Positions 1 to 64,000 of a stretch of DNA of 64,000 nucleotides are shown here, piece by piece; position 1 is the first letter of the stretch, and each line of letters begins with the position of its first letter. The notes under the pieces are model-generated. The model was not told the origin of the DNA, did no database searches, and saw only the letters and a list, made by a program, of their open reading frames with translations. Origin of the DNA: Paraburkholderia sp. HP33-1 (lineage in GTDB: Bacteria > Pseudomonadota > Gammaproteobacteria > Burkholderiales > Burkholderiaceae). Location of the stretch: positions 1,860,001-1,924,000 of the forward strand of contig NZ_JAJEJR010000001.1 of the NCBI RefSeq assembly GCF_021390595.1. The letters run 5' to 3'. Both the position numbers and the translations under genes were made by a program.

Positions 1-791
1 TCCGCGCGCGGCTTGAAGTCGGTGAACGTGTCGTCGTCGAACATGATCTCCTTGACTTCGGGCATGTTGTCGCGAATCCACTTGACTTCCTCGAGCACGT
101 TCTCGACCGAACGCACCCGATAACGATGGCCGCCGACCGTTTGCGGCCACAGGCAGAACGTGCACTTCGAGCGGCAGCCGCGACCGGTGTAGAGCGACAC
201 GTACGGATGTTTCAGGTAGCCGTTGAAGTAGTTCTTGATCGTCAGATCGCGCTTGTAGATCGGCGCGACGAACGGCAGTTCGTCCATGTTCTCGAGGATC
301 GGGCGCGCTTCGTTATGCTCGATCGAGCCGTCGGGTGCGCGATAGCTCAAGCCCAGGATCTGCGCGAACGGCTTGCCCTCGGCGATTTCCTTGCAGGTGA
401 AATCGAATTCCTCGCGACACACGAAGTCGATGGCTTCGGTCGCGATCAGTGAATTATGCGGATCCACCGCGACCTTCGCGCCGACCATGCCGATCAGCAG
501 CGACGGCTTGCGCTTCTTGAGATCCTGGGCAAACAGGGCGTCGGTCGGGAAGGACGGCGTGCTGGTGTGAATTACTACCAGCTCGTATTGCGTGGCGATG
601 TCGAGCGCAGCTTCGACGGACAAACCATCTGCCGTGGCGTCGAGCACGCGGCTATCCGGAACGAGTGAGGCGGGTTGTGCGAGCCACGTCGGATACCAGA
701 ACGAGCGGACTTCACGCTTGGCCTGATAGCGCGAACCCGCACCACCATCGAAGCCGTCGTACGACGGCGCCTGCAAGAACAGGGTTTTCAT
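1..791 (-). CDS. hpnJ: Hopanoid biosynthesis radical SAM protein HpnJ (partial, runs off the window start)
   Basis: The reading frame opens with ATG at 791 and stays open to base 1, giving the first 263 residues. The N-terminus (MKTLFLQAPSYDGFDGGAGS) matches my memory of HpnJ. A cobalamin-binding-like region fills the first half. The radical SAM cluster motif CxxxCxxC follows as C206-C210-C213 (GRGCRSKCTFC). HpnJ belongs to the hopanoid side-chain pathway; the family is linked to conversion of the ribosyl side chain towards the cyclitol ether head group found in Burkholderia hopanoids. The C-terminal part and the rest of the hpn cluster would lie to the left of the window. The frame and motif are read directly; the role is family knowledge. 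Confidence 0.88.
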   Translation of the reverse strand, partial: MKTLFLQAPSYDGFDGGAGSRYQAKREVRSFWYPTWLAQPASLVPDSRVLDATADGLSVEAALDIATQYELVVIHTSTPSFPTDALFAQDLKKRKPSLLIGMVGAKVAVDPHNSLIATEAIDFVCREEFDFTCKEIAEGKPFAQILGLSYRAPDGSIEHNEARPILENMDELPFVAPIYKRDLTIKNYFNGYLKHPYVSLYTGRGCRSKCTFCLWPQTVGGHRYRVRSVENVLEEVKWIRDNMPEVKEIMFDDDTFTDFKPRA

Positions 792-1115
792 GGATGCTCC
801 AGCAAGCCGTAATCGGCGCTTTCGGTTTTCAGTCGGGAATCTATTTGTTCCATTGCCCAAACGCAAGCCGGGAAAGCCTGGGCACGACACGCACGTAGCA
901 ACGGCCGCGGTCCAGAAAGGCCACGGGCAGTGGCGCAAATAGTACGGAGCAAAGCTGAAGGAAACCTGAAGAATAATACTGCGTTCAGACCGCGCGCGGC
1001 AGGCTCTGATGCGCCGATTTGTTGCGATTGACCGGTTGGCGTCGCCGCGTCGCATCGATGTCGTATCAATGTGGTATCGGTGTGATGCGCGCAAACGCGC
1101 AGTCTTACGGGAGGC
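792..1115. other. Intergenic region upstream of hpnJ
   Basis: 324 bases without a convincing gene. It must hold the promoter for hpnJ, reading left, and the 3' end of the leftward transcript from 1526. An open frame at 788-1069 on the minus strand lacks a ribosome binding site and family resemblance. I see no clear promoter or terminator. Confidence 0.5.
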
Positions 1116-1526
1116 TTATCGTGCGATATGCCTCGCCCACTCCAGCCAGCCGAGATTAAGGGCCGCGTTTACCACTACGCCGAGCGCCGATGCGAGCGCG
1201 GCGATCATCGTCCAGAAGGCGGAGCGCCGCGCCGCGCGCGCCGACGTGTCGGCGGCGGTTGCCGCATCGCGCGACGCGCTCGCTGCCGCCTGCGCGATAT
1301 GCGACGACGCCTCCATGCGCGCAAGCGACCTCAGCGCGAAACCACGCTCGTCGTCGTGCGTGGCCGCTGCCGCCTCATGCTCCGCTTCGTCGCGCTGCGC
1401 CTGTTCGAACAGGTAGCGATGGCAGAACGGTGTCAGCGGATCGTCAGGATGGCGCGCGGCGAAATCTTTCGCATAGGCGCCGCCGCCGTTGCGCTCGATC
1501 TCCGCGTAGGCGGCTTCCTTTTCCAT
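1116..1526 (-). CDS. Small hypothetical protein with a C-terminal membrane segment
   Basis: 136 residues. The first half is charged and Ala/His/Glu-rich (about residues 1-65). A predicted helical stretch rich in Ala and Ser follows, then one hydrophobic segment around residues 104-128 that would anchor it in the inner membrane, with a short basic tail. The start at 1526 is supported by GAGG about 7 bases upstream. It lies 36 bases downstream of the cold-shock gene on the same strand, so the two are probably co-transcribed. No family is recognised and its function is unknown. Confidence 0.65.
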   Translation of the reverse strand: MEKEAAYAEIERNGGGAYAKDFAARHPDDPLTPFCHRYLFEQAQRDEAEHEAAAATHDDERGFALRSLARMEASSHIAQAAASASRDAATAADTSARAARRSAFWTMIAALASALGVVVNAALNLGWLEWARHIAR

Positions 1527-1562
1527 TGAAACCTCGCAAGCGGGTGAGCCCCCGCGCCGGCG

Positions 1563-1766
1563 TCACACCGGCTTGATGTCGGCCGCCTGCTTGCCTTTGG
1601 GCCCCTGCTTGATTTCGAAGCTGACTCTCTGATTTTCCTGCAACGACTTGAATCCTTCGGAGCGAATCTCCGAAAAATGGGCGAACAGGTCTTCGCCGCC
1701 GTCATCGGGGGTGATGAAGCCGAAGCCCTTTGCGTCATTGAACCATTTCACTGTTCCGGTTGGCAT
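1563..1766 (-). CDS. CspA-family cold-shock protein
   Basis: 67 residues starting [18 protein letters not shown], the canonical single cold-shock domain. The RNP1-like motif KGFGFI is at about residues 13-18 and RNP2-like DLFAHF at about 26-31; many family members have VFVHF there. These aromatic patches bind single-stranded RNA or DNA and let the protein act as an RNA chaperone. The frame extends upstream to 1874, but the family N-terminus fixes the start at 1766. The gene is divergent from the dehydrogenase at 2064. Burkholderiales carry several csp paralogues, so no specific symbol is assigned. Confidence 0.93.
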
Positions 1767-2063
1767 GGCGATGTCCTCGTGATGCGCTGTACTAACAACG
1801 ATTGAATGGATGAAGCGCCACGTCGCGCAGATCATTCGTGCGGCGCTGACGCAGCGCCCCGGTTCGAGCCGCAAAGCCAGCCCGGTGCCAAGCCCTTAGC
1901 AAGCCGCGTGCCGCGACCGGGCGCTGCCGGCCACGCCCGGTGCGATTGGGCTTAATCAGATAATATAGTTCCTATCGGCAATTCATTCATGGCCGCGCAG
2001 GTGTGTCGCCTCCGTGCCGCACGACCGCGCGGCCAGTTGTTTTCCCACTCACAGGAACCCAGC

Positions 2064-3509
2064 ATGGCCATCTCGAGCTATACCGATACCCGTCTTCTGA
2101 TCAACGGCGAATGGTGCGACGCCGCCAGCGGCAAGACCCTCGACGTGATCAATCCCGCGACCGGCCAGGCCATCGGCAAGGTCGCGCATGCGGGCATCGC
2201 CGATCTGGACCGCGCGCTCGACGCCGCGCAGCGCGGCTTCGAAGCCTGGCGCAAGGTGCCGGCCAATGAGCGTGCCACCATCATGCGCAAAGCCGCCGCC
2301 CTCGTACGCGAGCGCGCCGCCGACATCGGCCGCCTGATGACACAGGAACAAGGCAAGCCGTTCGCCGAAGCGCGCGTCGAAGTGCTGGCAGCCGCGGACA
2401 TCATCGAATGGTTCGCGGACGAAGGCCGCCGCGTGTACGGCCGGATCGTGCCGTCGCGCAACCTCGCCCAGCAATCGCAGGTGCTCAAGGAGCCGATCGG
2501 CCCGGTCGCGGCGTTCACGCCGTGGAACTTCCCGGTCAATCAGGTCGTGCGCAAGCTGTCGGCGGCACTCGCCTGCGGCTGCTCGTTCCTCGTGAAGGCG
2601 CCGGAAGAAACCCCGGCGTCGCCGGCAGCCCTGCTGCAGGCATTCGTCGAAGCCGGCGTGCCGGCCGGCACGGTCGGCCTCGTATTCGGCGATCCCGCTG
2701 AAATTTCGAGCTACCTGATCCCGCATCCGGTGATCCGCAAGGTCACGTTCACCGGCTCGACGCCGGTCGGCAAGCAGCTCGCCGCGCTGGCCGGCATGCA
2801 CATGAAGCGCGCGACGATGGAGCTCGGCGGTCATGCACCGGTAATCGTCGCGGAAGACGCCGACGTCGCGCTCGCCGTCAAGGCAGCCGGCGCCGCCAAG
2901 TTCCGCAACGCGGGCCAGGTCTGCATCTCGCCGACGCGCTTCCTCGTGCACAACAGCATCCGCGAAGAGTTCGCCGCCGCGCTCGTCAAGCACGCTGAAA
3001 GCCTGAAGCTCGGCGACGGTCTCGCCGAAGGCACGACGCTCGGGCCGCTCGCCAACGCGCGCCGTCTGAGCGCGATGGCAAGAGTCGTGGAAGACGCCCG
3101 CAAGACCGGCGCGAAGGTCGCGACGGGCGGCGAGCGCGTCGGCTCGGAAGGCAACTTCTTTGCGGCGACCGTGCTGACCGACGTGCCGCTCGAAGCAGAC
3201 GTGTTCAACAACGAGCCGTTCGGCCCGGTCGCCGCGATCCGCGGCTTCGACAAGCTCGAAGAAGCGATCACCGAAGCGAACCGTCTGCCGTTCGGCCTCG
3301 CCGGCTACGCGTATACGAAGTCGTTCGCCAACGTGCATCTGCTGTCGCAGCGGATGGAAGTCGGCATGCTGTGGATCAACCAGCCGGCCACGCCGACGCC
3401 GGAAATGCCTTTTGGCGGCGTCAAGGATTCCGGCTACGGCTCGGAAGGCGGCCCTGAGGCGATGGAAGCCTACCTCGTGACCAAGGCGGTCACGATCATG
3501 GCGGTTTAA
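2064..3509 (+). CDS. NAD(P)-dependent alpha-ketoglutaric semialdehyde dehydrogenase (succinate-semialdehyde dehydrogenase-like)
   Basis: 481 residues, a full-length aldehyde dehydrogenase. Asn155 (TPWNFP), the general base Glu253 (MELGGH) and the nucleophile Cys287 (GQVCIS) are all present. From memory the sequence is very close to the Azospirillum brasilense AraE-type enzyme, which oxidises 2,5-dioxopentanoate (alpha-ketoglutaric semialdehyde) to 2-oxoglutarate, the last step of non-phosphorylated pentose and hexarate catabolism. Succinate-semialdehyde dehydrogenase is the alternative label. The neighbouring KdgT permease and IclR regulator support a sugar-acid role. ATG at 2064 is chosen because AGGA lies about 10 bases upstream and the family N-terminus begins there; an in-frame ATG at 1989 would add 25 atypical residues. 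A terminator follows. Confidence 0.88.
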
Positions 3510-3581
3510 TCACGCGCGTCAGGAACGGCGCGGCGGGTTGGCCGCTCGCATCGTTCCTGGGCACGGGTCAACTGATCTGAC

Positions 3582-3616
3582 AGGTCCACGAGTCTTCCGC
3601 TCGCGGACCTTTTTTA
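3582..3616 (+). terminator. Rho-independent terminator of the semialdehyde dehydrogenase gene
   Basis: The arms AGGTCC and GGACCT enclose an inner CGAG/CTCG stem after one mismatch, with loop TCTTCCG, and a run of T follows directly at 3611-3615. It ends transcription about 70 bases after the stop at 3509 and sits just before the acetyltransferase start at 3622, so that gene probably needs its own promoter or depends on readthrough. Confidence 0.85.
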
Positions 3617-3621
3617 TTGCC

Positions 3622-4242
3622 ATGAACGATATTTCAGCCGAATCGATGCAGCCCACGCTGAGCGGCTCGATCGTCGAACTGCGGCCGCTGCGCGAGGACC
3701 ACGCGCAGGCACTGGTCAACGCCGCCGCCGACGGACAACTGTGGGACATGAAGCTGACCATCGTGCCGGGACCGGCGACGATAGACGCCTATATCGCCAC
3801 CGCGCTCGCCGGCCGCGCGGCCGGCAAGGTGATGCCGTTCGTGATCGTGCGGCGCGACGGAGATGACAAAGATGGCGCCGCTGGCCGGATCGTCGGCAGC
3901 ACGAGGTTCTGGAAGATCGATCGAGCCAATCGCAAGCTCGAAATCGGCCATACCTGGTTGAGCGCCTCGGCGCAGCGCTCGGCCGTGAACACCGAGGCGA
4001 AGTATCTGCTGCTGTGCCATGCATTCGACGTCATGCACTGCGTGCGCGTGCAGTTCACGACCGACGAGCTCAATGACAAATCGCGCGCGGCCATCCTGCG
4101 CATCGGCGCGAAGCAGGAAGGCATCGTGCGGCACGAGCGGATCATGCCGGATGGACGCAAGCGCAACTCGGTGCGTTTTAGCATCATCGACGACGAATGG
4201 CCGGCGGTGAAGGCGATGCTCAAAGCAAAGCTGGCGCGCTGA
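3622..4242 (+). CDS. GNAT-family N-acetyltransferase (RimJ/RimL-like)
   Basis: 206 residues. The order ELRPLREDHAQALVNAA, then a central IVGSTRFWKID strand and the C-terminal alpha/beta region ending in a helix, fits RimJ/RimL-type GNAT enzymes, which move the acetyl group from acetyl-CoA to an amine or a protein N-terminus. The substrate cannot be read. The start at 3622 lies inside the region after the terminator; no good Shine-Dalgarno is visible. The frame is open back to 3538, but those residues cross the terminator. The stop codon sits in the loop of a strong hairpin shared with the convergent kdgT gene. Confidence 0.8.
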   Translation: MNDISAESMQPTLSGSIVELRPLREDHAQALVNAAADGQLWDMKLTIVPGPATIDAYIATALAGRAAGKVMPFVIVRRDGDDKDGAAGRIVGSTRFWKIDRANRKLEIGHTWLSASAQRSAVNTEAKYLLLCHAFDVMHCVRVQFTTDELNDKSRAAILRIGAKQEGIVRHERIMPDGRKRNSVRFSIIDDEWPAVKAMLKAKLAR

Positions 4243-4257
4243 GCGGCGCGCCAGCTT
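4228..4257. terminator. Hairpin between convergent acetyltransferase and kdgT genes
   Basis: A 12-bp perfect inverted repeat (AAGCTGGCGCGC at 4228-4239, its complement at 4246-4257) with a 6-base loop that contains the TGA stop of the acetyltransferase. No T-run follows, so it is terminator-like or a 3' end-stabilising structure rather than a classic intrinsic terminator. Its position between convergent genes suits two-way use. Confidence 0.55.
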
Positions 4258-4273
4258 GCTGCGACTGACTCAC

Positions 4274-5296
4274 TCAAACGGGCGCGTCGCGCTGCTCATT
4301 GAGCAGCGCTGCCTGCGTCGCCGACGCGAATTCTTCGCGCAGCGCATCGCGCGCATGACGCCGGCGCACCCACAGCGCCGTGAGAATCGGCACCAGAATC
4401 GCCGTCACGAGACAAGCGGTGGCGACCATCGCGGTCGCGGCCGGCACCAGCGGCTTGAAGCTCGGGATCATGTCGGCGATGATCGCCGGATTCGCGACCG
4501 CGGCCCCCGCCGTCGACGACGCCGCGAGCCCCGCCGCGCCATTGCCGCCGGCGATCCAGCGATCCGCGAGAATCAGCGGAACGCCGGTCACGACGATCAC
4601 GCCCAGCCCAAGCACGATGCCCGGCAGGCCGCTCGTGACGATCACGTTCAGATCGATCCCGTTGCCGAGCGCAAAGCCGAAAAACGGAATCAGCGGATGC
4701 ACGCAGCGGCCGAACAGCTCGCGCAACTCGCTATCGAAGTTGCCCAACGCAAAGCCGATCAGGAACGGCAGCACCGCGCCGATGAACAGGCGAGGCTCGA
4801 AGAACGCGACGCCCGTCGCGCCGAGAATGATCATGCTGATGAGCGGCCCCGATTCGACCGACATCAGCACGAACGCGCCCGCCTCTTCCTTGGTGCCGTA
4901 CTGCTGCATCACCGCCGCGTAGAGACCGCCGTTGGTCATGTCCATCGACGTCGTGATCGCGAGCAGCGACAGCCCCGCGAAGAGCCCGGTCTTGATGCCA
5001 TCGATCGGAATGAAGCGTGCCGCGATCAGCGTGACGACCCACGCGACCAGCATCTTGGTGGCGAGCAGCGTGCCCGACTTGCGCAGCACGGTGCCGGTCG
5101 CGCGCAGGTTGATCGTCGCGCCCATGCAGAAGAACCACACCGCGAGGATCGGCACGGTGCCGGTAATCAGACCGTTCGTGAACGAGCCGAAATATTTGCC
5201 CGCGCCCGGCGCGAATGTATGGACACAGGCGCCGAGCAATAGCGGCACCAGCATCAGACCGCCAGGAATACGGTCGATGGCCTTCTTGATCTTCAT
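4274..5296 (-). CDS. kdgT: 2-keto-3-deoxygluconate:H+ symporter KdgT
   Basis: 340 residues, the usual length for KdgT. The N-terminus [20 protein letters not shown] and the motif GNGIDLNVI are characteristic of the family, and about ten hydrophobic segments run through the protein. It imports 2-keto-3-deoxygluconate, an intermediate of pectin, hexuronate and aldonate catabolism, across the inner membrane with protons. The start at 5296 follows GGAGGAGG closely; longer forms up to 5545 lack support. It is divergent from the IclR-type regulator at 5628, with two candidate operators in the shared promoter region. The nearby dehydrogenase could act at the end of the same degradation route, which is an inference. 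Confidence 0.92.
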
Positions 5297-5401
5297 GCCT
5301 CCTCCATGGACGGTGACGTCCCGTTGACGGGCGGATGACCCGCGGTGATGTCCCGTTCTGCGCCGGGCTCTCCCTGTCCGGCGCAATATAGCACCATGAA
5401 A

Positions 5402-5414
5402 GGAACGCCGTTCC
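5402..5414. promoter_or_regulatory. Candidate IclR/KdgR-type operator, site 1
   Basis: A 13-base perfect inverted repeat, GGAACG-C-CGTTCC, with A/T-rich flanks (AAA on the left, GTTTTG on the right), 106 bases upstream of the kdgT start. IclR-family regulators typically bind short palindromes of GGAAC/GTTCC type. The divergently encoded IclR protein is the natural ligand. Confidence 0.55.
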
Positions 5415-5499
5415 GTTTTGTTTTCCTGAATCTGGCTATCGTTTACCCGCTTATTCGCGCTATGCGTTGCGCCCCAAGGTCGAACGACACAACATATTC

Positions 5500-5512
5500 G
5501 GACCAGCGTTCC
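5500..5512. promoter_or_regulatory. Candidate IclR/KdgR-type operator, site 2
   Basis: GGACCAGCGTTCC, an imperfect copy of site 1 with the same layout (GGAMC, three bases, GTTCC), 98 bases to its right and about 115 bases before the regulator start. Two like sites in one divergent promoter region suggest joint control or looping. The match is weaker than site 1. Confidence 0.4.
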
Positions 5513-5627
5513 GAAACTGCGGTTCTGCGTTACAGTCTCGGGCACGAGGCAAGGCTACGCGACGCGCGATCAACATCGGCGGGCATCGACTGAATGCGGC
5601 GGCGGCGCGGATTCGCACGGACAGGGA

Positions 5628-6482
5628 ATGACGGACATGGCGGCAACGGGAACACACAGGAACATTGCGCACGATAACGCGCGCAGCGCCGAGCGCGGCG
5701 AATCGGCGTCGTCGATCGGCCGCGTGTTCGCGATTCTCGGCGCGATCGGCGACACCGGACAGATCGGCATCAGCGAACTGTCGCAACGTCTCGGCATGTC
5801 GAAGACGACCGTGCATCGCGTCATTCAAACGCTGAAGGCACTCGGCTACGTGACGCAGGAGGTCGAAACCGAGCGCTACCGGCTGACCATCCGTCTGTTC
5901 GAACTCGGCGCGAAAGCGCTCGAAAGCGCCGACCTCGTGCGCGAAGCCGACATCGACATGCGCCGCATCGGCCACATGACGCGCGAAGCGGTACACCTCG
6001 GCGCGTTCGACGACGACGCGATCATCTACATCCACAAGATCGACGCCGACTACGGGCTGCGCATGCAGTCGCGGATCGGCCGGCGCAATCCGCTGCATAG
6101 CACGGCGATCGGCAAGGTGCTGCTCGCCTGGATGGACCCGGCTGACGCGCGCGACGTGCTCTCGCACATCGAATTCCGCAAGTCGACGCAAAGGACTTTG
6201 ACCTGCGCGGAAGCGGTGTTGAACATCCTGCCGCGCGTGCGCGAGCAGGGTTACGGCGAGGACAACGAGGAGCAGGAAGAAGGCCTGCAATGCATCGCGG
6301 TGCCGGTCTTCGACCGCTTCGGCCGCGTGATCGCCGGTCTGTCGATTTCGTTTCCGACGATGCGCTGCGGCGCCGACACGAAGCAGCATTACGTCGCGCT
6401 GCTCAAGGAGGCGGGTCTCGCGATTTCGACGCGGCTCGGCTATCGCGAAGCGAGCGCACCGGAACCTGCGGCCGCGCGGTAA
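5628..6482 (+). CDS. kdgR: IclR-family transcriptional regulator, KdgR type
   Basis: 284 residues. An N-terminal winged helix-turn-helix (about residues 27-88; ISELSQRLGMSKTTVHRVI is the recognition region) is followed by the IclR effector-binding domain (about 100-270, with the conserved RRNPLHSTAIGKVLLAW stretch). KdgR-type members sense 2-keto-3-deoxygluconate and repress its uptake and use. Divergence from kdgT supports this assignment. The start at 5628 has CAGGGA just upstream, slightly close; an ATG four codons in is an alternative. The last residues are Ala/Pro-rich. No other gene follows on this strand for 400 bases. Confidence 0.85.
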   Translation: MTDMAATGTHRNIAHDNARSAERGESASSIGRVFAILGAIGDTGQIGISELSQRLGMSKTTVHRVIQTLKALGYVTQEVETERYRLTIRLFELGAKALESADLVREADIDMRRIGHMTREAVHLGAFDDDAIIYIHKIDADYGLRMQSRIGRRNPLHSTAIGKVLLAWMDPADARDVLSHIEFRKSTQRTLTCAEAVLNILPRVREQGYGEDNEEQEEGLQCIAVPVFDRFGRVIAGLSISFPTMRCGADTKQHYVALLKEAGLAISTRLGYREASAPEPAAAR

Positions 6483-6899
6483 GTTGCGCACGCGCGCTCC
6501 ATACGTCAACAGACCCTAGTCTGCAACCGAATGTATCCGTGCGGCATCGCCAGGGCAAAATCCGCCCCGCTTCTTTTTTCAGCAATCGATGCGCCGAACC
6601 GATGCTTCACGTCGATGTGCCGCATGCCTTTGCATGCGGTCCTTTTCATAGCGCCTTCAAGGGCTTGCCCGCGCACTTGAGCATCGCCTGGCATTTCGAC
6701 GCGTAGCCCCCCGTGCGTCTCCTCTTCGTTTGATGCGCTCGCATCGCCGTATCGACGCGGGTTCGAATCGACACGTCCTGTTACACACAAACACACCGGT
6801 AACCGCGCCGCTCGGTAGAGTTCGGTTCAAACGAAAGCGGTTCACATGAAACGCTTTGCACGACAGGCACTCGCATCACGGATATCAGGGAGCAACAAC
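6483..6899. other. Intergenic region with a terminator-like hairpin
   Basis: 417 bases with no convincing gene. At 6620-6639 the arms CCGCATGC and GCATGCGG form an 8-bp stem around loop CTTT, followed by TCCTTTTC, which could terminate the regulator transcript about 150 bases past its stop. The right half must carry the promoter for the lipoprotein at 6900. In-frame stretches here on both strands lack ribosome binding sites. Confidence 0.5.
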
Positions 6900-7016
6900 A
6901 TGAAAAAAATCTTCGCACTGGTCATTCTTGCCGTCACGCTCGGCGGCGCGTTGAGCGGCTGCATCGTGGTCCCCGAGGATCATCCGCATCACGACCACTA
7001 CTACGAACGCTATTGA
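6900..7016 (+). CDS. Small lipoprotein with a His-rich tail (38 residues)
   Basis: The frame reads MKKIFALVILAVTLGG, then the lipobox LSGC with the lipidated Cys at residue 21, then a 17-residue mature tail containing HPHHDHYYERY. The ATG at 6900 follows AGGGAG about 9 bases upstream. Signal, lipobox and ribosome site together make a real gene convincing despite its length. After processing it would be a lipid-anchored peptide with four His, two Asp/Glu pairs and three Tyr, which could bind metal (inference). It is 68 bases before a second secreted His-rich protein in the same direction. Confidence 0.75.
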   Translation: MKKIFALVILAVTLGGALSGCIVVPEDHPHHDHYYERY

Positions 7017-7084
7017 ACGGGTCATCACGTGCAATGAGCACACGGCTCTCCATTCCATCAAAGACTTCCACACAGAGAACAATC

Positions 7085-7498
7085 ATGAGTCATTCACGCA
7101 ACCGCTGGATATCGTTGACGCTCGTCGCGGGTCTCGCGATCGGCGCATCATCGGCCGCCTTCGCGCACGTCGATGTCGGCGTGAACATCGGCTTGCCGGG
7201 CATCGCGGTCGCGCCTGCCGTGGTCGAGGCTCCGCCTCCTCCACCCGTCTACGTGGAGCCCGCGCCTGTGTATGCGCCTGCGCCGCCGCCCGCGGTCGTG
7301 ATCGCGCCGGGCTGGTACGGTGAACGCTACTACGATGGTCATCGCTACTGGGAGCGTCGCGAGTGGGAGCGTCATCACGACGAATGGCGCGAGGCGCACG
7401 ACGGGCGCGGCCCGCACGGCGACTGGCACGACCGTGACTGGCACGATCATGGACATGACGATCATGGGCGTGACGATCGCGGGCATGACCGTTGGTAG
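7085..7498 (+). CDS. Secreted Pro- and His-rich protein
   Basis: 137 residues. A signal peptide covers about residues 1-27 (ends ASSAAFA), followed by a Gly/Val section, a Pro-rich stretch (PPPPPVYVEPAPVYAP) and the sequence GWYGERYYDGHRYWERREW. The C-terminal 40 residues are dominated by His, Asp and Arg (repeats of HD, DHG and WHD). Similar YXXG/His-rich periplasmic proteins are common in Burkholderia and are usually unannotated. A metal-binding or envelope role is only an inference from the His/Asp tail. ATG at 7085 is preceded by GAGA. It probably forms a transcription unit with the lipoprotein at 6900. Confidence 0.8.
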   Translation: MSHSRNRWISLTLVAGLAIGASSAAFAHVDVGVNIGLPGIAVAPAVVEAPPPPPVYVEPAPVYAPAPPPAVVIAPGWYGERYYDGHRYWERREWERHHDEWREAHDGRGPHGDWHDRDWHDHGHDDHGRDDRGHDRW

Positions 7499-7570
7499 AC
7501 GACAGGTGGCGTCCATCACGCCACCCTGTCGCGCTGGCATCCGCGCCACCCCTTCGACAGGAGCGACGAC

Positions 7571-7819
7571 GTGCTACGCAACGATCCGAGACGAGTAACG
7601 GCGCAAGTCGACGGCGCGCAGATCTGCGCCGAATACAGCGAGCTGACCGGCCAGCTGTGCCTGCGCCAGGACGGCACGCTACTGCGTGAATGGTTTCCGC
7701 CGCATTCGTGGATGGCGATCGCGTCGGTGGCCGGCGCGCGCCATTGGGGCACGCGGCCAACCGACGACGAATTGCTCGCGCTGCTGCACAACGAAATGGC
7801 GTTGCTGCGCGCGTCGTGA
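7571..7819 (+). CDS. Small hypothetical protein (82 residues)
   Basis: GTG start at 7571, with AGGAG seven bases upstream, a strong initiation signal. The protein is soluble, with an N-terminal beta-like half (QVDGAQICAEYSELTGQLCL) and a C-terminal helix (TDDELLALLHNEMALLRAS). It has no recognised family. It lies 72 bases after the His-rich gene in the same direction and converges with the transporter ending at 7855. Confidence 0.6.
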   Translation: MLRNDPRRVTAQVDGAQICAEYSELTGQLCLRQDGTLLREWFPPHSWMAIASVAGARHWGTRPTDDELLALLHNEMALLRAS

Positions 7820-7854
7820 GCCGTCGCGCGTAATCTCACGCCCGGCGACAGCGT

Positions 7855-9237
7855 TCATTCGATCGCAACGGCGCCGACGCGTTCATCGGCCGATGCGTGA
7901 TCGAGCGGCTCGCGCCGCATCATCAGTACCACCCCGGCCGCCGCGATCACGGCAGGCACCGCCAGCAGGCTGAACACCGCGCCGAACTGCCAGCCGAGCC
8001 CCATCAACGCGGCACCGACGAGCGCGCCCGCCACGCCGCCGACGCGGCCGATCCCCAGCATCCACGCAACGCCCGTCGCGCGCGCCCGGGTCGGGTAGAA
8101 GCTCGCCGCGAGCGCCGACATCGACGTGACCGCGCTGGTCGCGACCGTGCCGGTCAGGAAGATCAGCGTGCCGAGCCAGACCTGATGGCCGACACCCTGC
8201 CCCACGAGCAATACCAGCGCGCCAACCAGTACATAGGTGAACGCGATCACGCGATGCCCGGCGAAGCGATCCATCACCCAGCCGACGCACAGATTGCCGA
8301 GGATGCCGCCGAGCGGAAACAGCGAGGTCATCAACGCGGCCTTCTCGCCCGAAAAACCGGTGTCCTTGAACAGCGTCGGCAGCCAGTTGGTCAGCAGGTA
8401 ATAAATCAGCAGACCCATGAAATAGGCGAGCCACAGCATCAGCGTGCCAAAGCGGTAGCGCGCCGACAAGATGATCCCGAGCGCCCATTGCGCGCGGCTG
8501 TCGCCCGTATTGCGGCGCACGTCGACCGCGAAAAAGCGGCATCCGTCGAAACGCTCGGCGGGCGCGATGCGTTGCAGGATCCGCGCGATCCGTTGATCGG
8601 CCTGCTTGCGCACCGCGAGGAATTGCGCCGATTCAGGCAGCAGCAGCATCAACAGCGCGGTCAGCACGAGCGGACCGGCACCACCCGCGATCAGCACGCT
8701 CGGCCACCTGAAATGCGGAATCAGCCATGCGGAGGCCAGACCGCCGATCGCGAGGCCACCTGAAAAGCCGCAGAACATCGCATTGACCGCGACCGCGCGA
8801 ATCCGGGCGGGCGCGTACTCGGACATCAGCGTAACCGCGTTGGGCATCGCCGCGCCAAGACCCAGGCCGGTGAAAAAGCGCAGCAAGGTCAGCGATTCGA
8901 TCGAGCTCGCGCGCGCCGCCGCGAGACTCCACAGCCCGAAGAAGAACACCGACAGCACCAGCACCGTCTTGCGTCCGACCCGGTCTGCGCAGGGGCCTGC
9001 CGCGAGCGCGCCGATGCCGAGTCCGACCAGCGCCGCGCTCATCACCGGACCGAGCGCGCTGCGCGCGATGCCCCACTGCTGCACCAGCGACGGCGCGATG
9101 AAGCCGATCGCGGCGGTGTCGAAACCATCAGCCGCGACGACGAGGAAGCACAGCACGAGAATCGTCCATTGAAACGGCGAAAAGCGCCGCGCGTCGATAA
9201 AGGCCTGCACATCTACACTGCGCTCGGAGCGGGTCAT
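7855..9237 (-). CDS. MFS transporter, aromatic acid:H+ symporter (AAHS) family
   Basis: 460 residues with about twelve membrane segments. The loop 2-3 motif GPCADRVGRKTVL and DGFDTAAIGFIAPSL in helix 1 (the conserved D-G-x-D) mark the PcaK/BenK/MhpT group that imports aromatic acids with protons. The start at 9237 is backed by AAAGGAG. It lies 133 bases downstream of the NIPSNAP gene on the same strand, probably as the last gene of the SDR/FAD/NIPSNAP operon, and would bring in that pathway's substrate. pobA nearby makes 4-hydroxybenzoate another possible substrate. The real ligand cannot be read. Confidence 0.85.
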   Translation of the reverse strand: MTRSERSVDVQAFIDARRFSPFQWTILVLCFLVVAADGFDTAAIGFIAPSLVQQWGIARSALGPVMSAALVGLGIGALAAGPCADRVGRKTVLVLSVFFFGLWSLAAARASSIESLTLLRFFTGLGLGAAMPNAVTLMSEYAPARIRAVAVNAMFCGFSGGLAIGGLASAWLIPHFRWPSVLIAGGAGPLVLTALLMLLLPESAQFLAVRKQADQRIARILQRIAPAERFDGCRFFAVDVRRNTGDSRAQWALGIILSARYRFGTLMLWLAYFMGLLIYYLLTNWLPTLFKDTGFSGEKAALMTSLFPLGGILGNLCVGWVMDRFAGHRVIAFTYVLVGALVLLVGQGVGHQVWLGTLIFLTGTVATSAVTSMSALAASFYPTRARATGVAWMLGIGRVGGVAGALVGAALMGLGWQFGAVFSLLAVPAVIAAAGVVLMMRREPLDHASADERVGAVAIE

Positions 9238-9370
9238 GTGCGTGCTCCTTTCAGCTTGTTCATTGCAATGTCTCCTTGAAATGACGAGGTGTTTTCTTAT
9301 TGGTTTGGCTCGCGCTATCTGAAATGGGGTTCTGGTCGCCTGCCGCGCCGTCTCCTCGCCGAACCCGCAG

Positions 9371-9709
9371 CTAGCGCAGCATCGCCAGCGTTCTGAAGTC
9401 GACGCGCCTGATAATGCGGCTCTCCTGCGCGACGATCAGGTGCGCGGACGCCTGCAGATAAGCGGGCCACTCCGGATCGGCATCGCGCGCCGTGCGGCGC
9501 TGATCGTAATCGCCGATGCTGTCGTAGCCCCACAGATGCACGACCTGGTTCAGCGCGCCGATATCGCTCATGTAAAAGCCGACGGGCGCGCCCAGATACT
9601 TGAGCTGAATCGGCATCGCGAGCCGGTCGAAGACGTCGATGAATTCCGCCATGCCACGCGGACGGATCGTGTAGATACGATGATCGACGAAAGGTTTGCC
9701 CTGGCTCAT
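9371..9709 (-). CDS. NIPSNAP-family protein
   Basis: 112 residues with the NIPSNAP pattern: HRIYTIRPRGMAEFIDVFD at the start, NQVVHLWGYDSIGDYDQRR in the middle and a C-terminal strand RIIRRVDF. These are dimeric ferredoxin-like alpha/beta barrels of uncertain function, often placed in catabolic operons. The ATG overlaps the stop of the FAD dehydrogenase (ATGA), with GAGG upstream, so translation is coupled. The frame is open further upstream inside the FAD gene, but the initiation signals point to 9709. Confidence 0.85.
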   Translation of the reverse strand: MSQGKPFVDHRIYTIRPRGMAEFIDVFDRLAMPIQLKYLGAPVGFYMSDIGALNQVVHLWGYDSIGDYDQRRTARDADPEWPAYLQASAHLIVAQESRIIRRVDFRTLAMLR

Positions 9710-11493
9710 GTGCCGGTCCTCATTACGGTTTGGGATGCGCGGGTGTCCGCGTTGTTTGCGCTCGTTGCGTTCTTTGCGCTCTTCACGTTCACGCCCGCGA
9801 GACAACGCCCGGTGATATAGCCGAAGGTCATGATCGGCCCAAGCGTGATACCCGCGCCCGGATAGTTGCCGCCCATCACGCTCGCACGATCGTTGCCAAC
9901 CGCGTACAAGCCCGCGATCGGCGCGCCTTTCATGTCGAGCACTTCGCCGGTGACATTCGTCGTGATGCCGTCGAAGGTGCCGAGATCGCCCATCTCGACC
10001 TTCAGCGCGTAATACGGACCGTCGCCGATCGGCGCGACGCACGGATTCGGCTCGTGCTCCGGGTCCCCCAGATAGCGGTTGAACGACGTCGTGCCGCGGC
10101 CGAACTCGCTGTCTTCGCCACGTACCGCGTCCGCGTTATAGCGCTTCACGGTCGCTTCGAGCGCCGCGCCGTCGAGACCTGCGTTGCGCGCAAGTTCCGC
10201 AAGCGTGCGGCCGCGGCTCAGATAGCCGTTGCGCAGCAACGGACCAAGCGGCACGGGCGCCGGCTTCGCATAACCGAGCCCGTATTTGCGGATCGTCGCG
10301 TGGTCGCAGATCAGCCACATCGCGGTTTCGCGCTCGTTGGCGCAGGCCTCGATCATCGCGGCACCCACGTCGTGATACGAATTCGATTCGTTGGTAAAGC
10401 GCTTGCCCGTGCGCGTCACGCCGATCACGCCAGGCTTGTAGCGATCGACCAGGTGCGGAAACACGCCGACGCTGCCGTCACGCATCGGCACGCGCGACAC
10501 CGGCATCCATGCGGCGGGCTGCGGATAGCGGATCGCCACCTGCGCGCCGAGACGTTCGGCCATGCCGACGCCGTCTCCGGTATTGCCGGTCGGCACCGGC
10601 GACACGTGTTCGCCGCCGCGCCGCAGATGCGGATACGCGCGTTTGATCCGCGCGACGTCATGCGAGAAGCCGCCGCATGCGAGCACGACCCCGCGTCGCG
10701 CGGCGATGCGCATCTCGCCTTGCGGTCCCGCGACGAGCGCGCCGCTCACGCGGCCGTTCGTCACGGTCAGCTCGCGAGCGGCCGTACTCGTATGGATCGG
10801 AATGCCGAGATCGAGTGCGGACTTCGCGAGCCGCGCGGCGAGCGCGTTGCCGCTCGTGATCTGCACACCGCGCCGGTACAGCGCGAGATCCTTCAGATGG
10901 CTAGCGAGCCGCTTCGCGACATACAGGGCGGACTTGAGCGAGCGCGTCGCATTGAAGAAGTGCTTCAGGTCCGCGTTCGACGAGTTGAACATCATGCCGA
11001 TGAACGTGATCGTCTTGAGCGGCGCACGCAACCGCGTGATGTCCTTGCCGAGCGCGCGCGCGTCGAACGGCGCGGCCACGACCGAGCGGCCAATGTCGAC
11101 GCCGCCGCCGATGTCCGGGTGATAGTCGGGATACAGCGTCGGCACGAATTTGACGGTGGTCTCGCGCTCGAAGAAGTCGAGCATTTCCGGACCCGTATCG
11201 AGAAAGGCGTCGACGGCGGCGGCATCGAAGCACGCGCCCGTTTCGTTGCGCATGTAGGTCAGCGCCGCTTCGCGCGAATCGCTAACGCCGTTGCTCCTCG
11301 CGTGACGGTTGCCCGGAATCCACAGCACGCCACCAGAAAACGCTGTCGTGCCGCCGAAAAACGCTTCTTTCTCGATCACGACGACATCGAGGCCGTGCTT
11401 GCGCGCGGTGATCGCGGTCGACAGACCGCCCGCGCCTGAACCGATCACGAGCACGTCACACGTGAGTGTCGCGCTGAGTATTGCGTTGGTCAT
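9706..11493 (-). CDS. FAD-dependent dehydrogenase, 3-ketosteroid delta1-dehydrogenase/fumarate reductase flavoprotein family
   Basis: 595 residues. An N-terminal Rossmann fold (about residues 12-45, VLVIGSGAGGLSTAITARKHG) binds FAD; the segment FFGGTTAFSGGVLWIPGN is typical of the KstD/fumarate-reductase superfamily. The C-terminal FAD-binding signature reads GLYAVGNDRASVMGGNYPGAG. Such enzymes oxidise or reduce a C-C bond next to a ketone. With the SDR upstream and NIPSNAP downstream it probably acts on a cyclic or steroid-like ketone, but the substrate is unknown. AAGGAG precedes the ATG at 11493. The SDR ends 10 bases upstream, indicating an operon. Confidence 0.85.
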   Translation of the reverse strand: MTNAILSATLTCDVLVIGSGAGGLSTAITARKHGLDVVVIEKEAFFGGTTAFSGGVLWIPGNRHARSNGVSDSREAALTYMRNETGACFDAAAVDAFLDTGPEMLDFFERETTVKFVPTLYPDYHPDIGGGVDIGRSVVAAPFDARALGKDITRLRAPLKTITFIGMMFNSSNADLKHFFNATRSLKSALYVAKRLASHLKDLALYRRGVQITSGNALAARLAKSALDLGIPIHTSTAARELTVTNGRVSGALVAGPQGEMRIAARRGVVLACGGFSHDVARIKRAYPHLRRGGEHVSPVPTGNTGDGVGMAERLGAQVAIRYPQPAAWMPVSRVPMRDGSVGVFPHLVDRYKPGVIGVTRTGKRFTNESNSYHDVGAAMIEACANERETAMWLICDHATIRKYGLGYAKPAPVPLGPLLRNGYLSRGRTLAELARNAGLDGAALEATVKRYNADAVRGEDSEFGRGTTSFNRYLGDPEHEPNPCVAPIGDGPYYALKVEMGDLGTFDGITTNVTGEVLDMKGAPIAGLYAVGNDRASVMGGNYPGAGITLGPIMTFGYITGRCLAGVNVKSAKNATSANNADTRASQTVMRTGT

Positions 11494-11503
11494 GATGGTC
11501 TCC

Positions 11504-12385
11504 TTACGTGCGGACCTGGCGGCCGGCTTGCGTGGTCTGGGTGGCTTGCGTGGCTTCGAAGCCGGGACGCGGCACGAGGTCCATCAGCATGCTTTCGAAG
11601 CCGCCGTCGACGACGACTTCCGCGCCGTTCACGTAGGCGGCACGCTCGCTTGCGAGAAACGCGACGACATCGGCGATATCGTTTGGCTCGCCGATCCGGC
11701 GACTCGCCGTCATCTCGCTGCGCCGGCGTTCGATATCGCCGTGCTCGTAGAACGCCGCGGACAGCGGCGTGCGGATCATGCCGGGGCACACGGTATTGCT
11801 GCGAATACCGCGCGCGCCCCACTCCGCCGCGATCTGCTTCGACAGCATCGTCACGCCGGCCTTGCCTGCGCTGTAGGCGCCGCTATAGGTCTGCGGATGA
11901 TGCGCGGCCACCGACGCGACGTGCACGATCGCGCCAGCGCCGCGCTTCAACATGCCTTGACCGAATTGCTGCGAGCACAGCATGTAGCCGGTCAGATTCA
12001 CGCGCAGCATTGCATTCCATGCATCGAGTCCAATCTCTTCGATGCCACCCGGTCGCAGCAGACCCGCGTTGTTCACGAGCACATCGGCGGCGCCCAGACG
12101 CGCTTCGATCTCCGCCACCGCACCGCGCACGCTATCGATGTCGCCGATATCGCAGGCGAGCGCCAGCGCTTCGACGCCGCTCGCGTTCAGCGCCTGTGCG
12201 ACCTCCCGGCACTTTTGCTCATCGCGATCGAGCAGCGCCACGCGTGCACCGGCTTCGCCCAGCACCTTAACGATCGCGCTGCCGATGCCGCCCGCCGCGC
12301 CGCTCACCACGCAGACGCGGCCTTCGAGTCCGAGCCAGTGTCGCCCATTGCTGTGTTCGTAGCGTCGATCTTCCTGCTGATTCAT
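11504..12385 (-). CDS. Short-chain dehydrogenase/reductase (SDR)
   Basis: 293 residues, with an extra N-terminal 20-residue tail rich in Gln, Glu and Arg. The classical SDR elements are there: cofactor motif SGAAGGIGSA (about residues 30-39), Asp at the end of beta-2 (LLDRDE) favouring NAD(H), NNAG, the catalytic Ser region (HVASVAAHH) and YSGAYSAGK (Tyr-x3-Lys). It oxidises an alcohol or reduces a ketone, probably the first step before the FAD dehydrogenase. The start at 12385 has GGAGG nine bases upstream. It is the first gene of the operon and divergent from the AraC regulator at 12564. Confidence 0.85.
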   Translation of the reverse strand: MNQQEDRRYEHSNGRHWLGLEGRVCVVSGAAGGIGSAIVKVLGEAGARVALLDRDEQKCREVAQALNASGVEALALACDIGDIDSVRGAVAEIEARLGAADVLVNNAGLLRPGGIEEIGLDAWNAMLRVNLTGYMLCSQQFGQGMLKRGAGAIVHVASVAAHHPQTYSGAYSAGKAGVTMLSKQIAAEWGARGIRSNTVCPGMIRTPLSAAFYEHGDIERRRSEMTASRRIGEPNDIADVVAFLASERAAYVNGAEVVVDGGFESMLMDLVPRPGFEATQATQTTQAGRQVRT

Positions 12386-12563
12386 TTGCTTAGTCCTCCA
12401 AATCTCCATATTGATGACCGCGGCGAAAACACGTTGGCTGGCCTCGCCGACCTGTTTATCCGGCCGCGTCTTTGATGGAAAAAAGTATAGCCATGCGCGT
12501 CGGATCGAAATTGGACAAAGGCAGCGCATCGCAGGACAATTCGAACATAGGAGACAAAACCGC

Positions 12564-13454
12564 ATGAGGAATATCCCTAACTACGATCTGTACGGGGAGT
12601 CCGCGCGGCCGCCGTGGTACGACGCGTTCAATTTCGAATGGATCGCCGAGCGCAGCCGTCCGAACGACTGGCATATCGCCGCGCACCGTCACGATGCGCT
12701 GCTGCAGATTCTCTATATCCGCAGTGGCTCGGGCTACGTGCTGATCGAAAGCGAGAAGCTCACGATCGAAGCGCCATGCCTGATCCTGCTTCCGGCGCAA
12801 ACGGTGCACGGTTTCGCGTTTTCGCCAGAGATCGATGGGCTCGTGATCACCGCCGCGCAGCGCGCCTTGGAGTCGATTTCGAACGCGGTGTCGCCGGGCC
12901 TCGTGCCGGTGCTGCAACGGCCCGCGCTGATACCTGTTCGGCCCGCCATCGGCGAGCGCACGTTGATGCCATTGTTTGGTTTGCTGGAAGAGGAATTTCG
13001 CGGCGGCGCGCGCGGCCATATCGCCGCGGGCATGTCGCTGATGATTGCACTTTTTGTACAAGTCGCGCGGCTCACCGATGCCGCGTCGAGCGCGGGCGCA
13101 ACCATCAATGACCGGCGCGCGGCGCAGATCAAACGGCTACGCGAGCTGATCGCCGCGCACGTGCGCGAGCATCATCCAGTCGATTTTTATGCGGAGAAAC
13201 TTGGTGTGACAGCGGCGCAGCTGGGCCGCATCTGCCGTGAGGAGCTCGGCCATTCGCCGCTGTCGCTCGTCAACGACCAGTTGATACGCGAGGCGCAGCG
13301 CGATCTGGTGTACTCGGGTTCGAGCATCAAACAGATCGCGCACGCGCTCGGTTTCGAAGATGCGGCCTATTTCAGCCGCTATTTCCGCAAGCAGACCGGC
13401 GTCACGCCCAAGGAGTTCCAGGCGGCCGCGCATCGGGACCTGTCGATCAACTAG
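12564..13454 (+). CDS. pobR: AraC-family regulator, probably PobR-type
   Basis: 296 residues. An N-terminal cupin sensor domain (about 30-110, with HIAAHRHDALLQILYIRSG) is followed by a helical linker and two helix-turn-helix motifs at about 195-285, ending IAHALGFEDAAYFSRYFRKQTG. The N-terminus (RNIPNYDLYGE) is what I recall for AraC-type PobR activators of 4-hydroxybenzoate hydroxylase. pobA lies directly downstream in convergent orientation, ending 24 bases away. The gene is also divergent from the SDR operon (178 bases between starts) and could control it instead. AGGAGA lies about 11 bases before the ATG. The family is certain and the pobR name is probable. Confidence 0.75.
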   Translation: MRNIPNYDLYGESARPPWYDAFNFEWIAERSRPNDWHIAAHRHDALLQILYIRSGSGYVLIESEKLTIEAPCLILLPAQTVHGFAFSPEIDGLVITAAQRALESISNAVSPGLVPVLQRPALIPVRPAIGERTLMPLFGLLEEEFRGGARGHIAAGMSLMIALFVQVARLTDAASSAGATINDRRAAQIKRLRELIAAHVREHHPVDFYAEKLGVTAAQLGRICREELGHSPLSLVNDQLIREAQRDLVYSGSSIKQIAHALGFEDAAYFSRYFRKQTGVTPKEFQAAAHRDLSIN

Positions 13455-13477
13455 CGGTCCCGATCAACGCGCGTGAT

Positions 13478-14920
<1,443 letters not shown>

Positions 14921-16492
14921 CTAGCCAAGAAACAGCCCGTAGACAGGATTTTTCGTCTCTTCCCAGTACGGATAACCGAGTGTCGCGAGAAAACGGTCGA
15001 ACGCATTGTGGTCGCTCTCGGGCACCTGAATCCCAACCAGAATCGAGCTGTAGTCCGCGCCCTGGTTGCGATAGTGGAACAGGCTGATGTTCCAGTTCGG
15101 CGCCATCGACGACAGGAACTTCATCAGCGCGCCCGGACGCTCCGGAAACTCGAAGCGAAACAGACGTTCATCACGCGCGAGCGGCGAGCGGCCCCCGACC
15201 ATGTAGCGGATATGCTGCTTCGACAGTTCGTCGAAGGTCAGGTCGACGGTGGCGAAGCCGTGCGCTTCGAATGCGCCGGCGATCTGCGCCGATTCGCTGC
15301 GATTGCGGATCTGCACGCCGACGAAGATATGCGCCGAGTTCGCGTCGGCAATCCGGTAGTTGAATTCGGTGACGCTGCGCGTGCCGACCAGTTCGCAGAA
15401 GCGCTTGAAGCTGCCGCGCTCTTCGGGAATCGTCACCGCGAATACGGCCTCACGCGCTTCACCCACTTCGGCGCGTTCAGCGACGAAGCGCATGCGGTCG
15501 AAGTTCATGTTCGCGCCCGACGTGATCGCGATCAGCGTCTGATTCTCGATGCCTTCCCGCTCGGCGTACTGCTTGGCGCCGGCCACCGCGAGCGAGCCTG
15601 CCGGTTCGAGCACGCTGCGCGTGTCCTGGAACACGTCCTTGATCGCGGCGCACAGGGCGTCCGTATTCACGAGCAGCACTTCGTCGAGATATTCGCTGCA
15701 CAGGCGGAAGGTTTCTTCGCCCACGAGTTTCACCGCGGTGCCGTCGGAGAACAGGCCCACTTCGTTCAGCGTCACGCGCTCGCCTGCCTTCAGCGATGCC
15801 GCCATCGCACACGAGTCATCGGTCTGCACGCCGATCACCTTGATCTCGGGGCGCACCGATTTCACGTACGCAGCCACACCGGCCGCGAGACCCCCGCCGC
15901 CGATCGGCACGAAGATCGCGTGAATCGGGCCCTGGTGCTGGCTGAGGATTTCCATCGCCACCGTGCCCTGGCCGGCGATCACGTAGGGATCATCAAACGG
16001 ATGCACGAAGGTCAGGCCGCGTTCTTCCTGCAGCTTGACCGCGTGGCCATAGGCATCGCTATACGACTCACCGAACTGCACGACCTCGACGGTCGGGCCG
16101 CCGTGCGTGCGGATCGCATCGACCTTGAGCTGCGGCGTCGTCACCGGCACGACGATGATCGCCTTCACGCCCATGCGTGCCGCCGACAACGCCACACCCT
16201 GCGCATGATTGCCCGCCGACGCGGTGATCACGCCGCGTCCGAGCGCCTCGGCCGGAATATGCGCCATCTTGTTGTACGCGCCGCGCAGCTTGAACGAGAA
16301 CACCGGCTGGTTGTCCTCGCGCTTCAGATAGACCGGATTGCGCAGCCGCGCCGACAGGTTCGGCGCGCGTTCGAGTTCGGTCTCGCGCGCCACGTCGTAG
16401 ACGCGCGCGGTCAGGGTCTTTTTCAGGTAGTCGTGGGACGGCGCGATGCGCCCGGCCGCTGCGGCGGCCTGTTCGAGTTCGGTTAACAGCAC
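14921..16492 (-). CDS. ilvA: Biosynthetic threonine ammonia-lyase IlvA
   Basis: 523 residues, the long allosteric form. The catalytic PLP domain spans about residues 20-335, with the PLP lysine Lys68 in SFKLRGAYNKM and the phosphate-binding loop GGGGLA. Two C-terminal ACT-like regulatory domains (about 345-515) allow isoleucine feedback inhibition. It deaminates threonine to 2-oxobutanoate, the committed step of isoleucine synthesis, in the cytoplasm. The start is GTG at 16492, with AGGAG nine bases upstream; no ATG gives a comparable fit. Upstream lie an Ile-rich leader peptide and a terminator, so expression is very likely controlled by transcription attenuation. Confidence 0.97.
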   Translation of the reverse strand: MLLTELEQAAAAAGRIAPSHDYLKKTLTARVYDVARETELERAPNLSARLRNPVYLKREDNQPVFSFKLRGAYNKMAHIPAEALGRGVITASAGNHAQGVALSAARMGVKAIIVVPVTTPQLKVDAIRTHGGPTVEVVQFGESYSDAYGHAVKLQEERGLTFVHPFDDPYVIAGQGTVAMEILSQHQGPIHAIFVPIGGGGLAAGVAAYVKSVRPEIKVIGVQTDDSCAMAASLKAGERVTLNEVGLFSDGTAVKLVGEETFRLCSEYLDEVLLVNTDALCAAIKDVFQDTRSVLEPAGSLAVAGAKQYAEREGIENQTLIAITSGANMNFDRMRFVAERAEVGEAREAVFAVTIPEERGSFKRFCELVGTRSVTEFNYRIADANSAHIFVGVQIRNRSESAQIAGAFEAHGFATVDLTFDELSKQHIRYMVGGRSPLARDERLFRFEFPERPGALMKFLSSMAPNWNISLFHYRNQGADYSSILVGIQVPESDHNAFDRFLATLGYPYWEETKNPVYGLFLG

Positions 16493-16603
16493 GGCAAGCT
16501 CCTGGGTGGCAACATTCGATGCAGCAACGAGTCAACGGCGATCGATCTCGATCGCAGCCTGTTCGCCAGGAGGCAGGTAAAGAATGAACCTGAAAGCGGA
16601 CAT

Positions 16604-16630
16604 AAAAAAACCCGCCTCGTTTGGCGGGTT
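16604..16630 (-). terminator. Attenuator terminator in the ilvA leader
   Basis: On the minus strand AACCCGCC, loop AAACGA and GGCGGGTT form an 8-bp stem directly followed by a T-run (A-run 16604-16608 on the plus strand). It lies 26 bases after the stop of the leader peptide and 111 bases before the ilvA start. No gene ends just upstream apart from the leader peptide, so it is best explained as the attenuator. Confidence 0.88.
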
Positions 16631-16694
16631 ATGTGTCACTGCAAGTCGACGCGCGCTAACCCACCATTCGATGAATGATGCTAATAATCAGCGC
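16623..16694 (-). promoter_or_regulatory. Alternative RNA structures of the ilvA attenuator (segments 1:2 and 2:3)
   Basis: Segment 1, GCGCTGA (16688-16694), lies within leader codons 9-11. Segment 2 overlaps the end of the leader and its stop codon (16653-16665). Segment 3 is the terminator 5' arm (16623-16631). Segment 1 can pair with TTAGCGC in segment 2 (7 bp, one G-U). Segment 2 as GGTGGGTTA can pair with TAACCCGCC of segment 3 (9 bp, one G-U), which would block the terminator. A ribosome stalled on the Ile codons covers segment 1 and favours the antiterminator. The pairings are read from sequence; the mechanism follows the classical his/trp/ilv attenuation model. Confidence 0.75.
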
Positions 16695-16718
16695 AATACG
16701 GATGTCGAGGCAGTTCAT
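16656..16718 (-). CDS. Isoleucine-rich leader peptide of ilvA (20 residues)
   Basis: ATG at 16718 to TAG at 16656 encodes a 20-residue peptide beginning MNCLDIRIALIISIIH. Six of twenty codons are Ile (positions 6, 8, 11, 12, 14, 15), including two adjacent pairs, with two Leu and one Val. The peptide ends 26 bases before a perfect intrinsic terminator, and ilvA is the next gene. The Shine-Dalgarno is weak (GAAGA about 10 bases upstream). The peptide probably has no role beyond sensing charged tRNA-Ile through ribosome stalling. Confidence 0.8.
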   Translation of the reverse strand: MNCLDIRIALIISIIHRMVG

Positions 16719-16850
16719 GTCGGCGATCTTCGTCGAGTTGGCGGGCTTTGTCAATCCCTGCGGACCATCGTCAATATCTTGTCGACCACTGGCCCGCCGA
16801 CATTAATCAGTCTTCCTAAAACATTTCGGCCGCAACGGCCCAACGAATAA

Positions 16851-16876
16851 CGGGGCGCGCCGGCAAGCGCGCCCCG
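16851..16876 (-). terminator. GC-rich hairpin downstream of acvB
   Basis: A 10-bp perfect stem (CGGGGCGCGC at 16851-16860, complement at 16867-16876) with a 6-base loop, 21 bases beyond the acvB stop. There is no T-run on the minus strand, so it is a weak intrinsic terminator or an RNA 3' end-protecting structure. It separates the mprF-acvB transcript from the ilvA leader. Confidence 0.55.
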
Positions 16877-16897
16877 CTGATACGACCAACGCCGCGA

Positions 16898-18163
16898 TCA
16901 ATCGCGCACGCCGCTCTGCTTTTTGAACGCCACGAGAATGCGCTGCTCCAGCGCGTTGTAATCGCGGCCAAAGTGATGATCACCGGAGGTGCGGATCACT
17001 TCGACACCGGTCTTGTCGAGCGTCGGACACAGCGTGTCGGTTTCGCTCGCGCCATAGAAACATTGGACGATCGACGGCGGCACATGCGTCAACTCGGGCC
17101 GCACGTTCAGCGCCTTGTCGCTCGCGGGCATGCCGAGCCAGCCGCCGACCCGGATCTGGAAATCGGCGTCGGGCGCGAAGCCGAGCAGCGAAATCAGCGA
17201 CACCTTATCGCGCTGCGCCTGCGGCAGACGGTTGTACGCGAAAGGCATCACGTCGGCGCCGAACGAATAGCCGATCAGCGCGACGTGCTGCGCGTGCCAG
17301 CGCGCACTATAGGTTTGCATCACGCGCGCGAGATCGCGGCTCGTTTGCGCGGGCGGCTTCTCGCTCCAGAAATAACGCAGGCTGTCCAGGCCGACCACCG
17401 ACACGCCGTCTTTCTGCAACGCCAGCGCGATCGTCTTGTCGAGGTCGCGCCAGCCGCCATCGCCGGAAATCACGATCGCCATCATGCCGTTCGGATGCGC
17501 AACCGGCAATTCGATCAGCGGCAAGTCGGACACGTCGTCGTCGCTCGTCGATACCGACTGCAGATGCGGCGTCAGCAACCCGACCAGACGCGCGCGATCG
17601 GCATTGCCCGTGCCCGCCTTTTCGACGAAGCCAGGCACCTTGTCGCGAATCACGGTCGGATCAGGCGAACACGGCTCAAAGCGCGGGTCGAGTGTGGGCT
17701 CGGCATCCACCGACACCGCGCCCGCAACCGTATTGGACGGCGCCTGCTCGAGCACGTGCATCGCGAGCGTCGCGCCCTGCCCCGTACCCGCGACGATCGG
17801 CGCGAAATAGTTGCTCGACTGCGATTGCCGTTCGAGCTGATGGCTCAGCGCTTCGGCATCGCCCACCAGCTTATGGCAGGTTTCCTTCTGGGCAGCAAGG
17901 TTGGCTGCGTAGCGTGCGGTATCGACGCCGACGGTCAACGCGCCCGCTTTCGCGAGCGCATCGGCGCTCTGCTGATCGGCCGCACTCCAGCCGCTCGCCT
18001 GCGAATACAGCACGACGAAGCCGCGCAGCGGCCCCTCGGGTTGCGTGACGCGAACGTCGCCAAAGCGGCCGCCAGGCACGGTGGTGGTGGCCGCGTGCGC
18101 GAGCGCGCCGCAGCTCAGAACGCTCGCCGCGACGGCGAGCTGGAACAACGGATGCAATTTCAT
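16898..18163 (-). CDS. acvB: AcvB/VirJ-family periplasmic protein, lysyl-phosphatidylglycerol hydrolase
   Basis: 421 residues. A signal peptide covers residues 1-24 (ending GALAHA). Two alpha/beta-hydrolase-like halves follow; the C-terminal VirJ domain has ISGDGGWRDLD and the nucleophile elbow GYSFGAD, with a late DHHFG that could carry the catalytic His. Agrobacterium AcvB hydrolyses the lysyl-phosphatidylglycerol made by LpiA/MprF and is needed for virulence and acid tolerance. The ATG overlaps the mprF stop by four bases (ATGA), so synthesis of the lipid and its hydrolase are coupled in one operon, as in rhizobia. The activity is inferred from the family. Confidence 0.88.
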   Translation of the reverse strand: MKLHPLFQLAVAASVLSCGALAHAATTTVPGGRFGDVRVTQPEGPLRGFVVLYSQASGWSAADQQSADALAKAGALTVGVDTARYAANLAAQKETCHKLVGDAEALSHQLERQSQSSNYFAPIVAGTGQGATLAMHVLEQAPSNTVAGAVSVDAEPTLDPRFEPCSPDPTVIRDKVPGFVEKAGTGNADRARLVGLLTPHLQSVSTSDDDVSDLPLIELPVAHPNGMMAIVISGDGGWRDLDKTIALALQKDGVSVVGLDSLRYFWSEKPPAQTSRDLARVMQTYSARWHAQHVALIGYSFGADVMPFAYNRLPQAQRDKVSLISLLGFAPDADFQIRVGGWLGMPASDKALNVRPELTHVPPSIVQCFYGASETDTLCPTLDKTGVEVIRTSGDHHFGRDYNALEQRILVAFKKQSGVRD

Positions 18164-20751
18164 GAACGCCGGCCTCCAGCCAGCAGCGACAGGTCCGCGA
18201 GCGTGAAGAACACGCCCGAGCCGGATGCCGCGAGATAACGCGGCTCCCAGCGCGGCTGGAACTTGCTTTTGAAAGCACGCAGTCCGCGGAAGTTATAGAA
18301 GCGGCCACCGAAGCGCCACAGGATGCCGGCCAGCCGATGCCAGCGCGACGCGAGCGGCGTCGGTTGCACGCCCGAGAGCGGCGCAATGCCGAGACTGAGC
18401 GAGCGGAAGCCCGCCTGTTTCAGATGCAACGCGAGCTGAGTGAACAGATATTCCATCGCATACGACGACGCGCTTTCGACGTGACGCATCACGCCGATGG
18501 TCGCCTCGGTATTCATATCGGTCGTCATGAAGGTCACGAACGCGACCGGCTCGCCGTTCTGGCGCACCAGCATCACCGATTGCGCGGCGAGATATTCGTC
18601 ATTGAAAGCCGCGACCGAGAAGCTTTTCTCGCGTGCATCATGGCTGTCGAGCCAGCCGTCGGAAATGCCGCGCAGCATTTCGAGCGACGCCGGCACATGC
18701 GCCTGATCGATCACTTCGACGCTAAAGCCGTCGCGCTCGCCGCGCTTTAGCGCATAGCGCAGATGCGCGCGGTGCGAGCCCTTCAGATCGAAATCGTCGA
18801 GCACGACGTGCGCTTCCTCGCCGAGCTTCATCAGCGTGAGGCCGGCGTCGAGATACAGCGGCAGCGCATTCGCGCGTACCTGGTAGAACGCGGCACGGCC
18901 GCCGTGCGCATGCGCGAGCGCGACGAACTTGCTGATGAGGCCAGCCCACTCTTCGCGCGGGCCCACCGGATCGTGCAGCGCGGCCCACGTGCGCCCGTAT
19001 TTCGCGTACATCAGGAACGCCCCGCGCGACTCCGAAAACAGGAAGCTCTTGTCGCCCATCAGCGCGAGACCGGCATCGCTGCGCTCCTGCGCGCGCACGA
19101 TGCGCGCGGCGTCGTGCAGATCTTCGGGCGCCGGCATGACGAAGCGGCCCGGTGCCGGACGCAGCAATTGCCAGAACGAGAACGTCGCGGCGAACAGGCT
19201 CGCGGCGAGCGTCGCCCGCAGCGCGCGCGGCGCGCGCTCGTCGAACGCGAATTGCCACCACAGGTCGCGCGTGTACGGCACGTCACGGAAAGCGAACAGC
19301 ATGACCCAGGTCGCGAGCATCAGCACCATCGCGACCGATACCAGCCAGCCCGCGGTAAAGCGCTCGGCGAACAGCGACGAATGACGATTGAAGCGCTTGC
19401 GCGTAGTGAGCAGAAGGACGATCAGCATGCCGAGCACGCCGGCCTCGACGAACGCGAGACCTTTGGTCAGCGACAGCGCGAGGCTCAGCACCGCGAGCGC
19501 GAGCGTCATCCACCACGCCGCGTCGAGCCGCCGCAGCAGTCCGCGCGCGACGAACAGCAGCAGCACGCCGACCACGCTGCACAGCATCTGCGAGCTTTCG
19601 AGCACCCACAGCGGCACTAGGTCGCGCAGCATATGGATGCGCTGCCAGAACGCCGGCGTCGCACTCGAAATCACCAGCATGCCGCCGACCACGAACGTGA
19701 CGAGGCTCAGAAACAGCGGCGCGAGCTCCGACACGCGCTCCGCCTGCAACAGCGACAGACGGTTCTTCAGCGCGCGCCCTTCGAAGCCCGCGAGCAGCGC
19801 CGCCGACACAACCAGCGGCACACCGAAATAGATCGCGCGATAAGCAAGCAGCGCGGCGACCATCTGATGCATCGGCACGCTGCCGCTCAGCGTGAACGCC
19901 ATCGCCGCCTCGAACACGCCGACGCCGCCAGGCGTATGGCCGATCAGGCCGAGCAGCATCGCGGCTGCGTAGACGGTGATGAAGCCGGCGAAGCTCACGT
20001 TCGCATGCGGCAGCAACGCCCACAGCGCGAGGCCCGCGGCGATCACGTCGAGGACCGCCAGCGCGACCTGCGCGAGCAGATCGCGGCGCGCGGGGATATC
20101 GAACGACAGCCACTGCCAGCGCGTGCGAATCGGCCGGGTTTCGCGGCGGCACGCGGCGGCGGTCAGCGCCAGCGCGATAAGCAGCGTCACGCCGCTCCAG
20201 CGCAGCACGTCCGGCGACAGATGCAGCATCGGCGCAAGCTGGCCGGCCATGCCGACCATGCCGAGCGCGGTCATCAACACGAGCGCGAGCGCGAGCGACA
20301 CGCTCGTGAACACCGTCATGCGGCCGATCTGCGCGGGCGTGATATTCGCGACGCCGTACACGCGCGCGCGCACCGCCCCGCCCGTCAGCGCGCCGAAACC
20401 GGTCGCATTGCCAAGCGCCGAACCGGCGGTCGCGCCGACCCACAGCGCCGCACGCGGCACTTTCGCGCCGAGATAGCGCAGACCGACCGCGTCGCGCCCC
20501 ACGAGCGCGACGTAGCTGAGCGCGGTCGCGCCGAGCGCGCCGATCCACTCGCGCGCCGACAGACCGCGCAGCTCGCGGATCACCGACCGGTAATTGACCG
20601 CCTCCGACAGATGCTGCAGCACGACCAGCAACAGCCCGCAAATGACAAGCGCGAGCACAGGTGACAGAAGTCCCCGGTTGCCAAGCGCTTTCCATGCGCG
20701 GCCGAGCAGCGTGCCGAGGCGTTCGAACCTGTTTTGAAGTCGGTGAAACAT
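18160..20751 (-). CDS. mprF: Bifunctional lysylphosphatidylglycerol flippase/synthetase MprF (LpiA)
   Basis: 863 residues. The N-terminal half has about fourteen membrane segments (flippase; TGFGALTGGAVRARVYG is the conserved loop). The cytoplasmic C-terminal synthetase domain (about 530-850) has the GNAT-like fold typical of DUF2156, with GDKSFLFSESRGAFLMY. It transfers lysine from Lys-tRNA to phosphatidylglycerol and flips the product outwards, reducing negative surface charge and raising resistance to cationic peptides and acid. The ATG at 20751 is chosen from family length; only AAGG lies upstream, and the frame stays open to 20865. acvB overlaps its stop. Confidence 0.92.
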   Translation of the reverse strand: MFHRLQNRFERLGTLLGRAWKALGNRGLLSPVLALVICGLLLVVLQHLSEAVNYRSVIRELRGLSAREWIGALGATALSYVALVGRDAVGLRYLGAKVPRAALWVGATAGSALGNATGFGALTGGAVRARVYGVANITPAQIGRMTVFTSVSLALALVLMTALGMVGMAGQLAPMLHLSPDVLRWSGVTLLIALALTAAACRRETRPIRTRWQWLSFDIPARRDLLAQVALAVLDVIAAGLALWALLPHANVSFAGFITVYAAAMLLGLIGHTPGGVGVFEAAMAFTLSGSVPMHQMVAALLAYRAIYFGVPLVVSAALLAGFEGRALKNRLSLLQAERVSELAPLFLSLVTFVVGGMLVISSATPAFWQRIHMLRDLVPLWVLESSQMLCSVVGVLLLFVARGLLRRLDAAWWMTLALAVLSLALSLTKGLAFVEAGVLGMLIVLLLTTRKRFNRHSSLFAERFTAGWLVSVAMVLMLATWVMLFAFRDVPYTRDLWWQFAFDERAPRALRATLAASLFAATFSFWQLLRPAPGRFVMPAPEDLHDAARIVRAQERSDAGLALMGDKSFLFSESRGAFLMYAKYGRTWAALHDPVGPREEWAGLISKFVALAHAHGGRAAFYQVRANALPLYLDAGLTLMKLGEEAHVVLDDFDLKGSHRAHLRYALKRGERDGFSVEVIDQAHVPASLEMLRGISDGWLDSHDAREKSFSVAAFNDEYLAAQSVMLVRQNGEPVAFVTFMTTDMNTEATIGVMRHVESASSYAMEYLFTQLALHLKQAGFRSLSLGIAPLSGVQPTPLASRWHRLAGILWRFGGRFYNFRGLRAFKSKFQPRWEPRYLAASGSGVFFTLADLSLLAGGRRS

Positions 20752-21144
20752 GGTCAATGCGGGCCTTGCGAGGAGCGGTCGCGGCGACGGGTCGTCCCGC
20801 GCGGTATCGCCTGTGGCAGCGATTACAAAGAGATAACGGCAAAAGATGCAAAAGGTTGACAGCATTAGCTATTTTGCTGTCGATCCACTTGCTCGGCGCG
20901 CGTCAAAAGGGCGCGATTGTAATGCTTCCTCGCGCGAGGCGCGGCATCAAGATGCCGGTTGCGCGTGCCGTAATCAGGATCAGGAGCGCGACACCTGGAA
21001 GGAGAATGGCGACGGCGCGAACGCGCCAGTGACGACCGGCGTGCGGTCTGCTTAACAGGGCCACAAAGCACAATGCCCGCTACTCGAGCGGGCATTGACA
21101 CGACAGCCGGAGCCTGCGCGGCCCCCGGGTAACGCTTCCCGCGC
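20752..21144. other. Intergenic region with a hairpin at 21072-21096
   Basis: 393 bases without a convincing gene; it holds the mprF promoter. At 21072-21096 a 10-bp perfect stem (AATGCCCGCT and its complement) around loop ACTCG lies about 50 bases beyond the stop of the 47-residue gene and probably ends that leftward transcript, although no good T-run follows. The open frames at 20846-21055 (plus) and 20865-21101 (minus) lack supporting signals. Confidence 0.5.
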
Positions 21145-21288
21145 TTAGTTCGGGCGACGATGCGCTTCGGCGATCACCGCGCAGTTCTGCAGATGCAGGT
21201 TCAGCGCGTGCAGCGCCAGCGCGCGCAGCTTGCCGAAGAAGGTGTTGGCGGCGGGGGTGGAACGGACAACGTTCGATGCGGTGTTCAT
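21145..21288 (-). CDS. Small conserved-looking protein (47 residues)
   Basis: ATG at 21288 with GGAG about 9 bases upstream; stop TAA at 21147-21145. After a Ser/Thr/Asn N-terminus, residues 17-42 (FFGKLRALALHALNLHLQNC) could form an amphipathic helix rich in Leu, Ala and His, followed by a basic tail (AHRRPN). I know no family. A clean ribosome site, a typical codon pattern and a hairpin downstream argue that it is a real small gene. It is divergent from the efflux gene at 21519. Confidence 0.65.
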   Translation of the reverse strand: MNTASNVVRSTPAANTFFGKLRALALHALNLHLQNCAVIAEAHRRPN

Positions 21289-21518
21289 GGCGGGCTCCGT
21301 ACTAGGGTTTATACCTACGTAATGACCCGATTATAGTCTCCTCGTGACGCACCGCAACAAAAATTAAAAGTTTTTCGCGTCACCGCGACATCGGAGTCGC
21401 GTCTCCGATACGAAAAATCGTAAGAAGGCGGCATCGGCCGCGCCAGTATTAACAATCCGCACCATACGGGTGCAATAATGACCCCTTTGCCTGCGACGCC
21501 TTGCCGCAGCCCGCCGTC

Positions 21519-22922
21519 ATGTCTGTCGCCGAGACTCAGAAAGCACTGATTGCGCCCCTTATCGTCGCGTGCGCGATGTTCATGGAAAGCGTCGACGCCA
21601 ACGTGATCGTCACCGCGCTGCCGGCCATGGCGCGCGATTTCGGGCGCGATCCGGTCACGCTGAAAATCGCGGTCACGAGCTATGTGCTCGGGCTCGGCGT
21701 GTTCATCCCCGTGTGCGGCTGGCTCGCCGACAAATTCGGCGCGCGCACGGTATTTCGCACGGCAATCGGCATCTTCGTGACCGGCTCGCTGCTGTGCGCC
21801 GCGTCGGACTCGCTTGCCACCTTTACGATTGCGCGATTCATTCAGGGCGTCGGCGGCGCGATGATGGTGCCGGTCGGGCGGATCATCATTTTTCGCGTGG
21901 TGGAGAAAGCCGACTTCATCCGCGCGATGAACTATCTGAGCGTGCCCGCGATGCTGGGCCCCGCCGCCGGTCCGCTGCTCGGCGGATTCATCACGACGTA
22001 TCTGCACTGGCGGCTGATCTTCTTCATCAACGTGCCGATTGGCATTCTCGGTATCTACCTGACCAATCGCTATATCGCCAATACGCGCGAGCCCGACCCC
22101 GGCCCGCTCGACTGGATCGGCTTCCTGCTGTCGGCGGCGGGCGCGGTGCTGCTGCTGCTCGGCTTGTCACTGGTCGGTGGCGAACTGATTTCGAATCTGG
22201 ATGCGCTCGGTATGTGCGGGGTCGGCGCGGTGCTGCTCGCGATCTACGTCGCTTACGCGCAGCGCGTCGCGTTGCCGCTGCTCGATCTGCGCTTTTTCAA
22301 GGTGCCGACCTTCCAGGCGAGCGTGCTCGGCGGCTCGCTGTTTCGCATCGGTCTTGGCGCGTTGCCGTTCCTGCTGCCGCTGCTGCTGCAGGAAGGTCAC
22401 GGCATGAGCGCGTTCCAGTCGGGGCTGATCACCTGTGCGTCAGCGTTCGGCGGCATGTTCACGCGCGTGATCGCCTCCACCGTGCTGCGCCGGTTCGGCT
22501 TTCGCCAGGTGCTCGTGTTCAACGCCGCGCTATCGGGCATTTCGATCGCCGCGTGCGGGCTCTTCTTTCCGCACACGCCGACGTGGATCATCTGGGTCGT
22601 CGTGCTGCTCGGCGGCTTCTTCCCCGCGTTGCAGTTCACGAGCCTCAATTCGCTGACCTACGCGGAAATCGCGACCCGCGACGTCGGCCGCGCGACGAGC
22701 CTTGGCAGCGTCGTGCAGCAGATGTCGCTCGGGCTCGGTGTGACAGTCGGCGGTATCGTGCTGCAGATCTCGCGCGTGCTGCATGGGCACTCGGGCATCA
22801 TGTGGTCGGACTTCTGGCCCGCGTTCCTCGTGGTCGGTCTGTGCTCGTTCGCGTCGATTCCGGTCACGCAGCGCTTGCCGCGCGGCGCGGGCCACGAGAT
22901 TTCACGAGGTGGGCGCGGCTGA
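21519..22922 (+). CDS. MFS efflux transporter, DHA2 (EmrB/QacA) family, 14 membrane segments
   Basis: 467 residues. Helix 1 has ACAMFMESVDANVIVTALPA (motif D1 of the DHA2 family) and loop 2-3 GWLADKFGARTVF (motif A). Motif C lies in LSVPAMLGPAAGPLLGGFI. Such proteins expel drugs or other amphipathic compounds in exchange for protons. ATG at 21519 is chosen; the frame opens six codons earlier at TTG 21501. No adaptor or outer-membrane partner is adjacent, so it probably works alone in the inner membrane. It resembles the MdtD-like protein at 28027. The substrate is unknown. Confidence 0.85.
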   Translation: MSVAETQKALIAPLIVACAMFMESVDANVIVTALPAMARDFGRDPVTLKIAVTSYVLGLGVFIPVCGWLADKFGARTVFRTAIGIFVTGSLLCAASDSLATFTIARFIQGVGGAMMVPVGRIIIFRVVEKADFIRAMNYLSVPAMLGPAAGPLLGGFITTYLHWRLIFFINVPIGILGIYLTNRYIANTREPDPGPLDWIGFLLSAAGAVLLLLGLSLVGGELISNLDALGMCGVGAVLLAIYVAYAQRVALPLLDLRFFKVPTFQASVLGGSLFRIGLGALPFLLPLLLQEGHGMSAFQSGLITCASAFGGMFTRVIASTVLRRFGFRQVLVFNAALSGISIAACGLFFPHTPTWIIWVVVLLGGFFPALQFTSLNSLTYAEIATRDVGRATSLGSVVQQMSLGLGVTVGGIVLQISRVLHGHSGIMWSDFWPAFLVVGLCSFASIPVTQRLPRGAGHEISRGGRG

Positions 22923-22960
22923 GCGGTATTCGGCCGCCCTGCACCGGCTCGAAACAGCGG

Positions 22961-24934
22961 CTAGGTCCGCCCGCTTGCGCTGAGACGCCCATCGGCCTTC
23001 GCGAGCAGCGCGTCGAGGACCGCCATCTCGACGGGCTTCACCAGGTGCGCATGAAATCCCGCCATGCGAGTGCGATCGAGATCGCTTACATGACTGAACC
23101 CCGTCATCGCCGCGTACATCGTGCGGGTCATCTCGGGCAGCGCGCGCATCGCCGCGAGCGTCGCATAGCCATCCATCTTCGGCATCGCAAGGTCGATCAG
23201 CGCGAGATGCGGCGTGAAGCGCGGCGCGATCTGCAGCGCCTGCTCGCCCTCATACGCGATGCGCACCTCGTGGCCCTTCAGTTCGAGCAGCATCGCGAGG
23301 CTGTCGGCCGAATCGTGATTGTCGTCGATGAGCAGAATCCGCAGCGGCTGTACGTCGGGAGTGGCCGTGATCGTGCCGCTCTCCGTGGTTTCGGACTGCG
23401 CGGCCGCGAGCGGCAGACTCAGCGTGAACCTACTGCCGAGCCCCGGGCCTTCGCTGCTCGCAACGATGCTGCCGCCATGCATTTCGACGAGCGACTTGCA
23501 CAGCGCGAGACCGATCCCGAGGCCGCTCTCGCCGAAGTTTTGCCCCTCCTTCTCCTGCGCGAACAGCTCGAAGATCCTGTCGAGCGAGCGCACTGGAATG
23601 CCGCAGCCGGGGTCGCGCACTTCGAGCACCGCCATGCGAAAGTCGATCCGGCCCAGCACGTCGATCACACTGCCGCCCGGCGAAAACTTCGACGCATTGT
23701 GCAGCAGGTTTTGCAGCACCTGCACGAGCCGCGTCATGTCGCCGCGAATCACCACGGGGTCGTCGGGCACATGGGCGACCACGCGCTGCTCGCGCGCGTC
23801 GGTGAACGGCCGCGCCGCTTCGATCGCGCGCGCGACGAGCTCGGCAAGATCGACGCGCGCGATGCGCAGCTCGACCTTGTCGGACATGATGCGGCCGATA
23901 TCGAGCAGATCGTCGACGAGCCGCGTCAGGTGCGTGACCTGGCGGTCGATCAGATCGCGCGCCCGCGCGAGCACCGGGCTCAGACCGGTTTCCATCTGCA
24001 TCGTGCCGAGCGCGTTGCGCACCGGCGCGAGCGGATTGCGCAGCTCGTGCGCGAGCGTCGCGAGAAAATCGCGCATGCGCTCGCTCGAGCGTTCAAGCTC
24101 CTCGCGCCGACGCCGCTCGGTCAGATCGCGCGTGATCTTCGCGAAGCCGCGAAGCCGGCGCGCTTCGTCGTACACGGCGGTGATGATCACGTTGGCCCAG
24201 AAGGTCGAGCCGTCCTTGCGTACGCGCCAGCCCTCGTCTTCGACGGTGCCGATCTGCCGCGCGATGGCGAGCGCGCGCGCGGGCTTGCCGGCCGCCGCCT
24301 CCCCCGGCACGTAGAACAGCGAGAAATGCCGGCCGACGATTTCATCGTGCGTATAGCCGTTGATGCGTGCGGCGCCCGAGTTCCAGCTGACAACGCAGCC
24401 TTGCGGATCAAGCATGAAGATCGCGTAGTCCTTCACGCTGTCGACCAGCAATCGGAAGCGCTCCTCGCTTTGCCGCAACGCTTCGAGATAAGCGCGCTGC
24501 GCGGTCAGATCGCGCGTGATCTTCGCGAAGCCCGTGAGCGTGCCCGCTTCATTGCGGACCGCCGTGATCACGACGTTCGCCCAGAACGTCGTACCGTCCT
24601 TGCGCACGCGCCAGCCTTCGTCCTCGAAGCGGCCGGTCAGCGTCGCCTGTTCCAGTTCGTAGGTCGGCCAGCCGCGTGCGACGGCTTCCTCGGTATAGAA
24701 CCGCGAGAAATGCTGGCCGACGATCTCGCTTTCCGTGTAGCCCTTGAGCTTCTGCGCGCCGGCGTTCCAGCTCACCACGTGTCCGGTCGCGTCGAGCAGA
24801 AAGATCGCGTAGTCCGAGATGGCCTGCACGAGCGACGAATAATCGATGCTGACGGGCGCTGAGCGCGCAGCCTCGGCCTGCACTCGGGCGGGCCCGCCGT
24901 CGTCGCGGGAAGAAGAAGCATCGAGCTGTGTCAT
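22961..24934 (-). CDS. Cytoplasmic hybrid sensor histidine kinase (PAS-PAS-HisKA-HATPase-REC)
   Basis: 657 residues with no membrane segments. Two near-duplicate PAS/PAC units lie at about 33-150 and 160-275 (both contain SWN(A/S)GA and DEGWRVRKDG). They are followed by the HisKA helix with phospho-acceptor His296 (ATLAHELRNPLAPV), the ATP-binding domain (GIGLALCKSLVEMHGG) and a C-terminal receiver whose acceptor Asp is in LALIDLAMPKMDG. It would sense a cytoplasmic signal, possibly redox or a small ligand, and pass phosphate to its own receiver. No output regulator is adjacent. ATG 24934 is chosen for fit; the frame is open to 25102 and neither start has a good ribosome site. Confidence 0.88.
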   Translation of the reverse strand: MTQLDASSSRDDGGPARVQAEAARSAPVSIDYSSLVQAISDYAIFLLDATGHVVSWNAGAQKLKGYTESEIVGQHFSRFYTEEAVARGWPTYELEQATLTGRFEDEGWRVRKDGTTFWANVVITAVRNEAGTLTGFAKITRDLTAQRAYLEALRQSEERFRLLVDSVKDYAIFMLDPQGCVVSWNSGAARINGYTHDEIVGRHFSLFYVPGEAAAGKPARALAIARQIGTVEDEGWRVRKDGSTFWANVIITAVYDEARRLRGFAKITRDLTERRRREELERSSERMRDFLATLAHELRNPLAPVRNALGTMQMETGLSPVLARARDLIDRQVTHLTRLVDDLLDIGRIMSDKVELRIARVDLAELVARAIEAARPFTDAREQRVVAHVPDDPVVIRGDMTRLVQVLQNLLHNASKFSPGGSVIDVLGRIDFRMAVLEVRDPGCGIPVRSLDRIFELFAQEKEGQNFGESGLGIGLALCKSLVEMHGGSIVASSEGPGLGSRFTLSLPLAAAQSETTESGTITATPDVQPLRILLIDDNHDSADSLAMLLELKGHEVRIAYEGEQALQIAPRFTPHLALIDLAMPKMDGYATLAAMRALPEMTRTMYAAMTGFSHVSDLDRTRMAGFHAHLVKPVEMAVLDALLAKADGRLSASGRT

Positions 24935-25214
24935 GGCGGGGGCGCGCAATGGGGTTTTCGTTTTAAGCAAACGTCGCGCCTGACCGACGGCGGAGCCCGC
25001 TTGCGCCCGTTCGCAAGGCGCAAAGCTGATAACGGCGGGCTTCGTGATCGCTAGCGGGTCGTCACGGCAGACCTCGCCGCGTTGCGGTTCCGGTTTTCGC
25101 ATTGCCGTTCGTTAGCAAAAATAGCAATGCCAATTGAAAAAGCTATTCACGGCTTTCGCCATGAACTTCGCGCCCCGGCTCGCCCTCGCCGCCGTGCTGA
25201 GCGGCCGCCGCGAG

Positions 25215-26273
25215 TCAACCCGCCGCGCCGATCTTTTCAGCGAGCTTCGCGTCGTAGCTCGAATGGACGTGCACGCGCTTCTTGTCGGGATAGGCGTACG
25301 CGTAGGCCTTGCGCAGCGCGAGCGACGCCTCGTGAAAGCCCGACAGGATCAGCTTCTGCTTGTTCGGATAGTTCGCGATATCACCGACCGCGAAGATGCC
25401 AGGCCGCGAGCTTTCGTAGTTCGAAGTATCGACATCGACACGTCCGCCGTGAATCGTCAGTCCCCACTGCGCGATCGGGCCGAGATCGGCGACGAGTCCA
25501 TACAGCGCGATCAGATGCTCGGCTTCGAGTTCCAGCTCGCCGTCGATCTGCCGCAGCGTCAGCGAGCGCAGCACACCGTCTTCCACATTGAGCGCCGTGA
25601 TCCCACCGACGACGAAGTCCATCTCGCCCGCGTCGACCGCGCGCCGCACCCGCTCGACGCTCGAATCGGCCGCGCTGAAGCCGGCACGCCGATGCACGAG
25701 CGTCACGCGCCCCGCGACCTTGCGAAGCGCCAGCGCCCAGTCGAGCGCCGAATCGCCACCGCCCGCGACGACCACGTTCCTGTCGGCGAAATCGGCAAGA
25801 CGCGGCACGCTGTAGTGCACGTGGCGCTTTTCGAGCGGCTCGGCTTCGGCGAGCGTGAGCTTTTGCGGTACGAACGCGCCATTGCCGCCGGCGAGCAGGA
25901 TCGCCGCGACGTCGAACACGAGGCCGCGCTGGGTGCGCACGGTCCAGCGTCCGTCGTCGCGCTGCTCGACCGTTTCGACGCGCTGTTCCAGATGGATCGG
26001 CACGTCGAACGGCTTGCACTGGGCGAGCAGCCGCTCGACCAGTTCGCGCGCGGTGCACGACGTAATCGCGGGAATGTCGTAGATCGGTTTGTCGGGATAC
26101 AGCTCGATGCACTGGCCGCCCACGCGTGCGAGCACGTCGACGATCTGACAGGTGAGGCCGATCACACCGGCCTCGAATGCCGCGAACAGACCCACGGGAC
26201 CGGCGCCGACGATCAGGACATCGGTGCGGATCGGCGGCGTGTGCGGTGCAGGTGCGTCGGCGGCAAGGGTCAT
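25215..26273 (-). CDS. Ferredoxin/flavodoxin-NADP+ reductase, thioredoxin-reductase-like type
   Basis: 352 residues. The FAD motif VLIVGAGPVGLFAAFEAG (about 18-36), GGQCIELYPDKPIYDIPA, the NADPH motif VVVAGGGDSALDWAL and the C-terminal FAD signature GIFAVGDIANYP define the bacterial TrxR-like FNR family. The CxxC redox pair of true thioredoxin reductases is absent, as expected. The enzyme transfers electrons between NADPH and ferredoxin or flavodoxin in the cytoplasm. ATG at 26273 matches the family start; the frame extends to 26681 without support. It is divergent from the AhpD-like gene at 26517. Confidence 0.9.
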   Translation of the reverse strand: MTLAADAPAPHTPPIRTDVLIVGAGPVGLFAAFEAGVIGLTCQIVDVLARVGGQCIELYPDKPIYDIPAITSCTARELVERLLAQCKPFDVPIHLEQRVETVEQRDDGRWTVRTQRGLVFDVAAILLAGGNGAFVPQKLTLAEAEPLEKRHVHYSVPRLADFADRNVVVAGGGDSALDWALALRKVAGRVTLVHRRAGFSAADSSVERVRRAVDAGEMDFVVGGITALNVEDGVLRSLTLRQIDGELELEAEHLIALYGLVADLGPIAQWGLTIHGGRVDVDTSNYESSRPGIFAVGDIANYPNKQKLILSGFHEASLALRKAYAYAYPDKKRVHVHSSYDAKLAEKIGAAG

Positions 26274-26516
26274 GGGTCGGGTCTCCGGATCACGGTAAGC
26301 GGCGCAACGGCAGGATCGATAGCCCACCATACCGAATCGGCCCGTACGCGGCAACGATGCCATTGTCGACGGTAAGGATGCTCGGCACGCACGCTCTGCG
26401 CCACGAAAGTGGCTACCTGCAAATATCTGGAAGCGGCCATTTTTCCAGTCCATGTGGCGGACTAAGCTGACAGCTATCCGATGCACCGCATCGCCCCACC
26501 CGTCCCGGAGCCCATC

Positions 26517-26954
26517 ATGGAACAACGTCTCGACTTCTACAAAGCCAACCCCGCCGCGATCAAATCGCTGCTCGGCGTCGAAGAGCGCATCGGCAAGTCG
26601 GCGCTCGAAAAATCGCTGACCGAACTCGTGCGGCTGCGGGCGTCGCAGATCAATGGCTGCGCGTACTGCGTCGATATGCACGCGAGCGACGCGCGCAAAG
26701 GCGGCGAAACCGAGCGGCGTCTCGCGACCGTCGTCGCGTGGCGCGAAACGCCGTTTTTTACGGACCGCGAGCGCGCGGCGCTAGAGTGGACCGAAGCGCT
26801 GACGCTCGTGTCGCACGATCACGTGCCCGACGCGGTATGGCACTCGGTGCGGCCTCATTTCAGCGACGAAGAGCTGGTCGATCTGACGCTGCTCGTCTCG
26901 GCGATCAATGCATGGAACCGCTTTGCGATCTCGTTCCGCAAGATGCCGGCCTGA
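26517..26954 (+). CDS. Carboxymuconolactone decarboxylase/AhpD-family protein
   Basis: 145 residues, all helical, starting MEQRLDFYKANPAAIKSLLG. The redox motif NGCAYCVDMH holds CxxC plus the downstream His of AhpD-type alkylhydroperoxidases, and SAINAWNRFAISF is the usual C-terminal signature. Such proteins reduce peroxides or serve as thiol redox partners. GGAG lies about 7 bases before ATG 26517. The gene is divergent from the ferredoxin reductase, so a shared oxidative-stress or redox role is plausible but unproven. Confidence 0.88.
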   Translation: MEQRLDFYKANPAAIKSLLGVEERIGKSALEKSLTELVRLRASQINGCAYCVDMHASDARKGGETERRLATVVAWRETPFFTDRERAALEWTEALTLVSHDHVPDAVWHSVRPHFSDEELVDLTLLVSAINAWNRFAISFRKMPA

Positions 26955-27015
26955 GCGGCGGCATGACCGGCGGGCATGAGGCGGGGCGCCAGACCCAACG
27001 ACGCACGGCATCGCC

Positions 27016-27876
27016 TCACTCGCCAATCCACGACCCGCGCAGATCGCTGTCATGCAGCAACTGCAACAGCGTGCCCGCGGGGCGGCTCAAGCGCTTCGCC
27101 GCAAGCGCGATGAATTCCACCGACGGCAACGTCGGCAGTGCGGCCGCATTCAGCGGCGGCGCGAGCCCGCGCGCGGCCAGATACTGCGGACGCACGGTAA
27201 TGCCGAGTCCGCCCCGCGCGGCCGCGATACAGCCTGAATGACTGCTGCTCGTGCAGACGATCTGCCAGCTTGCACCGGCTTCGGCGAGCGCATCGAGCAC
27301 GACCGCGCGCGTCACGCTCGGCTCGGCGACCAGAATCAGCGGCAGCGGCTGGCTCAGATCGACGAGCGTGCCGGTCCGCGCGAGCCATTCGAGGCGCCCT
27401 GTGAAGAGCGGCACGCCGCGCCGGTCGCCCAACCGGCGCTTGCCGACCAGCAGATCGATCGCGCCCGCGTCGAGCAGCTCGTAGAGCCTGCCCGTCATGC
27501 CGATCGTGATTTCGAGTTCGACGTCGGGATGCGCGTTGCGAAACGCGGCGAGCACAGTGGGCAGCGGGCCGAGCGCGATGTCGTCCGACGAACCGAGCCG
27601 CACGCGTCCCTTCAGGCGCGGCGCGCGAAACTGCGATTCCGCACGCGACAGCGCCTGCAGGATCACGCTCGCATGCGCGAGCATCGCTTCGCCGTCGGGC
27701 GTCATCGCGAGTGAATGGGTGTCGCGCACGAACAGGCGCCGGCCCACGCTCTGTTCGAGACGCCGGATATGTTCGCTGACGCTCGACTGCGTCAGATCGA
27801 GCCGCCGCCCCGCTTCCGTGAAGCTGTGGCAGGCCGCGACGGTCGAGAAGGTCTTGAGCCAGATTGGATTGAGCAT
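27016..27876 (-). CDS. LysR-family transcriptional regulator
   Basis: 286 residues. The winged helix-turn-helix covers residues 1-60 (LKTFSTVAACHSFTEAGRRLDLTQSSVSEHIRRLEQ), followed by a LysR substrate-binding domain at about 90-285. It is divergent from the MFS efflux gene at 28027, 150 bases away, the usual arrangement for a LysR protein and its target. A TTATCG-N7-CGATAA element in between contains the T-N11-A box. The effector is unknown; an efflux substrate is likely. Confidence 0.88.
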   Translation of the reverse strand: MLNPIWLKTFSTVAACHSFTEAGRRLDLTQSSVSEHIRRLEQSVGRRLFVRDTHSLAMTPDGEAMLAHASVILQALSRAESQFRAPRLKGRVRLGSSDDIALGPLPTVLAAFRNAHPDVELEITIGMTGRLYELLDAGAIDLLVGKRRLGDRRGVPLFTGRLEWLARTGTLVDLSQPLPLILVAEPSVTRAVVLDALAEAGASWQIVCTSSSHSGCIAAARGGLGITVRPQYLAARGLAPPLNAAALPTLPSVEFIALAAKRLSRPAGTLLQLLHDSDLRGSWIGE

Positions 27877-27894
27877 ACGTGATTGTCGCGCTGC

Positions 27895-27913
27895 TTATCG
27901 GCAATGTCGATAA
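27895..27913. promoter_or_regulatory. Candidate LysR binding site
   Basis: TTATCG, seven bases, CGATAA: a perfect 6-bp inverted repeat that includes a T-N11-A core at 27898-27910. It lies 19 bases upstream of the LysR start and about 115 bases upstream of the efflux gene, where autoregulatory LysR sites usually occur. Confidence 0.55.
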
Positions 27914-28026
27914 CAGTCAGCGATCCCAGTGGGGTTCCCGATTGATGCGGATCTCAATAACATGACGGAATTCCGCTTGTCCCGCTCGGGTGGCGCTTTG
28001 CCGCCGCCGCGCCCGCCGTTGAAAAC

Positions 28027-29430
28027 ATGACCAAGGATTCCTCCCACACGGCCCTGCTGTGGATCGTCGCCGCTGGCTTCTTCATGCAGTCGCTCGACAC
28101 GACGATCGTCAACACCGCGCTGCCGTCGATCGCGAACAGCCTGCACGTCGCGCCGCTCGCGATGCAACCGGTGGTCGTTGCCTACACCCTGACGATGGCG
28201 ATGCTCACGCCCGCCTCCGGCTGGCTCGCCGACCGCTTCGGCACCCGCCGCGTCTATTTCGCCGCCATTCTCGTGTTCGTGCTCGGCTCGATCTGCTGCT
28301 CGAGCGCGCACACGCTCGGCCAGCTCGTGCTGGCGCGCGTGCTGCAAGGCCTCGGCGGTTCGATGCTGCTGCCGATCGGACGGCTCGCGGTGCTGCGCAG
28401 CGTGTCGGGCGAGCAGTACGTGTCGGCGCTCGCGTTCATTTCGATCGCGGGCCAGCTCGGGCCGATCGCAGGTCCGACGCTCGGCGGCTGGTTCGTGCAG
28501 GCGATCACGTGGCACTGGATCTTCCTGATCAACGTGCCGATCGGTGCGGTCGGTCTGTATGCGGTGCACCGCTTCTTGCCGTCACATGACGAAGCGCAGG
28601 CGCCACCGTTCGATGTCATCGGTTGCGCGCTGCTGTCGCTGTGCATGATCGCGTTCTCGCTCGCGATCGACGCACCTGTCCCCTCGCATCGCGCGGCGTG
28701 GTCGGCGGGGCTGTTCGCGCTGGCCGTCGCGAGCGCGCTCGCCTACGTTCCGTACGCGAAACACCGCCGCGATCCGCTGTTCAAGCTGTCGCTGTTCAGC
28801 GAGCCGAACTTCAGCGTCGGCCTGATCGGCAACCTCGTGTGCCGGATCGGTTCGAGCGCGGTGCCGTTTCTCGTGCCGCTGCTGCTGCAATTGCAGCTCG
28901 GCTATTCGCCGCTGCACTCCGGTCTGATGATGCTGCCCGCGGCGCTCGCCGGCACGCTCGCGAAACGCTGGATCGCACCGCTCGTGCGCCGCTACGGTTA
29001 CGACACGTTCCTGCTCGTCAACACGATCATCGTTGGTTCGGCGATCGTCGCGTTCTCGCTGATTTCGCGCGGCACGCCGCTCGTGATCGAAATCGCGATC
29101 CTCGCGGTGTTCGGCGCGGCCAACTCGATGCAGTTCGCGGCCATGAACAGCGTCACGCTGAAAGACCTGTCGCACGAAGACGCGGGCAGCGGCAACAGCC
29201 TGTTCTCGATGGTGCAGATGCTGGCGATCGGGCTCGGCGTGTCGATCGGCGGCGGGCTCGTGAATCTGTTCGCGGCGCAATGGGGCTCGGCGGAACTCGG
29301 CTTCCGGTTCGCGTTCGTGTGTGTCGGCGCGATCACGCTCGTGTCCGCGTGGATTTTCCGCCACCTCGACGACCCGTCGGGCACGCGCGTGATTCGCGCT
29401 CGGGCATCAGGTTCGCGCGTCAGCACATGA
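28027..29430 (+). CDS. MFS efflux transporter, DHA2 family (MdtD-like)
   Basis: 467 residues, 13-14 membrane segments. GFFMQSLDTTIVNTALPSIA (helix 1), ASGWLADRFGTRRVYF (motif A) and GQLGPIAGPTLGGWF (motif C) are characteristic; overall it resembles MdtD/YegB. It would export a toxic compound with proton antiport. It is divergent from, and probably controlled by, the LysR protein at 27016. It is of the same family and length as the transporter at 21519, though clearly diverged. The last 15 residues are basic and Ser-rich. Confidence 0.87.
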   Translation: MTKDSSHTALLWIVAAGFFMQSLDTTIVNTALPSIANSLHVAPLAMQPVVVAYTLTMAMLTPASGWLADRFGTRRVYFAAILVFVLGSICCSSAHTLGQLVLARVLQGLGGSMLLPIGRLAVLRSVSGEQYVSALAFISIAGQLGPIAGPTLGGWFVQAITWHWIFLINVPIGAVGLYAVHRFLPSHDEAQAPPFDVIGCALLSLCMIAFSLAIDAPVPSHRAAWSAGLFALAVASALAYVPYAKHRRDPLFKLSLFSEPNFSVGLIGNLVCRIGSSAVPFLVPLLLQLQLGYSPLHSGLMMLPAALAGTLAKRWIAPLVRRYGYDTFLLVNTIIVGSAIVAFSLISRGTPLVIEIAILAVFGAANSMQFAAMNSVTLKDLSHEDAGSGNSLFSMVQMLAIGLGVSIGGGLVNLFAAQWGSAELGFRFAFVCVGAITLVSAWIFRHLDDPSGTRVIRARASGSRVST

Positions 29431-29678
29431 GTCAGTTGCGGCACTAAAACCCCGTCCCAAAGCGGCCTGGATATGTCTTGCATCCAGGTCGCATCACTTT
29501 TTCCTTCCAGCGCCTTTCTGTAAGCAAACATTTCTTTCTTATTTTTGGTGATTATTTTTCGGCGCGTTGGACTATTTTGCTGCTTGGAGCAAGGTGTGCG
29601 CCCGGCGAACCGGCCGCCCGGCCGCGCCGCTTTGCGCCGCTTTATGCCGCTTCCGATCGTTAAAAGGCGTCATCATCC

Positions 29679-30803
29679 ATGTCCAACGCGTCAAGTTCTC
29701 CCATCGTCTGTGGGCCCGTTGTCTCCATCTGCGTGCCCACCTGCAATCGTCCCGATCTGCTCGTCGAATGCGTCGACTCGTGCCTCGCGCAAAGCTACCG
29801 GCATCTGGAAATCGTGATTGGCGACGATTCGACGGACACGCGCACGCGAGAACTGATCGCGCAGCGCTACCGTGACGAGCCGCGCGTGCGCTACACGTTG
29901 CACGAGCCGCCGCTTGGCCAGGCGCGCAATGTGTCGAGCCTGTTCGCTCAGGCGCGCGGCGACAAGATCCTGCTGATCCACGACGATGATCTGCTGACGA
30001 CCGACGCCGTCGATAAACTCGTGTCGCTATGGCAGCGCTATCCGCGGCTTGATGCGGCATTCGGCGCGCAGTACGAAGCGGATCACGACGGCGTGATCGA
30101 CCTTGATGCGAGCGTGCGCCTGAACACGGCGTTCCGGCGCACGAAGGCCAACGAGGGTCTGCAGCCGCTCGCGGGCCGTACCGGCCTGATCCAGATGTTT
30201 CCGAACAATGGCTGGATGGCCGATGCGCGGCTCGTCAAGCGGATCGGCTACTCCGATCAGCACGGCATGTGCTGCGATTTCGTCTTTGGCGCGAGGCTGT
30301 GCCTCGCCGCGCGCGAGGTGTTCTATCTGCACGACTACCTATCCGTGTATCGCAAGACGGCCACGTCGATCTCGCACCGCACGCGCGGCACGACCACGGC
30401 CGCCTCGTTGAACGCCTACACCTACGTGAAGTCGCTCGACCTGCCGGCACAACTGGAGCCGTCGCGGCGGCTCGCACTGCGGCGGCTCGCGCCAATCGTC
30501 GTGTCGATTCACGCGCGCAACGGCCAGCCGCGCGCGGGCCTGCGAGTCGCGCTCGCGCATCTGTTCGCCTACCACTATGGATTCAACGCGCGGCTCTACT
30601 ACCATCTGGCGATGCTCGCGCGCGCGGCACTGCGGGCACGGCCGTCGGTCGCCAGCGCCGCGACCGATGCGGCCGCCGCCGCGGTCGCGGCCGTCGCGGC
30701 CGCGCCGTCAGTCGCCGCGGATCAGGCCGCGGCGGTCAAGGAGTTCGTCAACGAACTGGTGAGCGAACGGCACGAGCCGCTGGAATTGCACGAGCGTCTG
30801 TGA
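29679..30803 (+). CDS. Family 2 glycosyltransferase with an Ala-rich C-terminal tail
   Basis: 374 residues. The GT-A fold starts at residue 13 (VSICVPTCNRPDLLVECVDS), with the nucleotide-binding DD at 49-50 (GDDSTD) and the metal-binding HDDD at 101-104. It would transfer a sugar from a nucleotide-sugar to a glycan or lipid. Residues about 318-350 are almost all Ala and Val, and the very end is acidic (VNELVSERHEPLELHERL), perhaps a coiled tether. No other polysaccharide genes are nearby, so the acceptor is unknown. Only AAGG precedes the ATG at 29679. Confidence 0.85.
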   Translation: MSNASSSPIVCGPVVSICVPTCNRPDLLVECVDSCLAQSYRHLEIVIGDDSTDTRTRELIAQRYRDEPRVRYTLHEPPLGQARNVSSLFAQARGDKILLIHDDDLLTTDAVDKLVSLWQRYPRLDAAFGAQYEADHDGVIDLDASVRLNTAFRRTKANEGLQPLAGRTGLIQMFPNNGWMADARLVKRIGYSDQHGMCCDFVFGARLCLAAREVFYLHDYLSVYRKTATSISHRTRGTTTAASLNAYTYVKSLDLPAQLEPSRRLALRRLAPIVVSIHARNGQPRAGLRVALAHLFAYHYGFNARLYYHLAMLARAALRARPSVASAATDAAAAAVAAVAAAPSVAADQAAAVKEFVNELVSERHEPLELHERL

Positions 30804-30854
30804 ACCGTCATGCGTTGACAAGTGTCACGCACGACGATTCGTCCCCCTGCCCGC

Positions 30855-32162
30855 TCAAGGCTCGTGACGCAAATACCCATCCGTCGACGGATCGCGCATG
30901 CGCAACGACACGAGGCCTGCGATCGCACACATCACCGTCACGTACCAGAAGAACATCGACTCGACGTCGGCCTGCTTCAGCCACAGCGCGACGTATTCCG
31001 CCGAGCCGCCGAAGATCGCGTTCGCGACCGCATACGACAAGCCCACCCCGAGCGCGCGCACTTGTGGCGGGAACATTTCCGCCTTGATCAGGCCGCTGAT
31101 CGACGTATAGAAGCTGACGATCGCGAGCGCCACCACGACCAGCGCGAAGGCCGCGTACGGACTCGTCACGTCTTTCAGCGCATGCAGCAGCGGCACCGTG
31201 CCGAGGGTCGAGAACAGGCCGAAGCACAGCATCGAGCGGCGCCGGCCGATGCGGTCCGACAACGCGCCGAACGCCGGCTGCATCAGCATGTAGACGAACA
31301 GCGCGGCGGTCATCACCGAGCTCGCGGTCTTCGCGTGCATGCCGGCCGTGTTGACCAGGTACTTCTGCATGTACGTGGTGAACGTATAGAAGATCAGCGA
31401 GCCGCCGGCCGTGAAGCCGAGCACCGTCATGAACGCGCTCTTGTGCTCCCACATCCCGCGCAGCGTGCCCGCTTCCTTGCGTTGGCGCGTCTCCGCGGTG
31501 GTGGTTTCATCGAGGGATTTACGCAGATACAGCGAGATCAACGCGGCGATTGCGCCAATCGCGAACGGCACGCGCCAGCCCCACGCCTTCAGCTCTTCGG
31601 TCGTCAGCGTTTGTTGCAGGATCACGAGCACGAGCAGCGCACATAGCTGGCCGCCGATCAGCGTCACATACTGGAACGACGCGAAGAAGCCGCGCCGGCC
31701 CTTCAGCGCGACCTCGCTCATATAGGTCGCGCTGGTGCCGTATTCGCCGCCCACCGAAAGCCCCTGCAACAGCCGCGCGAAGAGCAGCAACGACGGCGCG
31801 AGCGCGCCGATCTGCGCGTAGGTGGGCAGCATCGCGATCACCAGCGAGCCGCCGCACATCATGAATACCGACACCATCATCGCGGTGCGGCGACCGCGTT
31901 TGTCGGCGAACCGCCCGAAGAACCAGCCGCCAATCGGCCGCATCAGGAAGCCGGCGGCGAACACGCCGGCCGTGTTCAGCAACTGCGTAGTCGTGTTGCC
32001 GCTCGGGAAGAACGACGGCGCGAAGTAGAGCGCCGTGAACGAATACACATAGAAGTCGAACCACTCGACGAGATTGCCCGATGAAGCGCCGACGATTGCA
32101 AAAATGCGGCGCCGTGTATCGCGCGCCGAAGCAACGACGATCTGCTCTGTTTGGTCGTTCAT
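30855..32162 (-). CDS. MFS metabolite:H+ symporter (MHS family, alpha-ketoglutarate permease-like)
   Basis: 435 residues, twelve membrane segments. The N-terminal [20 protein letters not shown], the loop [18 protein letters not shown] and [20 protein letters not shown] are hallmarks of the KgtP/ProP/ShiA group and closest to KgtP in my reading. It would import a dicarboxylate such as 2-oxoglutarate with protons. GGAAAG precedes the ATG at 32162. It is convergent with the glycosyltransferase and monocistronic. Confidence 0.85.
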
Positions 32163-32346
32163 GCTGGTGTCTTTCCTTATTTAAACGAGGAGGACGGTCG
32201 TGGCGCCGCCTTGATGTCACGCGCCTGGCCTGACCGGCCGTCGCGGGTGAGCGAATTTTACATAGATGAAAGCAGAAGATGAGGTCTTGTCAGACGAACC
32301 TGATGAAAGCCCTGGGGTGCAAGCGGGGATGAAATTGCGCTGCAAC

Positions 32347-32388
32347 AAAAACGAAGCCCCTGCCGGTTGGAGGACCGGCAGGGGCTTC
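32347..32388 (-). terminator. Strong Rho-independent terminator of the prkA-yeaH-spoVR operon
   Basis: A perfect 15-bp stem (GAAGCCCCTGCCGGT at 32353-32367, complement at 32374-32388) with a 6-base loop, followed on the minus strand by five T (A-run 32347-32351 on plus). It lies 30 bases beyond the spoVR stop. Confidence 0.9.
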
Positions 32389-32417
32389 ATGCGTGAGGCG
32401 AACCGCTCAGGCGGCGC

Positions 32418-33941
32418 TCAGATTCTCACCGATGGCGGCATATACCGGCAGTCATAGCGTTTTCTGACGGTACCGTTTTCGTCGACGCTCTCGAGGTACA
32501 CGTCGAATTGCCACAAACGCGCCATGTGCTTGAGCACTTCGTCGCTATCGTGCGACAGATGCCGGTTGTCGCTCATGAAATGCCGCAACGTGAGACTGCG
32601 GTCACCACGCGTATTGACGGCCCACACCTGAATGTTCGGTTCGCGGTGATGCATGTCGTACTGCCGCGACAGCGCCTGGCGCACGTACTGGTAGCCGCTA
32701 TCGTCGTGAATCGCGGACACTTCGAGCGCGTCACGCATGTCGTCGTCGAGCACCGAGAACAGGCGCATTTCGCGGATCAGATGCGGCGACAGGTACTGCG
32801 CGACGAAGCTCTCGTCCTTGAAGTTGCGCATCGCGTAGTGCATCGCGGGCAGCCACGGACTGCCGGCCAGCTCCGGAAACCATCTGCGGTCTTCCTCGGT
32901 CGGCGATTCGCAGATGCGGCGAATGTCGCTCATCATCGAAAAACCCAGCGCATACGGGTTGATGCCGCTGTAATACGGCTTCGTGACCGGCGGCTGGTAG
33001 ACGACGTTGCTGTGCGAATGGAGAAACTCCATCATGAAGCCGTCTTCCAGCTTGCCCTGGTTGTACATCGTATTGAGCAGCGTGTAGTGCCAGAACGTCG
33101 CCCAGCCTTCGTTCATCACCTGGGTTTGCCGCTGCGGATAGAAGTACTGACCAATCTTGCGCACGATGCGGATCACCTCGCGCTCCCACGGCTCGAGCAG
33201 CGGCGCGTTTTTCTCGGCGAAATACAGCAGGTTTTCCTGCGGCTCGGGCGGATAGCGCTCTTCGACCTCTTCGGGCAGCGGCGTATGGCGCGTGGGCAAG
33301 GTGCGCCACAACTCGTTGACCTGCGACTGCAGATACGCCTCACGTTCGCGACGCGCGGCGAACTCTTTCTGGAGCGACAGCTTCTGCGGCCGCTTGTAGC
33401 GGTCCACACCGTAATTCATCAGCGCGTGGCACGAATCGAGCAGCTCCTCGACGCGATCGAGCCCATAGCGCTCCTCGCACTCCGCGATGTAGTTCTTCGC
33501 GTAGACGAGGTAATCGATGATCGCGTGAGCGTCCGTCCACAAGCGGAACAGATAGTTGCCCTTGAAGAACGAGTTGTGGCCATAGGCCGCATGCGCGATG
33601 ACGAGCGCCTGCATCGTCATCGTGTTCTCTTCCATCAGATACGCGATGCACGGATTCGAATTGATGACGATTTCGTACGCAAGCCCCATCTGGCCGCGAC
33701 GATAGCTTTTTTCGGTCGCAAGGAAATGCTTGCCGAACGACCAGTGACGGTAGTTCACCGGCATACCGACGGACGCGTAGGCATCCATCATCTGTTCGGC
33801 GCTGATGAGTTCGAGCTGGATCGGATACACGTCGAGCTCGTATTGCTCCGCAACACGGGCAATATGCGAGTCGTACTCTTCGATCAGGTCGAAGGTCCAG
33901 TCGGACGGGCACGGCAGAGGCCGTCTATCGGCTACGTTCAT
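32418..33941 (-). CDS. SpoVR-family protein (YcgB)
   Basis: 507 residues, the full length of E. coli YcgB. WTFDLIEEYDSHIARVAE at the start, the HAAYGHNSFFKGN segment and NEGWATFWHY are conserved family blocks. In Bacillus, SpoVR affects spore cortex; in non-sporulating proteobacteria it always keeps company with PrkA and YeaH and is induced in starvation, but its activity is unknown. The conserved His/Glu blocks (AHAAYGH, NEGWATFWH) look like a metal-binding site (inference). It is the last gene of the operon and is followed by a strong terminator. Confidence 0.93.
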   Translation of the reverse strand: MNVADRRPLPCPSDWTFDLIEEYDSHIARVAEQYELDVYPIQLELISAEQMMDAYASVGMPVNYRHWSFGKHFLATEKSYRRGQMGLAYEIVINSNPCIAYLMEENTMTMQALVIAHAAYGHNSFFKGNYLFRLWTDAHAIIDYLVYAKNYIAECEERYGLDRVEELLDSCHALMNYGVDRYKRPQKLSLQKEFAARREREAYLQSQVNELWRTLPTRHTPLPEEVEERYPPEPQENLLYFAEKNAPLLEPWEREVIRIVRKIGQYFYPQRQTQVMNEGWATFWHYTLLNTMYNQGKLEDGFMMEFLHSHSNVVYQPPVTKPYYSGINPYALGFSMMSDIRRICESPTEEDRRWFPELAGSPWLPAMHYAMRNFKDESFVAQYLSPHLIREMRLFSVLDDDMRDALEVSAIHDDSGYQYVRQALSRQYDMHHREPNIQVWAVNTRGDRSLTLRHFMSDNRHLSHDSDEVLKHMARLWQFDVYLESVDENGTVRKRYDCRYMPPSVRI

Positions 33942-34175
33942 ACGGACTTCCCTTTGCCCATCGAGGGGCGTTCCGGTGTGTCCTGTGCTGCAGCATCGTG
34001 GACCGCTCCGGTGCGAGCGGCTCCCGTGTTGGCCGCTCCTGCCTCGGCATGCCCCGACTGTTGCTGCGGCACGCCTTTGTTGCGCTGCGGCATGGTCATG
34101 CGACGGGTTGCCCCAAGTCGCACGATTTGCCGCGCGCTTCGTCGCTCAGGTGCTTCAGGGGTAACCGGCGTTCTA

Positions 34176-35447
34176 TCACGAAGTCGCCGCCTGCTTCTCG
34201 AACAACTCGCGAAACACCGGATAAATATCGGCCGCAGTTTCGACCTTCTTCATCGCCATATGCGGTTGCGATAGCGCCAGTTGGGCGTACTCGAGCCACA
34301 GATTCTGCTCTTCGGGCGTCACCTGAATATACGCAAAATACCGCACCTTCTCCAGGATGTCATCCGAGAGTATCTTGCGGCACTTCGGCGAGTCGTCGGT
34401 CCAGTTGTCGCCATCGGAAGCCTGCGCTCCGTAAATGTTCCATTCAGCCGGCGAGTAGCGCTCCTCCATGACCTTACGCATCAGTTCGAGCGCGCTCGAC
34501 ACCACGGTGCCGCCGCTCTCGGTCGAGTGGAAGAAGGTGTCTTCGTCGACTTCCTCGGCGCGCGTATGGTGGCGAATGAACACCACTTCGATGCGCTCGT
34601 AGTTACGCTTCAGGAACAGGTACAGCAGGATGAAGAAGCGTTTCGCGAGATCCTTGCGCTGCTCGTCCATCGAACCGGACACGTCCATCAGACAGAACAT
34701 CACGGCCTGGCTCGACGGTGTGGGCTGCTTCACGCGATTCACGTAGCGCAAATCGAACGGATCGATAAACGGAATCCGCCAGATGCGTCCTTTCAGATGA
34801 TGGATGTCGTCTTCGAGCAGCTTGATCTCTTCGCGACGATCGGCGGGATCGGCCTTCAGCTCTTCGAGCTGCCGCTCCATCTCATGCAACTGGTTGACGA
34901 GCGGCGCGCCGAGCGCGATGCGCCGGCCGAGCGCGCTGCGCAGCGAACGCACCACGTCGATGTTGTTGGGTGTGCCCTCGGCGGCCCAGCCCGCGCGAAC
35001 GCTTTTCCACGTCGGCACAGCCATCAGATGGGTTTTGACGAGACGCGGCAGTTCGAGGTCGTCGAAGAAATACTGCATGAACTCTTCGCGGCTCAACTCG
35101 AACACGAAGTCGTCCTGACCCTCGCCCTCGTTGCTGGCCTGACTCCCTCCCCCGCCGCCACCGCCGCCTTGCGGGCGCTGGATCTTGTCACCGCGGATGT
35201 AATCCGAGTTGCCGGGATGCACCATCTCGCGCCGGCCGCCCGGTCCGTGACGGAACGACGGCTCCGCGATGTCCTTGCGCGGAATGGTGATGCTCTGGGT
35301 GTTCTGGATGTCCTTGATGCTGCGATCGCGCACCGCCTCCGAAACAGCGCGACGAATATAGTTTTTCACGCGGCGCAAAAAGCGCTCGCGATTCGCAATG
35401 CTCTTGTTCTTGCCTGCCAACCTGCGGTCGATGATTTGATGAAGCAC
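34176..35447 (-). CDS. YeaH/YhbH-family protein (DUF444, VWA-like)
   Basis: 423 residues from the GTG at 35447, which has GGGAGA upstream and gives the family N-terminus (LHQIIDRRLAGKNKSIANR). A low-complexity Gly run (about eight Gly, residues 93-100) is followed by the DUF444 domain with the MIDAS-like DVSGSMDE. The protein is the usual partner of PrkA and SpoVR, and YhbH/YeaH is a presumed target or adaptor of the kinase. A 234-base stretch with no convincing gene separates it from spoVR. Confidence 0.92.
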   Translation of the reverse strand: MLHQIIDRRLAGKNKSIANRERFLRRVKNYIRRAVSEAVRDRSIKDIQNTQSITIPRKDIAEPSFRHGPGGRREMVHPGNSDYIRGDKIQRPQGGGGGGGGSQASNEGEGQDDFVFELSREEFMQYFFDDLELPRLVKTHLMAVPTWKSVRAGWAAEGTPNNIDVVRSLRSALGRRIALGAPLVNQLHEMERQLEELKADPADRREEIKLLEDDIHHLKGRIWRIPFIDPFDLRYVNRVKQPTPSSQAVMFCLMDVSGSMDEQRKDLAKRFFILLYLFLKRNYERIEVVFIRHHTRAEEVDEDTFFHSTESGGTVVSSALELMRKVMEERYSPAEWNIYGAQASDGDNWTDDSPKCRKILSDDILEKVRYFAYIQVTPEEQNLWLEYAQLALSQPHMAMKKVETAADIYPVFRELFEKQAATS

Positions 35448-35559
35448 GCCCGGTCTCCCGTCCCATGCAACCGCGATCCGCTGCGGCCGCACTAATATTT
35501 CGGGTGTGCGAGACGCCCGCCACTGAGCGCAATGCTATGCGGCTTGCGCCTCGCCGGTT

Positions 35560-35584
35560 GCCCGTACGGCCAGACCGTACGGGC
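35560..35584 (-). other. Intercistronic hairpin between prkA and yeaH
   Basis: A 10-bp perfect stem (GCCCGTACGG at 35560-35569, complement at 35575-35584) around a 5-base loop, starting 26 bases after the prkA stop, without a T-run. It could stabilise the prkA part of the message or attenuate transcription into yeaH and spoVR. Confidence 0.5.
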
Positions 35585-35610
35585 GGCACACCATATGTAT
35601 CACGCGAGCA

Positions 35611-37533
35611 TCACGACGACTTGCGCACGCGCAGATACCAGTCGCACAGCAAGCGCACCTGCTTCGGCGTATAGCCCTTCGCCACCATGCGATTGACGAA
35701 GTCTTCATGCTTGCGCTGCTCTTCGGCCGAGCCCTTCGCGTTGAACGAGATCACCGGCAACAGCTCTTCCGTATTCGAGAACATCTTCTTTTCGATCACG
35801 ACGCGCAGCTTCTCGTAGCTGATCCACGCAGGGTTCTTGCCCGCATTGGCAGCACGCGCACGCAGCACGAAATTCACGATCTCGTTGCGGAAGTCCTTCG
35901 GATTGCTGATGCCCGCGGGCTTCTCGATCTTCTCCAGTTCGGCGTTCAATGCGGCACGGTCGAAGCTTTCGCCAGTATCGTGGTCGCGGAACTCCTGATC
36001 CTGGATCCAGAAGTCCGCATACGTGACATAGCGGTCGAAAATGTTCTGACCATACTCCGAGTACGACTCCAGATACGCGGTCTGAATCTCCTTGCCAATG
36101 AACTCCGCGTAGCGCGACGCGAGCACGTCCTTGATGAACGACAGATACTTCTGTTCGGTTTCCGGTGGGAACTGCTCGCGTTCGATCTGCTGTTCGAGCA
36201 CGTACATCAGATGCACCGGATTGGCCGCGACCTCGGTCGAGTCGAAGTTGAACACGCGCGACAGAATCTTGAACGCGAAGCGCGTCGACACACCGGTCAT
36301 GCCTTCGTCGACGCCCGCGAAATCGCGGTACTCCTGGTACGACTTCGCCTTCGGGTCGGTGTCCTTCAGATTCTCGCCGTCGTAGACCTGCATCTTCGAG
36401 AACAGGCTCGAGTTCTCCGGCTCCTGCAAACGCGTGAGCACGGACATCTGCGCCATCATCTTCAGCGTGCCCGGCGCGCAGACCGCGTTGTACAGCGACG
36501 AGTTGCGCAGCAGCTTCTCGTAGATCTTGACCTCTTCGCTATAGCGCAGGCAGTACGGCACCTTGACGACGAAGATCCGGTCGAGCAGCGCCTCGTTGTT
36601 GCGGTTGTTGCGGAATGCCTTCCATTCCGATTCGTTCGAGTGCGCGAGGATGATGCCGTCGAACGGAATCGCGCCGAAGCCTTCCGTGCCCTTGAAGTTG
36701 CCTTCCTGGGTCGCGGTGAGCAGCGGGTGCAACACCTTGATCGGCGCCTTGAACATTTCGACGAATTCGAGCATGCCCTGATTGGCGAGGCACAGGCCGC
36801 CCGAATAGCTGTAGGCGTCAGCGTCGTCCTGCGCGTACTGTTCGAGCTTGCGGATGTCGACCTTGCCGACCAGCGACGAGATGTCCTGATTGTTCTCATC
36901 GCCCGGTTCGGTCTTCGAGATACCAATCTGACGAAGGATCGACGGAAAGCGGCGCACCACCCGGAACTTGCGGATGTCGCCGTTGTACTCATGCAGGCGC
37001 TTGACCGCCCACGGACTCAGGATGTTTTTCAGGTAGCGGCGAGGAATGCCATATTGCTCTTCGAGGATCGGACCGTCTTCCTCGTAATCGAACAGGCCGA
37101 GCGGCGATTCGTTGACGGGCGAGCCCTTGATCGCATAGAACGGCACGCGTTCCATCAGTTGCTTCAGACGTTCCGCGATCGACGACTTGCCGCCGCCGAC
37201 CGGTCCCAGCAGATACAGGATCTGCTTCTTTTCTTCGAGCCCCTGGGCCGAGTGCCGGAAGTAGGCGACCACCTGCTCGATCACCTCTTCCATTCCGTAG
37301 AACTCGCGGAATGCGGGGTATACCTTGATGACCTTGTTCGCGAAGATACGCGACAACCGCGGATCGTTGCGGGTGTCGATCTGTTCCGGTTCCCCGATTG
37401 CCGTCAACATGCGTTCGCCAGCCGTGGCGTACGCGGCGGGATTGTCTTTGCAGAGCGCGAGATACTCCTCGAGCGAGAGTTCATCCTCCCGTGTTTTCTC
37501 GAAGCGGGTCGCGAAACTGCTGTAGATATCCAT
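35611..37533 (-). CDS. prkA: PrkA serine protein kinase (YeaG)
   Basis: 640 residues, as in E. coli YeaG. An AAA+ like domain occupies about 20-380, with Walker A GPVGGGKSS at residues 110-118, and is followed by the PrkA C-terminal kinase domain. The protein phosphorylates itself and other proteins in the cytoplasm and is induced under nitrogen and carbon starvation in enterobacteria; recent work on relatives also reports protease-like activity, which I cannot judge here. ATG at 37533 has GGAGG six bases upstream. It is the first gene of prkA-yeaH-spoVR, preceded by a long non-coding region. Confidence 0.95.
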   Translation of the reverse strand: MDIYSSFATRFEKTREDELSLEEYLALCKDNPAAYATAGERMLTAIGEPEQIDTRNDPRLSRIFANKVIKVYPAFREFYGMEEVIEQVVAYFRHSAQGLEEKKQILYLLGPVGGGKSSIAERLKQLMERVPFYAIKGSPVNESPLGLFDYEEDGPILEEQYGIPRRYLKNILSPWAVKRLHEYNGDIRKFRVVRRFPSILRQIGISKTEPGDENNQDISSLVGKVDIRKLEQYAQDDADAYSYSGGLCLANQGMLEFVEMFKAPIKVLHPLLTATQEGNFKGTEGFGAIPFDGIILAHSNESEWKAFRNNRNNEALLDRIFVVKVPYCLRYSEEVKIYEKLLRNSSLYNAVCAPGTLKMMAQMSVLTRLQEPENSSLFSKMQVYDGENLKDTDPKAKSYQEYRDFAGVDEGMTGVSTRFAFKILSRVFNFDSTEVAANPVHLMYVLEQQIEREQFPPETEQKYLSFIKDVLASRYAEFIGKEIQTAYLESYSEYGQNIFDRYVTYADFWIQDQEFRDHDTGESFDRAALNAELEKIEKPAGISNPKDFRNEIVNFVLRARAANAGKNPAWISYEKLRVVIEKKMFSNTEELLPVISFNAKGSAEEQRKHEDFVNRMVAKGYTPKQVRLLCDWYLRVRKSS

Positions 37534-38093
37534 GCTACCTCCTCGCCGAAGTCTGGAGCGATGTCGTGCGCGGCGCGCTATTCGGAAACGACATCGCTCG
37601 AATTCATCCTAAACCCTTTTAAATTTTTTTTCACGGACTACGTTGCGAAAATCGCGCCGTGACCGCCCCCGCCACAGTCCTCCACTTGGAAACAAAGATT
37701 CGACCATCTACAATTTTTCACTCGCGCTGTAACGAATCGCATCATCTGTTGCTCCGCTGTACTGTTGCTTTCGTCAGCACTGCATTGCTATTCAGTGCTC
37801 CTGTACGACTTCGCTGTACCGCTGCATCACGCCATGTCGTCGCTTGGCTAATGCACGTACCGTACCTGCACCGTCACCCCGTCATCAAAAAGCGGCCGTC
37901 TGCGCACGCACACTTCTTCACAACAAGCATGCACGTAATGACGTTTTCGCTGCCCGCCGCTCATCCTGCTCCCTCACGACAGCAACTCGCGTCGCCCTCA
38001 TAGGTGTATACGGAAAGGCGAGGCAAAGTTGCAACAAAGCGTTCGAACAGGTTAACGACTCAAAGGCTGCCACCCTTTCGCATTCGCCAAAAT
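37534..38093. other. Long AT-richer intergenic region upstream of prkA
   Basis: 560 bases with visibly lower GC than the genes around and no convincing coding frame; the plus-strand frame at 37659-38003 has no ribosome site and odd composition. It contains a 7-bp inverted repeat (AGCACTG at 37776-37782, CAGTGCT at 37793-37799) and a T/A-rich block at 37612-37632 close to prkA. It probably holds the prkA promoter region. I looked for a sigma-54 GG-N10-GC pattern and found none convincing. Confidence 0.5.
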
Positions 38094-38119
38094 AAAAACG
38101 GCTGCCCGCGGGCAGCCGT
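38094..38119 (-). terminator. Rho-independent terminator of the hydratase gene
   Basis: On the minus strand ACGGCTGCC, loop CGCG, GGCAGCCGT (9-bp stem at 38098-38119) runs directly into a T-rich tail (GTTTTTATTTT). It lies 48 bases beyond the stop of the hydratase at 38167. Confidence 0.88.
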
Positions 38120-38166
38120 CTGCAATGTTGCGTCGCAATTTGCGGTAACAACCGCCGCCGCATCGG

Positions 38167-38952
38167 TCAGGTCAATTCGATTTCCACTTCACCGAGTCCG
38201 TCGATGTGACCGCGCACGATGCCCGGCTCGTCGATCTTGTGCGCGCCGACATACGAACCCGTGGTCAAGGTCCAGTCGCGCTCGATCGTGATGCCCATCG
38301 CCGCGCAATGGTTGACGAACCACACGAGCAGCTCGCGCGGATCGCCCGCCGGATTGCCGGTCACTTCCGGCAGCAGCGAATGGCCATTCAGACTCAGCTC
38401 CAACTCCGGCGACACGAAGTCGAAGCCGCGCGCGAGGCTCGCATAGACGGCCGGATGACCGGTGACCAGCGCGCCGTTGTTCTGGGCGTCGGCCAGTTGC
38501 GCGAGCGGCGCGACGTTCGGCCACTCGGCGAAGCGGCTGTCGACGATCTCGATGGCCGGCAGCACGGCGCCGAGCTTCGACAGCACCTCGTCGCGCGCAT
38601 ACGCCTTGGCGCGCGGCTCGATCGTCACATCGAAGCGGAACGCGATCTCGAGTTCGACCAGCACGCGAAAGAATCCGTCATGCGCGAGCCGCGCCGGCGA
38701 CGGCACCACCAGCGAGGCCGGAATCGGCGCGCCCGAGGCCGCGCCGCCCGGCGACTTCGCGCCGATCTTCCACGCGCCGGTCGACTCGCCGAGGCCCACG
38801 ATCACGGCCTGCTGGATCGCGTAGGCGGTCGCCGCATCGGGCGGCAGACTGTCGGGCGCGGGCGCATCAATCGGACGATGCTGCCGACGCGCCTCGACGA
38901 GGTGTTGCGCAAGGTCGTATCGCGTCATGTCGGTTCTTTGTGGCTGGCTCAT
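38167..38952 (-). CDS. 2-keto-4-pentenoate hydratase/fumarylacetoacetate hydrolase-family protein
   Basis: 261 residues. The pattern ATAYAIQQAVIVGLGE, WKIGAKSPGG, VELEIAFRF (metal-binding Glu pair) and VTGNPAGDPRELLVWFVNH is that of MhpD/HpaH-type hydratases, which add water to 2-hydroxy-dienoates in meta-cleavage pathways with a divalent metal. No other meta-pathway gene is adjacent, so the substrate is open; an orphan decarboxylase or hydratase role is possible. The start at 38952 (MSQPQ) is chosen; a second ATG eight codons in (MTRYDL) is also credible. The gene has its own terminator. Confidence 0.82.
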   Translation of the reverse strand: MSQPQRTDMTRYDLAQHLVEARRQHRPIDAPAPDSLPPDAATAYAIQQAVIVGLGESTGAWKIGAKSPGGAASGAPIPASLVVPSPARLAHDGFFRVLVELEIAFRFDVTIEPRAKAYARDEVLSKLGAVLPAIEIVDSRFAEWPNVAPLAQLADAQNNGALVTGHPAVYASLARGFDFVSPELELSLNGHSLLPEVTGNPAGDPRELLVWFVNHCAAMGITIERDWTLTTGSYVGAHKIDEPGIVRGHIDGLGEVEIELT

Positions 38953-39118
38953 GGCGGGGTTCACAGGGCTTGGCGATAAGAGGGAGCCACCTGTTCGAGG
39001 TGCGGGCAGGCGCGCGCCGCGCACGCGGATCGGGGCCGTGCCCGTCAATGTACCGGATCGCGGCGCGCGACGGCAAAAAGCCAATGGCGCGCAAACGTTA
39101 AATCGTGTGCACGCCGTA

Positions 39119-39154
39119 AAAAAGCCGCGCATGCGGATGCATGCGCGGCTTTTT
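39119..39154 (-). terminator. Bidirectional-type Rho-independent terminator after the chemoreceptor gene
   Basis: A 16-bp perfect stem: AAAAAGCCGCGCATGC at 39119-39134, complement at 39139-39154, loop GGAT, with T/A runs on both sides. It lies about 140 bases beyond the chemoreceptor stop at 39297 on the leftward transcript. The remaining bases of the 38953-39296 gap contain the hydratase promoter and no gene. Confidence 0.85.
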
Positions 39155-39296
39155 GCGAAACGATCGACGCTTGCGCGGCGCATGCGCCAGACAGCAAGAC
39201 CGCAATCGGGAACGGATGTTGCGCCGAGCTGCGGCGTGTCAGATCACCTAACGCGCGACAGCGCCGCCGCCCATGTTCACCTGGACCTGAGCAATC

Positions 39297-41087
39297 TCAG
39301 AACGTCTCCCATTCCTGATCGCCACCGGCCGTCGCCGCGGAACTGGCCGCTGCGCGCACGGGCGCGGCCAGCGCCTGCGGCGCAACAGCGGCCGCGGCTG
39401 TGGCCGGAATCGATGCCTTGGCCGGCGCAGCCGCCCGCGCCGTGCCATGCGTGAGCTTGCGCGCGCGCGTGGCGATCGGGCTCGCGGCGACCACGCGCGT
39501 CGGCGCGACGGGCGCCGACGACGCTTCGTGAGCGCCGCGGCCGCTGTCGTCGACCTGGAACACGGCGACCACACTGCGCAGCCGGCCCGCCTGCTCCTCG
39601 AGCGACGACGCCGCGGCCGCCGCTTCCTCGACGAGCGCCGCGTTCTGCTGTGTTACCTCGTCCATCTGCGTGACCGCCCGCGCCACCTGGTCAATGCCGC
39701 CGCTCTGCTCCTCCGACGCCGCCGCGATCTCGCCCATGATGTCGGTCACGCGCTGGACCGCGCCGATGATCTCGCTCATCGTGCGCCCGGCCTCATCGAC
39801 GAGCGCCGAGCCCGAGTGCACGCGCTCGACCGACGTATCGATCAACTCCTTGATCTCCTTGGCCGCCGCCGACGAACGCTGCGCGAGGCTGCGCACCTCG
39901 CCCGCGACGACCGCGAAGCCGCGCCCTTCCTCGCCGGCACGCGCCGCCTCGACCGCCGCGTTCAGTGCGAGGATGTTGGTCTGGAACGCGATGCCCTCGA
40001 TGATCGAGATGATGTCGGCGATCTTCGCCGAGCTCTGGTTGATCTCGCCCATCGTGCCGACCACCTGGCCGACCACTGCGCTGCCCCGGTTGGCGATCTC
40101 CGACGCGTTGGCCGCTAGCGCGCTGGCCTGGCGGGCGTTGTCCGCGTTCTGGCGCACGGTGCCGGTCAGCTGCTCCATGCTCGACGCGGTTTCCTGCAGC
40201 GCGGACGCCTGCTCCTCGGTCCGCGAAGAAAGGTCGATGTTGCCCGCCGCAATTTGCCGCGTCGCGGTCGCGATCGACTCGCTGCCGCCGCGCACGCTGC
40301 GCACCGTTTCGGTGAGGCTGCGCTGCATTCTGGCGATTCCTTCGAGCAGCTGCCCCATTTCGTCGCGCGACGTCACGCTCACCGAACGACGCAAATCACC
40401 GGCCGCGATCGCGTCAAAAAGGCCGAGCGCTGCGCCGAGCGGACGCGCGATCGCGCGGCTCAGCGTCAGATACGAAAGCACCGCCGCGATCACGCCGACC
40501 ACCAGCGCACCGGTGCTGACGATGCGGAACATCTCGAAGTTGCTCTGCGCGGAGTCGTAACCCTGGCTGGCCGAATCGAACTGGAACTTGCGCAGCGCGT
40601 CGTCGGAGCCGACGAGGTCGTTGAACGCGACCTGCAGATTCTTCGCGTCCTCGACCACCTTCGTCTGATCGTTCGCCGTGATCGCCGCCGCAAACGCATC
40701 GAGCTTCTGACGCAGTGTGTTGCGCTTCGCGGCGACGTCCTGCGCGAGCCGGTCTTCGTCCGCGTTGCGCGGCAGATCCAGATATTTTTTCCACCACATC
40801 TCGGACGTGCCGCCGAGCATGCGCGCGCGCTCGACGGTGGACGCCGCATCCGGCGTGCCGACCTCGAACGCGGCGCGGTCGAGCGCGAGACGTTCGCGCG
40901 CCGCGTACATTTCCGCATTGCCGATGTTCACCGCGCTCGGCATCGCGTTGGTGTACGTGTCCATATAGGCGTCGTTCGAACGGCTCATGCCGAACAGACC
41001 GAAAACGCTGATCGCGACCAGCAACGCGGCGAGGAACGCCATCGTGAGACCGATTCGCGCCTTGATCGTGATGCCTTTATTCAACAT
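39297..41087 (-). CDS. Methyl-accepting chemotaxis protein (Tar/Tsr-like)
   Basis: 596 residues. TM1 is at about 12-34, a four-helix-bundle periplasmic sensor at 35-190, TM2 at 191-212, then HAMP and the cytoplasmic signalling domain with its hairpin tip ([20 protein letters not shown]). An Ala/Pro-rich linker of about 70 residues leads to the C-terminal EWETF, a near-canonical CheR/CheB docking pentapeptide, so it should be a major high-abundance-type receptor. The ligand cannot be predicted from sequence. It is monocistronic with its own terminator. No che genes are nearby. Confidence 0.93.
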
Positions 41088-41445
41088 GCTTGGTCCTGTG
41101 TTCCGTACTGACTGAGAGGCTGCCTGCGCAGGGTTGGGCGGCGTGTTTCGAGTCCGGCGCTTTTTTGAACAAACGCTCTAATTGCTGTTTACGGCAGTAC
41201 TCGCAGAGACTTGAAGCATTTAAAAGGTATGAACAATGACGTTGAAAGACGTTGAAAGAGAATTGACTGGAGACGCGTGCGGCCGCGGCGCTTTGGGGCA
41301 ACGCTGAGTGACTTGTCAAAGCACGCGTTTTGATGTAGCAGCGGCGGGGGTTTGGTCGTGGCGCGAGAGTGGAGAGTTGCCCAGCAGCGCGGTGGCGCAA
41401 CAGTTCGTTCAGGCAGCGTGCGAGCGTGCTAACGCCGCGACGGCA
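41088..41445. other. Intergenic region between the chemoreceptor and ribokinase
   Basis: 358 bases without a convincing gene. It contains the chemoreceptor promoter and the end of the leftward rbs transcript. An open minus-strand frame at 41077-41400 overlaps the receptor start and lacks support. No clear terminator is visible after rbsK. Confidence 0.45.
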
Positions 41446-42375
41446 TCAGCTGAAAGCGTCGACCTCGGCGCGCGTCGGAATCGACGGCTGCGCGCCTGCG
41501 CGCGTCACCGATAGCGCGGCGGCGCGCTGCGCGAAGCGGATCGCCGCTTCGACGCTCGCGCCCTGCGCGAGCTGCGCAGCAAAGCCGCCGATGAAGGTGT
41601 CACCGGCCGCGGTCGTGTCGACCGCCTCGACGCGCGGCGCCTCGTACAGCGTCGCGGCCGCGCCTTCGAGCGCCGCGTGCACGCCGCGCGCACCGAGCGT
41701 GACCAGCACATTACGCGCGCCGGCCGCGCGCAGCGCGGCGGCGGCCCGCGCGGCGTCGTCGGGCGAGTCGACGGGCAGGCCGCTCAGCGCGGCGGCTTCG
41801 AGTTCGTTCGGAATCAGGTAGTCGATCAGCGGCAGCCAGTCGGCCGGCAACGGTCCGGTGGCGGGCGCCGGGTTCAGGATCACGGTCTTGCCGAGCCGCC
41901 GCGCCGCGGCGAGCGCCGCGCGCACCGACTCGGGCGGCGTTTCGAGCTGGCAGATCACGACAGCGGCGGCGGCGAGCGTCGCTTCATGCCGCGCGATCGT
42001 CGCTGGTGTGACCTCGCCGTTGCTGCCCGCGACGATCACGATGGTGTTCTGGCTCGCGTCGTCGACGACGATCAGCGCGACACCGCTTGGCTCGCGGCCA
42101 GTTTCGAGCGCCGCGCAGTCGATCCGCTCCGCTTCGAGGCCCGCACGCAGTTGCGCGCCGTTCGCATCGGCGCCGACGCAGCCGAGCATCGACACCTGAG
42201 CGCCGAGCCGCGCGGCCGCAACGGCCTGATTGCCGCCCTTGCCGCCCGCGACCTGCGCGAACGTGCGGCCGGCCAGCGTCTCGCCCGGCTGCGGCAGACG
42301 TGGTGAGCGCACCACGAGGTCCATGTTCAGACTGCCGACCACCGTCACGCGTGCGCGCACATCGTTGCTTGCCAC
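41446..42375 (-). CDS. rbsK: Ribokinase RbsK
   Basis: 309 residues of the PfkB sugar-kinase family. GSLNMDLVVRSPRLPQPGET and GGKGGNQAVAAARLGA form the substrate site at the N-terminus, and the C-terminal DTTAAGDTFIGGF carries the catalytic Asp and anion hole. It phosphorylates ribose to ribose-5-phosphate in the cytoplasm. The start is GTG at 42375, with GGAGG nine bases upstream. It is the last gene of the rbs cluster, 66 bases after rbsR on the same strand. Confidence 0.92.
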   Translation of the reverse strand: MASNDVRARVTVVGSLNMDLVVRSPRLPQPGETLAGRTFAQVAGGKGGNQAVAAARLGAQVSMLGCVGADANGAQLRAGLEAERIDCAALETGREPSGVALIVVDDASQNTIVIVAGSNGEVTPATIARHEATLAAAAVVICQLETPPESVRAALAAARRLGKTVILNPAPATGPLPADWLPLIDYLIPNELEAAALSGLPVDSPDDAARAAAALRAAGARNVLVTLGARGVHAALEGAAATLYEAPRVEAVDTTAAGDTFIGGFAAQLAQGASVEAAIRFAQRAAALSVTRAGAQPSIPTRAEVDAFS

Positions 42376-42441
42376 TTGAGTGTCCTCCGTTGCGCGGCGG
42401 GTGGGGTTGCTATCCCGCGCGCGCGTCCCTCCTGCAACCCA

Positions 42442-43485
42442 TCAAGCCGCCAGATCTCGGTGCACGTCGCCCGCCCATGTCGCGGTGGATTCGCGCACGA
42501 TCAGCCGCGGCGACACCACGTGCCGGCGCGCCGGCGCCCGCGCGGTGTTATTCGACGATGCCTCGGCGATGCGCTCGATCAGCGTTTGCGCGGCCGTGTC
42601 GCCGAGCGCGCGCACCGACTGCCCGACCGTCGACAGCGCCGGGAACGTAAAGCGGCCCAGTTCGATATCGTCGAAACCGATGATCGAGCAGTCGCGCGGC
42701 ACGCTGATATTGCGCTCAGCCGCCGCGCGCAGCGCGCCGATGCCCATCATGTCGTTGCCCGCGAAAATCGCCGACGGCCTGACCGTGTCGAACAACTGCG
42801 CGGCCGCGCGGTATCCGCCCGCTCCCGAAAAATCGCTTTCGACGATCGCATCGGCCGGAATCTCGATGCCGCACTCGGCCATCGCGCGAATGAAGCCGTG
42901 CACGCGCATCGCGCTGACCGCGGTATGCACCTGCCCCGTGATGCAGCCGATCCGCACATGCCCGAGCTCCAGCAGGTGCCGCGTGGCCAGATACGCGCCC
43001 TTCTCGTGATCGATCTGCACGAGGTCCGCGTTGATCCCTTCGATGTTGCGGTCCACCACGACCAGCGGCTCGCGCGAGTAGGCAAGCGTCTGCGCCAGGA
43101 CCGCGTCGTCGCCGGCGGACGCGACGATCAGCCCGTCGATGCGCTTTTCCTGCAGCACGCGCAGATAGTTGCGCTGCTTCGCGGGGTCGTCGTCGGAATT
43201 GCAGAAGAACACGCAGTAGCCGTTGCGCGCGCAGCCGTCCTCGATGCCGCGCGCGAGCTCCGCGAAATACGGGTTGGTGCTGTTCGGCACCACCAGTCCG
43301 ATCGTCGCGGTCGAGCGCGCCTTCAGCGAACGCGCGACCGCCGACGGCACATAGTGCAGTTGACGGATCGCGTGCTCGACTTTCGCGCGCACATCGGCCG
43401 ACACCGGCCGCGAGTTGTTTACGACGTGCGATACCGTCGTAAACGACACACCTGCCACGGCCGCCACATCCTTGATCGTCGCCAT
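42442..43485 (-). CDS. rbsR: LacI-family repressor, RbsR type
   Basis: 347 residues. The lac-type HTH (ATIKDVAAVAGVSFTTVSHVVNNSRPVS) is at residues 2-30, followed by the hinge helix and a periplasmic-binding-like sensor domain (about 60-335). Its place between the ABC permease and ribokinase supports ribose sensing. A candidate operator of LacI type (CGCAAACGTTTGCG) lies upstream of rbsB. AGGAG is about 11 bases before the ATG at 43485. Directly upstream is a tandem hairpin repeat (43501-43600). Confidence 0.88.
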   Translation of the reverse strand: MATIKDVAAVAGVSFTTVSHVVNNSRPVSADVRAKVEHAIRQLHYVPSAVARSLKARSTATIGLVVPNSTNPYFAELARGIEDGCARNGYCVFFCNSDDDPAKQRNYLRVLQEKRIDGLIVASAGDDAVLAQTLAYSREPLVVVDRNIEGINADLVQIDHEKGAYLATRHLLELGHVRIGCITGQVHTAVSAMRVHGFIRAMAECGIEIPADAIVESDFSGAGGYRAAAQLFDTVRPSAIFAGNDMMGIGALRAAAERNISVPRDCSIIGFDDIELGRFTFPALSTVGQSVRALGDTAAQTLIERIAEASSNNTARAPARRHVVSPRLIVRESTATWAGDVHRDLAA

Positions 43486-43500
43486 AACCTGTTGCTCTCC

Positions 43501-43600
43501 TGTCGATCCGAGTTAGTGCTTTAGCACTTACTCGGGTCCCATGCAGTCTCATCGCTGTCGATCCGAGTTAGTGCTTTGGCACTTACTCCGATCCCGTGCA
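43501..43600. repeat. Two tandem 45-bp hairpin repeats upstream of rbsR
   Basis: Copies at 43501-43545 and 43556-43600 (period 55) differ at only a few positions. Each begins TGTCGATCCGAGTTAGTGCT and contains an inverted repeat GAGTTAGTGC / GCACTTACTC with loop TTTA or TTTG and one mismatch in ten. From memory, elements with this core occur in Paraburkholderia intergenic regions, so it may be a REP-like repeat. A pair of binding sites for RbsR is the alternative. Confidence 0.75.
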
Positions 43601-43712
43601 AAACCGTCACGGTCTGTTGTTCCCTGCGGCCGCGCCGCCTGGCGATCCGCCGGACCTCTTCATCGAAGACAGACCACACTCATTCATTCATCGTTGCGCC
43701 GCAGCGCGCACC

Positions 43713-44804
43713 TCAGGCGCGTTTGCGGCGGCTGCGGTACGTATCGAGCACCACCGCCACCACGATCACCGCGCCGGTGATCATCCGCTTGGTCGGCTCG
43801 TTCGCACCGATCTGCGCGAGGCCAGCCGCCAGCACCGAAATGATCAGCACGCCGAAGAACGTGCTGATCACCGAACCGCGCCCGCCCATCAGACTCGTGC
43901 CGCCAATCACGACCGCCGCGATTACCTGCAGCTCCAGGCCGACGCCCGCATTCGGATCGGCCGCCTCGAGCCGCGAGATCTGGAACAGCGCCGCGAGTCC
44001 CGACAGCGCGCCCATCAACGCGAACACGATGACCTTGTACGGCCGCGGATTGACGCCCGCGAGCCGCACCGCTTCCTCGTTGGTGCCGATGCCGACCAGA
44101 TAACGACCGAACACCGTGCGCGTCAGCACCAGCTGCGCGATCACCATCACCGCGACCGCGATCAGGAAGGCCGGCGAGATGCCGAGCGCGATCGGGTTCG
44201 ACAGAAAATCGAACGCATCGCCGATATACGCGGTGCGCGAATTGGTCATCTGATACGCCAGGCCGCGCGCGGCCTCGAGCACGCCAAGCGACACGATGAA
44301 CGACGGAATCCGCCAGCCCACCGTCACCGCGCCGGTCACGGTGCCGGTCAGCGCCGCGACCGCTACACCGAGCAACGCGCCCGCGGCCGGCCCCCAGCCC
44401 CACTTCAGCGTCACGACGCTGACCACCGACGCCCCGAGCGCGAGCACCGAACCCACCGACAGATCGATTCCCGCGATGATCAGCACGAAGGTCATGCCGA
44501 CCGACATCACGACGAGATCCGGAATCTGGTTCGCGATCGTGCTGAACGTGTCGTAGGTCAGAAAGTGCGAACTCAGCAGCGAGAACAGCACGATCATCGC
44601 GAGCAGCGCGCCGGCGAGTCCGAGGTAGTTCGAAAAGCCGAGCCGCGTGCCGGCCGGCTTGCCGCTCGCGAGCGGCGCCGACGGGTCGGCGGGCGGCGTC
44701 ACAAGAGGCGCGTCCGGCGCGCCAGCCTGCTGGCCGCCCTGCTTGCCGCCCTGTTTGCCGCCCTGTTTGACACCAGCCGCATCGCGCCACGATTGATCGG
44801 TCAT
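43713..44804 (-). CDS. rbsC: Ribose-type ABC transporter permease RbsC
   Basis: 363 residues with about ten membrane segments from residue 55 on; GIDLSVGSVLALGA and VIGGTSLMGGRG are the standard permease signatures. The N-terminal 45 residues are an unusual cytoplasmic extension with a KQGG repeat (encoded by a 12-bp tandem repeat, 44734-44769). It forms the membrane channel with RbsA and RbsB. ATG 44804 overlaps the rbsA stop; a GTG just upstream at 44807 is the other option. GGGAG precedes both. Confidence 0.92.
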   Translation of the reverse strand: MTDQSWRDAAGVKQGGKQGGKQGGQQAGAPDAPLVTPPADPSAPLASGKPAGTRLGFSNYLGLAGALLAMIVLFSLLSSHFLTYDTFSTIANQIPDLVVMSVGMTFVLIIAGIDLSVGSVLALGASVVSVVTLKWGWGPAAGALLGVAVAALTGTVTGAVTVGWRIPSFIVSLGVLEAARGLAYQMTNSRTAYIGDAFDFLSNPIALGISPAFLIAVAVMVIAQLVLTRTVFGRYLVGIGTNEEAVRLAGVNPRPYKVIVFALMGALSGLAALFQISRLEAADPNAGVGLELQVIAAVVIGGTSLMGGRGSVISTFFGVLIISVLAAGLAQIGANEPTKRMITGAVIVVAVVLDTYRSRRKRA

Positions 44805-46396
44805 CACAGACTCCCTGCTTCGTCGGCGGTGTGCGTGTGCAGGAGCGCTTCGCGGCCCCGGTAGCCGGCGAACGCGGCCGCGAGCAGCGCATCCTGGCTC
44901 CAGCTCGCGCGCTCGAACACGCCCGTCATGCGGCCTGCGGACATCACACCGATCCGGTCGCAGATCAGCATCAGCTCGCGCAGATCGCTCGACACCATGA
45001 CGAGCGCGCGCCCCTCGCGAGCGAGCGCGCCCATCAGGCCGTAAATATCGAACTTCGCGCCGACGTCGATGCCGCGCGTCGGTTCGTCGAACAACAGCAC
45101 GCGACAGTCGCGCGCGAGCCAGCGGCCGATCACGACTTTCTGCTGGTTGCCGCCCGACAGTTCACCGACGATCTGCGCGGGCCCCGAGCTGCGAATGCGC
45201 ATCGCGGCGATCTGCTTGAGCGCCAGCGCGTTCTCGCGCTTCGCGTCGACCACGCCGTGCCGCGCGACGCTGCCGAGATTGCCAAGCGATACGTTGGCTG
45301 CGATCGGTTGTGGCAGCAGCAGGCCTTCGCCCTTACGGTCTTCGGTGATCAGCGCGATGCCCGCGCGCACCGCGTCCGCAGGCGAGTCGATCGGCACTGG
45401 CGTGGGCGGCGCGCCCGGCGTCGCGGCGAGCGACACGCTGCCGCCGTCCTTCGGATCGGCGCCGTAAATGAGCCGCAGCAACTCGGTGCGGCCCGCGCCG
45501 ATCAGGCCGCTCACGCCGAAAATCTCGCCCGCGCGCACCTCGAACGACACGTCGCGCACGACCTTGCCGCGCGCGAGACGCTCCACTTTCAGAAGCGGCG
45601 CGCCGATGTTGCGCTCGCCGAGATCGATATGCTCGCCGAGTTCGCGGCCGACCATCGACGTGACGATCTGCTCGCTCGTCAGGTTCGCCATCGCGTCGAC
45701 CTGCACGAGGCGGCCGTCGCGCAGCACCGCGACCCGTTCGGCCACGCGCGCCAGCTCCTCGAGCCGGTGCGAGATATAGACGAGCGCAACGCCGCGCGCC
45801 TTGAGCCGATCGATCTGCTCGAACAGCAGATCGACCTCGCGCGAGGTCAGCATCGCGGTCGGTTCGTCGAGGATCAGCACGCGGCAGTCGTCGATCAGGT
45901 TGCGGGCGATCTCGACCATCTGCTGATGACCGATGCCGAGTTCGCCGACCAGCGTGTCGGGATCGATCGCATCGAGCCCGACCTGCGCCATCGCCTCGCG
46001 CGCGTTCTCGCGCAGTCTGCGACGATCGATCCAGCCGAAGCTGAACGTGCCCGCGCGCGGCAGCCGGTTCAGGAACAGGTTCTCGGCAACCGACAGCGTC
46101 GGCAGCAGATTCAACTCCTGCATCACCATGCGCACGCCGAGCGCCTCGGCCTCGGTACGGCTCGCGGGCGCGTACGGCGCGCCGGCAAGCCGCATCGTGC
46201 CGGCGCTCGGCTCGACCAGCCCGCCGATGATCTTCGACAACGTGCTCTTGCCCGCGCCGTTCTCGCCGGTCAACGCCAATACCTCTCCCGCTCGCAGCGA
46301 CAGCGACACGTCGGCGAGCACCGGTTCCGCATAGGTCTTGCCGATACCGCTGACGGTCAGCACGACAGGCAAGGCGTCGTGGTCGGTTGAATCCAT
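44804..46396 (-). CDS. rbsA: Ribose-type ABC transporter ATP-binding protein RbsA
   Basis: 530 residues with two fused nucleotide-binding domains. The first has Walker A GENGAGKST, the signature-like LGIGHQQMVEIARNL and Walker B VLILDEPTAML. The second has a degenerate Walker A (GLIGAGRTE) but the signature LSGGNQQKVVIGRWLA and LLFDEPTRGIDVG, as usual in the RbsA/XylG family. It powers sugar import. ATG 46396 follows AGGAG; a longer frame to 46495 has no support. The stop overlaps rbsC. Confidence 0.93.
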   Translation of the reverse strand: MDSTDHDALPVVLTVSGIGKTYAEPVLADVSLSLRAGEVLALTGENGAGKSTLSKIIGGLVEPSAGTMRLAGAPYAPASRTEAEALGVRMVMQELNLLPTLSVAENLFLNRLPRAGTFSFGWIDRRRLRENAREAMAQVGLDAIDPDTLVGELGIGHQQMVEIARNLIDDCRVLILDEPTAMLTSREVDLLFEQIDRLKARGVALVYISHRLEELARVAERVAVLRDGRLVQVDAMANLTSEQIVTSMVGRELGEHIDLGERNIGAPLLKVERLARGKVVRDVSFEVRAGEIFGVSGLIGAGRTELLRLIYGADPKDGGSVSLAATPGAPPTPVPIDSPADAVRAGIALITEDRKGEGLLLPQPIAANVSLGNLGSVARHGVVDAKRENALALKQIAAMRIRSSGPAQIVGELSGGNQQKVVIGRWLARDCRVLLFDEPTRGIDVGAKFDIYGLMGALAREGRALVMVSSDLRELMLICDRIGVMSAGRMTGVFERASWSQDALLAAAFAGYRGREALLHTHTADEAGSL

Positions 46397-46649
46397 CGCG
46401 CTCCTGGTTGCATGGCGCTTCTGGCGCCTTCGTGGCACATGGGCGGCCCGCGGCGCTTGCCGCACGGCAAACCGCTCCGGGCTGCCACGAGTCATGCCGG
46501 TCCACTGCGCGAAATGCGCAGGTGCTCATGGCTCGCGTTTCCTCTCACCACGCGAGCCGCCGTCATGACGCTTATCTCTGGGATTAACGGCGGCGCGGTG
46601 GGATTCTTGAGCGTTCGTTGAATAAAAACGAAAGCCGGGCGCCGTGCAC

Positions 46650-47624
46650 TTATTTAAGGGTGTCCTTCGTCACCAGAACGACCGGTGTTTCGACGACGCC
46701 CGACAACTGCGACTGCTTCCTGTTTTCGCTCAACGCCTTCAACGCGGTATCGATGCCGAACACGGCCTGCTTCGCCGCGAACTGGTCGGCGGTGGCGAGC
46801 ACGCGGCCATCCTTCAGCATCGGATGGATCGCGTTGATGTTGTCGTAGCCGACCACCAGCACCTTGCCCTGCTTGCCGGCCGCACGCACGGCCGACACCG
46901 CGCCGATCGCCATGTTGTCGTTGCCGGCGAGCAGCGCCTTCAGGTTCGGATATTCGTTGAGCATCGCCGACGCGACCGCGTTGCCCTTGTCGATTTCCCA
47001 CTCGCCCGACTGCACCGACACGACCTTCGTGCCGACTGTCTGCATCGCGTCCTTGAAGCCCGCGGTACGCTGCTGCGCGTTGGTGGTGGTCGAGACGCCT
47101 TCGAGAATGCCGACCTCATCGCCGGACTTGACGCTTTTCGCGAGGTAATCGCCGACCATGCGCGCGCCCTTGCGGTTGTCAGGGCCGACGAACGGCACGT
47201 TCAGATCTTTCGACTTCAGCACGTCCTGATCGAGCCGGTTGTCGATGTTGACGACGATGATGCCCGCGTCGACCGCCTTCTTGACGACCGGCACGAGCGC
47301 CTTCGAATCGGCCGGCGCGAGCACGATCGCGTCGACCTTCGACACGATCATCTGCTCGACGATGCGGATCTGGTTGGCGGTGTCGGTTTCATCCTTGATG
47401 CCGTTCGTGATCAGGTCGAACTTGTCGGGGTTGTGCTTCTGATAGTCCTTCGCGCCGGTCTCCATGGTCAGGAAGAACTCGTTGGCGAGCGACTTCATCA
47501 CGAGCGCGACCTTGGGCTTATGAGCCGGCGCGTTCTGCGCGTAGGCGGCGGAAAAAGGCAGGACAGCGGAGGCGGTGGCGAGAACTGCGGCGGCAAGAAT
47601 GCGACGGCGGGTTCGATGGCTCAT
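46650..47624 (-). CDS. rbsB: Periplasmic ribose-type sugar-binding protein RbsB
   Basis: 324 residues. A signal peptide covers residues 1-29 (ends SAAYAQ), followed by the type I periplasmic-binding fold (KPKVALVMKSLANEFFLTMETGAKD at the start, AGNDNMAIGAVSAVRAAGKQG near the end). It delivers ribose or a related pentose to the RbsAC transporter. GGAG lies before the ATG at 47624. It is the first gene of the transport cluster (rbsB-rbsA-rbsC-rbsR-rbsK), with a 253-base gap before rbsA. Other sugars of the same family are possible substrates. Confidence 0.9.
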   Translation of the reverse strand: MSHRTRRRILAAAVLATASAVLPFSAAYAQNAPAHKPKVALVMKSLANEFFLTMETGAKDYQKHNPDKFDLITNGIKDETDTANQIRIVEQMIVSKVDAIVLAPADSKALVPVVKKAVDAGIIVVNIDNRLDQDVLKSKDLNVPFVGPDNRKGARMVGDYLAKSVKSGDEVGILEGVSTTTNAQQRTAGFKDAMQTVGTKVVSVQSGEWEIDKGNAVASAMLNEYPNLKALLAGNDNMAIGAVSAVRAAGKQGKVLVVGYDNINAIHPMLKDGRVLATADQFAAKQAVFGIDTALKALSENRKQSQLSGVVETPVVLVTKDTLK

Positions 47625-47674
47625 GCGTATCTCCAGGTTTTCAGGCTCACGGGCGAGCCGTATTTTTTGTGCTG

Positions 47675-47688
47675 CGCAAACGTTTGCG
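47675..47688. promoter_or_regulatory. Candidate RbsR operator upstream of rbsB
   Basis: CGCAAACGTTTGCG, a perfect 14-bp palindrome of the LacI-family type with the AAACGTTT core also seen in E. coli RbsR sites. It lies 50 bases upstream of the rbsB start, where it would overlap the promoter. The rest of the 314-base gap between rbsB and corA shows no gene. Confidence 0.75.
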
Positions 47689-47938
47689 AGGGCTATTCTC
47701 GGTGCAAGCCTTTCGGAATGTCAACGAATCGCGGTGTTGCAATGCACCGGCGCGCAACTTCCGTGGCACCGCAATGCGCTCGATCGATCCGGGCAGCGTG
47801 TGGCAAGGGTTCCTCGCTCAGTCCGTGCAGTCGATATCGCCTGTGCGCCGCACGCGGCGCGACGCACAGGCCGTTTATGCTGGCCTGGTATCGAGCGCGC
47901 CGCAAGCGAAACTTCGAGCAAGTTCAAAGGTGCGAGCG

Positions 47939-48916
47939 CTACAGCCAGCCGGCCTTGCGAAATCGCCGATACAGCACGAAGTCGATCGCCAGCATCACCG
48001 CGAGGACGACCGGATAGCCGTACCTGAAATGCAGCTCGGGAATGCGCTCGAAGTTCATCCCGTAGATGCCGGCGATCATCGTCGGCACTGCGAAAAGCGC
48101 CGCGAACGAGCCGAGCCGCTTGGTGATCTCGCTCTCGGCGAGCGAGATCATGCCGAGGTTCACCTGCACCGCCGTAACGACCATTTCGCGTCGCCCTTCA
48201 ATGTTCCTGGCGATCCGGTCGAGGTGGTCATAGACGTCGCGGAAGTACTCCTGCATGCTCGCGCAGATGCTCGGAACGCGCCCGCCCGTCAGTTTGCCGA
48301 TCGCCTCCTGCAACGGCACGATATGGTGCTGCATGCTCACGAGCCGGCGCTTCATCGTGTACAGGTCCTGGATGATCTCGCGCGAGGCGGCCGAATCGTT
48401 CTTGTCGAAGATGCGGTCTTCCAGCGCTTCGAGCTCAGCGCTCATTGTCTCGATGACCGGGAAATAACGGTCGACCACGTCGTCGAGCAGCGCGTACAGC
48501 ACGAACGCCGAGCCCTCCGTCAGCAGATGCGGCTCGCGCTCGCAACGTGCCCGCACGCTCTGAAAGCCGGTGCGCGCGCCGCGGCGCACCGACAGCACGT
48601 AGTTGGCGCCGACGAACACAGCGACTTCGCCGATCACCAGTTCGCCTTGCTCGTCCATCTCGACCGTGTGCATCACGGCAAATAGCGAATCGCCGTACTC
48701 CTCGATTTTCGGGCGCTGATGGCCGTGCTGCGCGTCTTCGATCGCGAGCTCGTGCAGATTGAACTCGTCTTTCATCACCGCGAGTTCGTCGGGGCTTGGG
48801 TCTTTCAGCGCGACCCAGACGAAACATTCGGGCCGCGCGACGTAGTCGCTGATGCTGTCGATATCGATGTCAGCAAGTTTCCGGCCGTCCTGATAGGCGG
48901 CACAATTGATCAGCAT
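47939..48916 (-). CDS. corA: Magnesium/cobalt transporter CorA
   Basis: 325 residues. A large cytoplasmic N-terminal domain (1-260) is followed by two C-terminal membrane segments (about 266-285 and 300-318) separated by the signature YGMNF and the loop ERIPELHFRYGYP. The pentameric channel imports Mg2+ down its gradient. The family start MLINCAAYQDGRK is at 48916 with AAGG upstream; a longer frame to 49012 is unlikely. It is a single gene. Confidence 0.95.
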   Translation of the reverse strand: MLINCAAYQDGRKLADIDIDSISDYVARPECFVWVALKDPSPDELAVMKDEFNLHELAIEDAQHGHQRPKIEEYGDSLFAVMHTVEMDEQGELVIGEVAVFVGANYVLSVRRGARTGFQSVRARCEREPHLLTEGSAFVLYALLDDVVDRYFPVIETMSAELEALEDRIFDKNDSAASREIIQDLYTMKRRLVSMQHHIVPLQEAIGKLTGGRVPSICASMQEYFRDVYDHLDRIARNIEGRREMVVTAVQVNLGMISLAESEITKRLGSFAALFAVPTMIAGIYGMNFERIPELHFRYGYPVVLAVMLAIDFVLYRRFRKAGWL

Positions 48917-49096
48917 GTTCGGATTACCTTGCATACAGAAGCAGACCGCGCCGCTCTCTCGCGAAAGCATTGCGTAAGACGGGCGGCGGGTCTCTGGTGG
49001 ACGGACAAGCACGCTTCCAGACGGCTTGCATCAGCCGCCATGTTAAGGCGCGATGCGCAAGCCGCGGGTATCCGATTGTTAATGAGCGGCCGCACG

Positions 49097-49576
49097 CTAC
49101 TGCGCGACCCGCTGCAGGCCGATGCGATGATCGTCGTTGAACGTGACCGATGCGCGGTTCGTGTAGCGCGGGTCGGCCGTCACCATGAAGTTCAGCTCGA
49201 CGACCGGATCGAACTGCGTCGAGACGCCGATCCGATGCGCGCCGGGCGGCAGATAGAAGACCACGTGCTCGCCGTTCATCAGGTCGGTCACGCGCTCGCC
49301 GTCGAGATAAACGAGCGCGTTGCGGAACCGCACGATCACGTCGCGCGAACGCTCGCGCCGCACGTCCACCGCGACGAGGCCGGGCCCCGGTTGCGTATAG
49401 CCCTGTCTGACGATGCGCTCGGCCGGCACCGGTTTGAACGGCACCGGCTCGGCGGGGGTCGATTCGCAGCCGGCCAGCGTGAACGCGGTGAGCACGACGC
49501 ATGCGGCCAGGCTGGCGCAGCGTGCGGCCCCGGCAATCCGTGCGGCTCGGCCGCGGCAAGACAGGCGCACCGGCAT
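49097..49576 (-). CDS. Hypothetical lipoprotein
   Basis: 159 residues. A long basic N-terminus is followed by a hydrophobic stretch and the lipobox LAGC, with lipid-bearing Cys37. The mature part is mostly beta (LVAVDVRRERSRDVIVRFRNALVYLDGERV, then GEHVVFYLPPGAHRIGVS), like small PEGA-type beta-sandwiches of outer-membrane lipoproteins. No specific family is recognised. The start at 49576 may be slightly upstream of the true one. It is divergent from cydX. Confidence 0.72.
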   Translation of the reverse strand: MPVRLSCRGRAARIAGAARCASLAACVVLTAFTLAGCESTPAEPVPFKPVPAERIVRQGYTQPGPGLVAVDVRRERSRDVIVRFRNALVYLDGERVTDLMNGEHVVFYLPPGAHRIGVSTQFDPVVELNFMVTADPRYTNRASVTFNDDHRIGLQRVAQ

Positions 49577-49737
49577 GCTGGTTCTCCCGTGGTCCGGCGT
49601 TCACATGTCCCGCATGATAGCAACGCGCGACTATGGCACCAGCCGGGTGCGCCGATCCTGGCGCCGCGCCACTTGCGTGGCGCGGCGTTCCCCTTCATGA
49701 TCGCCGCAAAGGTAGCCGCACGATCAAGGAGACTGCG

Positions 49738-49884
49738 ATGTGGTATTTCACCTGGATTCTCGGCGTGGGTGTGGCGCTCGCCTTCGGCATCATCAACGTG
49801 ATGTGGCTGGAGACCAACGGCAAGTTCGCGCGCGACCCGCGCCCCGATGCCGCCGCAGCACCACATGAGGACAAGCCTGCGTGA
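49738..49884 (+). CDS. cydX: Cytochrome bd oxidase small subunit CydX (orphan)
   Basis: 48 residues beginning MWYFTWILGVGVALAFGIIN, then VMWLET: the conserved CydX/YbgT single membrane helix with the W-Y-F start and the Trp-Leu-Glu end. The tail is hydrophilic. CydX stabilises the haem b558/b595/d site of bd oxidase by binding CydA. AAGGAG precedes the ATG at 49738. cydA and cydB are not next to it in this window, which is unusual. Its stop overlaps the GTG start of a P-loop kinase (GTGA). Confidence 0.85.
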   Translation: MWYFTWILGVGVALAFGIINVMWLETNGKFARDPRPDAAAAPHEDKPA

Positions 49885-50462
49885 GTTTGCTGGTTTTCTT
49901 TTGCGGCCATGCGGGCACGGGCAAAACGACGCTTGCGAAAAAGCTGCTCGGCCCGCTGATGAAAGCGAGCGGCACCCCCTTCTGCCTGCTCGACAAGGAC
50001 ACGCTGTACGGCCGCTACAGCGCGGCCGCGATGGGCATGCTGACCGGCGATCCGAACGATCGCGACAGTCCCCTGTTCCTCCAGCATCTACGTGAGCCCG
50101 AGTATCGCGGCCTCATCGACACCGCGCGCGACAATCTCGAACTTGGCGTCAGCGCGTTGGTCGTCGGCCCGCTCTCGCGCGAGGTGCGCGAGCGGCGTCT
50201 GTTCGATCATGCGTGGCTGGGCGTCGCGCCGGACGTGAACCTGCGCGTCGTGTGGGTGCAGACGTCGGAGGACGTGGCGCGGCAACGGATCGTCGCGCGC
50301 GCCGATCCCAACGATGCGTACAAGCTCGCGCACTGGGACGACTACCGGCAGCGCCGCTTCGTGCCGAGCGGCGCGAGCCGCAAAGGTCTGCTCACGTTCG
50401 ACAATACCGCGCCGACGCCGGCAGACTACGAAGCGCTCGTTGCGCGGATCGTGGCTGAGTGA
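49881..50462 (+). CDS. P-loop AAA-type ATPase/kinase-like protein
   Basis: 193 residues. Walker A GHAGTGKTT at residues 9-17, a central DKDTLYGRYS (nucleoside-kinase-like lid or substrate segment), and late basic residues (RQRIVARADPNDAYKLAHWDDYRQRRF) resemble small-molecule kinases of the Zeta-toxin/gluconokinase-like P-loop group. The substrate is unknown. The GTG start at 49881 overlaps the cydX stop, indicating coupled translation. It is convergent with the saccharopine dehydrogenase gene 48 bases away. Confidence 0.8.
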   Translation: MSLLVFFCGHAGTGKTTLAKKLLGPLMKASGTPFCLLDKDTLYGRYSAAAMGMLTGDPNDRDSPLFLQHLREPEYRGLIDTARDNLELGVSALVVGPLSREVRERRLFDHAWLGVAPDVNLRVVWVQTSEDVARQRIVARADPNDAYKLAHWDDYRQRRFVPSGASRKGLLTFDNTAPTPADYEALVARIVAE

Positions 50463-50509
50463 TAACAGCCCGCCCAGCGACGCCGTAGCGGATGATCGCA
50501 ACCTGAACC

Positions 50510-51607
50510 TCAAACCGTCGCCATCGCCTCCAGCGACTGCCCTTCGTACAGCTTGCCGAAGCGGTTCTCCAGAAAATCGCCGAGCGACACCTGCTCCTGG
50601 CGCACGAAGCCCTTTTGCGGCAGTTTGCGCTCGCGGAACAGATCGAGCACCGCGCACATCGCGCCGGCGGTCGTGATCTGAATCGCGCTCATCGGCACGC
50701 CGCAAACGGTCTTCGCGAAGATCTTGCGCGTGAACACCTCCTGCACGAGCTGACCGTCGCGCATACCGCTCACCGTGATGAACACGAGCACGACGTCCTG
50801 CGCGGTCGATGGCACCGAGCGGCGCATGATGGTTTTCAGCGTATCGCGGTCGCTCGACAGACGCAGGTCTTCCAGCAGGAACTGCATCAGGTTGCGATGG
50901 CCCGGGTAGCGCACCGACTTGTAGTCGAGCGATTCGACGCGGCCCGACAGCGTTTCGCACAGCGTGCCCAGGCCGCCCGACGTGTTGAACGCTTCGTACT
51001 CGGTGCCGTCGAGCGAGAAATGCTCGAGTCCTTCGAGCGGCTGCACCCACTGCGTGCGGCCGTCGCGGATCGCCTCGCACGGCTGGCAGTACTCGTTGAT
51101 CAGGCCGTCGACGCTCCACGTCAGGTTGTACTTCAGCGCATTGGTCGGAAATTCGGGCAGCGCGCCGACGCGCATCTTCACGTCGCGGATTTCCGTGAAG
51201 CGGTTCGCGAGCTCGTGCGCGGCAATGCCGATAAAGCCCGGCGCGAGACCGCACTGCGGCATGAAGGCGTGATCGGCATCTTCGGCGATCGCGCGGATCG
51301 CGTGCGTCGCGCGCACGTCCTCGGTCAGGTCGAAGTAATGCACGCCCGCGCCCTTCGCGGCCGATGCGACGCTGACCGCAAGGTAGTACGGCAGCGCGTT
51401 GATCAGCACGTCGAAGCCCTGGATCGCGGCGCGCAGCACGGCGGCGTCGGCGGAATCGATGCGGCGCGTCGGAATGCCCTGGGCGGCGAGCTTGTCGAGC
51501 GCGTGCTGATCGCGGTCGAACGCGACGACTTCATAGTCGCCCGTCTCGCGCAACATATGGGCAATGGTGTGTCCGATCAGACCTGCGCCAACGATCGCTA
51601 CTTTCAT
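50510..51607 (-). CDS. Saccharopine dehydrogenase-family NAD(P)-dependent oxidoreductase
   Basis: 365 residues. An N-terminal Rossmann fold (VAIVGAGLIGHTIAHML) carries DRDQ at the end of beta-2, and the domain that follows (CGLAPGFIGIAAHELA) belongs to the saccharopine dehydrogenase/LYS9 fold. Members act in lysine or polyamine metabolism, converting saccharopine-like or carboxyspermidine-like substrates. The exact reaction cannot be read. AAGGAG precedes the ATG at 51607. An Lrp/AsnC regulator lies 234 bases upstream on the same strand and may control it in response to an amino acid. Confidence 0.85.
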   Translation of the reverse strand: MKVAIVGAGLIGHTIAHMLRETGDYEVVAFDRDQHALDKLAAQGIPTRRIDSADAAVLRAAIQGFDVLINALPYYLAVSVASAAKGAGVHYFDLTEDVRATHAIRAIAEDADHAFMPQCGLAPGFIGIAAHELANRFTEIRDVKMRVGALPEFPTNALKYNLTWSVDGLINEYCQPCEAIRDGRTQWVQPLEGLEHFSLDGTEYEAFNTSGGLGTLCETLSGRVESLDYKSVRYPGHRNLMQFLLEDLRLSSDRDTLKTIMRRSVPSTAQDVVLVFITVSGMRDGQLVQEVFTRKIFAKTVCGVPMSAIQITTAGAMCAVLDLFRERKLPQKGFVRQEQVSLGDFLENRFGKLYEGQSLEAMATV

Positions 51608-51841
51608 GTGCTTCTCCTTGTTATCTGTGCTGTCTCTGAGCTTGGGAAGTGGGCCGCGCGTTGCGCGCGGCGCCTGCGGGCCGAACCCTTGAACGACAGT
51701 GTAGGAAGAAGCAAAAACAGTTCATACGCGCAAAATGCTGCGGTATGACCATCAGGTTCGACGTTTTGACGAACCGGCCAAACGATTCGTCGAAAAATCG
51801 TAAAAAAGGCGCTAACGAGGGACTCACAAAGAAGCGCGGAC

Positions 51842-52300
51842 TCAGACCGTACCGCGGTCGATCTTGCGCGCGAGAATGATCGACGTCGTGGTCCGCTCGA
51901 CGCCTTCGAGCCCACCGATCTGATCGAGCAGATCGTTGAGCCGTTCCGGCGAATCGGCGCGCAGCCATGCCACATAGTCGAACTCGCCGCTCACCGCGCA
52001 CAGCAGTTGCACTTCGGGCATTTTGGCGAGGCGCTTCTGCACGGCCGGCCCGTGCTTCGGCGCGATGATGATGCCGACATACGCGACGATGCTCGAATCG
52101 AGCACGTCCTGGCCAAGCCGCACGCTGTAGCCGGCGATCACGTTGCTGCGCTCGAGCCGCGCGATGCGCGCGATCACGGTCGTGCGCGCGACGCCGAGCT
52201 GCCGCGCGAGATTCGCGACACTTTCACGCGCGTTGGCTTGCAGCAATGCAACGAGGTTACGGTCGAGGTCGTCGAGCTGGTCGAGGCGCGGAGGTCTCAT
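51842..52300 (-). CDS. Lrp/AsnC-family transcriptional regulator
   Basis: 152 residues. The helix-turn-helix is at about 8-55 (LDRNLVALLQANARESVANLARQLGVARTTVIARI), followed by the RAM effector domain (SVRLGQDVLDSSIVAYVGI...). Such proteins form octamers that sense amino acids. It lies upstream of the saccharopine dehydrogenase-like gene and probably regulates it. The ribosome site is weak. Confidence 0.88.
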   Translation of the reverse strand: MRPPRLDQLDDLDRNLVALLQANARESVANLARQLGVARTTVIARIARLERSNVIAGYSVRLGQDVLDSSIVAYVGIIIAPKHGPAVQKRLAKMPEVQLLCAVSGEFDYVAWLRADSPERLNDLLDQIGGLEGVERTTTSIILARKIDRGTV

Positions 52301-52642
52301 CGAAGGGGAAAGGAAGTTGGTCTGGAATGTCGCGGATTATCGCGCGTCTGCGCGGGCAGCGGCGCTGTGTCACGGTGTGCGGTAACAGGTGCAAGGCACA
52401 CTGTGGAGCGGCCGCGGCGCAATAGCTCGGCGCAAACGCCGGTGAGTCGCGAGCCGTTTCCCTTTCGTTTCGGTTGTAAGCGTTTGTCGCACAGGAACCG
52501 GATTGTAGGGATATCGTGTTACTAATAGCGGCGACGGGCGAACGCGGCAGCCGCGTCGCCGTGCGCCGCTATTCGCCGCTGACGCGAGGCGGCCCGCCCG
52601 CCGCGCGCCGGGTCTCAATACGAACAGACATCAGGAGTTTCG
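52301..52642. other. Intergenic region between the Lrp and Spy-like genes
   Basis: 342 bases without a convincing gene; it contains the divergent promoters of both flanking genes. A minus-strand frame at 52370-52618 lacks support. No strong palindrome was found. Confidence 0.4.
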
Positions 52643-53158
52643 ATGAAAAAAGCACTGGTTATGCTGGCTACGGCCGTTTCGATGGGCGGCGCGTTCGCCC
52701 AAACCGCCGCGCCGGCCGCGGCGCCGGACACCGCGGCCTCGGCCTCGGCGGCTAAAGCCGGCCACGAACGCAACGTCGAAGACCGCATCGCCTATCTGCA
52801 CTCGCAACTGAAGATCACCCCTGCTCAGGAAGCGCAATGGAAGACGTTCGCCGACGTCATGCGCAGCAACGGCGAGACGATGAGCCAGCTGTTCCAGCAG
52901 CGCAAAGAGGCCACCAACGTGAGCGCGCTCGACGACATGAAACAGTACGCAATGATCGCGCAGGCGCATGCGGACGGCATGAAGAAGCTCGTCGATGCGT
53001 TCGATCCGCTGTATAGCAGCCTGTCGCCGGAGCAGAAGAAACTCGCCGACGCGACGTTCCACCGGGGCGGCCCCGAGGGTGGTCATCATCGCGGCCACCA
53101 TGGCAACGGCGGCAAACCCGCGGCCGATGCCGCTAGCGACGCCACCGAGAAGCCGTAA
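52643..53158 (+). CDS. Spy/CpxP-family periplasmic chaperone-like protein
   Basis: 171 residues. A signal peptide covers about 1-19 (ends GGAFA) and is followed by an Ala-rich linker and four helices that contain the family LTxxQ-type repeats (LKITPAQEAQWKTF and LSPEQKKLAD). The C-terminal 35 residues are Gly/His-rich (GGHHRGHHGNGG), suggesting metal binding. Spy/CpxP proteins act as ATP-independent chaperones and stress sensors in the periplasm. AGGAG lies before the ATG at 52643. Confidence 0.88.
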   Translation: MKKALVMLATAVSMGGAFAQTAAPAAAPDTAASASAAKAGHERNVEDRIAYLHSQLKITPAQEAQWKTFADVMRSNGETMSQLFQQRKEATNVSALDDMKQYAMIAQAHADGMKKLVDAFDPLYSSLSPEQKKLADATFHRGGPEGGHHRGHHGNGGKPAADAASDATEKP

Positions 53159-53398
53159 CGAAAGGACGCGCCCGCAGCAGAGATTGCCGCGTTGCGGGCG
53201 CGGTTCCGGTCGGACGTCATTGATTTCGGCCCCACCGCTCTTCCGCCTCTCAAAACGCCCCGCCCGCTCCATGCATCTGGCATGATTCGGGTGCGCGGTG
53301 TCTGGACCGGCTATCCGTCCCGGCGACTCGGCACACGATCGCCGCAACGCGACGAGCCTCACCGCAACGCCTCCCATCCCCCTAACTTCCCCCGCTTC

Positions 53399-53836
53399 AT
53401 GACCGAACTCAGGAATCTCGATCTGCGTGACGATCCGCACGCTCAACGCGTCGTCAAGGACGAAACGGTAAGCGTCGAATTCGCCGCCGCCGAAGGCCAG
53501 TTGATGAGCCTCGAAGGCCCGAACCGCTATGTGCGCGGCGACGCGCTGATCACCGGCTCGACCGGCGACCGCTGGGTCGTGTCGCGCGAGCGTTTCGACC
53601 CGAAGTACGTGCCCGCCGATGCCGCGCTCGCGCACGGCGAAGCCGGTGCCTATCGCAACCGCCCGGCGGTCGTGCTGGCTCGCCGGATGGACGAGGCCTT
53701 CTCGCTCGCGCGCTCGGCCGGCGGCGGCGACGTGCTGAACGGCGCGGCCGGCGACTGGGTCATGCAGTACGCGCCCGGCGACTATGGCGTCGTGCAGGCC
53801 GCGCGCTTTGAGAAGGTCTATCGCCTCGCGGATTGA
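53399..53836 (+). CDS. PGDYG-domain protein (hypothetical)
   Basis: 145 residues. Two repeats of a small beta unit are visible: YVRGDALITGSTGDRWVVSRERFD, and DVLNGAAGDWVMQYAPGDYGVVQAARF, with the PGDYG signature near the C-terminus. Function is unknown. The frame is open back to 53192, but the shorter form from the ATG at 53399 fits the family. It converges with the DUF3022 gene. Confidence 0.8.
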   Translation: MTELRNLDLRDDPHAQRVVKDETVSVEFAAAEGQLMSLEGPNRYVRGDALITGSTGDRWVVSRERFDPKYVPADAALAHGEAGAYRNRPAVVLARRMDEAFSLARSAGGGDVLNGAAGDWVMQYAPGDYGVVQAARFEKVYRLAD

Positions 53837-53854
53837 AACTGCTTCTACCCTACG

Positions 53855-54220
53855 TCACGCGAACTCGTCGCCGAGATCCACCGTGACTTCGCGCGGCACC
53901 GCCTCGCCGTTCGCGTACATTTCTTCGAGCGAGCCCAGGCTCGCTTCGACGTACGCGCGCAATACCGCGAAGCTGCGGCCACGCAGCCGCGCCGGCATCG
54001 CGCGATAACGCGCGAGCGCCGCCGGCGCGATCGCGACCGTCATCACGATACGGCGCGCGGTCGAACCGAAGCGCATCGCTACCCAGTGAATCGTCAGCGC
54101 GGGCGTGCCGTCGTCGGCCGCACGCTCGATGAACTGCGTCTGCTCGGGAAACAGATCGCTGATGACGCGCGCGAGCTCTTCGAACTCCGGATGCGCGCAG
54201 TCGTATTGGTAAGCTTCCAT
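53855..54220 (-). CDS. DUF3022-type protein (hypothetical)
   Basis: 121 residues, small and acidic at both ends (ends VTVDLGDEFA). It resembles the DUF3022 family I know from Burkholderia, mostly by memory of the N-terminus and the central TIHWVAMRFGSTARRIVM. No function is known. It is convergent with the PGDYG gene 18 bases away. Confidence 0.6.
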   Translation of the reverse strand: MEAYQYDCAHPEFEELARVISDLFPEQTQFIERAADDGTPALTIHWVAMRFGSTARRIVMTVAIAPAALARYRAMPARLRGRSFAVLRAYVEASLGSLEEMYANGEAVPREVTVDLGDEFA

Positions 54221-54319
54221 GAAGGCTGCCGGGAATTAAAGATCCTGAAACGTAGGCGCATTTTAGAGAAAGGCTCGAGGGATAGCGAGGCGCGTGGCTG
54301 CGGCCGCGCCCCCATCCGG

Positions 54320-55219
54320 TCACGCCGCGTCCGGCCGCCGGTAAATCCGTATCAGCAGCCCCACGACGAACACCGCCGCCACCGCATAGATCGTATCGAC
54401 CGCCGCGAGCGGCAGAAGCCCCGCCTGCGTCATGGCGGCGGGCACGTCGATCAGCGCATGCGCCACGATCGCAACCGGCAGGATGGCGCGCGAGCCGGCG
54501 CGCACGCCGCGCCACATCAGCACCGACAGGCCGATCTGGAACACTAGCGCCGCGATGCGTTCGAGCGCGAAAATGCCGGCCAGTTGCGGCGTCAGGCTCG
54601 CGAGAATCAGATGCACGCGCATCACCGCTTCGGGCGGAAGATTGGCAAGGTAATCGCTGAGCCGGCCGCGGTTTTCGAGGACCGCGAACACGAGCCACTG
54701 CAACTGCACGAGCACGCCGACCATCCAAGCTTCCGCGCCGCCGTGGCCGAGGCCGTAGCTGAGCGCGGCGCCATCGTCGGTACGCAAGGCGGCGGTGCGC
54801 GGGTTGGCCGTCGTGCTGGCAACGGTGCTAGTGCCCGCGCTGGCATCAACGCCGGCGTTCGAGTCTGCGTTCGCCTTTCCGCGCACCGCCGGCCGCCGCG
54901 CCGCGCGCTTCACGAGCAGCCGCATCCCGACGAACCGCCCCACTTCCTCGCAGATGCCCGCGGCCAGCGCACCGTAGACAACGAACGCCAGCGGCTGTGA
55001 AAGGAACGCCGCCGTCGTCTCGTTGCCGCGCAGCAGATAGTCATTCAGCGCACGCTCGATCACCATTGCGAACAGCGCGAACACCGCGACACCCGCTATC
55101 GCGTCGCGCGGCCTGAGCGCGAGCGGCCGGCGCAACTGCCGGTAAATCAGAAACGGTAAGGCGGCGATGACGAGCGTGGCGAGCGCGAAGCTCGCCAGGG
55201 TAAGCGGTGCGACGACCAT
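54320..55219 (-). CDS. YhfC-family intramembrane metalloprotease-like protein
   Basis: 299 residues, about eight membrane segments. GICEEVGRFVGMRLL (with the Glu pair), YGLGHGGAEA and VAIVAHALIDVP are the three catalytic-like blocks of the YhfC/CPBP group. The central loop between segments is Ala/Ser-rich. It could be a CAAX-type or glutamic intramembrane protease; substrate unknown. The start at 55219 (ATG) gives the first membrane segment right away; a longer frame to 55336 has no support. Confidence 0.82.
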   Translation of the reverse strand: MVVAPLTLASFALATLVIAALPFLIYRQLRRPLALRPRDAIAGVAVFALFAMVIERALNDYLLRGNETTAAFLSQPLAFVVYGALAAGICEEVGRFVGMRLLVKRAARRPAVRGKANADSNAGVDASAGTSTVASTTANPRTAALRTDDGAALSYGLGHGGAEAWMVGVLVQLQWLVFAVLENRGRLSDYLANLPPEAVMRVHLILASLTPQLAGIFALERIAALVFQIGLSVLMWRGVRAGSRAILPVAIVAHALIDVPAAMTQAGLLPLAAVDTIYAVAAVFVVGLLIRIYRRPDAA

Positions 55220-55316
55220 GAGTATCCTTGCGGGTGTTCCGTGCGATCCCCGGCGCGCAACCGCTGCGCGCCGCAACCCCGAATGATCGCAGATTGCCCG
55301 CGGATCGTTCGCAATC

Positions 55317-56405
55317 TCAGCGCGCCGTGGACGCACGCACGATCAGCTCACCGGGCAGCAGGCAGTCGCGCGCGCCCGTCTGCACGCCTTCGATGCGCTC
55401 GTGCAGGAATTCGACCGCACGATAACCGATGTCGTAGGTCGGCTGACGGATCGTCGTGATGCCGGCGAGTTCGGCCCAATCCGGGTCGTCGATAGAAAGC
55501 AGCGCGACGCGGGTCTGCCAGTGCTCGCCATAACGCGCTTTCAGATGCAGCGCGAGACGCAACGCGACCGGTGCGTTGGCCGCGAACAGCGCGACGCGTG
55601 GTGATGCGCCGGCGAGCCCGGCACCGTCCCCGCTCGATGCGTCGATCGCACGATCCAGCTCCGCGAGGCCACGCCCGAGCGCGTCCGCGTCGGCGAGATC
55701 GAGCACCAGCGTATGACCGCGCGCGCGGCCAGCATTGCGCATCGCGCGATCGAACGCTTCGACGCGCAGCTGCCGCGAGCTGACCTGCTCGAACGGCTGC
55801 ACGACGAACCAGATGTGCTCGAAGCCCTGTTCGAGCAGATGCCGCGTGCCCAGTTCAGCGGCGGCGCCATTGTCGAGACCGACCATGTCGGCGACCAGTC
55901 CCTCCACCCGTCGATCGACCAGCACCGCCGGTATCCCGCTGCCGCCGACCGGCCGCAATGTCTCCTCGCGCACGCCGAGCGCGTTGACGATCACGCCTTC
56001 CACGCGATACGTCGTCAGCAACTGCAGATAGCGCCGCTCCATCTCGACTTCGTTCGCCGCGTGGCAGATCAGCGGCATCAGGCCGAGCGCGTGGCACGCG
56101 GCCTCGACGCCTTGCAGCACTTCGACAGAGTACGGATTGGTCAGGTCGGCGAGCAGCATGCCGATCAGCCGGTTGCGGCCGCGCTTCAGGCCGCGCGCCA
56201 TCTGGTTCGGCTGATAGTCGAGCCGCGCGATCGCGGCCTCGATGCGCGCGCGCAGCTCGGGCGACAACACGCTCATCTCACCGTTCAGATAGCGCGAGAT
56301 GCTGGTCTTGCCGGTACCGGCTTCGCGCGCGACATCGGTGATCGTCGCACGGCGCGTCGCCGGGGGTGACGTACCAGGTGGCGTGCTGGGCGGGGTCGTG
56401 CTCAT
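55317..56405 (-). CDS. ptxS: LacI-family repressor PtxS of the 2-ketogluconate operon
   Basis: 362 residues. The lac-type HTH is at about 20-50 (RATITDVAREAGTGKTSISRYLNGE), then a sensor domain (about 80-350). In pseudomonads PtxS binds 2-ketogluconate and represses the kgu operon. Here it is the last gene downstream of kguD (54 bases). The perfect palindrome before kguE fits as its operator. The N-terminal Thr/Pro tail is long and the exact start is not proven. Confidence 0.88.
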   Translation of the reverse strand: MSTTPPSTPPGTSPPATRRATITDVAREAGTGKTSISRYLNGEMSVLSPELRARIEAAIARLDYQPNQMARGLKRGRNRLIGMLLADLTNPYSVEVLQGVEAACHALGLMPLICHAANEVEMERRYLQLLTTYRVEGVIVNALGVREETLRPVGGSGIPAVLVDRRVEGLVADMVGLDNGAAAELGTRHLLEQGFEHIWFVVQPFEQVSSRQLRVEAFDRAMRNAGRARGHTLVLDLADADALGRGLAELDRAIDASSGDGAGLAGASPRVALFAANAPVALRLALHLKARYGEHWQTRVALLSIDDPDWAELAGITTIRQPTYDIGYRAVEFLHERIEGVQTGARDCLLPGELIVRASTAR

Positions 56406-56459
56406 TCGCTCATCGCTCGTGTCGGTAGAGAAGCGGCAGGTCGCGCGCTGCGCCGCGAC

Positions 56460-57425
56460 TCACCTCGCCAGCACTTCACGATTGACGATGTTCGTCGTCA
56501 ACGTGCCGTCAAGCGCGGCGACCAAATTCTCGGCCGCGTTGAGCGCCATCGCATGACGGGTCTCGTGCGTCGCCGAGCCGATATGCGGCAGCGCGACCAC
56601 ATTCGGCATCGAGAGCAACGGCGAGTCGGCCGGCAACGGTTCGGTGTCGAACACGTCAAGGCCCGCGCCGTGAATCGTACCGTTGCGCAAGGCCTCGATC
56701 AGCGCGGGTTCATCGACGGTCGCGCCGCGTGACGCGTTGATCAGGATCGCGCTCTTCTTCATCGCGCGCAGTTCGGCCGCGCCGATCAGATGCCGCGTCT
56801 CTCGGGTGAGCGGCACCTGCAGACAGACGAAATCGGCATGCGCGAGCAACTCGGCCAGTTCGACGCGCCGCGCGCCATACGCCTGTTCCGCTTGAGGATT
56901 CGCGCTGCGGTTCGTGTACAGCACCTTCATGTTGAAGCCGAGCGCCGCGCGGCGCGCGACCGCGCCGCCGATCCGCCCCAGGCCGACGATGCCGATCGTC
57001 TTGCCCTGCACGTCGAGCCCGAACTGCGCGGGCCCGATGCTCGTGCGCCACTGGCCCGCCTTGACCCAGTCGGCCAGCTCGACGACGCGCCGCGCCGACG
57101 CGAGGATCAGCGAGAACACGGTATCGGCGGTCGATTCGGTCAGCACGTCTGGCGTGTGCGTGAGCACGACGCCGCGGCGCGTGAGGTCGTCGACGTCGAA
57201 CTGATCGTAGCCGACCGAGATGGTCGAGAGCGCCTTCAGCCGGCTCGCGCCTTCGAGCATCGCGGGCGTGATCGTCACGCTCGCGCCGATGCCGCCGTCG
57301 GCATCGCGCAGCGCCGCGACGAACGCATCATGCTGCGATGGATCGACCTGCACGACCTGCGCATGTTGTTGCAGATACGCGAGCACATCCTCGGGCAGTG
57401 ACTTCCAGGCGACGATCTTCTTCAT
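56460..57425 (-). CDS. kguD: 2-ketogluconate reductase KguD (GhrB/TkrA-like)
   Basis: 321 residues of the D-2-hydroxyacid dehydrogenase family. NAD(P) motif GLGRIGGAVARRAAL, the catalytic Arg in INASRGATVDEP, Glu in FDTEPLP and His in LPHIGSATHETR. In the kgu pathway it reduces phosphorylated 2-ketogluconate to 6-phosphogluconate, which feeds the Entner-Doudoroff route; related enzymes also reduce glyoxylate. Start at 57425 overlaps the kguT stop by one base (TGATG), so they are translationally coupled. Confidence 0.92.
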   Translation of the reverse strand: MKKIVAWKSLPEDVLAYLQQHAQVVQVDPSQHDAFVAALRDADGGIGASVTITPAMLEGASRLKALSTISVGYDQFDVDDLTRRGVVLTHTPDVLTESTADTVFSLILASARRVVELADWVKAGQWRTSIGPAQFGLDVQGKTIGIVGLGRIGGAVARRAALGFNMKVLYTNRSANPQAEQAYGARRVELAELLAHADFVCLQVPLTRETRHLIGAAELRAMKKSAILINASRGATVDEPALIEALRNGTIHGAGLDVFDTEPLPADSPLLSMPNVVALPHIGSATHETRHAMALNAAENLVAALDGTLTTNIVNREVLAR

Positions 57426-58714
57426 CAGCTCATTTTCCTTGCGACGGTGGGGCGAGCGGGGTCGCGTTGTTCGGTGCTGGCCGGCTTGACGGCGAGCGTC
57501 AGGATCACCGCGGCGACCAGCGCCACGCTCATGAATGCATACGATGCCGCGGGCGATCCGGTCGCGCCGTTCAGATAGCCGACCACGTACGAGCCGACGA
57601 ACGAACCGAGCGCGCCCATGCTGTTGATCAGCGCCATCGCGCCGCCCGCGACGTTCTTCGGCAGCAGTTCCGGCACGATCGCGAAGAACGGCCCGTACGG
57701 CGCATACATGGCGGCGCCCGCGATTACGAGCAGCGCATACGAGACCCAGAAATGCGTCGAACCGAGCCCGTACGACGCCGCGAACGCGATCGCGCCGATC
57801 AGCAGGAACGGCCACACGAACACCTTGCGGCGGTTGAGTTTATCCGATGCCCACGAAGCTGCAAGCATCGCGATCGTCGCGGCCAGATACGGCAGCGCCG
57901 ACAGCCAGCCGGTTTCGACCATGCCGAGCTGCGCGCCGTTCTTCAGGATCGACGGCAGCCACAGCACGAAGCCGTACACACCGATGCTCCAACAGAAATA
58001 CTGCGCGCACAGCTTGATGACCGCGGGCGTGCGAAACGCCTCGCCGTAATTGCGCACCGGCTTGATCGCGGCCTGCTCGGCGCGCAGCGTCTGCGCGAGT
58101 GCGTCCTTTTCCTGCTGCGTGAGCCACGACACCTGCTCGGGCTTGTCCTTCACGAGGAACCACCAGCAGATCGCCCAGATGATCGCGGGCACGCCCTCGG
58201 CGATGAACATCTGCCGCCAGCCGAACGAATGCACGAGATAGCCTGACACGACCGACATCCACAGCACCGTGACCGGATTGCCGAGAATCAGGAACGTGTT
58301 CGCGCGCGAGCGCTCGCGCTTCGTAAACCAGTTGCTGATGAAGATCAGCATCGCCGGCATCACAGCGGCTTCGACGATGCCGAGCAAAAAGCGGATCGCC
58401 ATCAGCGACGGGATGTTGCTGACCATCCCGGTCAGCGCCGCGCAGCCGCCCCACAGAACGAGGCTCCAGAACACGAGCTTCTTCACGCTGCGGCGCTCGG
58501 CGTAGATTGCGCCCGGAATCTGGAAGAAGAAATAGCCGAGAAAGAACAGCGCGCCGATCAACGACGCGAGCCCCTTGCTGATGCCGAGATCCTGGTTGAT
58601 ACCGGCCGCCGAGGCAAAGCCGAAATTTGCGCGATCGAGATACGCGAGGCTGTAGGTGATGAACACGATCGGCATGATCGTCCACCAGCGGCGAATCGCA
58701 AGCGATGAGGTCAT
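57425..58714 (-). CDS. kguT: 2-ketogluconate transporter KguT (MFS)
   Basis: 429 residues, twelve membrane segments, anion:cation symporter family. YLDRANFGFASAAGINQDLGI, QIPGAIYAERRSVKKLV and the long loop are KguT/ExuT-like. It imports 2-ketogluconate into the cytoplasm. It sits between the kinase (44 bases) and kguD (overlap) in the kgu operon. A GGAGA-type ribosome site (revcomp of TCTCC) precedes the ATG at 58714. Confidence 0.9.
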   Translation of the reverse strand: MTSSLAIRRWWTIMPIVFITYSLAYLDRANFGFASAAGINQDLGISKGLASLIGALFFLGYFFFQIPGAIYAERRSVKKLVFWSLVLWGGCAALTGMVSNIPSLMAIRFLLGIVEAAVMPAMLIFISNWFTKRERSRANTFLILGNPVTVLWMSVVSGYLVHSFGWRQMFIAEGVPAIIWAICWWFLVKDKPEQVSWLTQQEKDALAQTLRAEQAAIKPVRNYGEAFRTPAVIKLCAQYFCWSIGVYGFVLWLPSILKNGAQLGMVETGWLSALPYLAATIAMLAASWASDKLNRRKVFVWPFLLIGAIAFAASYGLGSTHFWVSYALLVIAGAAMYAPYGPFFAIVPELLPKNVAGGAMALINSMGALGSFVGSYVVGYLNGATGSPAASYAFMSVALVAAVILTLAVKPASTEQRDPARPTVARKMS

Positions 58715-58758
58715 GGAAGTCTCCCTGGACGGCGTCGTCCCGAATCAATGATGAAAAG

Positions 58759-59742
58759 TCAGGTCGCGCTCGCGACGCCCAGCGCCTCGGCCAGCTCGAG
58801 CGCGTCGAGTTCGGCGCGGCTCGGCAAACCTTCCGAATCGCCGATCACCTGGATCGCGAGCGCGCCGATCCGGTTGCCGCGCGCGACCGCCTGCGCGAGC
58901 GTGCGGCCTTCGAGCAGCGCGCTGATCACGCCGACCGCGAAGCCATCGCCCGCGCCGACCGTATCGACGACGTTCGCAACCGGCTGGCCTGCGATCGTCG
59001 CGGCGTCGGTCGCGGTACGGTAATACGCGCCGTGCGCGCCGAGCTTGACGATCACGCCGCGCGCGCCGCGCGCCAGGTAGAACTTCGCGATGTCCTCCGG
59101 CTGCGTGTAGCCGGTCAGAATCTCGCCCTCGCCGATGCCGGGCAGCACCCAGTCGGCCAGCGCGGCCAGCGCATTCACGCCTTCGACCATCGCCGCGCGC
59201 GACGGCCACAGCGTCGGGCGCAGATTCGGGTCGAACGAGATCGTCCTTCCTGCCGCGCGCATTTCGCGGGCCAGGTGGAACGCCAGCTCGCGCGAGCTCG
59301 CCGAGATCGCCGGCGCGACGCCAGTCAGATGCAGGTGACGCGCGGGCAGCACGTAATCGGCGACGTAGTCGTCGAGCGACAGATGGCTCGCCGCCGTTCC
59401 TTTGCGGAAGTACTCGACCGCCGGGTCGCTGCCGTCGTCATTCTTCGACTTCAGCTGGAAGCCGGTCGGATAGCGCGCATCCGTGCTCACGCAGCGCTGG
59501 TCGATGCTCTCTTTCGTCAGCGTGTCGCGCACGTACTGGCCGAACGAATCGTCGCCGACGCGGCTCATCCAGCCCACCCTGAAGCCAAGCCGCGAGAGGC
59601 CGATGGCGACGTTCAGGTCCGCGCCGGCGATGCGCTTCGTGAAGTGCCCGACGCCCGCAAGCGGGCCGGTTTCGGCGGCGACGAACATCGCCATGGCCTC
59701 GCCGTACGTGATCACGTCGAGGGCGGGGTACGGGTGGGTCAT
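58759..59742 (-). CDS. kguK: 2-ketogluconate kinase KguK (PfkB family)
   Basis: 327 residues. VITYGEAMAMFVAAETGPLAG starts the protein; the catalytic DTVGAGDGFAVGV lies near the end. The PfkB fold phosphorylates 2-ketogluconate to its 6-phosphate. ATG 59742 follows AGGAG; a longer frame to 59763 is unlikely. It is the second gene of the kguEKTD operon, 55 bases after kguE. Confidence 0.92.
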   Translation of the reverse strand: MTHPYPALDVITYGEAMAMFVAAETGPLAGVGHFTKRIAGADLNVAIGLSRLGFRVGWMSRVGDDSFGQYVRDTLTKESIDQRCVSTDARYPTGFQLKSKNDDGSDPAVEYFRKGTAASHLSLDDYVADYVLPARHLHLTGVAPAISASSRELAFHLAREMRAAGRTISFDPNLRPTLWPSRAAMVEGVNALAALADWVLPGIGEGEILTGYTQPEDIAKFYLARGARGVIVKLGAHGAYYRTATDAATIAGQPVANVVDTVGAGDGFAVGVISALLEGRTLAQAVARGNRIGALAIQVIGDSEGLPSRAELDALELAEALGVASAT

Positions 59743-59797
59743 GCTGGGCTCCTGGTGGTGCATCTGATATGCCGCTTCGTGATGCTGTGTCGCGTGT

Positions 59798-60607
59798 CTA
59801 CACGCGCGCGAGCCAGCTCACGCAACGCGCGGCATCCGCGTCGATCCGGCTCGCGTCGAACGGAAACTCGATGCCACGCGGCACGTTGCGCGGCAGGCGC
59901 TCGAGGACCACGCGGAATTGCGTGTCGCCCTCGGCCGGGGCGAGCGCAAAGCGCCGCGCGCCCTCGCCCGCCGTGGTCTTGCAGTGGATGTACTCGACGT
60001 GCGGCGCGAGCTGTGGGGCGATCTCTAGCGGCGCGACGTCGAGCCACGCCCAGTTGCCGATATCAAAGGTCATGCCGAGCACGTCCTTGTGGCCTTCGCG
60101 TGCGAGCGCGTCGAACAGCCCGACGAACTGCGCGGGCGAGCCGCCCTGCGCCAGTTGCCCGTTTTCGACGACGAGCCGCGGATGCGCGTCGGCCGCGCTG
60201 CCTGTCCCGCTCGCGACATGCGCAGCGATAGCCGCGCCGTCCGCCTCGCCAGCGAAGCCGCCGAGTTGCAGCTTGACGAAGCGCGCGCCGAGTGCGGCCG
60301 CTTCATCGAGCGCGAGACCCAGTGCGTCGGTATCGAGCTGGCCGTGCGTCGCGTACAGCGATGCCGGTGTCGAAAACACCGACCACAGGCCGAGATCGCC
60401 CAGCGCCGCGCCGAGCGCGCGCAGCCGTTGCGGTTCCGCGTCCGCGTGGCTCGCGAACAGTTCGCGGCGCACTTCGAAACCCGCCGCGCCGGCACGCTTT
60501 GCCGCCTGGGCCCATTTCAGATGGCCGTCGGCGCGCACCGCGTTCATACCGAACGCGCTGGCGACGATCACGATCTCCACTGCATCAGCCATGTTGAATT
60601 CGCTCAT
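59798..60607 (-). CDS. kguE: 2-ketogluconate utilisation epimerase KguE
   Basis: 269 residues, a TIM-barrel xylose-isomerase-like fold of sugar phosphate epimerases. GRAINS such as VASAFGMNAVRADGH at the start, LVVENGQLAQGGS, MTFDIGNWAWLDV and the late GIEFPFDASRI are typical. Its role in the kgu pathway is known only by genetics; it may isomerise the keto acid or its phosphate. Two in-frame starts, 60607 and 60592, have no strong ribosome site; 60607 is chosen. The operator palindrome ends 15 bases upstream. Confidence 0.85.
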   Translation of the reverse strand: MSEFNMADAVEIVIVASAFGMNAVRADGHLKWAQAAKRAGAAGFEVRRELFASHADAEPQRLRALGAALGDLGLWSVFSTPASLYATHGQLDTDALGLALDEAAALGARFVKLQLGGFAGEADGAAIAAHVASGTGSAADAHPRLVVENGQLAQGGSPAQFVGLFDALAREGHKDVLGMTFDIGNWAWLDVAPLEIAPQLAPHVEYIHCKTTAGEGARRFALAPAEGDTQFRVVLERLPRNVPRGIEFPFDASRIDADAARCVSWLARV

Positions 60608-60622
60608 TTCTGTCGTAAAACT

Positions 60623-60648
60623 CGCGTTTGGAACCGGTTCCAAACGCG
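60623..60648. promoter_or_regulatory. Perfect 26-bp palindromic operator, probable PtxS site
   Basis: CGCGTTTGGAACC at 60623-60635 is followed directly by its exact complement at 60636-60648. The core GGAACCGGTTCC resembles the known pseudomonad PtxS operator (AAACCGGTTT). It lies 15 bases before the kguE start, so binding would block the operon promoter or early transcript. Read directly from sequence; binding is inferred. Confidence 0.88.
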
Positions 60649-60736
60649 CTTCGAAAAAAAGCGCCGAGGCGCCGCGATGTGCGAATAGTGCGCGGGACAG
60701 CCATCACGCACCATAGAGGAAATCCCCAGGCGCGAT

Positions 60737-61630
60737 TCAGCCGGCTTCGTCCGCGACACACATCGCCAGAAACTGCTCCACCACTCGCGACGGCGCGCTC
60801 GCATGCGGCACCAGAATCGACAATCGCCGCGTCAGCGGCTGCGGGCTCAGCGACAGCAGACGGAGCGCGCCGTCCTCGTGCCGCATCGACATCGCCGAAA
60901 CGAAGCCGACGCCCATGCCGGCCCGCACTGCTTCCTTCACCCCTTCGACTCCCGCAATTTCGAGCGCGACGCGCATCGGCACGCCCGCGCGCGCGAATTC
61001 GCGCTCGACCGTCTGCCGCACGCCCGAGCCCTCCTCGCGCAGCACCAGCGGATAGGCGCCGAACGCGACCAGTTCGGCGCGCCCGCCGTTGTCCGCCTGC
61101 GCAAGCGGATGCGAGCGCGGCATGATCGCGACGATTTCGTCCTCGCGCCACGCATGGACGAGCGTGTCCGGCGGCAGATCGGCGCCGGCCGGGCCCTCGA
61201 TCATCGCGATATCGACCGAGCCGAGCGCGCCGACGATCTCCGCCGTGTTGCCGTGGGAAGTATGGACGGTCACGTCCGGGAAACGGCGATGGAATTCGGC
61301 GATCAGGTACGGCAGCAGGTAGCTCGCCGGCGTCGTGCTCGCGCCGATCCGCAAGGTGCCCTGCTCGAGACCGCGCAGCGCGTCGCGATAGGCATGCGCC
61401 TGCCGCCACGTATCGCGCAGCCGCGCCGCATAGCTGGCGAGCTGCTCGCCCGCGGGCGTCAGCCGCACGCCGCGGCCATCACGCTGATACAGCGGCTCGC
61501 CGAACTCGTCCTGCAACTGCCTCAACTGGCCGGACACCGCCGGCTGCGACAGATGCAGCGCCACCGCGGCCCGGCTGATGTTGCGATGTTCGGCGACGGC
61601 AGCGAACGTTATAAGTTGATCCGGGGTCAT
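60737..61630 (-). CDS. LysR-family regulator (YeiE/CbbR-like) divergent from yeiH
   Basis: 297 residues. HTH (ITFAAVAEHRNISRAAVALHLSQPAVSGQLRQLQ), then a substrate-binding domain (GASTTPASYLLPYLIAEFHRRFPDVTV). Resembles the YeiE/CbbR group. It is divergent from yeiH at 61757 and probably controls it; it is also upstream of kguE on the same strand, so a PtxR-like role is a weaker alternative. Start at ATG 61630; a GTG at 61663 would add 11 residues. Confidence 0.85.
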   Translation of the reverse strand: MTPDQLITFAAVAEHRNISRAAVALHLSQPAVSGQLRQLQDEFGEPLYQRDGRGVRLTPAGEQLASYAARLRDTWRQAHAYRDALRGLEQGTLRIGASTTPASYLLPYLIAEFHRRFPDVTVHTSHGNTAEIVGALGSVDIAMIEGPAGADLPPDTLVHAWREDEIVAIMPRSHPLAQADNGGRAELVAFGAYPLVLREEGSGVRQTVEREFARAGVPMRVALEIAGVEGVKEAVRAGMGVGFVSAMSMRHEDGALRLLSLSPQPLTRRLSILVPHASAPSRVVEQFLAMCVADEAG

Positions 61631-61668
61631 CTCGATTAAGTATCCGTTGAGCCGATATTTCACATTCT

Positions 61669-61693
61669 AAATCATGATTTTTCATATCGATAT
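61669..61693. promoter_or_regulatory. AT-rich palindromes in the LysR/yeiH promoter region
   Basis: Two adjacent perfect palindromes, AAATCATGATTT (61669-61680) and ATATCGATAT (61684-61693), in a clearly AT-rich 80-base stretch between the divergent genes. They are likely binding sites for the LysR protein. Confidence 0.45.
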
Positions 61694-61756
61694 ATCTAAT
61701 TTAGGATTAGCCCCGTTGCTGCCCATGCAGTCAGTCACGAAGTCAGGCATCCGATC

Positions 61757-62836
61757 ATGTCCACACCCACCGTCCCGCTTACCGCCGCCTCTCCCGCGCT
61801 GTCCACCCGCGGGCAGCTCAACGGCGTGCTGTTCGTCGCGCTGTTCGCCGCCGCCGTCACGCGCATCGCGCAGATTCCGGCGATTGCCGGCCTCGGCCTG
61901 AGTCCGCTGATCGTCGGTATCGTCGCGGGCGCGATCTACGGCAACGCGCTGCGTGACGGCATGCCGGCCAGCTGGGCGGCCGGCGTCAACTTCTCCGCGC
62001 GCAAGCTGCTGCGTATCGCGGTCGCGTTCTTTGGACTGCGCGTGAGCCTCCAGGAAATCGCGCACGTCGGTCTGCCCGGTCTCGCGGAGTCGGTGCTGAT
62101 CGTCGTCAGCACGCTCGTGATCGGCACCTGGGCCGGCATGAAAATCATGAAGCTCGATCGCGACACCGCGCTGCTGACAGCGGCCGGCAGCGCGATCTGC
62201 GGCGCGGCCGCGGTGCTCGCATTCGAATCGACGCTGCAATCCAAGCCGCACAAGAGTGCGATGGCCGTCGGCAGCGTCGTGCTGTTCGGTACGTTGTCGA
62301 TGTTCCTGTACCCGGTGCTGTTCAAAGCGGGCTGGCTGCATCTCGATACGGTCGGCGCGGGCCTGTTCTTCGGCGGCACGATCCACGAGGTCGCGCAGGT
62401 GGTCGGCGCGGCGAGCAACGTGAGCCCGGAAGCGACGCACATCGCGACGATCGTCAAGATGACGCGCGTGATGCTGCTCGTGCCCGTGTTGCTGGTGGTC
62501 GGCCTGTGGGTGAACCGTGCGGCGCGCGGCTCCCAGAACGGCAGCGCGGACGGCGCGGCCCCGCGCAAGCTTGCGATCCCCTGGTTCGCGCTCGGCTTCC
62601 TCGCCTGCGTCGTGATCAACTCGATGCACGTGCTGCCGGAAAGCGCCACCTCGACGCTGAACCTGCTCGACACCTTCGTGCTGACGATGGCAATGACCGC
62701 ACTCGGCATCGAAACGCGCATCTCGCAGATTCGCGAAGCGGGTCCGCGTGCGCTCACCACCGGCCTGATTCTGTACGTGTGGCTGATCGCCGGCGGTCTG
62801 GGCATCACATGGACCGTCCAGCACCTGTTCCGCTAA
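61757..62836 (+). CDS. YeiH-family putative sulfate exporter
   Basis: 359 residues, about ten membrane segments. GLSPLIVGIVAGAIYGN, KLLRIAVAFFGLRVS, and the signature GSAICGAAAVLAFES with GGTIHEVAQVVGA are conserved in the YeiH/UPF0324 family. The family is annotated as a sulfate exporter and linked to sulfur or cysteine metabolism; evidence is thin. ATG at 61757 is preceded by GTCAGGCATCCG, only weakly like a ribosome site. A terminator follows at 62868. Confidence 0.88.
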   Translation: MSTPTVPLTAASPALSTRGQLNGVLFVALFAAAVTRIAQIPAIAGLGLSPLIVGIVAGAIYGNALRDGMPASWAAGVNFSARKLLRIAVAFFGLRVSLQEIAHVGLPGLAESVLIVVSTLVIGTWAGMKIMKLDRDTALLTAAGSAICGAAAVLAFESTLQSKPHKSAMAVGSVVLFGTLSMFLYPVLFKAGWLHLDTVGAGLFFGGTIHEVAQVVGAASNVSPEATHIATIVKMTRVMLLVPVLLVVGLWVNRAARGSQNGSADGAAPRKLAIPWFALGFLACVVINSMHVLPESATSTLNLLDTFVLTMAMTALGIETRISQIREAGPRALTTGLILYVWLIAGGLGITWTVQHLFR

Positions 62837-62867
62837 GCCGCCGCCGGCTTCCCCGCCTTGCCCGACA

Positions 62868-62888
62868 CCCCGCCGCGCGCGGGGTTTT
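62868..62888 (+). terminator. Rho-independent terminator after the YeiH gene
   Basis: CCCCGC (62868-62873), loop CGCGC, GCGGGG (62879-62884), then TTTT. It lies 31 bases after the stop. Stem is short but GC-only. Confidence 0.75.
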
Positions 62889-63038
62889 GCGCTTTCTGGC
62901 GCCCCATCCCGGCCGATCACACGGCATACTCGTTGCTGCGAACTTTGCTCCCAAAACCCGCCCGTGCGCGACGTCCGCTCGCAGCGATGAAACCGCGCTG
63001 GCGCGACGCGTCCGGGCGACCGGAATGAGGATCGATCG

Positions 63039-63776
63039 ATGAGCCTGGAACTGTACTACTGGGATGGCCTGCAAGGCCGCGGTGAATTCGTGCGGCTCGC
63101 GCTGGAAGAAGCCGGTGTCGACTATGTCGAAGTCACGCGCGGCAAGGCTTCGAAGGGCCTTGGCACCAAAGCGATGATGGCGGTGATGCAAAGCCCCGAC
63201 GAGCCGTATCCGCCGTTCGCGCCACCGTTCCTGAAAGACGGCGATCTGGTGATCTCCCAGACCGCCAACATCCTGTTCTATCTCGGCCCGCGGCTGAAAC
63301 TCGCGCCCGCGATCGACAGCCTGCGCTACGTCGCAAACGCCCTGCAGCTAACGATCGCCGACGTCGTCACCGAAGCGCACGACACCCACCATCCGCTCGC
63401 GAGCGGCCGCTACTACGAGGATCAGAAAGACGCGGCGAAGGTGCGCGCGCACGATTTCATCGACCATCGGATTCCGAAGTTCATGTCGTACTTCGAGCGC
63501 GTGCTCGCCCAGAATCCGGCCGGCGACAGCTTCATGGTCGGCGACACACTGACCTACGTCGACCTGTCGATGTTCCAGCTGATCGACGGTCTGCTGTACG
63601 CGTTTCCGCGCGCGTTGAAGCGCTTTGGCGAGCACTATCCGCGGCTCGCCGCGCTGCACGACAACGTGATCGCCAGACCGAAGATCGCCGCGTATCTGGA
63701 CTCGGACCGGCGCATCGGCCATAACGAAAGTTGCATCTTCCGGCACTACCCTGAACTCGACAAGGCGGCGACTTGA
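63039..63776 (+). CDS. Glutathione S-transferase family protein
   Basis: 245 residues. N-terminal thioredoxin fold (LELYYWDGLQGRGEFVRLALEEAG; the Gln-Gly-Arg-Gly segment replaces a classic Ser/Cys site) with the cis-Pro region PPFLKDGDLVISQTANI; C-terminal helical domain with MVGDTLTYVDLSMFQLIDG. Such enzymes conjugate or transfer glutathione to electrophiles. Substrate unknown. A strong hairpin follows. Confidence 0.9.
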   Translation: MSLELYYWDGLQGRGEFVRLALEEAGVDYVEVTRGKASKGLGTKAMMAVMQSPDEPYPPFAPPFLKDGDLVISQTANILFYLGPRLKLAPAIDSLRYVANALQLTIADVVTEAHDTHHPLASGRYYEDQKDAAKVRAHDFIDHRIPKFMSYFERVLAQNPAGDSFMVGDTLTYVDLSMFQLIDGLLYAFPRALKRFGEHYPRLAALHDNVIARPKIAAYLDSDRRIGHNESCIFRHYPELDKAAT

Positions 63777-63806
63777 ACCGCGCCGCCCGCCCCCGCCCGC
63801 CCGCTA

Positions 63807-63858
63807 CCGCGCGCCCGCCATTCGAGGCGGGCGCGCGGCTGTCGTCGCGCGTTTTTTT
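63807..63858 (+). terminator. GC-rich hairpin and T-run after the glutathione transferase gene
   Basis: A perfect 13-bp stem (CCGCGCGCCCGCC at 63807-63819, complement at 63826-63838) with loop ATTCGA; a run of seven T comes 13 bases later (63852-63858). The gap between stem and T-run makes it imperfect. Confidence 0.6.
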
Positions 63859-63888
63859 CAACCCTCCTTCACGCCTCGAACCGTCGAC

Positions 63889-64000
63889 GTGCTTTCATTC
63901 CTGCTGAAGCTGCGCACCCGCGCCCAACGCGTTTTCCGCCTCTCCGAAGCCCACACGATGCTGGTCTGGTCGGTCGTGGTCGGCATCGCCGGCGCGTTCG
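63889..64000 (+). CDS. clcB: ClcB-type voltage-gated chloride channel (partial, runs off the window end)
   Basis: From the GTG at 63889 the frame reads (M)LSFLLKLRTRAQRVFRLSEA, then HTMLVWSVVVGIAGAF, open to the last base: 37 codons. The N-terminus matches my memory of Burkholderia ClcB. ClC proteins are Cl-/H+ exchangers or channels of the inner membrane. Only the cytoplasmic start and the first membrane helix are visible. No strong ribosome site is visible before the GTG; CCTCCTTC upstream is pyrimidine-rich. Confidence 0.7.
   Translation, partial: MLSFLLKLRTRAQRVFRLSEAHTMLVWSVVVGIAGAF

Follow-up and report, generated by a model that had tools for sequence, protein, structure and literature searches.

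The question raised by this locus is whether a stand-alone ilvA gene of Paraburkholderia sp. HP33-1, lying on the minus strand of the 64,000-nucleotide stretch of DNA analysed here (the window), is preceded by a genuine transcription attenuator, and why such an attenuator would be found on one of two almost identical copies of the gene. The initial annotation had read the region as an isoleucine leader with terminator and antiterminator, and all the elements it named were found at their places on the minus strand. The leader peptide frame MNCLDIRIALIISIIHRMVG (16656..16718), recognized from the window sequence, its relatives and a chance test, starts with an ATG at 16718 and comprises 20 codons followed by a TAG ending at 16656; just as described, it holds six Ile codons with two adjacent pairs, ATT ATT and then ATC ATT. 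The terminator hairpin, AACCCGCC/GGCGGGTT (16630-16609), detected by a hairpin scan and in the sequence itself, has 8 bp and is followed by seven T ending at 16604, again in agreement with the annotation; its 3′ arm (16616-16609) and the T run (16610-16604) constitute segment 4 (16604..16616). Segment 2, GGTGGGTTA (16657..16665), is the antiterminator 5′ arm and overlaps the leader stop codon, and segment 3, TAACCCGCC (16623..16631), is at once the antiterminator 3′ arm and the terminator 5′ arm. Mutually exclusive pairings had been claimed for these parts; a 9-bp antiterminator with one G-U pair is indeed possible between 16665-16657 and 16631-16623, but no covariation was detected for its arms. 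Hairpin 1:2 (16663..16679), identified by covariation and swap tests, pairs ATCATTC (16679-16673) with GAATGGT (16669-16663).

Downstream of the terminator, as annotated, lies this second copy of ilvA (14921..16492, minus strand), starting with a GTG at 16492. Its 523-aa product is recognized as a threonine ammonia-lyase by NF009130 (964.7 bits; cut-off 801), and Pfam recognizes PALP and two Thr_dehydrat_C stretches. When Ile-rich frames were defined by six Ile, or by five including an adjacent pair, the attenuator leader was the sole one among the window's 353 ATG frames with 12-30 codons, and 60 first-order Markov copies of the window yielded 0.07 such frames per copy, with 4 of the 60 copies containing one. 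Directly behind ilvA on the same strand, a frame resembling 4-hydroxybenzoate 3-monooxygenase (NF006091, 13478-14920) might be co-transcribed with it. Upstream of the attenuator, also on the same strand, a 421-aa protein that matches no NCBIfam model (16898-18163) and MprF (NF033480, 18160-20865) were observed.

The element is already known under another description. Positions 16607..16691 (minus strand) match Rfam RF00624, “Pseudomonas sRNA P9”, scoring 52.2 bits where the gathering score is 43, with E 3.1e-8 over the whole window. It is the sole Rfam family reaching its cut-off in the whole window, where no known riboswitch aptamer or T-box was matched. Rfam types RF00624 as a gene and not as a cis-regulatory element, yet its consensus corresponds to the final part of an Ile-rich leader (ATT ATT ATT ACC GCC ATT ... 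GGT TAG) followed by the terminator, and “P9” is thus best read, from its sequence, as a leader-peptide attenuator. The initial annotation had been uncertain whether a stand-alone ilvA of Burkholderiales carries an attenuator. It very probably does, with the correction that the attenuator belongs to an existing Rfam family and precedes one of two near-identical ilvA copies. Livny and others (2006) reportedly gave the original report of P9, and Vitreschak and others (2004) are said to have surveyed attenuators; either may already contain part of these findings. No paper was found in a literature search for RF00624 or the P9 sRNA, and titles and abstract openings, in a search that mostly lay outside subscription literature, revealed no ilvA attenuator in Pseudomonas or Burkholderia. 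The main text of PMC2965389 contains neither isoleucine nor ilv, PMC2659441 no ilvA, and PMC3460626 neither ilvA nor a leader peptide.

Elements of the P9 kind were found well beyond Pseudomonas, unlike what the name of the family implies. In the family sample, RF00624 matched 34 of 150 genomes including our own, 30 of them above the cut-off, and the remaining 116 had no match; 35 of the 37 rows were judged credible, 26 of them with ilvA downstream and 9 with an AAA_33-type kinase. In the class sample, 15 of 274 genomes matched, with 3 over the cut-off. A covariance model built in this analysis from P9 elements (R1) gave 12 rows in 11 of 369 genomes of the class sample, 7 of them credible by eye, and 31 rows in 29 of 299 genomes of the phylum sample, comprising 21 P9-kind elements, 5 threonine-type leaders and 5 rejected rows. 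A DNA pattern scan of named genomes added at least 120 stretches. Genera among the matches listed include Pseudomonas, Paraburkholderia, Burkholderia, Caballeronia, Trinickia, Cupriavidus, Ralstonia, Pandoraea, Achromobacter, Variovorax, Delftia, Dyella, Serratia, Methylobacter, Sulfuriferula and Geomesophilobacter, besides others. Chance or other matches were set aside: L243-L247 in the R1 class sample, L295, L300-L302 and L305 in the R1 phylum sample, the reverse-strand rows of the R1 searches and the reverse-strand row of genome G420. The match in genome G340 (L102) was likewise rejected; it scores 32 bits, is without the Ile pair and has an acetyltransferase-like frame downstream.

A regular expression run over the collected loci gave 173 elements, 144 of them distinct, and 142 of these had enough upstream sequence for a leader survey (L159 and L212 were dropped for lacking it). 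An in-frame ATG was present in 142/142, and the leader was 18-22 aa long in 139/142; the search itself requires an in-frame stop. Among 51 cluster representatives, leaders contain 2-6 Ile codons with a mean of 3.9, two codons being fixed by the search. Excluding this fixed pair, ATT makes up 53 of 99 leader Ile codons versus 105 of 590 in the downstream frames. The leaders of L286 and L287 contain a single Ile codon. The check on relatives suggested by the initial annotation bore out the leader frame with its Ile codons as well as compensating changes in hairpin 1:2, and no both-side change was found in the 2:3 pairing.

The leader is preceded by a perfect -35 hexamer, TTGACA (16749..16754, minus strand), recognized from the sequence and the relatives, whose 5′ end lies 36 nt before the leader ATG. 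The putative -10, GAAGAT (16726..16731, minus strand), placed from spacing 17 nt downstream of the -35 and 7 nt upstream of the ATG, is poor (3/6), and a consensus promoter scan of this region of the window found no promoter. In relatives, the best TTGACA match within 30-42 nt before the ATG falls at 35-37 nt in 120 of 142, and among the 51 representatives there are 37 matches of at least 5/6 at 35-37 nt, whereas other offsets average 0.18 each; both counts are favoured by the choice, in the 31 of 142 leaders with several in-frame ATGs, of the ATG having the best -35. The leader ATG also seems devoid of a Shine-Dalgarno sequence, with an anti-Shine-Dalgarno energy of -1.30 kcal/mol compared with -2.68 at random positions and -6.97 at the downstream gene start, and only 3 of 51 leaders reach -5 kcal/mol. 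From this absence and the promoter distance, a leaderless leader mRNA is predicted, with transcription starting at about 16719-16718. Precedents for such a start do exist, as the transcript of Sinorhizobium meliloti trpL is described as starting with the leader ATG (PMC7298713, accessible part), and the start codon of the Corynebacterium glutamicum ilvBNC leader as lying one nucleotide from the transcription start (PMC11857589, accessible part). RF00624 is not mentioned in the main text, as far as available, of a Burkholderia cenocepacia transcription start-site paper.

Covariation was inspected in 50 representatives of 80% clusters, with L135 left out as its terminator arm is missing near a contig end. 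Both-side changes occur in 5 of the 9 pairs of hairpin 1:2, and hairpin 1:2 together with the terminator shows 36 both-side-change cells against 7.8 in shuffles, none of 500 shuffles being as high; the number of pairs with both-side changes was equalled by 16 of the 500. In swap tests, hairpin 1:2 gave z -7.3 over 51 clusters and -6.2 within gene type over 50 clusters, with 0/2000 permutations in each. ATCATTC:GAATGGT is taken as the true 1:2 hairpin on account of its both-side changes, a choice that sequence comparison supports over the outer stem of the earlier annotation, GCGCTGA:TTAGCGC. The latter can form in the window and is weak in the 50 relatives (68.6% of cells pair), and a control slid by two columns covaries more (0.130 vs 0.105).

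The terminator pairs in 96.5% of cells and the antiterminator 2:3 in 85.3% (50 relatives), the latter with no both-side change; in the swap test over 51 clusters, antiterminator arms paired no better with their own partners than with swapped ones (z 0.1). This invariance is partly a matter of construction, since the DNA pattern of the genome scan (ATTATT, GGYGGGDTAGC, ACCCGCC) fixed both arms in most rows. The elements found by model R1 were therefore inspected instead, that is 23 elements (25 rows minus two reverse-strand rows), although the model itself was built from pattern hits. By eye, GGYGGG is kept in segment 2 of 22 of the 23, and in three distant elements the terminator CCCACC/GGTGGG replaces CCCGCC/GGCGGG, a change of a G-C pair to A-U after which segment 2 can still pair. 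As far as alignments tell, the antiterminator can form in nearly all relatives, but its arms vary too little for covariation to show.

Beyond the terminator, a segment resembling CCGTCTCCTGGG lies behind the T run in most relatives (by eye). Two stretches of this segment 5 can be distinguished in the window (both minus strand), from swap tests over relatives and from folding of the window itself. Segment 5a, GTCCGCTTTC (16592..16601), can pair with GAGGCGG of the terminator, more weakly than in relatives, and segment 5b, GCCTCCTGG (16566..16574), can form 7 bp (CTCCTGG:CCAGGAG) with segment 6, the ilvA Shine-Dalgarno CCCAGGAG (16499..16506, minus strand). Swap tests of the terminator loop and arm with segment 5 (4:5) gave z -8.5 over 51 clusters and -7.2 within gene type (50 clusters), and those of segment 5 with the Shine-Dalgarno (5:6) gave -5.4 and -6.0, with 0/2000 permutations each. 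Controls gave -1.4, +1.5 and +2.2 (51 clusters), and within gene type -0.6, +1.9, +1.5, -1.1 and -2.3 (50 clusters), the last being the 1:5 control, reached by 29 of 2000 permutations. L135 was out of the within-gene-type swap and of folding and L154, whose start was badly chosen, out of folding; both are in the 51-cluster test. As segment 5 lies beyond the T run, it should play no part in termination, and its pairing with the Shine-Dalgarno suggests a translational lock on the read-through RNA.

Folding was used to inspect this further in 43 representatives, a set that leaves out six long-spaced elements, among them the window. With the terminator available, 6.9 pairs of 5:6 were predicted. 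Without segment 3, 4:5 rose from 1.0 to 6.0 pairs and 5:6 fell to 5.0, with a loss of at least two pairs in 18 of 43 representatives and a gain in 1. The unpaired Shine-Dalgarno fraction increased from 0.24 to 0.31 without segment 3 (49 representatives, Wilcoxon p 0.005), up by more than 0.1 in 13 of 49 and down in 3; this gain of 0.070 is hardly above the 0.056 (sd 0.012) of a control with swapped terminator blocks. In the window, folded after segment 3, 4:5 engages 16601-16592 and 5:6 a different stretch, 16574-16566; the two are not mutually exclusive, and release of the Shine-Dalgarno is therefore least certain there. The 5:6 pairing is well supported by these comparisons and a second, translational lock on ilvA is likely, while Shine-Dalgarno release by 4:5 is a proposal that folding partly bears out and suggests least in the window.

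The other ilvA of this genome (G000:C1:464177-465703) is 97.9% identical over 1500 bp to window positions 14939-16438, the similarity beginning 54 bp inside the window coding frame, and the comparison found no similar flank. Three more genomes of the genus have ilvA pairs with 98.1-99.0% identity over 1507-1517 bp. Such identities in four genomes look like the outcome of repeated gene conversion keeping the copies alike. With R1, the attenuator was found at 13 of 52 ilvA loci, each from a two-copy genome, and at 0 of 39 others; the other copy in our own genome has none. Four sampled genomes of the genus lacking RF00624 have a single ilvA each. In several genus genomes with RF00624 the element lies near a contig end, as would be expected if near-identical repeats break assemblies. 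The two-copy rule is not strict, as P. bohemica (G522) and B. seminalis (G541) each yielded a single ilvA, at a locus with the element. Two IlvA paralogs, PA0331 and PA1326, are also described in Pseudomonas aeruginosa (PMC9239102, accessible part).

Of the 90 ilvA genes with an attenuator, 43 are complete and 47 run off the end of the locus. The complete ones comprise 23 of full length, 19 ending at residue 344-350 and one (L123) at 252; in other words, the regulatory C-terminus is missing in 20 of 43. The sequence downstream of these 20 genes showed no remnant of the regulatory part, and three shortened IlvA tested by domain search gave PALP only. Attenuated IlvA did not form one clade in the protein tree, in which eight rows labelled HK carry the attenuator, making the label counts unusable.

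Not all elements precede ilvA. A frame of at least 60 aa starts within 350 nt downstream in 131 of 144 elements (same strand only inspected), distributed over an IlvA cluster (86), AAA_33 kinases (30), SnoaL-like proteins (7) and 8 others, the latter being one cluster of four and four singles, of which several are the same genes in another frame. By tblastn, ilvA follows 90 of 140 elements and is the commonest target. Pfam and NCBIfam searches of the downstream proteins returned AAA_33 (PF13671) and SnoaL_3/TIGR02246, a small P-loop protein shows below-cut-off likeness to DNA topology modulation protein, and the distant element L241 precedes a GNAT-like protein (named by eye). In the family sample, genomes G293 and G289 each have one element before ilvA and one before a kinase. 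PADLOC gave no match for the kinase or the SnoaL-like protein and the PDB none for the kinase; the SnoaL-like protein resembles yybH, 2gxf.

Some further observations were made at these loci. Six elements (L288, L289, L294, L298, L304 and L248) form a subfamily before the small P-loop protein, with leaders that end in IITIIP, RIIIIP or RIIIIL and a stop inside hairpin 1:2. In Delftia, the P9-kinase element is preceded, at a distance of about 500 bases, by a fluoride riboswitch (L128:3856-3919). In L122, L191, L194 and other Pseudomonas ilvA loci, a second short MI-frame follows the attenuator and by eye seems to overlap the ilvA start (ACGCGATGA), an overlap that would couple its translation to that of ilvA.

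Taken as a whole, the element is very probably a ribosome-controlled transcription attenuator before the extra ilvA, with isoleucine as its presumed signal. The leader frame, hairpin 1:2, the terminator, the 5:6 and 4:5 complementarities, the missing leader Shine-Dalgarno and the promoter spacing are supported by sequence comparison. The transcription start, the isoleucine signal, the order of events and the translational lock are what we infer, as follows. Transcription would start at or beside the leader ATG, giving a leaderless mRNA. When charged tRNA-Ile is plentiful, the ribosome would get to the stop codon inside segment 2, leaving segment 3 free to form the terminator with segment 4; transcription would then stop, and the terminated product would be a short RNA corresponding to P9. 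When charged tRNA-Ile is scarce, the ribosome would stall on the Ile codons, at ATT ATT and then ATC ATT, covering the 5′ arm of hairpin 1:2, so that segment 2 would be free to pair with segment 3, no terminator would form and ilvA would be transcribed. Segment 5 could meanwhile sequester the Shine-Dalgarno (segment 6), making stray read-through RNA poorly translated, and in many relatives the ON state would release segment 4, which could pair with segment 5 and thereby free the Shine-Dalgarno.

Other explanations have to be weighed against this attenuator, the more so as many elements precede genes without a known isoleucine link. That terminators between genes are common lends something to the plainest of them, a constitutive terminator beside a fortuitous short frame with no regulation at all. 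This is hardly credible, as frames like that of the window are rare by chance (0.07 per Markov copy), hairpin 1:2 covaries, 5:6 coevolves, and the element is retained across genera and gene types. P9 could also be a trans-acting small RNA with its own targets, ending at the terminator and only positionally linked to ilvA, which would agree with the Rfam type; in addition, termination would yield such an RNA, and rnTrpL, the attenuator RNA of S. meliloti, is described as acting in trans (PMC7298713, accessible part). An independent sRNA would, however, have no need for a segment past its terminator that coevolves with the Shine-Dalgarno of the gene. Together with the in-frame leader ATG in 142/142 without a Shine-Dalgarno at a preferred promoter distance, the antiterminator arms that are kept, and the same-strand frame of at least 60 aa within 350 nt of 131/144 elements (that strand only inspected), this makes such a role very improbable.

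A less remote rival, though still an unlikely one, is that the leader senses slowed translation or a drug in general, and not isoleucine, ilvA being one passenger among stress genes. Indeed, the module is also found before AAA_33 kinases, SnoaL-like, small P-loop and GNAT-like genes, the Ile codons are thinner in some distant members, and the leader peptide PA5471.1, involved in MexXY control in P. aeruginosa, is proposed to work in this manner (PMC12057347, accessible part). On the other hand, 2-6 Ile codons with an enrichment of ATT are present in 51 representatives, and ilvA, encoding the committing enzyme of isoleucine synthesis, is the commonest target (90/140 elements) and lies behind 26 of the 35 credible elements of the family sample. 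The element of the window is therefore best read as a conserved, isoleucine-responsive leader-peptide attenuator on an extra ilvA, drawn from a P9 module that is shared with other genes.

Several known systems resemble this attenuator in part. In Escherichia coli, the ilvGMEDA and ilvBN attenuators likewise combine a branched-chain leader peptide with alternative hairpins; there, ilvA forms part of the operon and a ribosome binding site serves the leader, whereas the window carries an extra, stand-alone ilvA. The RF00624 consensus equals the window element in Ile codons, hairpin, stop and terminator and differs in being filed as an sRNA gene, while here a predicted leaderless leader-peptide attenuator with antiterminator and Shine-Dalgarno lock is proposed. 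The threonine operon leader (RF00506) is akin to the window element in having a leader rich in Thr and Ile codons and a terminator. The window element has Ile rather than Thr codons, P9 precedes ilvA copies, kinases and others, and a search of window 16450-16900 up to E 1 gave four matches, none of them to RF00506 (gathering score 55 bits). Threonine-type leaders in front of aspartokinase-type genes (L296, L297, L299, L303 and L306; thrA by eye) are picked up by R1 as well; of these, L297 and L303 pass RF00506, and L299 and L306 resemble P9 in having TTGAC some 36 nt ahead of the leader ATG.

A precedent for the re-reading itself is the ilvB-II motif, first described as an ncRNA and later recognized as a uORF that acts by attenuation (PMC10272879, accessible part). 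In C. glutamicum ilvBNC, a branched-chain leader peptide acts with a three-hairpin attenuator (PMC11857589, accessible part). The latter belongs to another phylum and precedes another gene, uses Ile, Val and Leu codons, and has no Shine-Dalgarno lock described in the available text. S. meliloti trpL (rnTrpL, peTrpL) resembles P9 in its transcript starting from the leader ATG and in a terminated RNA that is an sRNA (PMC7298713, accessible part), and differs from the window in its Trp codons and its target trpE(G); against Rfam Trp_leader, the window scores 25.1 bits (cut-off 41). The PA5471.1 leader of armZ is, like P9, a proposed leader-peptide attenuator of a stress gene, and unlike it responds to ribosome-targeting drugs, with no Ile-codon array described in the accessible text (PMC12057347).

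Perhaps P9 is a portable module, made of a promoter, a leaderless Ile-codon frame, an attenuator and a Shine-Dalgarno lock with five rival helices (1:2, 2:3, 3:4, 4:5 and 5:6), that now stands before unrelated genes and defines a proteobacterial regulon for tRNA-Ile charging; we put this forward tentatively, giving it somewhat less than an even chance. If this is true, the regulon would include kinases, SnoaL-like, GNAT-like and P-loop proteins along with extra, often feedback-free, ilvA copies, and transcription and translation control would be coupled in one attenuator. The presence of P9 before kinases, SnoaL-like proteins and others would then possibly tie their functions to isoleucyl-tRNA shortage. 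The coevolving segment between terminator and Shine-Dalgarno would provide a case of linked transcription and translation control, and an RNA family filed as an sRNA gene would acquire the cis-regulatory role proposed here. Moreover, isoleucine feedback is suggested to have moved from the enzyme to the RNA, as 20 of 43 complete ilvA genes are without the regulatory C-terminus and have kept the attenuator. For Paraburkholderia sp. HP33-1, this may give a reason for having two near-identical ilvA genes, namely the same protein under different control.
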